Positions 1 through 34,475 of a DNA stretch of 34,475 bases are shown here, in pieces; within the stretch, counting starts at the first letter, position 1; the number at the start of each line of letters is the position of its first letter. Under the pieces are notes generated by a model. That model was not told the origin of the DNA, did no database searches, and saw nothing but the letters and a program-made list of their open reading frames with translations. A program made the translations under genes and the position numbers. The stretch comes from an uncultured Curvibacter sp. (GTDB lineage: Bacteria > Pseudomonadota > Gammaproteobacteria > Burkholderiales > Burkholderiaceae_C): NCBI GenBank assembly GCA_903902035.1, contig CAIUTG010000040.1, positions 1 through 34,475 on the forward strand. Reading direction: 5' to 3'.

Positions 1-577
1 AGGCGATGCGCCGACGGCCCGAATCAATCAGATGTTGGGTCATGGCCCGGGCCGCCGCCTGCTGGGAAAAACCCACACTGAAAGTGTCCGCTTGTTCTTC
101 AATGTCCATCAGATGAACACTCGGCACACCGCTCTGCCGTATCAGATGCTGGGTGGATTCAGGCTGCTGGTTGCCCGTGATCAGCAGGCCCGCCGGTCGA
201 TGCAACAACTGGCCCCTGAGCAGTTGCTCTTCTTCAATCGCGTTGTAGTGGGTGACCCCCATCAGGGTCTGGTAACCCGCGGGCAGCAAGGTTTGCTGCG
301 CCCCCTCCAGCAAGTCCACAAACAATTGGTTGGAGAGCAAAGGAATCAAAATGGCCACATGCGAGCTTTTGCTGGAAGCCAAGGCCCGCGCCGCCGGATC
401 GGGCACATAGCCCAAACGGTTGGCCGCGGCAATGGCACGCTTGGCCAAATCCGGGGCCACCTGACGCTCCCCCCGCAAAGCACGTGAAACAGTGATGCGA
501 CTGACCCCGGCGGCCAAGGCCACATCGTCCAGAGTGACCCGGCCTGAGGCGCGATTTTCACGACGGTTCCGTTGCAT
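1..577 (-). CDS. gntR: LacI-family transcriptional repressor, probably gluconate-responsive (3' part missing)
   Basis: The visible 192 residues begin MQRNRRENRASGRVTLDDVA. An N-terminal LacI-type helix-turn-helix follows (about residues 14-35, with the typical VTLDDVA and VSRITVSRAL segments), then a hinge region and the start of a periplasmic-binding-protein-like sensor domain (HVAILIPLLSNQLFVDLLEG). The reading frame stays open to the window edge, so the C-terminal ligand domain is cut. The gene is divergent from a gluconokinase/TRAP operon, and two related palindromes lie in the 102-bp gap. Autoregulation and repression of the sugar-acid operon are therefore likely. The gluconate assignment comes from the neighbour, not from ligand-binding residues. 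The regulator could answer to another sugar acid. Confidence 0.88.
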   Translation of the reverse strand, partial: MQRNRRENRASGRVTLDDVALAAGVSRITVSRALRGERQVAPDLAKRAIAAANRLGYVPDPAARALASSKSSHVAILIPLLSNQLFVDLLEGAQQTLLPAGYQTLMGVTHYNAIEEEQLLRGQLLHRPAGLLITGNQQPESTQHLIRQSGVPSVHLMDIEEQADTFSVGFSQQAAARAMTQHLIDSGRRRIA

Positions 578-591
578 GAACTCAGTTTATC

Positions 592-605
592 AGATATCGC
601 TATCC
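592..605. promoter_or_regulatory. Candidate LacI-family operator, repressor-proximal copy
   Basis: The 14-mer AGATATCGCTATCC matches the perfect palindrome at 648-661 at 12 of 14 positions. It lies 15-28 bases upstream of the repressor start codon. The two dyad centres are 56 bp apart, close to a whole number of helical turns, as expected for paired binding and looping. Function is inferred from symmetry and position only. Confidence 0.6.
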
Positions 606-647
606 TGACCGGGGTTAACCCTATTTTGCTTTTTTATTCTTGAGTTA

Positions 648-661
648 GGATAGCGCTATCC
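648..661. promoter_or_regulatory. Candidate LacI-family operator, operon-proximal perfect palindrome
   Basis: GGATAGCGCTATCC is a perfect 14-bp palindrome with the central CG usual for LacI-family operators. It ends 18 bases before the start codon of the kinase/TRAP fusion gene. It overlaps a possible -10 hexamer (TAGGAT at 646-651), so binding should block initiation. A further 10-bp palindrome, GGGTTAACCC, lies between the two operators at 612-621 and is unexplained. Confidence 0.7.
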
Positions 662-679
662 AAAATCGATCTCCAACCC

Positions 680-1711
680 ATGACCCCGTCTGCGTCACCC
701 CAACAAGCCCCTCCCCTGTTCTGCGTCGTCATGGGCGTGGCAGGCTGTGGCAAATCCACCCTGGCCAGTCGCATGGCCCAAGCTTTGGCGCTGCCCTTTT
801 TGGAAGGCGATGATTTTCACCCCCCCGCCAACGTCGCGAAAATGAGCCAAGGCATTGCCTTGGACGATGGCGACCGCCAGGAATGGCTGACCCGCCTTTG
901 CCAGACCTTGCAGGCCCACCCCGGGGGGATGGTCCTGTCGTGTTCGGCCTTGAAAAAAAGCTACCGCGACCAATTGCGAAGCGCCTGCCCTGGTCTTCGA
1001 TTTGTGTATTTGCAAGTGCCACCCGAGCTGGCCAGTTCGCGCTTACAGGCCAGGGCTTCCAGCCATTTTTTCCACCCCAGTTTGATGACCAGTCAATTTG
1101 CAGCGTTGCAAGACCCCTCTCTTGAAGCGGGGGTGTACACACTCGACGGCCAACTGCCTGCAGCGCAGTTGTGCCAGCTGGCCGTGCAAAGCCTGAGCCC
1201 AAACACGGCACCCCGCCGCTGGTGGCCCCTGCCCAGCATCGACCACCTGGTCGAAAAACTCCTCGCCTTGGTGCTGGCCTGCATCGTGGTGTTGATTTTT
1301 TCCAACGTGGTCGGTCGCTATGTGTTGCACAGCAGTTTTGCAGGCGCCGAAGAACTGTCTCGTTTGTTGTTTGTCTGGCTGGTGTTTCTGGGCGCCATTC
1401 TGGGCTTGAAGCGGCGCGCCCATTTGGGCGTGGAGCTGGTGCAAGCCCGTTTGCCAAAAGGGGTGCGGCGCGGCTGCGCCCTCTTCACCCACGCACTGAC
1501 GCTGTATGCGCTGTGGCTGTTTTTAGCGGGCAGTTGGACGCAAACCGAAATTGGTATGCACACTTTCTCCACCGTCCTGGGCTACCCCAATGCCTTGCAG
1601 GCCAGCGCGGGCGTGGTCTGCGCTTTTTCGATGATGTTGATTGTGGCCAACAACCTGCTGCGGATTCTCAAACATCACCCTGACGCCGTGTTGGCGGGAG
1701 ATGCGACATGA
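680..1711 (+). CDS. gntK: Gluconokinase fused to TRAP transporter small permease (DctQ-like)
   Basis: The 343-residue protein joins two complete domains. Residues 1-170 are a GntK/IdnK-type gluconokinase: Walker A GVAGCGKST (19-27), the substrate-side EGDDFHP motif (42-48), LSCSALKKSYRDQLR, and a late HFFHPSLMTSQFAALQ segment. It would phosphorylate D-gluconate to 6-phosphogluconate with ATP. From about residue 185 a four-helix TRAP small (Q) subunit follows (IDHLVEKLLALVLACIVVLI onward, with a VVGRYV loop). Small TRAP subunits normally have a cytoplasmic N-terminus, so the kinase would sit on the inner face of the transporter. Neither half is truncated and no frameshift is needed. The stop overlaps the start of the large permease (ATGA), so the two are probably translationally coupled. 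The fusion is visible directly. Substrate channelling is inference. Confidence 0.92.
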   Translation: MTPSASPQQAPPLFCVVMGVAGCGKSTLASRMAQALALPFLEGDDFHPPANVAKMSQGIALDDGDRQEWLTRLCQTLQAHPGGMVLSCSALKKSYRDQLRSACPGLRFVYLQVPPELASSRLQARASSHFFHPSLMTSQFAALQDPSLEAGVYTLDGQLPAAQLCQLAVQSLSPNTAPRRWWPLPSIDHLVEKLLALVLACIVVLIFSNVVGRYVLHSSFAGAEELSRLLFVWLVFLGAILGLKRRAHLGVELVQARLPKGVRRGCALFTHALTLYALWLFLAGSWTQTEIGMHTFSTVLGYPNALQASAGVVCAFSMMLIVANNLLRILKHHPDAVLAGDAT

Positions 1712-2985
1712 GCATTTTGATTTTCCTGGGCACCCTGATGGGCCTGATGGTGATGGGCATGCCCATTGCCTTTGCCCTGATGTTGACGGGCGTGGCGCTG
1801 ATGTTCCAGCTCGATTTTTTTGACCCTCAACTGGTCGCCCAAAACATGATTGCCGGGGCCGACATCTACCCCTTGATGGCTGTGCCCTGTTTCATTCTGG
1901 CAGGCGAGTTAATGAATGCCGGCGGTATTTCCAAACGCATCATCCACCTGGCCGTCAGCCTGGTCGGACACATTCAGGGAGGCCTGGGCTATGTGGCCAT
2001 TGCCACCACCTTGCTGCTGGGCTGTTTTTCGGGCTCCGCTTTGGCCGATACCGCAGCGGTCGCCACGTTGCTGATTCCGATGATGCGCGACAACGGCTAC
2101 CCCGTGCCCCGGTCTGCGGGGCTGATTGCCGCTGGTGGCGTGATTGCCCCCATCGTGCCGCCTTCCATGCCCTTCATCATTTTTGGCGTGACCACCAACA
2201 CCTCGATCAGCGCCTTGTTTGTGGCGGGGATTGTTCCGGCCTTACTGCGTGCCATGGGCTTGGTGCTGGTGTGGGCCTTGTTGGCGCGCAAGATGAAGGT
2301 CACCTTGCAACCTCGCCAAAGTTGGGCGCAGCGCTGGCAGGCGTTCAAACAAGCCCTGTGGGCCTTGGTGCTGCCCGTCTTGATTGTGGGCGGTTTGCGC
2401 GGCGGCGTTTTCACCCCCACCGAAGCCTCGGCAGTCGCGGCCATTTATGCCTTGTTGGTGAGCCTGTATGTTTACCGCGAGGTGCAATGGCATCAACTCA
2501 CGGGGCTGCTGGTGGCCGCTGCGCGCACCACCAGCACGGTGATGTTTTTGTGTGCCGCCGCTTTTGTTTCGTCTTACATGGTGACCTTGGCCGACTTGCC
2601 CGCCCAAGTGACCGACTTTTTGGCGCCCGTACTGACCCACCCCAAACTCTTGATGACCGTGGTCATGCTCTTGTTACTGGCGATTGGCAATGTGATGGAT
2701 TTGACCCCCACCATCTTGGTCATGGGCCCCGTGTTGATGCCCTTGATCACCCTGGCGGGCATCGACCCCACCTACTTCGGGGTCATGTTCATCCTGGTGG
2801 GCACTTTGGGCCTGATCCACCCCCCCGTTTGCACCGTGCTCAATGTGGTCTGCGGGGTCGCCAAAATTTCCCTGGAAAGCGCCACCAAAGGGGTCTGGCC
2901 CTTTTTGTTGGCCGAAGCCGTGTTGGTGTTTTTGTTTGTTGCCTTCCCTGAGTTCATCACCGTGCCCATGGCATGGTTCCATTAA
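1708..2985 (+). CDS. TRAP transporter large permease (DctM-like)
   Basis: This 425-residue integral membrane protein belongs to the TRAP-T M-subunit family and has the family's usual length and about 12 hydrophobic segments. Diagnostic stretches include FILAGELMNAGGISKRI, GCFSGSALADTAAVATLLIP and GGVIAPIVPPSMPFIIFGV, plus a C-terminal GLIHPPVCTVLNVVCG segment. It forms the sodium-driven translocation channel together with the Q domain fused to the upstream kinase. It starts inside the stop codon of the fusion gene, and the binding-protein gene follows after 28 bp, giving a complete QMP tripartite transporter. By operon context the substrate is probably gluconate or a related sugar acid. Confidence 0.95.
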   Translation: MSILIFLGTLMGLMVMGMPIAFALMLTGVALMFQLDFFDPQLVAQNMIAGADIYPLMAVPCFILAGELMNAGGISKRIIHLAVSLVGHIQGGLGYVAIATTLLLGCFSGSALADTAAVATLLIPMMRDNGYPVPRSAGLIAAGGVIAPIVPPSMPFIIFGVTTNTSISALFVAGIVPALLRAMGLVLVWALLARKMKVTLQPRQSWAQRWQAFKQALWALVLPVLIVGGLRGGVFTPTEASAVAAIYALLVSLYVYREVQWHQLTGLLVAAARTTSTVMFLCAAAFVSSYMVTLADLPAQVTDFLAPVLTHPKLLMTVVMLLLLAIGNVMDLTPTILVMGPVLMPLITLAGIDPTYFGVMFILVGTLGLIHPPVCTVLNVVCGVAKISLESATKGVWPFLLAEAVLVFLFVAFPEFITVPMAWFH

Positions 2986-3013
2986 ATTCTCATTTCCATC
3001 CACAGGAGAAAAC

Positions 3014-4048
3014 ATGAAAAAAATCCCTCTTTGGGGTCGTCCGGCCCGCTGGGTCCAGTTGACCCTCGTGGCCGCTTTGGCCAGCAGCTGTTTGAGCACG
3101 GTCTCGGCGGCTGACTTTCAACCCCGCATCATCCGCTTTGGTTATGGCTTGGCCGAAGACAGCAATCAGGGCCGAGCCGTCAAGTACTTTGCCCAGGAAT
3201 TGAACAAACTCAGCAACGGCAAACTGCGTGCCAAAGGCTTTGCCAGCGCCAGCTTGGGCAACGACAATCAAATGCAAAATGCCCTGATTGGTGGCGCACA
3301 AGAAATGACCGTGGTGTCCACGGCCACCTTGGTCGGCATTGATGACGCCTTCGGCATCTACGACCTGCCCTTTTTGTTCCGCACCGAACAAGAGGCCGAC
3401 GCCGTGCTGGATGGCAACTTTGGCAAAAAGCTCATGACCCAACTGGAGTCCAAAGGCTTGGTCGGCTTGGTCTATTGGGAAAATGGTTTTCGCAACCTGA
3501 CCAACTCCAAGCACCCCATCAACAAACTGGAAGACCTGCAAGGCATCAAATTGCGGGTCATGCAAAACCCGGTCTACATCGACATGTTCAACAGCTTTGG
3601 CGCCAATGCCATTCCTTTGGCCTTTTCAGAGCTGTTCACTGCTTTGGAATCGCGCACCGTTGATGGACAAGAAAACCCCGTCAACACCATCCAGTCCAGC
3701 AAGTTCTACGAAGTGCAAAAATACCTCTCGATCACCAAACACGTCTACAGTCCCTGGATTGTTCTGGCCAGCAAAAAATGGTGGGACGGTTTGTCGGCCG
3801 CAGAAAAAAATGCCATTCAGCAAGCCGCCGTGGCTTCACGCGACTTTGAACGCGCCGACAGCCGCGACGCGGGTAACAAAGCCCTGGCCACCTTGAAGCT
3901 AAAGGGCATGGAAGTGACCACGCTCAGCAACAAAGAACTCGATCGGATGCAAGAACGCGCTCGACCCGCAGTCGTCAAGTTCTCGGCCAATGGCCACGCC
4001 GATTTGGTGAAAGAACTGCAAGCTGAGATCACCAAAGTCCGCAAATAA
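3014..4048 (+). CDS. TRAP transporter periplasmic solute-binding protein (DctP family)
   Basis: The 344-residue protein has a cleavable N-terminal signal (basic MKKIPLWGRPARW, hydrophobic core, probable cut after STVSA near residue 32). A DctP-family binding domain follows. The segment GIKLRVMQNPVY carries the family's conserved arginine that grips the substrate carboxylate, and FSELFTALESRTVDGQENP is also typical. The start is chosen for the AGGAG Shine-Dalgarno at 3004-3008 and the signal peptide directly after it. An in-frame upstream extension would run into the permease gene. It delivers a carboxylate substrate to the membrane subunits. Its specificity cannot be read from sequence alone, but the fused gluconokinase argues for gluconate or a close relative. 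Confidence 0.95.
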   Translation: MKKIPLWGRPARWVQLTLVAALASSCLSTVSAADFQPRIIRFGYGLAEDSNQGRAVKYFAQELNKLSNGKLRAKGFASASLGNDNQMQNALIGGAQEMTVVSTATLVGIDDAFGIYDLPFLFRTEQEADAVLDGNFGKKLMTQLESKGLVGLVYWENGFRNLTNSKHPINKLEDLQGIKLRVMQNPVYIDMFNSFGANAIPLAFSELFTALESRTVDGQENPVNTIQSSKFYEVQKYLSITKHVYSPWIVLASKKWWDGLSAAEKNAIQQAAVASRDFERADSRDAGNKALATLKLKGMEVTTLSNKELDRMQERARPAVVKFSANGHADLVKELQAEITKVRK

Positions 4049-4060
4049 GCGCTCAGCCAC

Positions 4061-5158
4061 TCAAGGGTGCAACAACAATTTTTGCACCCGCCAGTTCAAC
4101 AGCTCAGCCACCCACAAAGTGTTCTCGGTGGGGCAGGCAATTTCATGCACCCAACCAAACTGCTTGAGTTGCTTGCCAGAACGGCCCAAGACCCCCAGCA
4201 CCTGGCCGTCTAGAGAAAGTTTATAGATTCGGCCCGGGAAGGCGTCGGCCACATAAAGCACTTGGTTTTGCTGCCCCGGTGTGATGCAAATGGCCCAGGG
4301 CGAACCCGGCATCGATTTTTTATTGACCACGCTGGGGTCGTCTTTTTTGCTGACATCGGGCATTTCGTCAATCGCCGGGCGCATGGTGGGGTCCACCGGC
4401 ACATCGATTTTGATGATCCTCAAGACCTTGCCGTCGCCGTCAAAGACCTGAATGCGACGATTGCCCCGATCGGCCACATACACATGGCCCTGGGCATCGG
4501 TGGCAATGCTGTGGGGCGTGTGCAACTGACCCGGCGCCGAGCCCCGTTCGCCCCAAGTGGTCAGCCAATTGCCGTCCTTGTCGGCCTTGACCACACGGGA
4601 GTTGATGTAGCCGTCGCTGATGTAGGTGTTGCCCTGCGCATCCCAAGCCATGTCGGTGACTTGCCGAAAGCGGCCCTCTTCACCCTTGAGGGGCGGGTTG
4701 GGGTGTTCCAGCGGCCCGGTTTCACGGTCCGAGGCTTCTTGCTTGCGCCCAAAAACCAGTTTGACTTGTCCCGCTGGGTCAAACTTGATGACCATGTCCG
4801 AGCCTTTGTCGGTGACCCAGACATTGTCCTGCGGGTCGATTCGCACCGCATGGGCAAAGGACCACGCATACAAATTCTTGCCAATTTCACGGATGAATTT
4901 GCCCTGGGCATCGAACTCCAACAACTGGGCCGCGGCCGCAGCATACGCGGGCCCGGAGGTGTTGCCCCGCTGCAAAACAAAGACATGCCCCTTGGAATTC
5001 ACGGCCACGCCGCTGACTTCACCCAGGTACAGGTCTTTGGGCATTTGGATGGGGTTGGGCACCGAGTCAAAAGCAATTTCTGGCACGGTGGTTTGGGCGC
5101 TCACCGCGCGCAAGGTTGTGAGTGCGACGAGGGCCAACAAGCCTTTTTTGAGTTTCAT
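4061..5158 (-). CDS. Secreted NHL-repeat beta-propeller protein
   Basis: The 365-residue protein starts with a signal peptide (MKLKKGLLALVALTTLRAVS, cut near residue 21). Repeated NHL-type blades follow, each with a D..G.(V/I)YV.D-like core: DPQDNVWVTDKGSD, DAQGNTYISDGYINSRV, DAQGHVYVADRGNRRIQVF, and a final WVAELLNWRVQKL. This is a six-bladed propeller of the NHL/peptidyl-alpha-hydroxyglycine lyase-like superfamily. It begins 10 bases after the cytochrome c stop, so it is the last gene of the dehydrogenase operon and should act in the periplasm. Propellers include lactonases, so lactone hydrolysis of the dehydrogenase product is one possible role. A scaffolding role is equally open. No catalytic residues can be assigned. 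Confidence 0.85.
   Translation of the reverse strand: MKLKKGLLALVALTTLRAVSAQTTVPEIAFDSVPNPIQMPKDLYLGEVSGVAVNSKGHVFVLQRGNTSGPAYAAAAAQLLEFDAQGKFIREIGKNLYAWSFAHAVRIDPQDNVWVTDKGSDMVIKFDPAGQVKLVFGRKQEASDRETGPLEHPNPPLKGEEGRFRQVTDMAWDAQGNTYISDGYINSRVVKADKDGNWLTTWGERGSAPGQLHTPHSIATDAQGHVYVADRGNRRIQVFDGDGKVLRIIKIDVPVDPTMRPAIDEMPDVSKKDDPSVVNKKSMPGSPWAICITPGQQNQVLYVADAFPGRIYKLSLDGQVLGVLGRSGKQLKQFGWVHEIACPTENTLWVAELLNWRVQKLLLHP
4065..4089. other. Hairpin at the junction of convergent operons
   Basis: GGGTGCAA (4065-4072) and TTGCACCC (4082-4089) form an 8-bp inverted repeat with a 9-base loop. It lies 17 bases after the TRAP binding-protein stop and covers the last codons of the convergent propeller gene. 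No T-run follows on either strand, so it is not a classical intrinsic terminator. It could serve as a transcript 3' end or be chance. Confidence 0.3.
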
Positions 5159-5168
5159 GACATTCCTT

Positions 5169-5531
5169 TTATGGGAGGGAGTTCAGATAAGCAATGAGGT
5201 TGGCACGGTCCACCGGATCGGGCAGACCCGAGTAAGGCATGCGGTTGCCCGGAACCATGGCCTGGGGATCGGCCAAAAATCGATCCAGGCTCTCAGGCGT
5301 CCAGACGATCTGGCTCTTTTTGAGGGCAGGGGAATAGCGGTAACCCGGCACAGCAGCCGCATTTCGGCCGACCACGCCATGCAAAGAAGGCCCCAAAGCA
5401 AGGGCGCCCGCCTCGACCTGGTGACATGACTCACAGGCTTGAAATTGGATCTTTCCTTGGGCCACGTCTTGCGCCCACCCCATCTGCAGGGCCGCACCAA
5501 GCAAAACCCCCATTAAAAAATTTTTGCGCAT
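5169..5531 (-). CDS. Periplasmic class I cytochrome c, monohaem
   Basis: The 120-residue protein has a short signal peptide (MRKNFLMGVLLGAALQMGWA). It carries one haem attachment motif, C33-E-S-C36-H37, and a likely distal axial ligand at M98 in NRMPYSG. The C-terminal helix DRANLIAYLNSLP is typical of small class I cytochromes. It starts three bases after the stop of the GMC dehydrogenase gene, so it is the probable electron acceptor that passes electrons to the respiratory chain. Classical gluconate and fructose dehydrogenases of this type use a larger triheme cytochrome of roughly 400-500 residues. The single-haem form here is a notable difference. Confidence 0.93.
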   Translation of the reverse strand: MRKNFLMGVLLGAALQMGWAQDVAQGKIQFQACESCHQVEAGALALGPSLHGVVGRNAAAVPGYRYSPALKKSQIVWTPESLDRFLADPQAMVPGNRMPYSGLPDPVDRANLIAYLNSLP

Positions 5532-5534
5532 GTC

Positions 5535-7304
5535 TTAAACCAAATGACCGGGGTTTTGCAGGTAACGTTTGCGAATCATCTCGGACGTCAGATAGGCCAA
5601 GGCACCCAGCGGCCCCGTCGGGTTGTAGGCCGAGTTGTGGGGGAACAAAGAGGCGCCAGTGATAAACAAGTTGGGCAAGTCCCAGCTTTGGCCGTATTTG
5701 TTCACCACACTGTTGCCCGGGTCTGTGCCCATGATGGTGCCCCCCGTGGTGTGGGTGGTCTGGTAAGGCACGACCGACCAAGGGCCCACACGCGGGTTGG
5801 CTGCGGTCATGGCATCGGGGCGCAGGCTGTGGCCCAGCTCTTGAATCACCCCAGCGGTGAAGGTGGATATGCGGTGCTCATTGGGCTTGTAGTCGAAGGT
5901 CATGCGCAGCAGCGGCAGCCCAAAGGCGTTTTTGTACGTGGGGTCCAGGTCCAAATAGTTGTATCGATTGGCCATGACGCTGCCTGCCGACGCAATGCTC
6001 ATGGCGTTCAAATAGGACTTGGCGATGGCCTCTTTCCAGGCATGTCCCCAACGAGGCGTGCCCGGTGGTACCGGGTGGTAGGCAATCGGGCGCCCGCCGT
6101 ACATGCCGCCGTTGATGGTTGACCCCCCCACAAAATTGGGGCCACGCCGGTCAAAGTCCCAATTCCCATAAAAATCATCGATCAGCGTGGTCAAGCCGCC
6201 GGTGGCCATGAAGGGGTTGAAGTTTTTGTCTTTGAAAAACAAGGTCGCGCTCGTGCCAGTTTGGTAGGCGTAATTTTTCCCCACCAGGCCTTTTTGCGTT
6301 TCAGGATCGTAGGCCTGGCCGATGCCCGAGGTCAGCATCAGGTGCACATTGTTTAAAACAAAAGCGGCAAGAATCACCATTTGGGCTGGCTGAAAAAATT
6401 CCTCCCCGGTTTGCAGGTTGGTGTAGTTGACGCCGATCGCCCGCTTCTTTTGCGCATCGGTGACGATTTTCGTCACCCAGCTGTGGGTTCTCAACTCGAA
6501 AGTGGGTTGTTTCAATGCCAGCGGAATCACGGTGATGAGCGGGCTGCCTTTGGCATTGGCCTCGCAACCAAAGCGCTCACAAAACCCGCAGTATTGGCAT
6601 TGCCCCAACTTGGCCCCATCGGGGTTGGTGTAGGGCCTGGACGCATTCGCCGTGGGCATCGGAAAGGGATGAAAGCCTTTTTCTCGGGCCGCCTGTGCAA
6701 ACAAATCGTTGGCCAGGCTTCTTTCCAGGGGTGGCAAGGGATAGGGCGAGGCTCGCGGTGCTTCAAAAGGATTGCCCCCAGGCTGGATGACCCCCTTGAG
6801 GTTGCCGGCTTGACCAGAAATACCGGCGGTTTTTTCAAACTTGTCGTAGTAGGGCTCCAACTCCTGGTAGGTGATGCCCCAATCCTGGATGGTCATGTCC
6901 GCAGGAATAAAGGACTTGCCATACTTGTCTTCATAAAGCGATCGGATTTTGAATTCCATATCGCTCCAGCGCCAGGTGTGACCGTTCCAATGAACGCCTG
7001 CACCGCCCAGCCCTTCACCCGGTAAAAAGGAGCCCAATTGGCGCATCGGCAAGGCCATCTGATTGGGGTGATTTCGAACCGTCAGGGTGTCACGCCGAGG
7101 GTTTTGCATCAGCCCGTGCCGCACACCATAAGCCAATTCATCTCTGATGTGCGGCACGGAAAAATCCGCCTCGGCACTTCTGGCAGCGCCCCGCTCCAAG
7201 GCCACCACCTTCAAACCCGCCTCAGACAATTCTTTGGACAGGATGCCGCCGGTCCAGCCCATGCCAATCACCACCACATCCACTTCAGGCAATTTTTTGA
7301 TCAT
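5535..7304 (-). CDS. FAD-dependent GMC-family dehydrogenase, gluconate 2-dehydrogenase-like catalytic subunit
   Basis: The 589-residue flavoprotein opens with an ADP-binding fold (VVVIGMGWTGGILSKELSE, GxGxxG at residues 14-19, then VVALERG). Features of the gluconate/fructose/sorbitol/glucose dehydrogenase branch follow: GVHWNGHTWRWSD, a cysteine-rich CQYCGFCERFGC segment, and the C-terminal HTTGGTIMGTDP and ASLFPHNSAYNPTGPLGALAY blocks with the GMC catalytic histidine region. It has no signal peptide of its own. Relatives are carried across the membrane with the Tat-dependent small subunit, which is encoded just upstream (8-bp gap). The oxidised substrate could be gluconate, glucose or another sugar. 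Context with gluconokinase fits glucose or gluconate best. Confidence 0.9.
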   Translation of the reverse strand: MIKKLPEVDVVVIGMGWTGGILSKELSEAGLKVVALERGAARSAEADFSVPHIRDELAYGVRHGLMQNPRRDTLTVRNHPNQMALPMRQLGSFLPGEGLGGAGVHWNGHTWRWSDMEFKIRSLYEDKYGKSFIPADMTIQDWGITYQELEPYYDKFEKTAGISGQAGNLKGVIQPGGNPFEAPRASPYPLPPLERSLANDLFAQAAREKGFHPFPMPTANASRPYTNPDGAKLGQCQYCGFCERFGCEANAKGSPLITVIPLALKQPTFELRTHSWVTKIVTDAQKKRAIGVNYTNLQTGEEFFQPAQMVILAAFVLNNVHLMLTSGIGQAYDPETQKGLVGKNYAYQTGTSATLFFKDKNFNPFMATGGLTTLIDDFYGNWDFDRRGPNFVGGSTINGGMYGGRPIAYHPVPPGTPRWGHAWKEAIAKSYLNAMSIASAGSVMANRYNYLDLDPTYKNAFGLPLLRMTFDYKPNEHRISTFTAGVIQELGHSLRPDAMTAANPRVGPWSVVPYQTTHTTGGTIMGTDPGNSVVNKYGQSWDLPNLFITGASLFPHNSAYNPTGPLGALAYLTSEMIRKRYLQNPGHLV

Positions 7305-7312
7305 CTTGATTC

Positions 7313-8026
7313 TCAGCTGAGGTCTTCAATGCCCAGGGTGGGCGCACGGTAGTTTTTGTTTTTGAAATTCACGATGTTCAGCGCATGGGTTTCAATGACC
7401 CCAGGAAAACCAATCATCTTCCAGCCCTGCTTGTCGCGGTTGCCGCCATAAATGGGGTCGGCAAACAAGCCCTCCACCACGGTCTGGTAGAGGATGCTAA
7501 AAAAAGCTTTGGCAGGCAAGCCGCTGGCAAACTGAATTTTCCCTGCTTCCAAGGCTTTGAGCACGGTCTCCCGGTCGACCTCACTCAAAAGATCAAACGT
7601 CTTGCCATGGTTTTTTTCACAATGGGCATTGGTCTGGGCAATCCCGGTCCGGTAAATTTCGGCGGGTGTCAACGGGGATTGATACCCTTGGCTCGGCTCC
7701 CCCGGCGCCCATGGGCCTTGCAGGTACATGCGATCCCCCCGCCCCCATCCCCCAGCCAAGGCGCGGTCGATGTAAACAGGAATACCCAAGTCAACCCCAT
7801 GGGGTGACAAGTGATCGGCGGGCACCATGTGCATGGCCACGGCTTCGACAAAGCCCGCCTCGTCGGGGGTGAGGTAGAGGTAGCCCTGCACCGAAGGCTT
7901 GCCGGCTTGAGTTGCCTGTGGCGCAGGGGTGTCGGCCTGTGCACTGACGCCGCCTCCCAGGGCGGAACCCACTGTCGCCCCCGTCACCAGAGCGCTCCTT
8001 AACCAACTTCGTTTGCTTTCATCCAA
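7313..8026 (-). CDS. Gluconate 2-dehydrogenase subunit 3 family protein
   Basis: The 237-residue protein is the small partner of the GMC dehydrogenase. Its N-terminus DESKRSWLRSALVTG, followed by a hydrophobic stretch and VSAQA, looks like a Tat signal with a KR pair in place of RR. The mature part has the subunit 3 hallmarks (YLTPDEAGFVEAVAMHMVPAD, GVDLGIPVYIDRAL, FFSILYQTVVEGLFADPIYGG). The start codon is TTG, supported by a GAGGAGA Shine-Dalgarno ending six bases upstream. The nearby ATG is out of frame. The gene heads the four-gene oxidative operon. The 165 bp upstream (8027-8191) carry an ATCGCGAT palindrome, but I see no convincing -35/-10 pair and no copy of the GATAGCGCTATC operator. 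Confidence 0.88.
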   Translation of the reverse strand: MDESKRSWLRSALVTGATVGSALGGGVSAQADTPAPQATQAGKPSVQGYLYLTPDEAGFVEAVAMHMVPADHLSPHGVDLGIPVYIDRALAGGWGRGDRMYLQGPWAPGEPSQGYQSPLTPAEIYRTGIAQTNAHCEKNHGKTFDLLSEVDRETVLKALEAGKIQFASGLPAKAFFSILYQTVVEGLFADPIYGGNRDKQGWKMIGFPGVIETHALNIVNFKNKNYRAPTLGIEDLS

Positions 8027-8191
8027 GCCCGTCTCCTCGTTTTTTTAAGCGATGCCCAGATCGCGATGTGCCTCAAGCCAAACGCAAAGCTTACTCCTGA
8101 ATGCCTCCAGGCTTGGGCCAAATCGCTCATTCATAGTCCTGAACATGACAAGCGCCAGGAACCCACGACCAACCCCCTGGCGGCCTGCGGT

Positions 8192-9260
<1,069 letters not shown>

Positions 9261-9268
<8 letters not shown>

Positions 9269-9299
9269 GGTGGCTCATGGTGGCTCGTGGTGGCTCAGG
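9261..9299. repeat. 10-bp tandem repeat over a start codon
   Basis: TGGCTCATGG occurs twice in direct succession, followed by TGGCTCGTGG and a partial TGGCTCAGG, giving nearly four units. Read on the minus strand, units 1 and 2 each supply an ATG. Unit 1 starts the CaiB-family gene. The ATG in unit 2 opens a seven-codon ORF that terminates just inside that gene. The unit length is not a multiple of three, so copy-number change would alter the decoy frames upstream of the true start. Confidence 0.85.
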
Positions 9300-9304
9300 C
9301 GAAC

Positions 9305-10435
9305 TCAGGCCAAGGCCCGCTGAATGAGGATTTTTTGCACATCCGAGGTGCCTTCATAAATCTGACACACCCGCACATCGCGGTAGATGCGCTCCACCGG
9401 GAAGTCGCTCACATAGCCATACCCGCCCAAGGTTTGAAGGGCGGCGCTGCAGACTTTTTCCGCCATTTCGCTGGCGAACAATTTGGCCATGGCGGCCTCT
9501 TTCAAACAGGGTCGGCCCGCATCCCGCAGGGCGGCGGCATGCCAGGTCAATTGGCGCGCGGCCTCCAGCTGCGTGGCACATTCGGCCAAACGAAACCCCA
9601 CCGCCTGGTGGTTGAAGATGGCCGTGCCAAAACTTTGGCGCTCCTTGGCATAGTGAATCGCCACGTCCAAGGCACTGCGTGCCATGCCGATGCTTTGAGA
9701 GGCAATGCCAATGCGCCCGCCCTCCAGCGCACCCAGGGCGATGCCGTAACCGGCGCCCTCTTGTCCAATCAGGTTGTCGGCGGGAATGCGGCAGTTGTCA
9801 AAGTTGATTTGCGCCGTGTCGCTGCTGTGCTGACCGAGTTTGTCTTCCAAACGCGCGACCTGATAACCGGGCGTGTCGGTGGGCACCAAAAAGGCGCTCA
9901 GGCCTTTCTTGCCCGCGCCTTTGTCGGTGACGGCAATGACGATGGTTACATCGCCATTTTTGCCACTGGTGATGAATTGCTTGACGCCATTGATGACATA
10001 AGCGTCACCGTCTTTCACCGCCGTGGTGCGCAAGGCCGAGGCATCGCTGCCCACATGCGGCTCGGTCAGGCAAAACGCGCCCAGCATCTGGCCTTGGGCC
10101 AGGGGGGTGAGCCACTGCTTTTTTTGTGCCGCATTGCCATGCCGCATCAGGATGGCGTTGACGGGGCAATTGGTGACGCTGATCACGGTGCTGGTGCCGC
10201 CGTCGCCAGCGGCCACCTCTTCAATCACCAACGCCAGCGACAAATAGTCCAGCCCGGCGCCGCCCAGGTCTTCGGGCACGCAAATGCCGTAAGCTCCCAA
10301 GGCGGCCAGCCCTTTCAAGGCCTCTTTGGGAAAGTAATGGGCCTTGTCCCATGCGGCGGCATGGGGCCACAGCTCGGCCTGGGCAAAGTCGCGCACCGCA
10401 TCGCGGATCATCTCTTGGTCTTGACTGAGGAGCAT
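9305..10435 (-). CDS. Acyl-CoA dehydrogenase
   Basis: The 376-residue FAD enzyme has the usual length and layout of short/branched-chain acyl-CoA dehydrogenases. It has a helical N-terminal domain (GLAALGAYGICVPEDLGGAG), a beta domain with FCLTEPHVGSDASAL and YVINGVKQFITSGKNGD, and a C-terminal helical domain ending in QTLGGYGY and IYEGTSDVQKILIQRALA. The catalytic base is E361 in YEGTSD. It oxidises an acyl-CoA to the trans-2-enoyl-CoA and passes electrons to ETF. It sits between the SDR and CaiB genes with an 11-bp gap on its 5' side. Chain-length preference cannot be told. Confidence 0.95.
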   Translation of the reverse strand: MLLSQDQEMIRDAVRDFAQAELWPHAAAWDKAHYFPKEALKGLAALGAYGICVPEDLGGAGLDYLSLALVIEEVAAGDGGTSTVISVTNCPVNAILMRHGNAAQKKQWLTPLAQGQMLGAFCLTEPHVGSDASALRTTAVKDGDAYVINGVKQFITSGKNGDVTIVIAVTDKGAGKKGLSAFLVPTDTPGYQVARLEDKLGQHSSDTAQINFDNCRIPADNLIGQEGAGYGIALGALEGGRIGIASQSIGMARSALDVAIHYAKERQSFGTAIFNHQAVGFRLAECATQLEAARQLTWHAAALRDAGRPCLKEAAMAKLFASEMAEKVCSAALQTLGGYGYVSDFPVERIYRDVRVCQIYEGTSDVQKILIQRALA

Positions 10436-10446
10436 GGTGAAAAATC

Positions 10447-11211
10447 TTATTTAGCGGCCATGCGAATGGCCCCGTCCAAGCGAATCACTTCGCCATTGAG
10501 GTACTGATTGGTGAGGATGTGTTCGACCAAGGCGGCGTATTCTTCGGGCTTGCCCATGCGCGGGGGAAACGGCACCATCTTGCCCAAAGCCGCTTGCACA
10601 TCGGCGGGCATGCCCAGCAGCATGGGCGTTTCCATGAGGCCGGGGGCAATCGTCATCACGCGCACCCCACTGCGGCACAGCTCGCGCGCAATCGGCAAGG
10701 TCATGGCCACCACGCCCCCCTTGGACGCCGCATAAGCGGCCTGGCCGAGTTGGCCATCAAAGGCGGCCACCGAGGCGGTGTTGATGATGACGCCGCGCTC
10801 GCCCGTCGGGTCGGGCTCGGACGGGTTCATGATTTCTGCCGCCAGCCGAATCATGTTGAAGGTGCCAATCAGGTTGATGTGGATGGTGCGGGTAAAACTG
10901 TCGAGCGAGTGGGCGCCATCACGGCCCACCACTTTTTCAGCGGGTGCAATGCCTGCGCAATTCACCAAGCCGCGCAGGGTGCCTAAGGACTGGGCCACCG
11001 CAAAAGCCAGGCGGGCACTGTCGTCGCGGGTGACGTCGGTCAAGACAAAACGGGCCCGCTCACCCAGCTCGGCGGCCACCGCCTCGCCGGTCTGGGTGTT
11101 GACGTCGGCCAGCACCACCCAAGCGCCCAGGCCGATCAATCGGCGCGCCGTGGCGGCGCCCAAGCCCGAGCCCCCCCCGGTCACCACAAACACCTGGTTT
11201 TCAATCTGCAT
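10447..11211 (-). CDS. Short-chain dehydrogenase, 3-hydroxyacyl-CoA dehydrogenase type II-like
   Basis: The 254-residue Rossmann enzyme has the NAD-binding TGGGSGLG (residues 11-18), NCAG, and the catalytic set S147, Y160 and K164 (AAYAASKGG). The acidic residue in VVLADVN suggests NAD rather than NADP. The sequence resembles HSD17B10-type 3-hydroxyacyl-CoA dehydrogenases ([44 protein letters not shown]). It would oxidise 3-hydroxyacyl-CoA to 3-ketoacyl-CoA, one step after the neighbouring acyl-CoA dehydrogenase. No enoyl-CoA hydratase or thiolase is in the window. It is the first gene of its operon. Confidence 0.93.
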
Positions 11212-11306
11212 AGCGAACCCGTCCTCGTGAATCCAAAGCCGCCACTTTAATGGGCGCGGGCAAGGCTGTGAATCCCCAAATCACCGAATCGCTATAGGCA
11301 TAACCC

Positions 11307-11750
11307 TCAGTGGTTTTGCGAGGGCGAGATCACAATGGTGGCCGTGCCGCCCCCCCAAAAATTGGCCGGCACGATGACCACGGTGGCACTGCGATCGGGT
11401 CGGGTGAACACCAACTGGGTTTGCTCGGAGCGCACCGTGGAGACCAAAGTCCAGCCTTTTTCGGGGTAGGTTTTGATGAAGAACCGGTAGGCAATGTCGT
11501 CGTCCTTGCCGATGTCCAGGGTGAGTTTGCCGTACCAGTTTTCACCATTGCCCACGGTGAAGGATTTGTCTTGCTTGATGATGGCGCCCGGGGGCGCCAG
11601 GGCCGTTGAAAAGGTGCCCGAGCCGGTGAGCCCCGGGTTGGCGGCAGAACCGCTGGTGTCGCCCACGGGGGTGGAAGAACAGGCGGAGATCAAGAGCAAG
11701 GCCGCGCTGCCGAAAATACAAGACCAAAGTGGCCATTTAGGTGTGTTCAT
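11307..11750 (-). CDS. Predicted lipoprotein of unknown function
   Basis: This 147-residue protein starts MNTPKWPLWSCIFGSAALLL and has a lipobox LISAC followed by SSTP, so it should be lipid-anchored in the envelope. The start was chosen because the signal sequence begins there. An upstream in-frame extension to 11906 would put about 50 unrelated residues ahead of the signal. The mature part is rich in beta-strand-like stretches (ENWYGKLTLDIGKDDDIAYR, TQLVFTRPDRSATVVIVPA). I do not recognise the family. It is monocistronic and divergent from the AEC permease, with a 207-bp gap between them. That gap contains a TACAAT box at 11930-11935 reading toward the permease but no clear -35. Confidence 0.8.
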   Translation of the reverse strand: MNTPKWPLWSCIFGSAALLLISACSSTPVGDTSGSAANPGLTGSGTFSTALAPPGAIIKQDKSFTVGNGENWYGKLTLDIGKDDDIAYRFFIKTYPEKGWTLVSTVRSEQTQLVFTRPDRSATVVIVPANFWGGGTATIVISPSQNH

Positions 11751-11957
11751 GTCAAAACCCGATGCGGGCCCTGTGGGTGGAGTGAGAGGAGCCAAAAGAC
11801 TATCAGATCCCCGGATTTTAAGGACATCAAAAGTCTCAAGGGTGAATTTCACACGACGATGCGCCATGATTCGGGCTTTCAACTCGGCCCCCCAGTCCAC
11901 CCTCATCTCTCACCATTTCTACAATCGGGGCTTTATCCAAAAGCAACTGGCCCCCTC

Positions 11958-12923
11958 ATGCTCGATATCCTCGCCATCACAGGCCCCATTTACCTGCTCA
12001 TTGCCCTCGGATTTGCAGCCACCCAATGGGGGGGGTTCGAAAAGTCGGACACAAGAACCTTGGGCAAGTTTGTCATTCAACTGGCCCTGCCGGCCCTGTT
12101 GTTCAAAGCCCTCTCACAGAACAAGCTGAGTGAGTTTTTCAACTGGGGCTACTGCCTGGCCTATGGCTTGGGCACCCTGCTCACCGTCGGTGTGGGTTAC
12201 GCCTGGACCCGCAAAGGGCAAGGCCAGAGCGCCTTGACCAGCACCTTTGCCGCCATGGGCATGTCTTGCGCCAACAGTGGCTTCATCGGGTATCCCATTT
12301 TGTTGCTGGTGCTGGCTGCGGTGGCGCCGGTGGCCTTGGCCATGAACATGATGGTCGAGAACCTGCTGATTTTGCCGCTGCTGCTTTTCATGGCCGACAC
12401 CGCGGCCCAAGGCCACGCTTCCTGGCACACCCTGACCCAGGCTTTCAAGAATCTTTTGAAGAACCCTTTGATCCTGGCCATCCTGGCGGGGCTGGCCAGC
12501 GCGTCGCTGAACCTGCAGTTGCCCGAAGTCATCAACCAGTCGGTTAAATTTTTGGCCCTTTCCTGCAGTGCCTTGTCCTTGTTCGTGATTGGGGGCACCT
12601 TGGCTGGCCTGTCGCTCAAGGGCATGGGGTCTCGGGTTTGGCCGATTGTGATTGGCAAACTGGTTCTACACCCGGTCCTGGTGCTGGGTGTTGTCGGCTT
12701 GATTCAACTCGGCGGCGGCGTGACGGGCTTTGATGGGCGCCAGCAAACCGCGGTGTTGCTCACCGCAGCCATGCCCATGATGGGCATTTACACCACATTG
12801 GCCCTGAAATACGAGCAAGAGGCGTTGAGTGCAGCGGCTCTGCTGGTGGCCACCGTGGCGTCTTTTTTCACCCTGAGTGTGATTTTGTGGGCCTGTCATG
12901 ACACGCTTTCCCTGCTGCACTGA
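11958..12923 (+). CDS. AEC-family (auxin efflux carrier) permease
   Basis: The 321-residue protein starts MLDILAITGPIYLLIALGFA and has about ten hydrophobic helices split by a central polar loop, the architecture of AEC/malate permeases. Typical features are the first-helix YLLIALGFAATQ, LGKFVIQLALPALLFKALS, MGMSCANSGFIGYPILL, and the mirrored C-terminal half with TAAMPMMGIYTTLALKY. Bacterial members transport dicarboxylates or other organic anions, and the substrate is unknown here. The start was placed at the ATG directly before the first helix, although its Shine-Dalgarno is weak. The 3' end overlaps the next gene by 26 bases. Confidence 0.9.
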   Translation: MLDILAITGPIYLLIALGFAATQWGGFEKSDTRTLGKFVIQLALPALLFKALSQNKLSEFFNWGYCLAYGLGTLLTVGVGYAWTRKGQGQSALTSTFAAMGMSCANSGFIGYPILLLVLAAVAPVALAMNMMVENLLILPLLLFMADTAAQGHASWHTLTQAFKNLLKNPLILAILAGLASASLNLQLPEVINQSVKFLALSCSALSLFVIGGTLAGLSLKGMGSRVWPIVIGKLVLHPVLVLGVVGLIQLGGGVTGFDGRQQTAVLLTAAMPMMGIYTTLALKYEQEALSAAALLVATVASFFTLSVILWACHDTLSLLH

Positions 12924-13455
12924 GCGGCCCCAATCGCTGCGCCAAACACGCACCGCTGCGGGCTGGTGCCTGGGCCTTTGTGTGGCCTGGGCCTTGGGGG
13001 GGTGTGGCTCCGTATCGCTGGCACCCGATGCGGTCACCCCAACCACCCCAGGCCGCGCTTCCCCGCCCCTGATCCAGGCCGAGCAAGCTCAGGATGTGAC
13101 CATCCGCGCCCTGGGTCTGGTGGGCACGCCGTACCGCTATGGCGGCAACACCCCGGAGTCTGGTTTTGACTGCAGTGGTTTGATTGGCTATGTTTACCTC
13201 AGCCAAGCCGGTGTCAAAGCCCCCCGCACCGTGGCCCAGTTGGGCAATTGGGGGCAGTCCGTGTCGGCGGCCCAACTGCGCGCAGGCGATTTGGTGCTGT
13301 TCAGCCAAAGAGCGGGCAGCACCCCCCACCATGCCGGCATCTATGTTGGCCAAGGCCGCTTCGTGCATGCGCCCTCCACAGGCGGCGAGGTGCGGCTGGA
13401 CCGATTGGAGAGCAAATACTGGTCGGCGCTGAACGTGACGTTCAGGCGACCTTGA
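12898..13455 (+). CDS. NlpC/P60-family peptidoglycan hydrolase lipoprotein
   Basis: The 185-residue protein has an N-terminal signal with a lipobox LGGC (C36), so it is probably outer-membrane anchored. The C-terminal NlpC/P60 domain has catalytic Cys92 in FDCSGL, His145 in HHAGIYVG and a third polar position at His157 (FVHAPSTGG). The preceding GTPYRYGGNTPESGFDCSG is characteristic. Such enzymes cleave D-gamma-glutamyl-diaminopimelate bonds in cell-wall peptides. The start lies inside the end of the AEC permease gene and is the only ATG that leaves a full signal. Its last 14 bases overlap the convergent response-regulator gene. Confidence 0.93.
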   Translation: MTRFPCCTERPQSLRQTRTAAGWCLGLCVAWALGGCGSVSLAPDAVTPTTPGRASPPLIQAEQAQDVTIRALGLVGTPYRYGGNTPESGFDCSGLIGYVYLSQAGVKAPRTVAQLGNWGQSVSAAQLRAGDLVLFSQRAGSTPHHAGIYVGQGRFVHAPSTGGEVRLDRLESKYWSALNVTFRRP

Positions 13456-13834
13456 GCGTCACCAGCTCTTTGGCTTTATTGACCAACTCTTCCGACTTGA
13501 AGGGCTTGGAAAAGGTGGCTTTGGCACCCAGGGACTCCAGGGACTGAATGCCCAAGCGGTTTTTTACCAAATGGCTGGCGCCCGAGACCAGAATCACGGG
13601 CAATTCGGGGTGGCTTCGGGACAATTTGGCGATCAGCTCGACGCCATTCATGTTCGGCATCAACAAATCCGTGACCACCAGGTCGATCTGGGTTTCATAA
13701 AGCCAATGCATGGCCTCCAGTCCGTCTTCGGCGCCGATCACATGAAAGCCATTGAGTTCAAACAGCTCCTGCACACCACTGCGCAACAGGTCTTCGTCTT
13801 CAATTAGCAAAATGGTGGGCATCGGTTCGGACAT
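13442..13834 (-). CDS. Stand-alone response regulator receiver protein
   Basis: The 130-residue protein is a single CheY-like receiver domain: acidic pocket E12-D13, phosphoacceptor D56 (VVTDLLMP), S84 and the conserved K110-P111 (FSKPF). No DNA-binding or output domain follows. No histidine kinase is in the window, so it is an orphan that must signal through a partner. The start at MSEPMPTILLIEDED is preferred because the longer frame adds an unrelated N-terminus that overlaps the DUF779 gene. Eleven bases separate it from DUF779 on the same strand, so the two may share a transcript. Confidence 0.9.
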   Translation of the reverse strand: MSEPMPTILLIEDEDLLRSGVQELFELNGFHVIGAEDGLEAMHWLYETQIDLVVTDLLMPNMNGVELIAKLSRSHPELPVILVSGASHLVKNRLGIQSLESLGAKATFSKPFKSEELVNKAKELVTLKVA

Positions 13835-13845
13835 GGGGGCTGATT

Positions 13846-14223
13846 CTAGCCGTGACTTTGCCTGGCCGCATTGACTTCTTGCATTTCCGCGTCCGTGAAC
13901 AGGCGCGAGCGAGTGTGAAAGGCCTTGCCTTCCGAACCCTCCAGCGAAAAAGTCCCCCCAGTGCCCTCCACCACGTCGATGATGAGCTGGGTGTGTTGCC
14001 AATACTCATATTGACTGACACTCATGTAAAAAGGGCAGCCCCCAATCTCACCCAGGTACACATCGCCTGGGCCGATGGTCAAATCGCCCTTCATGTAGCA
14101 ATTGGCCGCGCTGTTGTCGCAACAGCCTCCCGACTGGTGGAAAAACAAATCAGGCCCATGTTTGGTTTTGAGCAGCTCGATCAAAGCCAGCGCCTCGGGC
14201 GTGGCGGTTACACGTTCAACCAT
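13846..14223 (-). CDS. DUF779-family protein, aldehyde dehydrogenase partner
   Basis: The 125-residue protein matches DUF779, a small family repeatedly encoded beside acetaldehyde dehydrogenases. It has a cysteine cluster SGGCCDNSAANCY (C34, C35, C42) and a further C63 in EIGGCPFYMS, suggesting metal or redox chemistry, and a conserved YWQHTQLIIDVV stretch. The start is supported by a GGAG Shine-Dalgarno at 14230-14233. It follows the aldehyde dehydrogenase on the same strand, but a strong terminator hairpin lies in the 56-bp gap. Its expression therefore seems to depend on read-through. The biochemical role is unknown to me. Confidence 0.9.
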   Translation of the reverse strand: MVERVTATPEALALIELLKTKHGPDLFFHQSGGCCDNSAANCYMKGDLTIGPGDVYLGEIGGCPFYMSVSQYEYWQHTQLIIDVVEGTGGTFSLEGSEGKAFHTRSRLFTDAEMQEVNAARQSHG

Positions 14224-14237
14224 GGCGTTCTCCAATG

Positions 14238-14266
14238 AAAAAAGGGCCAGCACCCGGCTGGCCCTT
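14238..14266 (-). terminator. Strong intrinsic terminator after the aldehyde dehydrogenase gene
   Basis: On the minus strand a perfect 10-bp stem (AAGGGCCAGC pairing with GCTGGCCCTT, 14242-14266) closes a five-base loop and runs into six T residues. It begins 14 bases after the dehydrogenase stop. Only four bases separate its T-run from the DUF779 Shine-Dalgarno, so no promoter can fit between them. Confidence 0.9.
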
Positions 14267-14279
14267 GATGATTTCAGGC

Positions 14280-15800
14280 TCAGAAAAAGCCCAGCTTGCT
14301 TTCGCTGTAACTGACCAAGAGGTTCTTGGTTTGTTGGTAGTGGTCCAGCATGACCTTGTGGGTTTCACGGCCAATGCCCGACTCTTTGTAACCACCAAAT
14401 GCGGCGTGGGCCGGGTAGGCGTGGTAGCAGTTGGTCCAAACCCGACCGGCCTTGATGGCACGGCCCATGCGGTAGGCCACATTGCCATTGCGGCTCCAGA
14501 CCCCTGCACCCAAGCCATACAAGGTGTCGTTGGCGATGGCCAGCGCTTCGGCCTCGTCCTTGAAGGTGGTCACGGCCAGCACGGGGCCAAAGATTTCTTC
14601 CTGGAAGATGCGCATTTTGTTGTGGCCCTTGAACACCGTGGGCTGCACATAGTAGCCCGCAGCCAAGCCCCCGGCCTGGTGCGACTGCTCACCGCCCACC
14701 AGCACCTGTGCGCCCTCTTGCTTGCCCAAGTCGAGGTAGGTCAAGATTTTGGTCAACTGCTCTTTGGAGGCCTGCGCACCAATCATGGTGTCGGTGTCCA
14801 AGGGGTTGCCTTGTTTGATGGCTTTGATGCGCTCCAAGCAACGGGCCATGAATTTGTCGTAGATGGACTCCTGGATCAAGGCACGCGAAGGGCAGGTGCA
14901 AACCTCGCCCTGGTTGAAGGCAAACAAGACCAGGCCTTCAATGGCCTTGTCCAGGAAGCCATCGTCTTTGTCCATCACATCGGCAAAGAAGATGTTGGGG
15001 GATTTGCCGCCCAATTCCAGGGTGGCGGGAATCAGGTTGTTGGCAGCCGCTTGGGCGATGACGCGGCCCGTGCTGGTCGAGCCCGTGAAAGCGATCTTGT
15101 TGATGCGCTTGCTGGTGGCCAGGGGGAAACCCGCTTCACGGCCATAGCCGTTGACGACGTTGAGCACACCTGGAGGCAACAGGTCGGCCACCAGTTCCAA
15201 CAAGATCAAGAGGCTGATGGGGGTGGATTCGGCGGGCTTCAAGACCACGCAATTGCCGGCACCCAGGGCGGGGGCCAGCTTCCAGGCGGCCATCAAAATG
15301 GGAAAGTTCCAGGGGATGATCTGCCCCACCACGCCCAGCGGTTCATGGTAGTGATAGGCGACGGTGTTCTCGTCAATGTCGCTCAGGGCGCCTTCTTGTG
15401 CGCGCACACAACCGGCAAAGTAGCGGAAGTGATCGACCGCCAGCGGAATGTCGGCATTCAGGGTTTCGCGGATCGGTTTGCCGTTGTCCACGGTTTCGGC
15501 ATAGGCCAGCAGTTCAAGGTTGGTCTCAATGCGGTCGGCGATTTTCAAGAGAATGTTGGAGCGAGTGGCGGGGTCGGTCTTGCCCCAGGCATCGGCTGCC
15601 GCGTGGGCAGCATCCAACGCCAGTTCAACGTCTTCGGCCGTGGAGCGCGCCGCTTGGGTGTACACCTGACCAGAAATGGGGGTGATCACATCAAAGTACT
15701 GGCCTTTGAGGGGGGCCACCCATTTGCCGCCGATGAAGTTGTCGTAGCGGGCCTTGTAAGCGATCTTGGCACCTTGGGTACCAGGGGCTGCATAAATCAT
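14280..15800 (-). CDS. acoD: Acetaldehyde/aldehyde dehydrogenase, AcoD/ExaC type
   Basis: The 506-residue NAD-dependent dehydrogenase has the length of the Ralstonia AcoD/Pseudomonas ExaC group. Visible motifs are the oxyanion-hole segment IPWNFPILM, the cofactor loop [10 protein letters not shown], general base E262 in LELGGKSPN and catalytic C301 in FNQGEVC. It oxidises acetaldehyde (or a similar short aldehyde) to the acid, as in ethanol or acetoin catabolism. A sigma-54 promoter lies 37-51 bases upstream, with inverted repeats about 165 bp further. This matches the known sigma-54/AcoR-type control of acoD in Ralstonia. The AcoR-like activator is not in the window. DUF779 follows after a terminator. 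Confidence 0.93.
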
Positions 15801-15836
15801 TTGTCTCTCCTTTTGTTAATGGACACCAGACCCATT

Positions 15837-15851
15837 GCAAAAGAAATGCCA
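15837..15851 (-). promoter_or_regulatory. Sigma-54 (-24/-12) promoter of the aldehyde dehydrogenase gene
   Basis: On the minus strand the sequence reads TGGCAT, five bases, TTGC, followed by AA. This matches the sigma-54 consensus TGGCAY-N5-TTGC with exact GG/GC spacing. Transcription would start near 15825, leaving a leader of about 25 bases. An upstream activator and sigma-54 should be required for expression. Confidence 0.85.
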
Positions 15852-15938
15852 ACGCTTCAAACCAGCCATTGGTCCTGAATTAAGGCACTTTCATAGGCGA
15901 AAATAGGGTCGCTGTATACACTTAAACATAAAGAAATG

Positions 15939-15954
15939 AAAGCAAGCTTGCTTT
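15939..15954. promoter_or_regulatory. 16-bp perfect palindrome between activator sites and sigma-54 promoter
   Basis: AAAGCAAGCTTGCTTT is a perfect 16-bp dyad followed by further T residues to 15958. It lies about 100 bp upstream of the sigma-54 promoter and roughly 60 bp from the distal inverted repeats. It could be a second regulator site or, on the plus strand, a weak hairpin with a T-run. No owner can be named. Confidence 0.45.
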
Positions 15955-15992
15955 TTTTCCCCTCGGTAATTTCGCGAGCATCCGTCCTAATT

Positions 15993-16020
15993 TGTCACAG
16001 CGGGACAGTGTCTCCTGACA
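15993..16020. promoter_or_regulatory. Candidate enhancer-binding-protein sites (TGTC/GACA inverted repeats)
   Basis: Two adjacent inverted repeats are visible: TGTC-N7-GACA (15993-16007) and TGTC-N4-GACA (16009-16020). Their centre lies about 165 bp upstream of the -12 element of the aldehyde dehydrogenase promoter, a normal distance for a sigma-54 activator acting by looping. They also lie about 50 bp upstream of the divergent ModE-like gene and might affect that instead. Confidence 0.55.
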
Positions 16021-16071
16021 GACCCATCGGGGTTTCTACCAGGCCTTCGCCATTCAGGAGAAAATGAAACC

Positions 16072-16434
16072 ATGAACATCAGTGCACGTTTTCACCTTCG
16101 CCTGCAAGGCCCCCATCACTCACCGATCGGGCCAGGCAAAATCAGTCTGTTGGAAGCCATTGCCACCGAGGGCTCCATTTCAGCGGGGGCCAAGAAGCAT
16201 CAAATGTCTTATCGGCGGGCTTGGCAACTGGTTGACGAAGTCAATCAGGCGCTGCGCTCCCCGGCCGTCCTCACCGCGGTGGGGGGGCGCAAAGGCGGTG
16301 GGGCCGTCCTGACTCCGGAAGGCGAAAGCCTGGTCCGGCTCTACCGCGAAGTGGAAGCCCAGGCTTTGGACACCAACCAAACCCGCCTGCAAGCCCTGCG
16401 CGCCTTGTTCAATCCCTCTGCCCCCGCTGCTTAA
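16072..16434 (+). CDS. modE: ModE-like molybdate-responsive regulator, DNA-binding domain only
   Basis: The 120-residue protein consists of the LysR-like winged-helix found in ModE: ISLLEAIATEGSISAGAKKH, MSYRRAWQLVDEVNQAL, then a wing with GGRKGGGAVLTPEG. Full-length ModE carries two extra MOP domains that bind molybdate. They are absent here, so ligand sensing must differ or lie elsewhere. Shine-Dalgarno AGGAG is at 16056-16060. A three-codon ORF (ATG AAA CCA TGA, from 16064) ends on the start codon itself. The gene converges on modC with a six-base gap, which supports a role in molybdenum homeostasis. The truncated architecture occurs in many proteobacteria. Confidence 0.85.
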   Translation: MNISARFHLRLQGPHHSPIGPGKISLLEAIATEGSISAGAKKHQMSYRRAWQLVDEVNQALRSPAVLTAVGGRKGGGAVLTPEGESLVRLYREVEAQALDTNQTRLQALRALFNPSAPAA

Positions 16435-16440
16435 AACCCT

Positions 16441-17508
16441 TCAGGCCGCCGCCCCGCTGCCCAGCAAGGAAACGGCCTTGACCCAGGCCCAGACCACTTC
16501 GCCCGGTTTGAGTTGCAAACGGTCCGAGGCTCGCGCGGTGATGTTTGCTTGCAAAACCACGCCCCCCAGCTTGAGTTGAATTTGTTTTTGCGCAGGATGC
16601 GGGCCTGCCGAGCTGCCCAGAACCACACAGGGCCAACTGTTTTGAATGCTGGTGTCCGCAAGCGGCTGGCGACTCAAGCTCACGTCCCGGGCCAAAACCC
16701 GCACCCGGGTCCGACTGCCCAGGGGCAGACCCGAGTCAGGCAACACCAATTCCCCGCCCGCAAAACCCAGGGTCATGAGGTGCCAGACCGGGTCTTTGCT
16801 CAGCACCTGGGTGCTCAACAAGGTTTCGCCTTCTTGCTGCAACACCTCGGCCACAGGCCCGGCGCGACGCACCCTGCCCTGCGACATCAACACCAGGGTG
16901 TTGGCCAAGCGGGTGGCTTCGGCCATGGAATGGGTGACATACACCATGGGCAAGGTCCACTCATCCCGCAGGCGCTCCAACCAACCCAACAGCTCTTCGC
17001 GCCGGGCCTCGTCCAAAGCGGCCAGGGGCTCATCCAGCAACAACACTTCGGGCCGGGTGGCCAAGGCCCGTGCCATGGCGACCCGCTGCCGCTCACCGCC
17101 CGACAGCGTCAACACCGAGCGTTGCAGCAAATGCCCAATGCCCAAAGTCTCGATGGCCTGGTTCAAGGTCTCCCGGCTTGAGGCAGTTTGGGCTCGCTTC
17201 AGGCCAAAGTTCAAATTGCCCTGCACCGTCAGGTGCTCAAACAAACTGGCTTCCTGGAACACATAGCCCAAAGGGCGACGCCAGGTTGGCAATGAGAGGG
17301 GGGCTTGGGCCAAGTCGTCCTGCCAAACGGAAGCGCCCACACGAAGCCGGCCCTTGGCCTCGGGCTCCAGACCGGCCATGCACCGCAGCAAGGTGGTTTT
17401 GCCAGAGCCCGAAGGGCCCAACAACACGGTCACCCCAGTGGTGGGCAGGCTCAATTCGACCTGCAGCTCAAAGCCGGGCCGTTGCAATTGAAAACTCAGC
17501 TCGATCAT
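16441..17508 (-). CDS. modC: Molybdate ABC transporter ATP-binding protein
   Basis: The 355-residue ATPase has Walker A GPSGSGKTT (31-39), signature LSGGERQR (from residue 135), Walker B LLLDEP and the D-loop AALDEARR. After about residue 235 a regulatory C-terminal half ends in a TOBE/MOP-type domain (VVLQANITARASDRLQLKPG, VVWAWVKAVSLL). That combination is the ModC architecture. It powers molybdate import at the cytoplasmic face together with ModB, which is encoded five bases upstream on the same strand. Coupled translation from modB is likely because no good Shine-Dalgarno precedes it. Tungstate transport cannot be excluded. Confidence 0.92.
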   Translation of the reverse strand: MIELSFQLQRPGFELQVELSLPTTGVTVLLGPSGSGKTTLLRCMAGLEPEAKGRLRVGASVWQDDLAQAPLSLPTWRRPLGYVFQEASLFEHLTVQGNLNFGLKRAQTASSRETLNQAIETLGIGHLLQRSVLTLSGGERQRVAMARALATRPEVLLLDEPLAALDEARREELLGWLERLRDEWTLPMVYVTHSMAEATRLANTLVLMSQGRVRRAGPVAEVLQQEGETLLSTQVLSKDPVWHLMTLGFAGGELVLPDSGLPLGSRTRVRVLARDVSLSRQPLADTSIQNSWPCVVLGSSAGPHPAQKQIQLKLGGVVLQANITARASDRLQLKPGEVVWAWVKAVSLLGSGAAA

Positions 17509-17513
17509 GGTGC

Positions 17514-18203
17514 TCAGGAGGTCACGCGGTCAAAGGGCCGCTGCAACCGATGCAACCCCACCAGCACAGCAAAGGAGAACACCAACAAGCCCCCTGCCAA
17601 CCAATGCGCCCGGGCGTAGTCCATGGATTCCACCAGGCTGAAAATTTCGGTGGAAACCACCCGGGTCTGACCGGGGATGTTGCCGCCAATCATCAGCACC
17701 ACCCCGAACTCGCCCACCGTATGGGCAAAACTCAGAATCGCGGCGGTCAGGAGGCCCGGCACCGATTGCGGCAAAACCACCGAGAAAAAAGTATCGAGCG
17801 GACTGGCACGCAAGGTGGCCGCCACCTCCAAGGGGCGCTGGCCCACCGATTCAAAGGCCCGCTGCAGCGGTTGCACCGCAAAAGGCATGGAATAAATCAC
17901 CGACCCCAACAACAAGCCACCAAAGCTGAAGGTCAAGGGCGCCCAGCCCAAGGCCGTCGTGAGTCGCCCCATCGGGCCTTGCGGCCCCAGGGCCACCAAC
18001 AAATAAAAACCCAACACCGCCGGCGGCAAGACCAGGGGCAAAGACAGCAAGGCCGCCACCGGCGAACGCCAGGCAGAACGGGTTTGGGACAACCACCAGG
18101 CCAGGGGCAGGGCCAAGACCAACAAACACAAGGTCGTCAAACTGGCGAGTTTGAGCGTCAAGAAAATGGCGCTCAGGGTCTCGGAATCAAAGGCGGGCAT
18201 CAT
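17514..18203 (-). CDS. modB: Molybdate ABC transporter permease
   Basis: The 229-residue membrane protein starts MMPAFDSETLSAIFLTLKLA and has about five helices and the usual ModB length. It contains SLPLVLPPAVLGFYLLVALG, the coupling-loop region ESVGQRPLEVAATL interacting with the ATPase, and the C-terminal FAHTVGEFGVVLMIGGNIPG, which is highly typical of ModB. A longer in-frame extension upstream would run through the divergent Liv gene and is rejected. No modA (binding protein) is next to it, although modABC is the normal order. The 34-bp gap to the divergent importer gene must host two promoters, or promoters inside coding DNA. Confidence 0.92.
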   Translation of the reverse strand: MMPAFDSETLSAIFLTLKLASLTTLCLLVLALPLAWWLSQTRSAWRSPVAALLSLPLVLPPAVLGFYLLVALGPQGPMGRLTTALGWAPLTFSFGGLLLGSVIYSMPFAVQPLQRAFESVGQRPLEVAATLRASPLDTFFSVVLPQSVPGLLTAAILSFAHTVGEFGVVLMIGGNIPGQTRVVSTEIFSLVESMDYARAHWLAGGLLVFSFAVLVGLHRLQRPFDRVTS

Positions 18204-18237
18204 GATCCGCCGGAATATACACGCTAGGATAGATGGG

Positions 18238-20223
18238 ATGAGCGGCCTTTTTTTTCCTGACCCGTCCTTTTGGTCCAGCCTGGGACTGCAATTGATCAAT
18301 GGCTGGGCCGGTGCCTCTTCCCTGTTCTTGGTCGCCGCTGGTTTGTCCCTGATTTTTGGCGTGACCCGCATCGTCAACCTGGCCCACGGCTCCTGGTTCA
18401 TGCTGGGCCTGTACACCGCCTACAGCCTGAGCGGTCAACTCACGGCTTGGGCCACCGCCTGGGGCTGGGGGGCGGCCTTGGCCCCAGGCTTCGGTTTCTG
18501 GTTCGGCATGGGGGTCACGGCCTGGGTCATGGCCGGGCTGGGGGCCTTGGTCGAGGTCACCCTCTTGCGCCGACTCTATGGCGCGCCCGAGTTGCTGCAA
18601 CTGCTGGCCACCTTCGCTCTGGTGCTGATCATCAAAGACGCCGTGCTGTGGTACTGGGGGCCAGAAGACTTGCTCGGCCCCCGTGCCCCGGGCCTGTCTC
18701 AATCCATCGAATGGTGGGGTGGCCGGGTCCCCACCTACAACCTGTTCCTGCTGGCCCTGGGGCTCGCCGTGTTGGTGGCCTTGGAGCTGCTGCTGCACCG
18801 CACCCCTTGGGGCAGCCGGGTGCGTGCAGCCACTCAAGACCGGGCCATGCTCAGTGCCTTGGGCCAAAACCCGGCGGGCTTGTTCACCTCGGTGTTTGCA
18901 CTGGGCTCGGGTCTGGCCGGTCTGGCAGGGGCCTTGCAACTGCCCTTGGAGCCCGCCCATTTGGAGCTGGGCATGAGCACCTTGACCGCGGCTTTTGTGG
19001 TGGTGGTGGTCGGTGGCTTGGGCTCCATTCGGGGCGCTTATGCCGCCGCTTTGTTGTTGGGACTGGCCCGCAGCCTGTGCATTTGGCTGGGAACGCAAAC
19101 CCTGTTTGGTTTTTCGGTTTCATTCTCAAAAATGACTTTGGTGATCGAATTCCTGGTCATGGCCGCCGTGCTGATTGCCCGGCCCTGGGGTTTGCTCGGG
19201 CGCCCCCCTGCCAGCGTGGCCACGCTGCCCTCGATCCACACCCCTACCGGGTCGTCCGGTGCCACCGCCTCATCTGGCCGGGCCCGCCCCCTCCTTTGGT
19301 CTTTGGCCGGGCTGTTTTTGATCGGCCTGCCCCTGTGGGTCGCCCCGGACGCCTACTTCTGGGTGATGGCGATTGATGTGCTGATCGCCACTTTGTTTGC
19401 ATTGGGTTTGTCCTGGTTGATGGGCACCGCCGGCATGGACTCCTTTGGTCATGCCGCCTACTTTGGCATGGGGGCTTATGCCACGGCTTTGCTGTCCTTG
19501 AGTGGCCAGGTGCCGCCCTGGGGGGTGCTGTTTTCGGGGCCTTTGCTGGCGGCTGGTTTGGCCTGGGTCTTTGGCGCCTTGTGTGTGCGCCTGTCGGGGG
19601 TTTATCTGGCCATGCTGTCTTTGGCCTTGGCCCAAGTGGTCTGGGGCATTGCCTTTGAATGGGATGGTTTGACGGGTGGCAGCAATGGGCTCAATGGCGT
19701 GAGCCTGCCGCCGTGGCTGCAAGCCAGACCGCACTTTTACCTATTGGCTTTGACGCTGGCGGTGTTGGCCAGTGCGGGCCTTTGGCGCCTGCGTCTGGCC
19801 CCGTTTGGTTTGACCTTGCGGGCCAGCCGGGATGCGCCGGTCCGTGCCGAGGCCTTGGGCATTTCAGTGACCCAGGTGCGCTGGCTGGCCTGGACCCTAG
19901 CGGGCAGCTTGGCGGGCTTGGCGGGGAGTTTGTTCGCCTGGGCCAAGGGCGGTGTTTCGCCCGAAGTCTTGTCACTGCACCAATCTTTGGATGGTTTGGT
20001 CATGGTGCTGCTGGGGGGCTTGGGCAGCCAAACCGGGCCAGGGTGGGGGGCCCTGGTGTTCACCGAACTGCAAGATGAGCTGGCGCGTCGCACCGATTAC
20101 TGGCATGCCGCCCTGGGGCTGGTTTTGTTGGGCCTGGTCCTGGCCTTGCCCCAAGGCTTGGCGGGCAGTGTGCAGGCCTGGCGACGCTGGCGCCAAGCGA
20201 CTCTGCCAAAGGCCCAGGCATGA
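18238..20223 (+). CDS. Branched-chain amino acid-type ABC importer, fused LivH-LivM permease
   Basis: The 661-residue protein holds both permease subunits in one chain. Residues 1-320 are LivH-like (GLSLIFGVTRIVNLAHGSWF, VVVVVGGLGSIRGAYAAALL). After a low-complexity linker (PTGSSGATASSGRARP), residues 350-650 are LivM-like (MDSFGHAAYFGMGAYATALL, GVYLAMLSLALAQVVWG, FEWDGLTGGSNGLNG, LLGGLGSQTGPGWGAL). In most bacteria these are two genes. The substrate could be leucine/isoleucine/valine, but this family also imports urea, amides or aromatic acids. The stop overlaps the fused ATPase gene by four bases. No periplasmic binding protein is encoded nearby. Confidence 0.93.
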   Translation: MSGLFFPDPSFWSSLGLQLINGWAGASSLFLVAAGLSLIFGVTRIVNLAHGSWFMLGLYTAYSLSGQLTAWATAWGWGAALAPGFGFWFGMGVTAWVMAGLGALVEVTLLRRLYGAPELLQLLATFALVLIIKDAVLWYWGPEDLLGPRAPGLSQSIEWWGGRVPTYNLFLLALGLAVLVALELLLHRTPWGSRVRAATQDRAMLSALGQNPAGLFTSVFALGSGLAGLAGALQLPLEPAHLELGMSTLTAAFVVVVVGGLGSIRGAYAAALLLGLARSLCIWLGTQTLFGFSVSFSKMTLVIEFLVMAAVLIARPWGLLGRPPASVATLPSIHTPTGSSGATASSGRARPLLWSLAGLFLIGLPLWVAPDAYFWVMAIDVLIATLFALGLSWLMGTAGMDSFGHAAYFGMGAYATALLSLSGQVPPWGVLFSGPLLAAGLAWVFGALCVRLSGVYLAMLSLALAQVVWGIAFEWDGLTGGSNGLNGVSLPPWLQARPHFYLLALTLAVLASAGLWRLRLAPFGLTLRASRDAPVRAEALGISVTQVRWLAWTLAGSLAGLAGSLFAWAKGGVSPEVLSLHQSLDGLVMVLLGGLGSQTGPGWGALVFTELQDELARRTDYWHAALGLVLLGLVLALPQGLAGSVQAWRRWRQATLPKAQA

Positions 20224-21686
20224 GCGCGGGCACCCCTGTCCAAGCCCCCTTGCTGAAGGTGCGGCAATTGCGCAAGGCCTTCGGGGGCGTGCAGGCGGTG
20301 GAGGGCCTGAGTTTTGACCTGCACGCGGGAGAAATGCTGGCCCTGATTGGCCCCAATGGCGCCGGCAAGTCGAGCACGTTCAACCTGCTCAACGGCCAAT
20401 TGAAGGCCGACTCGGGCGAGGTCCGCCTGGACACGGGCCAATCCCTGCTGGGCTTGAAGCCACGCCAAATTCAGCGCCTGGGGGTGGGGCGTACCTTTCA
20501 AATCACCCAAACATTTGGCTCCCTCACGGCCTTGGAGAATGTACAGACCGCCTGGCTCTCGCACCAGCAGCGGCGCCTCCACTGGGGCACAGGGCCCTTG
20601 CATGCCGCCCAAGCCCCGGCGCAGGCTTTGCTGGATCAGGTGGGCTTGGGTGAGCTGGCCCATTGCCCCGGCCACGCCCTGTCTTATGGCGACCAAAAAC
20701 GGTTGGAACTGGCCATGGTGCTGACCAGTGAGCCGCGCTTGTTGTTGATGGACGAGCCCACCGCAGGCATGGCCCTGGACGAACGGCTGGCCTTGATGAC
20801 CTTGGCCAAACAGCTGGCGCAGGAACGCCAGATGGGGGTCTTGTTCACCGAGCACCATTTGGAGGTCGTGTTTGGTTTTGCCGATCGGGTGGCGGTGATG
20901 GCGCGCGGCCAACTGGTTGCTTTGGACACGCCCGCAGCGGTGCAACGTCAACCCGATGTGCAGGCGCTTTATCTGCTCCCCGCCCCTTTGGACCGCCCGG
21001 CCATCCCCGGTTCCCCCCCCCGCCCCACAGCTTCACCCTGCCTTCAGGTGCGTGATCTTTGGGGGGGCTACGGCCCCGCCCAGGTGCTGCGCGGCATCAG
21101 TTTGTCGGTCTACCCCGGCGAAGTGGTGGCCCTGATGGGACGCAATGGGGCCGGCAAATCAACCACACTCAAAACCCTGATGGGTTGGTTGGGCCCCCGG
21201 CAGGGACAAATGGAGTTGCTGGGGCAAGATGTCTCCCAAGCCCCGGCGCATGAATTGGCTCAACGCGGCCTGGGCTATGTGCCCGAAGATCGGCGCATTT
21301 TTACCGACCTCAGTGTGCTGGAAAATCTCCAATTGACCCGACCCGCACGCGGGCCCTCTCGTTGGCCCCTGGAACGGGTGTTTCAAATGTTCCCTCTGCT
21401 GCGGGCGCTGCAACACCGCCGTGCGGGCTTCCTGAGCGGCGGTGAACAACAAATTTTGACGGTCGCCCGCACCTTGATGGGCCAGCCCAGCGTGCTCTTG
21501 CTGGACGAACCCTCCGAAGGCGTGGCCCCCCAAATCGTGGCCCAAATGGTGACCATGATCCAGACCTTGAAAGCCGAAGGCGTGGGCATTTTGTTGTGTG
21601 AACAGAATGCCGACTTCACCCAACAAGTCGCCGACCGAACCCTGTGGCTGGACAACGGAGTGCTGCATGCCCAAAACAAGCTCTGA
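20220..21686 (+). CDS. Branched-chain amino acid-type ABC importer, fused LivG-LivF ATPase
   Basis: The 488-residue protein has two complete ABC ATPase domains in tandem. Domain 1 (LivG-like) has GPNGAGKSS at 44-52, signature LSYGDQKRLELA and Walker B LLLMDEPTAGM. Domain 2 (LivF-like, after about residue 270) has GRNGAGKST, signature LSGGEQQILTVARTL and LLLDEPSEGV. Separate LivG and LivF are the norm, so this is a second fusion in the same transporter, and the cytoplasmic heterodimer is made as one chain. Its last 20 bases overlap aat, and it starts inside the permease stop codon (ATGA). The four genes from the permease to bpt form one overlapping unit. Confidence 0.94.
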   Translation: MSAGTPVQAPLLKVRQLRKAFGGVQAVEGLSFDLHAGEMLALIGPNGAGKSSTFNLLNGQLKADSGEVRLDTGQSLLGLKPRQIQRLGVGRTFQITQTFGSLTALENVQTAWLSHQQRRLHWGTGPLHAAQAPAQALLDQVGLGELAHCPGHALSYGDQKRLELAMVLTSEPRLLLMDEPTAGMALDERLALMTLAKQLAQERQMGVLFTEHHLEVVFGFADRVAVMARGQLVALDTPAAVQRQPDVQALYLLPAPLDRPAIPGSPPRPTASPCLQVRDLWGGYGPAQVLRGISLSVYPGEVVALMGRNGAGKSTTLKTLMGWLGPRQGQMELLGQDVSQAPAHELAQRGLGYVPEDRRIFTDLSVLENLQLTRPARGPSRWPLERVFQMFPLLRALQHRRAGFLSGGEQQILTVARTLMGQPSVLLLDEPSEGVAPQIVAQMVTMIQTLKAEGVGILLCEQNADFTQQVADRTLWLDNGVLHAQNKL

Positions 21687-22425
21687 AGGTGGACTGCCCG
21701 ATTTGGGCGATTCGCTGGTGTTTCCAGCGGTGGACCAGGCCTGGCCGCGCGACTCCGACGTCCCCGGCTTGTTGGCGCTGGGCGGTGACCTCAGCGTCGG
21801 TCGGCTGCGCGAAGCCTATCGACAGGGCATTTTTCCTTGGTACAGCGCCGGTCAACCCATCCTGTGGTGGTCACCTGACCCGCGCATGGTCTTGGCCACC
21901 GCCGACTTCAAATGGCACCGCAGCTTGCGCAAAACCGTGGACCGATTCAGGCTCAGTGGCCAAGGTGAAATCCGCTTTGATACCGATTTTGAGCGCGTCA
22001 TTCGGGCTTGCGCACAAGCACCCCGTGCCGGTCAAAACGGCACCTGGATTTCAGAGGACATGGTGCAGGCCTTTCTGGCCCTGCACCGAGCTGGCTCGGC
22101 GCACAGCGTGGAGACCTGGTGGCGCGGTCAATTGGTGGCGGGGCTGTACTTGGTGAACCTGGGTCAGGCGGTGTTTGGCGAATCGATGTTCACCCAGGTC
22201 ACCGATGGCTCCAAAATTGCCCTGGCAGCCTTGGTGGCTTTTTGTCGCACGCGGCAAATAGAGCGCATCGACTGCCAGCAAAACACGCGCCATTTGGCAT
22301 CCCTGGGGGCCGCAGAAATCCCGCGCAGCGAGTTCAGCGCCTGGTTGAAACAAACCACCGCCCTGCCCGCGCCCCTTTGGCAATTTGACGAAGCCCACTG
22401 GCAGGCGTTAAATTCAAAGCCATGA
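21667..22425 (+). CDS. aat: Leucyl/phenylalanyl-tRNA-protein transferase
   Basis: The 252-residue enzyme transfers Leu or Phe from aminoacyl-tRNA to proteins with N-terminal Arg or Lys, marking them for ClpS/ClpAP. Family hallmarks are [76 protein letters not shown] and [20 protein letters not shown]. The ATG at 21667 is chosen because a GGAG Shine-Dalgarno ends six bases upstream. This places the start inside the 3' end of the fused ATPase gene. It overlaps bpt at its end (ATGA). Confidence 0.96.
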
Positions 22426-23165
22426 CCCAGCTCCACGAGCTTCCGCTGCAAACCGTGCAGTTCTATGCCACAACCAGCTACGACTGCAGCTACCTGCCCA
22501 ACCACCTGGCACGCTCTCAGGTGGCCACACCGGGGCACCTGATCCATGGACCGGTTTACTCGGAACTGGTGGCAGCGGGTTTTCGGCGCAGCGGCGTTTA
22601 CACCTACCGCCCCTACTGCGACGGCTGCCGTCAATGCCTGGCACTGCGGGTGATGGCGGCCACCTTCAAGCCCTCGCGCAGCCAAAAGCGAGCCTTCAAA
22701 CAACACCAGCATTTGCTGGCGATCCCTTTGCAACTGGGCTTCTCTTTGGAGCACTACGGCTTGTACCAGCGCTACCAAGAGGCCCGCCACAAAGGCGGGG
22801 GGATGGACCAGGACAGCTCGGACCAATACACCCAGTTCCTCTTGCAAAGCCGGGTCAACTCACGCCTGATCGAATTCCGTGAGCCCGACGCCAATGGGCG
22901 GCCCGGACGCCTGTGCATGGTGAGCATTGTGGATGTGCTGGAGGACGGCTTGTCCGCCGTCTACACCTTTTACGAGCCCGAGCCCCACGCCAGCTATGGC
23001 ACTTACAACGTGCTGTGGCAAATCCAGCGCGCCAATGAATTGGGTTTGCCCCATGTCTACCTGGGCTACTGGATAGCGGCCAGCCCCAAAATGAACTACA
23101 AAACCCAGTTCAAGCCCCACCAGATTCTGGTGGATGGCTTGTGGCAAAACCATTTCACAAGATAA
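22422..23165 (+). CDS. bpt: Aspartate/glutamate leucyltransferase (Bpt, ATE family)
   Basis: The 247-residue enzyme adds leucine from Leu-tRNA to proteins starting with Asp or Glu, the second branch of the bacterial N-end rule. It shows the N-terminal Cys set, C22 in YDCSYLP and C66-x2-C69-x2-C72 in YCDGCRQC, which are conserved in the family. It also shows [12 protein letters not shown], the DQYTQFLL segment and the C-terminal [15 protein letters not shown] block. The gene starts inside the aat stop codon, so the two transferases are translationally coupled. An IclR regulator follows after 24 bp. Confidence 0.96.
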
Positions 23166-23189
23166 AATTCAACTTTACCCGCCGGAACC

Positions 23190-23981
23190 ATGGCCAAACG
23201 CGAGAACGCCCCTTCCCTGCCGCCCAGCATCCAGGTCATTGAGCGCATGTTCAGCTTGATCGATGTGTTGGCCTCGCGCGAAGACGCCATGTCGCTCAAA
23301 GAAATCAGCGAAAAAACCGGGCTTCACCCTTCCACCACCCACCGCATCCTGAATGACTTGGCGACAGGCCGCTTTGTGGACCGGCCCGAACCAGGCCACT
23401 ACCGGCTGGGCATGCGCTTGCTTGAATTAGGCAACCTGGTCAAAGGCCGTTTGAGTGTGCGTGATGCGGCCTTGGTGCCCATGCGTGAGCTGCACAAGCT
23501 GATTCAGCAACCGGTCAACCTGAGCGTGCGCCAAGGCGACGAGATTGTTTATGTGGAGCGGGCCTACAGCGAGCGCAGTGGCATGCAGGTGGTGCGGGCC
23601 ATTGGCGGGCGAGCCCCGCTGCACCTGACCTCGGTGGGCAAGCTGTTTTTGTCGGTCGATGACATCAACAAGGTCCGAACCTATGCCACCCGCACAGGCT
23701 TGAGCGGACAAACCAAAAACTCCATCACCCAATTGCCCCACCTGGAGCGGGAGCTCTCCAAGGTGCGTCAATACGGCATGGCCCATGACAACGAAGAACT
23801 GGAGTTGGGGGTGCGCTGCATGGCCGCCGGCATTCGCGATGACCAGGGGAGTTTGGTGGCGGGACTGTCGATTTCAGCGCCAGCCGACCGTCTGGATGAA
23901 AGCTGGCTGCCCAAGCTGATCGCCACCGCCAGCGAAATTTCGGCCAACCTGGGCTACCGCGCCAGGCACAGTGGCGAGTAA
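23190..23981 (+). CDS. IclR-family transcriptional regulator
   Basis: The 263-residue protein has an N-terminal winged helix (MSLKEISEKTGLHPSTTHRI, around residues 35-60) and a GAF-like effector domain (GDEIVYVERAYSERSGMQVV, GRAPLHLTSVGKLFL, DDQGSLVAGLSISAP), the standard IclR layout and length. Its target and ligand cannot be read from context. It is codirectional with bpt and converges on pbpG with a four-base gap, so it may be transcribed with the Liv/aat/bpt unit. A TAAAAT box at 23164-23169 could be part of a promoter of its own. IclR members often control aromatic or acetate metabolism. Confidence 0.93.
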   Translation: MAKRENAPSLPPSIQVIERMFSLIDVLASREDAMSLKEISEKTGLHPSTTHRILNDLATGRFVDRPEPGHYRLGMRLLELGNLVKGRLSVRDAALVPMRELHKLIQQPVNLSVRQGDEIVYVERAYSERSGMQVVRAIGGRAPLHLTSVGKLFLSVDDINKVRTYATRTGLSGQTKNSITQLPHLERELSKVRQYGMAHDNEELELGVRCMAAGIRDDQGSLVAGLSISAPADRLDESWLPKLIATASEISANLGYRARHSGE

Positions 23982-23985
23982 AGCT

Positions 23986-24972
23986 TCAGAAGTTGACTTG
24001 CGCTGACCCGCGCGAGGCTGGGTGGTAGGTTTCAACCCAGCGCTTGACCCGCTCGGCATCGGCAATCCGGCTCAGCTTGCCGGTGGAATCCAAGAAGACC
24101 ATGATCAGCTTGCGCCCCGCCACTTTGGCTTGCATGACCAGGCATTGACCGGCTTCAGAGATGTAGCCTGTTTTTTGAACGCCAATCTCCCAGGCCGGGC
24201 TCTTCACCAGACGGTTGGTGGTGTTGTATTGCAGGGTGCGATTGCCCACCTCAACCTGGTAACTGGGCGAGGTGGTCAGGGTGCGCAGGGTGGGGTCTTC
24301 GTAAGCGGCGTTGACCAGCAGCGCCAAATCACGGGCGCTGGATTGGTTGTGGCTGGACAGGCCTGTGGGCTCAATGTAGTGGGTGCTGCTCATGCCCAAA
24401 GACTGGGCCTTGGCATTCATCAAGCTGACAAAATGCTCCAAGCCACCCGGAAAGGTCCGCCCCAAGGCGTGAGCGGCCCGATTTTCGCTGGACATCAGGG
24501 CCAGATGCAGCAACTCTCCCCGAGGCAAGGTGACCCCCACGCGCAAACGCGAGCTGCTGCCTTTTTCGGTGTCCACATCGTCTTGGGTGATGGTGATGGG
24601 CTCGTTCATGTCCAATTTGGCTTCGCTCAAAATAAAGCCGGTCATGAGCTTGGTCAAAGAAGCAATGGGGAGCACCGCGTGGTCATTTTTGCTGAGCAAG
24701 ACCTCTTTGGTGTCTTGGTCAATCACCAGCGCCGCGTTGGAGCGCAAAGCCAAGGGGTCAGGCGTGTGGTTCAAACCAGCGATTTCACCAAAGCTGGACT
24801 TGGCGGGAATCACCTTGCCCACGGCTTTGGAAATGGGCCGACGCGCATGGGTTTTGTGCGACTTGCCACTGGCAGTGGCGCTGTCCGCAGCCTGGGCCTG
24901 AAACGAAACGCTGGTCATCAAAAGAATGGCAACCCAACAGGCAAAGGGCTTGGCCAAGGCGTTTCGTTTCAT
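23986..24972 (-). CDS. pbpG: D-alanyl-D-alanine endopeptidase (PBP7 type)
   Basis: The 328-residue periplasmic serine peptidase has a signal peptide (residues 1-28, cut after QAQA) and a basic linker. The penicillin-binding fold follows, with the three active-site motifs S105-L-T-K108, S162-E-N164 and K267-T-G269. The family is low-molecular-mass PBPs (S11/PbpG), which cut D-Ala-meso-DAP crosslinks during wall remodelling. It has its own sigma-70-like promoter in the 117-bp gap behind leuA. It converges on the IclR gene. The usual PBP5 C-terminal membrane-anchor domain is absent, in line with PBP7. Confidence 0.93.
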   Translation of the reverse strand: MKRNALAKPFACWVAILLMTSVSFQAQAADSATASGKSHKTHARRPISKAVGKVIPAKSSFGEIAGLNHTPDPLALRSNAALVIDQDTKEVLLSKNDHAVLPIASLTKLMTGFILSEAKLDMNEPITITQDDVDTEKGSSSRLRVGVTLPRGELLHLALMSSENRAAHALGRTFPGGLEHFVSLMNAKAQSLGMSSTHYIEPTGLSSHNQSSARDLALLVNAAYEDPTLRTLTTSPSYQVEVGNRTLQYNTTNRLVKSPAWEIGVQKTGYISEAGQCLVMQAKVAGRKLIMVFLDSTGKLSRIADAERVKRWVETYHPASRGSAQVNF

Positions 24973-25065
24973 GCAGTGAACTCCGGGGGATTTTGTTGGC
25001 GTATTCTGGTCTGGAAATCCAATAAATTCAACAGCTTGCTGAAATTATCTAGATTTGACTGCCAG

Positions 25066-25093
25066 ATTATAAAGCCAACCGACCCGGCATCAA
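25066..25093 (-). promoter_or_regulatory. Sigma-70-type promoter for pbpG
   Basis: On the minus strand a perfect TATAAT box (25066-25071) is preceded by TTGATG (25088-25093) with a 16-base spacer. The -35 element overlaps the leuA stop codon. Initiation near 25059 would give a leader of about 87 bases before pbpG. Confidence 0.7.
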
Positions 25094-26628
25094 CCCTGTG
25101 CAGCCACCCGATCGGCCTTGGAGTGCAATTTATTCAAGGCGCTCAAATACGCCTTGGCCGACGCCACCACAATGTCCGGGTCAGCGCCGACCCCGTTGAC
25201 CACCCGCCCGCTGTTTTGCAGGCGCACGGTGACCTCCCCCTGGCTTTCGGTCGAATCGCTGATGGCGTTGACCGAATAGAGCACCATTTCAGCCCCGCTT
25301 TTGACGCGGGCCTCAATCGCTTTGAGAGAGGCATCAACCGGGCCGTTGCCCTCGGACTCGCTGGCGATCTCTTGACCATGGGCGGTAAAAACAATCGAGG
25401 CGAAAGGTTTTTCCCCGGTCTCACTGCGCTGGCTCAAGGACACAAAGGCAAAGGCCTCTTGATCGGCGGCCACGCTTTCTTCGCTGACCAAGGCCAAAAT
25501 GTCCTCGTCAAAGATTTCGCTTTTGCGGTCGGCGAGTTCTTTGAATTTGGTGAAGGCGTGGTTGATTTCTTGCTCGCTGTCCAAGCTCACGCCCAAATCT
25601 TGCAAGCGTTGCTTGAAGGCATTGCGCCCGCTCAATTTGCCCAAAACAATTTTGTTGGCCGACCAGCCCACGTCTTCGGCGCGCATGATTTCATAGGTGT
25701 CACGGGCCTTCAACACGCCGTCTTGGTGAATGCCCGAAGCGTGGGCAAAGGCATTGGCCCCCACCACCGCTTTGTTGGGCTGCACCACAAAGCCGGTGGT
25801 CTGGCTGACCATGCGGCTGGCCGCCACGATGTGCACCGGGTCGATGTTGAGGTCAAGCCCAAAGTAATCGCGGCGCGTGCGCACCGCCATCACCACTTCT
25901 TCCAAAGAGCAATTGCCCGCGCGTTCGCCCAAGCCATTGATGGTGCACTCCACCTGGCGCGCACCGCCGATTTTGACGCCGGCCAAAGAGTTGGCGACCG
26001 CCATGCCCAGGTCGTTGTGGCAGTGCACGGACCAAATGGCCTTGTCCGAATTGGGCACCCGCTCGCGCAAGGTTTTGATGAAATTGCCATACAACTCGGG
26101 CACGGCATAGCCCACGGTGTCGGGGATGTTCAAGGTGGTGGCGCCTTCATTGATGACGGCTTCCAAGACGCGGCACAAGAAGTCCACATCGCTGCGGTAG
26201 CCGTCTTCCGGGCTGAACTCCACATCCCCCACCAAATTGCGGGCAAAGCGCACCGACAACTTGGCTTGCTCCAGGACCTCCTCGGGCGTCATGCGGAGCT
26301 TTTTTTCCATGTGCAAGGCCGAGGTCGCAATGAAGGTGTGAATGCGGGCGCTGTTGGCCCCCTTCAAGGCCTCGGCAGCACGGGCAATGTCACGGTCATT
26401 GGCGCGTGACAAGGAACAAATGGTCGAGTCTTTGATGTGATTGGCAATGAGTTGCACGGCTTCAAAGTCGCCATTGCTGGAGGCCGCAAACCCGGCTTCG
26501 ATCACATCCACTCGCAAACGTTCCAATTGACGCGCAATGCGGAGTTTTTCATCCTTGGTCATGGAGGCGCCGGGCGACTGTTCGCCATCGCGCAAGGTGG
26601 TATCGAAAATGATCAATTTATCGGTCAT
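25090..26628 (-). CDS. leuA: 2-isopropylmalate synthase
   Basis: The 512-residue enzyme condenses 2-ketoisovalerate with acetyl-CoA, the first committed step of leucine synthesis. The N-terminal TIM barrel shows [15 protein letters not shown], the metal-binding HCHND with [13 protein letters not shown], and [10 protein letters not shown] linker leads to the C-terminal allosteric domain ([20 protein letters not shown]) that normally binds leucine for feedback inhibition. The start is fixed by a GGAG Shine-Dalgarno at 26635-26638. Its leader contains a terminator and a Leu-rich short ORF, which points to control by leucyl-tRNA supply. It is the last gene of the ilvBNC-pssA-leuA series. Confidence 0.97.
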
Positions 26629-26658
26629 GGTGTTCTCCAGAAAATCAAAACAATCAAC

Positions 26659-26691
26659 AAAAAAGCCCGCTGCGATGAAGCTGGCGGGCTT
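26659..26691 (-). terminator. Intrinsic terminator in the leuA leader (attenuator)
   Basis: On the minus strand AAGCCCGC (26684-26691) pairs perfectly with GCGGGCTT (26663-26670) around a 13-base loop, and a run of six T residues ends at 26659. Only 20 bases remain before the leuA Shine-Dalgarno, too few for a promoter. leuA transcripts must therefore pass this terminator. Confidence 0.85.
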
Positions 26692-26728
26692 GAGGTTTCA
26701 AGGGTAAAGAGGTTCGCGTCAGCCCGCC
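26683..26728 (-). promoter_or_regulatory. Candidate antiterminator pairing in the leuA leader
   Basis: GGCGGGCT at 26721-26728, at the very end of the leader ORF, is perfectly complementary to AGCCCGCC at 26683-26690, which includes most of the 5' arm of the terminator. The two structures exclude each other. Further complements of the upstream arm occur inside the ORF (GCCCGC read from 26812-26817, CCCGCC read from 26844-26849). They could form the protective 1:2 pairing of a classical attenuator. Confidence 0.65.
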
Positions 26729-26865
26729 TTGCTTAGCGCAAATGCAATTAGGGATAGCAGGGCCAAAGACATCCAGGCCACTTGCTGCAAGCGACGCGCG
26801 GCTCCGTCATCGCGGGCAGCGATGGCCGAGGCGGCGGCGGGTTGGCGGGAAACTGGGCGACTCAT
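26719..26865 (-). CDS. Putative leuA leader peptide (48 residues)
   Basis: The short ORF encodes MSRPVSRQPAAASAIAARDD, then a basic patch and a hydrophobic tail (WMSLALLSLIAFALSKAG). Its last 14 codons include five leucines, three of them CTA, a codon rare in the neighbouring genes. CTA codons are also the stalling codons of the enterobacterial leu leader. The stop codon lies within the antiterminator arm, so a ribosome that reaches it would mask that arm and let the terminator form. A ribosome waiting at the first CTA would leave it free. The Shine-Dalgarno is weak. The peptide is longer than the classical leader and its tail could span a membrane, so a real small membrane protein is the main alternative. 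Confidence 0.65.
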   Translation of the reverse strand: MSRPVSRQPAAASAIAARDDGAARRLQQVAWMSLALLSLIAFALSKAG

Positions 26866-26900
26866 GCGAGCAACTCTATCACAAATTTGAGGGTTTGGGC

Positions 26901-27806
26901 TTACTTGTGCAAACCGGCCTCATCGGGCTCGTCGGTCGAGGTGCTGATGACGCTCACACGCACGCCTTTGTAGCGGCGCACACCGTAAATCACATAGCCG
27001 CTCAAGGCATAAGCCACAAACAAACCCAGCAAGACCACCGGCGGGTAGATGAAGATGACCGAAATCAACAACACAATCAACACGATGGCGGCGAAAGGCA
27101 CACTTTTCTTCAGATGAAATTCCTTGAAGCTGTAAAAAGGCAGGTTGGTCACCATGGTCAGACCGCCAAACAGCATCAAGGCAAAGGTGATCCAGGTCAT
27201 TTGCGTCCAGCTGAAGAGGGCACTGTCCCCGGGGTGCACGCCTGCTTCGGTGGTCACCCAAATCAGGCAGGCCACCAAAGCGGCCGCGGCAGGAGAGGGC
27301 AAACCTTGGAAGTAGCGCTTATCCACCACGGCCGTGTTGACGTTGAACCGCGCCAAGCGCAGGGCCGCGCAGGCGCAATAGACAAAGGCGGCAATCCAGC
27401 CCCAACGCCCCAGGCCTTTCAGGGCCCATTCATAAGCGATCAAGGCCGGTGCGGCGCCAAAAGACACCATATCGGCCAGGGAATCCATCTGCTCACCAAA
27501 GGCGCTTTGGGTATTCGTCATGCGGGCGACGCGGCCATCCAGGCTGTCGAGCACCATGGCATAAAAAATACCCAAAGCGGCTTGATCAAACTGCCCATTC
27601 ATGCCCATCACCGTGGCATAAAAGCCCCCTGACAAAGCGGCCAGGGTGAACAAATTGGGCAGCACATAGATGCCCTTGATGCGACGCGGATGCGCAAAAC
27701 CACCGCCCTCCTCAGCCGCCGACACGGGGTCGGAACTGGGGCGGGTCGGGCGGGCTTCTTCTGGCATTTTTTCCGGCATTGGCATCAGGGCGATCTTAGT
27801 GCTCAA
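26901..27806 (-). CDS. pssA: CDP-diacylglycerol-serine O-phosphatidyltransferase
   Basis: The 301-residue membrane enzyme makes phosphatidylserine, the precursor of phosphatidylethanolamine. The CDP-alcohol phosphatidyltransferase motif is complete: D87-x2-D90-G-x2-A-R-x8-G104-x3-D108-x3-D112. Around it lie about eight hydrophobic segments and the typical opening RRIKGIYVLPNLFTLAALSG. The roughly 40-residue N-terminal tail is charged and probably variable, and the exact start within it is less certain. It follows ilvC by 18 bp and precedes the leuA leader, an arrangement known from betaproteobacteria in which a phospholipid gene sits within branched-chain amino acid genes. Confidence 0.95.
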   Translation of the reverse strand: MSTKIALMPMPEKMPEEARPTRPSSDPVSAAEEGGGFAHPRRIKGIYVLPNLFTLAALSGGFYATVMGMNGQFDQAALGIFYAMVLDSLDGRVARMTNTQSAFGEQMDSLADMVSFGAAPALIAYEWALKGLGRWGWIAAFVYCACAALRLARFNVNTAVVDKRYFQGLPSPAAAALVACLIWVTTEAGVHPGDSALFSWTQMTWITFALMLFGGLTMVTNLPFYSFKEFHLKKSVPFAAIVLIVLLISVIFIYPPVVLLGLFVAYALSGYVIYGVRRYKGVRVSVISTSTDEPDEAGLHK

Positions 27807-27824
27807 ACACGCATGAACCGCAGA

Positions 27825-28862
<1,038 letters not shown>

Positions 28863-28881
28863 TTAAGTTGTCAAGTTGACG

Positions 28882-29373
28882 TTAAGCGCGCAGGATTCTC
28901 TCACCTCGGCCGATGCCGCTAGAGCCGGTGCGCACCGTCTCCAAGATGGCTGTGCGGTCGATGGCCTCCAAGAACGCATCGTTCTTGGATTGGTCGCCCG
29001 TCAGCTCAATGGTGTAGCTTTTTTCGGTCACATCGATGATGCGGCCCCGGAAAATATCGGCCATGCGCTTCATTTCTTCGCGCTCTTTGCCCACCGCCCG
29101 AACCTTGACCATCATCAATTCGCGCTCGGTGTAAGCACCTTCGCTGAGGTCCACGACTTTCACGACTTCGATGAGGCGGTTCAGGTGCTTGGTAATTTGT
29201 TCGATGACATCGTCCGAACCGTGGGTCTGGATGGTCATGCGGGAAAGCGAGGGGTCTTCGGTGGGGGCCACGGTGAGCGACTCGATGTTGTAGCCCCGGG
29301 CCGAGAACAGGCCCACGACGCGGGACAGGGCGCCCGCTTCGTTTTCAATCAAAACTGCAATGATGTGTTTCAT
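28882..29373 (-). CDS. ilvN: Acetolactate synthase regulatory (small) subunit
   Basis: The 163-residue protein has an N-terminal ACT domain (MKHIIAVLIENEAGALSRVV, then FSARGYNIESLTVAPTEDPS) and the C-terminal domain of the IlvH/IlvN family (FRGRIIDVTEKSYTIELTGD, IETVRTGSSGIGRGER-like end). It binds valine and confers feedback inhibition on, and activates, the catalytic subunit. Shine-Dalgarno GAGGAA precedes the start. It lies 114 bp behind ilvB. That gap holds a short GGCCA...TGGCC hairpin without a T-run and no evident promoter. Confidence 0.96.
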   Translation of the reverse strand: MKHIIAVLIENEAGALSRVVGLFSARGYNIESLTVAPTEDPSLSRMTIQTHGSDDVIEQITKHLNRLIEVVKVVDLSEGAYTERELMMVKVRAVGKEREEMKRMADIFRGRIIDVTEKSYTIELTGDQSKNDAFLEAIDRTAILETVRTGSSGIGRGERILRA

Positions 29374-29487
29374 GATGAGATTCCTCTTTTCGCCGCCCTC
29401 CCCGGGCCACGGTAATGGCCTGGCTTGGCGGTCAATAGATTCGTCAAAAATAGGTGGATAAAAGCCTGAACAGGGGACTGGGTGGTC

Positions 29488-31245
29488 TTAAAGGTCCTCG
29501 GCACCCAGCAGCATTTCGGTGATGCCCTTGCCCGCCTGCACCATGGGGAAGACGTTTTCGGTCGGGTCGGTGCGGAAGTCCAAGAACACCGTGCGGTCTT
29601 TCAGCTTGCGCGCTTCGCGCAAGGCGGGTTCGACATCTTCGGGGCGCTCAATCAACATGCCCACATGGCCATAGGCTTCAGCCAATTTCACGAAATCGGG
29701 CAAGGCGTCCATGTAGCTGTGGCTGTAACGGCCCGAATATTCAATTTGCTGCCACTGACGCACCATGCCCAGATAACGGTTGTTCAGGGAACAGATGATG
29801 ATGGGTGTGTTGTACTGAAAGCAGGTGGAGAGTTCCTGAATGTTCATCTGCACCGAGCCTTCGCCCGTGATGCAAAACACCTCGCTGTCGGGCTTGGCCA
29901 GTTTGATGCCCATGGCATAGGGAATGCCCACGCCCATGGTGCCCAGGCCGCCCGAGTTGATCCAGCGCCGGGGCTCGTCAAAGCGGTAGTACTGAGCCGC
30001 CCACATTTGGTGCTGCCCGACGTCGGAGGTGATGTAGGTGTCCGTGCCCTTGGTCATTTCCCACAAGGTCTGCACGACCTTTTGGGGCTTGATGACCTCG
30101 CCATTGCCCAGGCTGTAATTCAGACAATCTTTTTTGCGCCAGCCTTCAATGGTGTCCCACCAGGCCGCCAAAGCCGCCGGATCGGGTTTTTGCGGGTTTT
30201 CACGCAACATGCCCAGCATTTCGGTGAGCACGTCCTTGACATCGCCTACGATGGGCACGTCCACCTTGACCCGCTTGGAGATGCTGGAAGGGTCGATGTC
30301 GATGTGAATGATTTTGCGTTCGTTTTGGGCAAAGTGCTTGGGGTTGCCAATCACGCGGTCGTCAAAACGCGCGCCCACGGCCAGCAAGACATCGCAGTTT
30401 TGCATGGCGTTGTTGGCCTCCACCGTGCCGTGCATGCCCAGCATGCCCAGGAACTTGCGGTCGGAGGCGGGGAAGGCCCCCAAACCCATCAAGGTGTTGG
30501 TGACGGGGTAGCCCAGGTGGTTCGCCAAGGCCCGCAGTTCGTCTGAGGCATTGCTCAACAGGACCCCGCCGCCGGTGTAGATGTAGGGCCGTTTGGCGGC
30601 CAGCAACAACTGCAGGGCTTTGCGGATTTGCCCACCGTGGCCTTTGCGAACCGGGTTGTAGGAACGCATTTCGACGGTTTCGGGATAGCCGTGGTAAGGC
30701 ACTTGCTTGAAGGAAACGTCCTTCGGAATGTCCACCACCACCGGCCCAGGGCGGCCGGTGCGGGCGATGTGAAAGGCTTTTTTCAGGGTCAGCGCCATGT
30801 CGCGCGCGTCTTTGACCAAGAAATTGTGCTTGACGATGGGGCGGGTAATGCCCACGGTGTCGCACTCCTGGAAAGCATCGAGGCCGATCGCGGGGGTGGG
30901 CACCTGACCGCTGATGATGACCATGGGGATGCTGTCCATGTAGGCTGTGGCAATGCCGGTCACGGCATTGGTCAAGCCGGGGCCTGAGGTGACCAGGGCC
31001 ACACCGACTTCACCCGTGGCGCGGGCAAAGCCGTCGGCCGCATGGACCGCAGCTTGTTCGTGGCGCACCAGGACGTGTTGAATGGTGTCTTGCTTGTACA
31101 GGGCGTCGTAAATGTGCAAAACAGCGCCGCCGGGATAGCCCCAGAGGTATTGCACATTTTCAGCCTGCAAGGCTTTGATCAAAATTTCCGCGCCTCGCAG
31201 CTCAGGGGTGCCGGCGGGTGTCGTAGGGGTTGAAGTCGTTTCCAT
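29488..31245 (-). CDS. ilvB: Acetolactate synthase catalytic (large) subunit
   Basis: The 585-residue thiamine-diphosphate enzyme catalyses the first common step of isoleucine and valine synthesis. It has the N-terminal catalytic glutamate in VRHEQAAVHAADGFARATG, a central FAD-binding domain and the C-terminal cofactor motif ITGEGSVQMN through to SLNNRYLGMVRQWQ. The acid residue in GEGS replaces the more usual GDGS, which is common in this lineage. It heads the minus-strand biosynthetic series. Upstream, a CATAAT box at 31395-31400 reads toward the gene, but I see no good -35 and no branched-chain-rich leader peptide. Confidence 0.97.
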   Translation of the reverse strand: METTSTPTTPAGTPELRGAEILIKALQAENVQYLWGYPGGAVLHIYDALYKQDTIQHVLVRHEQAAVHAADGFARATGEVGVALVTSGPGLTNAVTGIATAYMDSIPMVIISGQVPTPAIGLDAFQECDTVGITRPIVKHNFLVKDARDMALTLKKAFHIARTGRPGPVVVDIPKDVSFKQVPYHGYPETVEMRSYNPVRKGHGGQIRKALQLLLAAKRPYIYTGGGVLLSNASDELRALANHLGYPVTNTLMGLGAFPASDRKFLGMLGMHGTVEANNAMQNCDVLLAVGARFDDRVIGNPKHFAQNERKIIHIDIDPSSISKRVKVDVPIVGDVKDVLTEMLGMLRENPQKPDPAALAAWWDTIEGWRKKDCLNYSLGNGEVIKPQKVVQTLWEMTKGTDTYITSDVGQHQMWAAQYYRFDEPRRWINSGGLGTMGVGIPYAMGIKLAKPDSEVFCITGEGSVQMNIQELSTCFQYNTPIIICSLNNRYLGMVRQWQQIEYSGRYSHSYMDALPDFVKLAEAYGHVGMLIERPEDVEPALREARKLKDRTVFLDFRTDPTENVFPMVQAGKGITEMLLGAEDL

Positions 31246-31467
31246 GATGAACCTTTGTGAATTTCTCTAACGAAAAACCTTGGGTGCTTCTCCCCTGACT
31301 CTCATGAAGTCGGGTTGAAACTTAGAGCCACAGCCATGGGCGCGAAATGATTTTCCGCCGGACGGTGACTCGTTTGCCTTTGATTAGGGTCGCCATTATG
31401 ACACTTTTGTTCGGCCGACTTGGATGGGGGGCCGGGGCGGGGCATTGAATGCCATAATTCCCTCACT

Positions 31468-32034
31468 TTGGCTACTGAACTTGAACTGTCGAGCTTTTTG
31501 AAGTCCGTTGAAAAACGGGCGTTCAAGCGTTCCTTCTACCACGTTCGAAACGAGGAGGCTGCGCTTGACATCGTGCAAGACAGCATGCTGAAGTTGTGTG
31601 AGCACTACGGTGACAAACCGCCCGAGGAACTGCCGATGCTGTTCCACCGGATTTTGTCAAATTGCACCCTGGACTGGTTCAGACGCCAAAAGACCCGAAA
31701 CGCCCTGTTTTCCAACCTGGGTGATTTCGATTCGGGCGACGAAGACGATGAATTTGACCTGCTGGCATCTTTCAGGGGCGATTCAGAGACGGGGGCCAGT
31801 GACAGCGCCGAGAACCTGACCGATCAGGCACAGGTTTTGCGTGCGATTGAGCTGGAAATATTAAATTTGCCCGCGCGTCAACGAGAAGCCTTCCTCATGC
31901 GTTACTGGGAGGAGATGGACGTCGCAGAAACTGCGGCGGCCATGGGTTGCTCGGAAGGCAGCGTCAAAACACATTGCTCCAGGGCGGTGCAGGCGCTTTC
32001 TACAGCTTTAAAGAGCAAAGGACTTGGACCATGA
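31468..32034 (+). CDS. ECF-like RNA polymerase sigma factor
   Basis: The 188-residue protein has a sigma region 2 (YHVRNEEAALDIVQDSMLKL, ending in TLDWFRRQKTRNALFSN), an unusually acidic linker (SGDEDDEFD) and sigma region 4 (LNLPARQREAFLMRYWEEMD, then MGCSEGSVKTHCSRAVQAL). The likely start is TTG at 31468, giving LATELELSSFLKSVEKRAFK, because homologues as I recall them begin at that point. An ATG at 31420 would add 16 residues unlike the family, and a CATAAT box (31453-31458) lies inside that extension. The stop overlaps the next gene, as expected for a sigma/anti-sigma pair. Confidence 0.85.
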   Translation: MATELELSSFLKSVEKRAFKRSFYHVRNEEAALDIVQDSMLKLCEHYGDKPPEELPMLFHRILSNCTLDWFRRQKTRNALFSNLGDFDSGDEDDEFDLLASFRGDSETGASDSAENLTDQAQVLRAIELEILNLPARQREAFLMRYWEEMDVAETAAAMGCSEGSVKTHCSRAVQALSTALKSKGLGP

Positions 32035-32522
32035 ACCACATTGCGACACCCAATAGCCGCTGGGCCAGCCAGAACCTGGCCTCTGATGAGCAGGACATTT
32101 TTGCCCGGCGTGTGGTGGCACGCCTGTCCGAGGCCTCCCAGGATTTGCCCTACGACATCAGCGAACGCCTTCGAGCCGCTCGGGTGCAGGCCCTGGCCAA
32201 ACGCAAAGCCGTGGCCACGGCACCGGCCACCGCACCGATTTCAGCCAGCGCCACCCCCACCAGCCTGGTTCAGCAAGGCCAACAGGCGGTCTTGGGTTCA
32301 GGGGGGCATGATTTTGGCTGGCTCAGCGGCCTGGGTTCGCTTGTGCCTTTGCTGGCCTTGGTGGCCGGGCTGATGTTCATTCAGACCTTCCATGAGAGCC
32401 GTGGTGCGCACGACGTGGCCGAGGTTGACATGGCCTTGTTGACCGATGACCTGCCGCCGCAGGCTTACTCTGATCCAGGGTTTTTACAATACTTAAAACA
32501 CGAAACCAGCCTGGAGCACTGA
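32031..32522 (+). CDS. DUF3619-family protein, possible anti-sigma factor
   Basis: The 163-residue protein starts MNHIATPNSRWASQNLASDE. It has a cytosolic-looking N-terminal half (FARRVVARLSEASQDLPYDI, SERLRAARVQALAKRKAVA), a Pro/Ala/Thr-rich linker, one membrane helix near residues 105-123 (LGSLVPLLALVAGLMFIQTF) and a short acidic C-terminus. This matches DUF3619, found next to this sigma factor in related bacteria. One membrane segment plus overlap with the sigma gene (ATGA) makes it a candidate anti-sigma factor, but no zinc-binding ZAS motif is present. The partner role is inference from position. Confidence 0.85.
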   Translation: MNHIATPNSRWASQNLASDEQDIFARRVVARLSEASQDLPYDISERLRAARVQALAKRKAVATAPATAPISASATPTSLVQQGQQAVLGSGGHDFGWLSGLGSLVPLLALVAGLMFIQTFHESRGAHDVAEVDMALLTDDLPPQAYSDPGFLQYLKHETSLEH

Positions 32523-32545
32523 AGTCCCTTAGACTCGGTCCTGCC

Positions 32546-33235
32546 ATGCTGGTGCTTGCCCAATCCGTTCTCAAATACCTCGCTGCCCCAACCCAAGGGG
32601 GGCGGTGGTTATTGGTTTCCTGGGCGTTGACTTTGGGCGTCGCCTGGGCGCAGAACAATGAAGCCGTCGCCCCCGCCGCGCCGGTCGCCTTGCCCATTTC
32701 GCCTTTACCTTTGGTCGTGCCAACGCCCGCCTGGACCGAATTGAGCGCCGAGCAACAATCGGCGCTGGCCCCGCTGGCCCCCTATTGGAGCCAACTCAGC
32801 CCGCAACGCAAACGCAAATGGCTGGCCTTGTCCAGTCATTTCAACCAATTGCCGGAAGAAGACAAAGCCAAGTTGCACGACCGCATGACCGACTGGGTCC
32901 AGTTGAGTGCACAGCAACGAAATCAGGCACGCCTGAACTTCAATGCCGCACCAAAGTTGAGCAACGATGAAAAATTGGCCCGATGGCAGGCCTACCAATC
33001 TCTGAGCGAAGAGGATCGGGAAAAATTCAAGAACCGCGCGCCCAAACACCCACTCGGTGCGGCCACGGTGATCAAACCCAACCGGGCTCGCAAACCAACC
33101 CATCCGCTGGACACAAACCACACCCAACCGCCTTCGCAGCCCCCCCTGATTAGAATCCGAGGAACTGCCAAAATTGACGTGAGCCCACTTCAATTGAACT
33201 CACACACCCTTTTGCCCAGAACCAAGCCACTTTGA
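32546..33235 (+). CDS. DUF3106-family exported protein
   Basis: The 229-residue protein has an N-terminal signal or anchor (GGRWLLVSWALTLGVAWAQ). The DUF3106 domain follows, built from short imperfect helical repeats of the type L(S)xxxxxxxxxLxxxW (WTELSAEQQSALAPLAPYW, LSPQRKRKWLALSSHFNQL, EDKAKLHDRMTDWVQLSAQQ, LARWQAYQSLSEEDREKF). The C-terminal 60 residues are Pro/basic-rich and look disordered. Function is unknown. The repeat pattern suggests a periplasmic binding or stress role under the adjacent sigma factor. Its stop overlaps the next start (TTGA). Confidence 0.82.
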   Translation: MLVLAQSVLKYLAAPTQGGRWLLVSWALTLGVAWAQNNEAVAPAAPVALPISPLPLVVPTPAWTELSAEQQSALAPLAPYWSQLSPQRKRKWLALSSHFNQLPEEDKAKLHDRMTDWVQLSAQQRNQARLNFNAAPKLSNDEKLARWQAYQSLSEEDREKFKNRAPKHPLGAATVIKPNRARKPTHPLDTNHTQPPSQPPLIRIRGTAKIDVSPLQLNSHTLLPRTKPL

Positions 33236-33762
33236 TTCGTTCAGCCAATTCAGACACCGCCGTCCCCGTTTTCATGGCCCCGCCACTCAGACGCCGCATG
33301 GCTTGCTGGGTTTATGAGGGCATTTTGATGTTTGGGGTGGTTTTTTTGGCGGGCTACCTGTACAGCACTTTGAATCAAATTCGCCATGCGCTGGACGACC
33401 GCTGGGGATTGATGGCTTTTTTATTCTGGGTCATTGGGATTTATTTCACTTGGTTCTGGTCAAAAGGCCAAACCCTGGCCATGAAGACCTGGCACATCCG
33501 CTTGGTGGATGCCCATGGCCACCCACTCAGCCAAGCGCGCAGCCTAGGGCGCTATCTGTTGAGTTGGCTCTGGTTTTTGCCGCCCTTGGCGCTGCTGAGC
33601 CTGAGCACCTTCACCGGCCTGCAGGCCTGCGCCTGTGTGCTGATTTGGGCGCTTTGCTGGGCCGCCATGAGTCGCCTGCGCGCTGACCGACAATTCTGGC
33701 ACGATGCCTGGGCGGGCACCCGCTTGGTGGCCGAGAAGCCCCCCACCCCAACCCCCACTTAA
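33232..33762 (+). CDS. RDD-family membrane protein
   Basis: The protein has an RDD domain: RRRMACWVYEGILMFGVVFL, a helix pair around LMAFLFWVIGIYFTWFWSKG, the GQTLAMKTWHIRLVDAHG block and a final helix with SRLRADRQFWHDAWAGTRLV. Three to four helices are visible. RDD proteins are small membrane proteins, some tied to ion or pH stress. The TTG at 33232 overlaps the previous stop and gives 176 residues. An ATG at 33274 gives 162 and begins nearer the domain, so the start is uncertain. Position links it to the sigma/DUF3619/DUF3106 cluster. Confidence 0.88.
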   Translation: MIRSANSDTAVPVFMAPPLRRRMACWVYEGILMFGVVFLAGYLYSTLNQIRHALDDRWGLMAFLFWVIGIYFTWFWSKGQTLAMKTWHIRLVDAHGHPLSQARSLGRYLLSWLWFLPPLALLSLSTFTGLQACACVLIWALCWAAMSRLRADRQFWHDAWAGTRLVAEKPPTPTPT

Positions 33763-33765
33763 AGC

Positions 33766-34377
33766 ATGTCCCCCACCTTGGCTCCTTCTCCTTACAGATT
33801 CTCTTTGGCGGTTTATTGTGGTTCACGACCTGGTGCGCATCCCGCCTACCAAGCGTTGGCACAAACCGTAGGCCAGTGGATCGGCCAGCACGGCGGTCAA
33901 CTGGTGTATGGCGGGGGCAACAATGGCCTGATGGGCGTGGTCGCCAATGCCACCCACGCTGCGGGGGGCCGGGTGGTCGGCATCATTCCCCATGCCCTGG
34001 TGGGGAAAGAAGTGGCCAAAGAAGACTGTGATGAATTGCTGGTTGTTGACAATATGCACCAGCGCAAAGCCATGATGGCTGAGCGGGCCGACGCTTTCCT
34101 CGTCATCCCCGGCGGGATTGGCACCCTAGAAGAAATGTTCGAGGTTTGGACTTGGCGCCAGCTCGGCTACCACAACAAGCCCATTGGTCTGCTCAACACC
34201 CACGGCTTCTTTGACGGTTTGCTGGCATTCATGGACCACACCGTCAAACAAGGGTTTTTGAGTCCCGCCCAACTCGAGCTGGTTGAGTTCAGTCAAGACC
34301 CTTTGGCTTTGCTGGCCAAGCTGACCCATTTCATCGCCCACAACAAGATCAGTCAGATCGCCGTGAACGAAATCTGA
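33766..34377 (+). CDS. LOG-family nucleoside 5'-monophosphate phosphoribohydrolase
   Basis: The 203-residue protein belongs to the LOG/TIGR00730 family, which releases the base from (cytokinin or ordinary) nucleoside monophosphates. Motifs are VYCGSRPGAHPAY, the glycine loop LVYGGGNNGLMGVVA, catalytic M-H-Q-R100-K and P115-GGIGTLEE-M with E122. The frame opens three bases after the RDD stop, so it could be cotranscribed. The name 'lysine decarboxylase' still seen for this family is a legacy error. Cytokinin production is not implied in a bacterium, and nucleotide salvage or detoxification is more likely. Confidence 0.93.
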   Translation: MSPTLAPSPYRFSLAVYCGSRPGAHPAYQALAQTVGQWIGQHGGQLVYGGGNNGLMGVVANATHAAGGRVVGIIPHALVGKEVAKEDCDELLVVDNMHQRKAMMAERADAFLVIPGGIGTLEEMFEVWTWRQLGYHNKPIGLLNTHGFFDGLLAFMDHTVKQGFLSPAQLELVEFSQDPLALLAKLTHFIAHNKISQIAVNEI

Positions 34378-34395
34378 ACCCAGCGTTGCAAAGGC

Positions 34396-34475
34396 TCAGA
34401 TCGCGGATTCGTCTTGCTCACCGGTGCGAATGCGAATCACCCGTTCGACCTGGGTGACAAAAATCTTGCCATCGC
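34396..34475 (-). CDS. glnB: PII nitrogen regulatory protein, C-terminal fragment
   Basis: Only the last 26 codons are in the window. They read DGKIFVTQVERVIRIRTGEQ followed by DESAI and a stop. This matches the C-terminal strand and tail of GlnB/GlnK (E. coli GlnB ends with a similar GDGKIF...IRIRTGE). PII proteins sense 2-oxoglutarate and ATP/ADP and steer nitrogen metabolism. GlnB and GlnK cannot be told apart from this piece. The gene converges on the LOG-family gene with an 18-bp gap and no hairpin. Confidence 0.88.
   Translation of the reverse strand, partial: DGKIFVTQVERVIRIRTGEQDESAI

Follow-up and report, generated by a model that had tools for sequence, protein, structure and literature searches.

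Expression of leuA, the 2-isopropylmalate synthase gene of an uncultured Curvibacter sp., is very probably governed by a ribosome-mediated transcription attenuator that would make the gene respond to leucyl-tRNA. The candidate element lies on the minus strand of the window (the whole stretch of DNA analysed, 34,475 nucleotides of contig CAIUTG010000040.1), in the gap between a pssA-like gene and leuA. Leucine attenuation had been proposed in a first-pass annotation of this DNA, and the comparison with relatives strongly supports it, as CTA-rich leaders, a terminator and an antiterminator arm in register with it are found in many genomes. This conservation, read from the sequences of relatives, is the decisive evidence for the observation. 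It adds a new lineage to a well-known attenuation mechanism.

Organization of the leuA Leader Region

Read from the pssA-like gene towards leuA, the gap contains an extended -10 element, 7 bases, an open reading frame (ORF) of 48 codons, an intrinsic terminator, a GGAG core and the start of leuA, all on the minus strand. The upstream coding sequence (26901..27740, this start being one possible start only) matches TIGR00473 with 118.4 bits against a cut-off of 107, and leuA itself (25090..26628) matches TIGR00973 and NF002087. The promoter element TGATAGAGT (26873..26881) follows the pattern TGnTAnnnT and is separated by 7 nt from the leader ATG. The leader ORF (26719..26865), which is probably leaderless and has no Shine-Dalgarno-like core in front of it, translates from 26865 to 26719 as MSRPVSRQPAAASAIAARDDGAARRLQQVAWMSLALLSLIAFALSKAG, followed by the stop codon; frames of 48 codons are also present at the related loci L003 and L010. 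Its leucine codons are TTG26, TTG34, CTG36, CTA37, CTA39 and CTA44, and the cluster of the last five (26734..26766) is the proposed leucine sensor. The three CTA codons had been recognized in the first-pass annotation, but its count of five leucine codons in the last 14 needs correction, since codon reading gives five in the last 15 and four in the last 14.

The intrinsic terminator (26659..26691, segments 3 and 4 with the U run), likewise recognized earlier upstream of leuA, consists of the stem AAGCCCGC (26691-26684) with GCGGGCTT (26670-26663) and a U run extending to 26659, and shows compensatory changes in relatives. The leader's last codons and stop codon carry the arm GGCGGGCT (segment 2, 26721..26728), which, read from 26728 to 26721, pairs at eight of eight positions with AGCCCGCC (26690-26683) of the terminator, exactly as had been noted; an equivalent arm is present in the aligned short leaders. 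The 5' arm of the terminator (segment 3, 26683..26691), recognizable by its pairing and in relatives, is common to the antiterminator and the terminator. The GGAG core (26635..26638), the putative leuA Shine-Dalgarno sequence, is situated outside the hairpin, and only about 30 nt separate the terminator from the leuA ATG.

Elsewhere on the minus strand of the window, an ilvH RNA (Rfam RF02993, 92.5 bits) is matched at 29378-29445, directly upstream of the gene for the small subunit of acetolactate synthase, so that the ilv-pssA-leuA series has a second candidate cis-regulatory RNA.

Recurrence of the Leader and its Codon Usage

LeuA was located in all nine genomes of the genus, in 108 of 120 genomes of the family and in 104 of 120 genomes of the order, and 80 named records (including Limnohabitans, Polaromonas, Acidovorax, Variovorax, Hydrogenophaga and Curvibacter) were added. 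Merging of identical 300-nt upstream regions reduced 222 loci to 212 distinct regions; these are not independent, because some species occur both among the genomes and among the named records (for instance, the upstream region of genus member G005, locus L007, with only 141 bases before the contig end, is the same as in Curvibacter sp. AWTP1-17, L144). The script detected a terminator in 132 of the 212 regions, and 120 of these 132 passed a leader filter that demanded at least three leucine codons within the last 22 codons and a fitting spacing, with neither CTA nor a promoter among its criteria. At least one of the 120 is a misfit, namely L043, which lacks CTA and is the end of another protein.

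A second scan, blind to the terminator and based on promoter, ATG and leucine ORF, was positive in 112 of the 212 distinct regions, every one of them with CTA, and the expectation that leucine codons near the leader stop would be kept in relatives was borne out by it. Under the same scan 12 of the 4240 shuffled sequences gave a leucine ORF, three of these with CTA, and none of 212 reverse complements did. The other 100 regions had no leader passing the promoter scan directly before leuA; with a relaxed -10 pattern leaders were found in 5 of these 100, the control being 14 of 2000 mononucleotide shuffles.

The CTA content of the window leader is not a matter of chance, because six neighbouring coding sequences of the window use CTA for none of their 193 leucine codons (2215 codons in all). 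Throughout the 120 leaders, CTA makes up 262 of 575 leucine codons within the last 18 codons, and the count in leuA of the same loci is 13 of 2876, a partial figure given that many loci include only the first 80 bases of that gene. Glycine codons show a bias of their own: GGG is used for 63 of 66 glycines in the last seven leader codons and for 183 of 1957 in the same partial leuA set. This bias at the leader end points to selection on the RNA and supports the antiterminator. As a separate observation, 61 of the 95 short leaders end with TAG, as compared with 9 of 60 leuA genes (read in 60 of these 95 loci); UAG can pair with CTA codons, which we note as a lead only.

Probable Promoter and Leaderless Translation

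The pattern TGnTAnnnT stands before the in-frame ATG in 112 of the 120 leaders, at a distance of 6 nt (51 leaders), 7 nt (53), 8 nt (4) or 9 nt (4). With its 7 nt, the window belongs to the 104 of 120 leaders whose spacing of 6-7 nt is of the leaderless type. The consensus of the -10 element is TGTGCTACATT, and no consensus at -35 is apparent among these promoters. A Shine-Dalgarno-like core precedes none of the 112 leader ATGs versus 101 of the 112 leuA ATGs, an absence that partly follows from the -10 box filling that place. The spacing between -10 element and ATG, together with the lack of this core before the leaders, makes a dedicated leuA promoter immediately in front of the leader most likely and leaderless translation of the leader probable. 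The short internal start that the script chose first (ATG32, 17 codons) was rejected, since both the -10 element and the 48-codon frame that recurs at other loci speak for the long one. The first-pass annotation had ascribed leuA transcription to regulated read-through; while the attenuation part of that view is supported, the transcripts need not come from ilv-pssA, given the extended -10 element at 7 nt from the leader ATG.

A variant of this scheme deserves consideration. As the leader lacks a Shine-Dalgarno sequence and apparently needs a 5'-terminal AUG, the element might act as a leucine switch for RNA from its own promoter and as a plain stop for transcripts arriving from ilvBHC-pssA, on which the leader would go untranslated. 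For the free window RNA the terminator is predicted at 1.00, as a plain stop would demand, but the sister L003 is without that default (0.04), and we consider the dual role unlikely.

Terminator and Proposed Antiterminator

The structural alignment comprised 62 of the 95 short leaders, chosen by hand and mainly of the GGGC-arm type, with divergent ones excluded. Within it, terminator pairs are formed in 95.5% of cases, with compensatory changes from AU to CG in 21 and from GC to AU in 12 of the 62 sequences. Three of five covariation measures, including the number of double-change cells and the covariation score, lie above all 500 shuffles; the other two, pairs with double changes (127/500) and pair types (221/500), do not exceed them. 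When the partner strand is slid out of register, pairing drops to 32-56%. As for the antiterminator, ACGGGC:GCCCGU, 97.6% of its pair cells are formed, with two double-change cells. Thus, compensatory changes, which had been expected in both stems, are found in the terminator, whereas the antiterminator is conserved but nearly invariant and its covariation is weak; RNAalifold, run on all 62 rows, recovered the terminator alone.

Beyond this alignment, arm and partner vary jointly: the window shares the pair GGCGGGCU:AGCCCGCC with its two sisters, and L045 and L047 have UUGGGGC:GCCCCAG. Taken singly, the pairing of the window arm is only moderately unusual, since 76 of 5000 sequences obtained by dinucleotide shuffling of the ORF tail equal it, and the arms beat 95% of shuffles in 20 of 112 loci; the case rests on the relatives. 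A helix between segments 1 and 2, joining the leucine run with the stop region and CTA with UAG, pairs in 76% of cells, shows no covariation beyond shuffles in the 62-row alignment and remains a lead.

The hairpin also bears on the way in which leucine could act. Control through translation or Rho rather than through an intrinsic terminator, as proposed for some actinobacterial leuA leaders, would agree with the distant loci L042 and L044, where a CTA-rich leader with a -10-like box is present and the script found no terminator. However, the window and 120 of the 212 regions combine a leader with a hairpin and a U run, and the leuA Shine-Dalgarno sequence lies outside this hairpin, which makes such control very improbable here.

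Proposed Mechanism and Ribosome-Position Folding

Under the preferred reading, transcription attenuation, RNA polymerase would initiate at the internal promoter, whose -10 element ends 7 nt upstream of the leader ATG, and, judging from sequence and spacing, the transcript would begin at or beside the AUG and be read leaderless. With ample leucine, the ribosome would reach the stop codon and mask the arm GGCGGGCU, the hairpin would form, and transcription would terminate before leuA. Under a shortage of charged tRNA-Leu, it would stall at CTG36, CTA37 or CTA39 and leave the arm unmasked, which could then pair with the 5' half of the terminator and allow the polymerase to continue into leuA.

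This scheme was modelled by folding the RNA with the part taken up by the ribosome, to 12 nt downstream of the A-site start, masked. In the window, an A site on any of codons 34-39 gives the antiterminator a value of 0.80-0.95; on codons 40-42 the terminator has 0.80-0.94, and from codon 43 it has 1.0. Because the masked folds switch to the terminator from codon 40, CTA37 and CTA39 are predicted to sense leucine and CTA44 is not: it is beyond the predicted switch point and, in the masking model, too near the arm for antitermination to be favoured. Such closeness is not peculiar to CTA44: in 60 of 112 loci fewer than 12 nt separate the arm from the last CTA preceding it, and a stall there would mask part of the arm.

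The competing folds envisaged in the first-pass annotation are thus seen in the window, which switches from antiterminator to terminator with ribosome position, but not in five short-leader relatives folded singly (L016, L023, L183, L188 and L098), where the equilibrium favours the terminator at every position. Because of this, the switch in these five must, according to the model, be kinetic. With nascent RNA, 103 of 112 loci form the 2:3 helix at 0.5 or above with the A site on a leucine codon (101 on CTA), and in the other nine it stays below 0.5 on any leucine codon; its complete loss with the ribosome on the stop codon is a consequence of the masking rule itself.

Pairing inside the ORF had also been suggested. 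One such stretch, CCCGCC (26844..26849), a possible protector, does pair, read from 26849 to 26844, with the antiterminator arm in the minimum-energy fold of the untranslated window RNA; however, the sole close sister folded, L003, shows no such effect.

The Long Leader of the Clade

The length and membrane-like look of the window leader had been called unusual. Unusual in length it is, 95 of 112 leaders having at most 20 codons, yet 48 codons is a trait of its clade. Leaders of 36 or 48 codons with the ending (S/G)(K/R)AG before the stop are present in eight of the nine genus genomes (in the ninth, L007, the region is cut by the contig end) and in L074, and the leader of L131 has 31 codons and ends in SVAG. 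Neither the 48-codon nor the 36-codon group contains internal indels, and uncorrected pN/pS of the C-terminal part exceeds 1 in two comparisons, both with few changes. The long leader fits a translated frame under weak constraint.

Could the ORF be the gene of a small membrane protein with a function of its own, its leucine codons simply serving the peptide? The hydrophobic C-terminus, the recurrence of 48 codons in the window, L003 and L010 and of 36 codons in five others of the genus, and uncorrected N-terminal pN/pS values of 0.36-0.78 (13 comparisons, the C-terminal value being lower in most, not all) would agree with that. Against it, no Pfam or NCBIfam match was found at E <= 1, the short leaders that prevail among relatives differ in sequence, and a peptide does not account for the choice of CTA. 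Moreover, the conserved KAG end before the stop is encoded by the antiterminator arm, so a membrane-like appearance does not speak for a membrane protein. We regard this possibility as highly improbable.

Distribution and a Second Isopropylmalate Synthase

A covariance model was built from the 62 aligned sequences, and only matches of at least 40 bits were counted as strong. At E <= 5e-4 it matches 100 of the 120 family genomes, the weak matches including partial matches to the terminator; the window element itself scores only 24.4 bits. Of the 68 strong matches, 64 are followed within 2 kb by leuA on the same strand, 36 of them within 300 nt and 28 at 1.5-1.8 kb; for the remaining four, no LeuA match is listed on the contig or in the genome. 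In all five matches examined in this respect, the next gene downstream encodes an isopropylmalate synthase of another type, NF002991 (PRK03739-type); these are two of the 28 distant matches (L287 in G078 and L288 in G062), one of the four just mentioned (L284) and two matches from the order search (L231 and L232). For the other 26 distant matches, distance alone suggests the same position. The element thus appears to precede two sequence-distinct types of isopropylmalate synthase of the same function.

Several single cases may be added. In some family genomes a leuA of the PRK03739 type is followed downstream by one of the leuA_bact type, and the attenuator precedes the former (L287 and L288 examined); at L229 a like protein start was recognized by eye. 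In Limnohabitans sp. Jir72 (L145), a cultured relative, leuA itself directly follows the leader. In G052, one strong copy precedes leuA and another a PRK03739-type gene on a different contig, and L285 is a strong match in G065, a genome without a LeuA match at the cut-off.

Outside the family, strong matches were found in two genomes (G267 and G135) of one other family among 250 searched; of the matches below 40 bits in the order search, most are partial or weak and probably terminators, and they were excluded from the counts. In its own genome the model finds the window element and six weaker matches, and the two of these inspected by eye (L224 and L225) were rejected as not leader-like. At L042, L044, L045 and L047 there are CTA-rich leaders that differ in sequence and have a -10-like box 6-7 nt ahead of the ATG; in the order-level relatives L042 and L044 these leaders, located upstream of leuA and without a terminator found by the script, have 28 and 37 codons.

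That the hairpin is merely the terminator of the pssA transcript, with an ORF arisen by chance and a separate leuA promoter, is very improbable and already strongly disfavoured: its place after pssA and the moderate rarity of the arm complementarity in the single sequence would suit it, but the hairpin stands close to the leuA ATG, a promoter-like element precedes the ORF in nearly all leaders, and the CTA enrichment, the conservation of the arm and the attachment to a second leuA type would be left unexplained.

Relation to Known Attenuators

The element matches no Rfam family in the window at the gathering score, nor any above family thresholds in nine loci searched at E <= 1, where only sub-threshold matches to His_leader and asX1 appeared. 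In particular, neither a T-box nor Leu_leader (RF00512, the attenuator of the enterobacterial leu operon) was matched in the window at the gathering score or in the nine loci at E <= 1, L001, which carries the window's element, being one of them. The enterobacterial leu attenuator is ribosome-mediated and controls leuA by means of a CTA-containing leader, an intrinsic terminator and a competing hairpin. The element described here shares with it the leucine-rich leader with CTA, the terminator, a putative competing hairpin and the proposed control of leuA, and differs in having no Rfam match, in being apparently leaderless and in the long leader of one clade. Work by Vitreschak from 2004 reportedly concerns mainly gamma- and alphaproteobacteria.

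The element is not described in the available portions of the literature searched, including PMC1262725, PMC2965389, PMC4603805, PMC4833913, PMC5343134, PMC7298713, PMC8079986 and PMC8632094; Vitreschak (2004) and Lopatovskaya (2010) may hold betaproteobacterial cases. Leaderless attenuator leaders as such are already known from trpL of Sinorhizobium meliloti and leuL of Streptomyces lividans (PMC7298713, PMC8079986). In S. lividans (PMC8079986), leaderless leucine leaders precede leuA (leuL1) and leuS (leuL2); a hairpin and a U stretch follow leuL2, and leuL1 has no typical intrinsic terminator. Leaderless leucine leaders, in our case predicted, are common to both systems, whereas the phylum differs and the leuA case there is without the typical terminator. 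For S. meliloti, PMC7298713 gives a trpL transcript (rnTrpL) that begins at the leader ATG, with peptide and RNA acting in trans. Attenuation of a biosynthetic gene and a transcript start at the leader ATG, which in our case is predicted, are shared; the Trp codons and the alphaproteobacterial host are not. Finally, the actinobacterial LEU element, as presented in PMC1262725, likewise has a leader with a run of leucine codons upstream of leuA, but a pseudoknot and pairing with the leuA Shine-Dalgarno sequence are proposed there instead of a terminator switch.

For the Comamonadaceae-type Burkholderiales, the element would provide a concrete point of leucine control over leuA, present in many genomes, with one attenuator architecture that appears to stand before two sequence-distinct types of isopropylmalate synthase. 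It also suggests that leaderless leader peptides, reported in the papers considered here for an alphaproteobacterium and actinobacteria, occur in betaproteobacteria as well.
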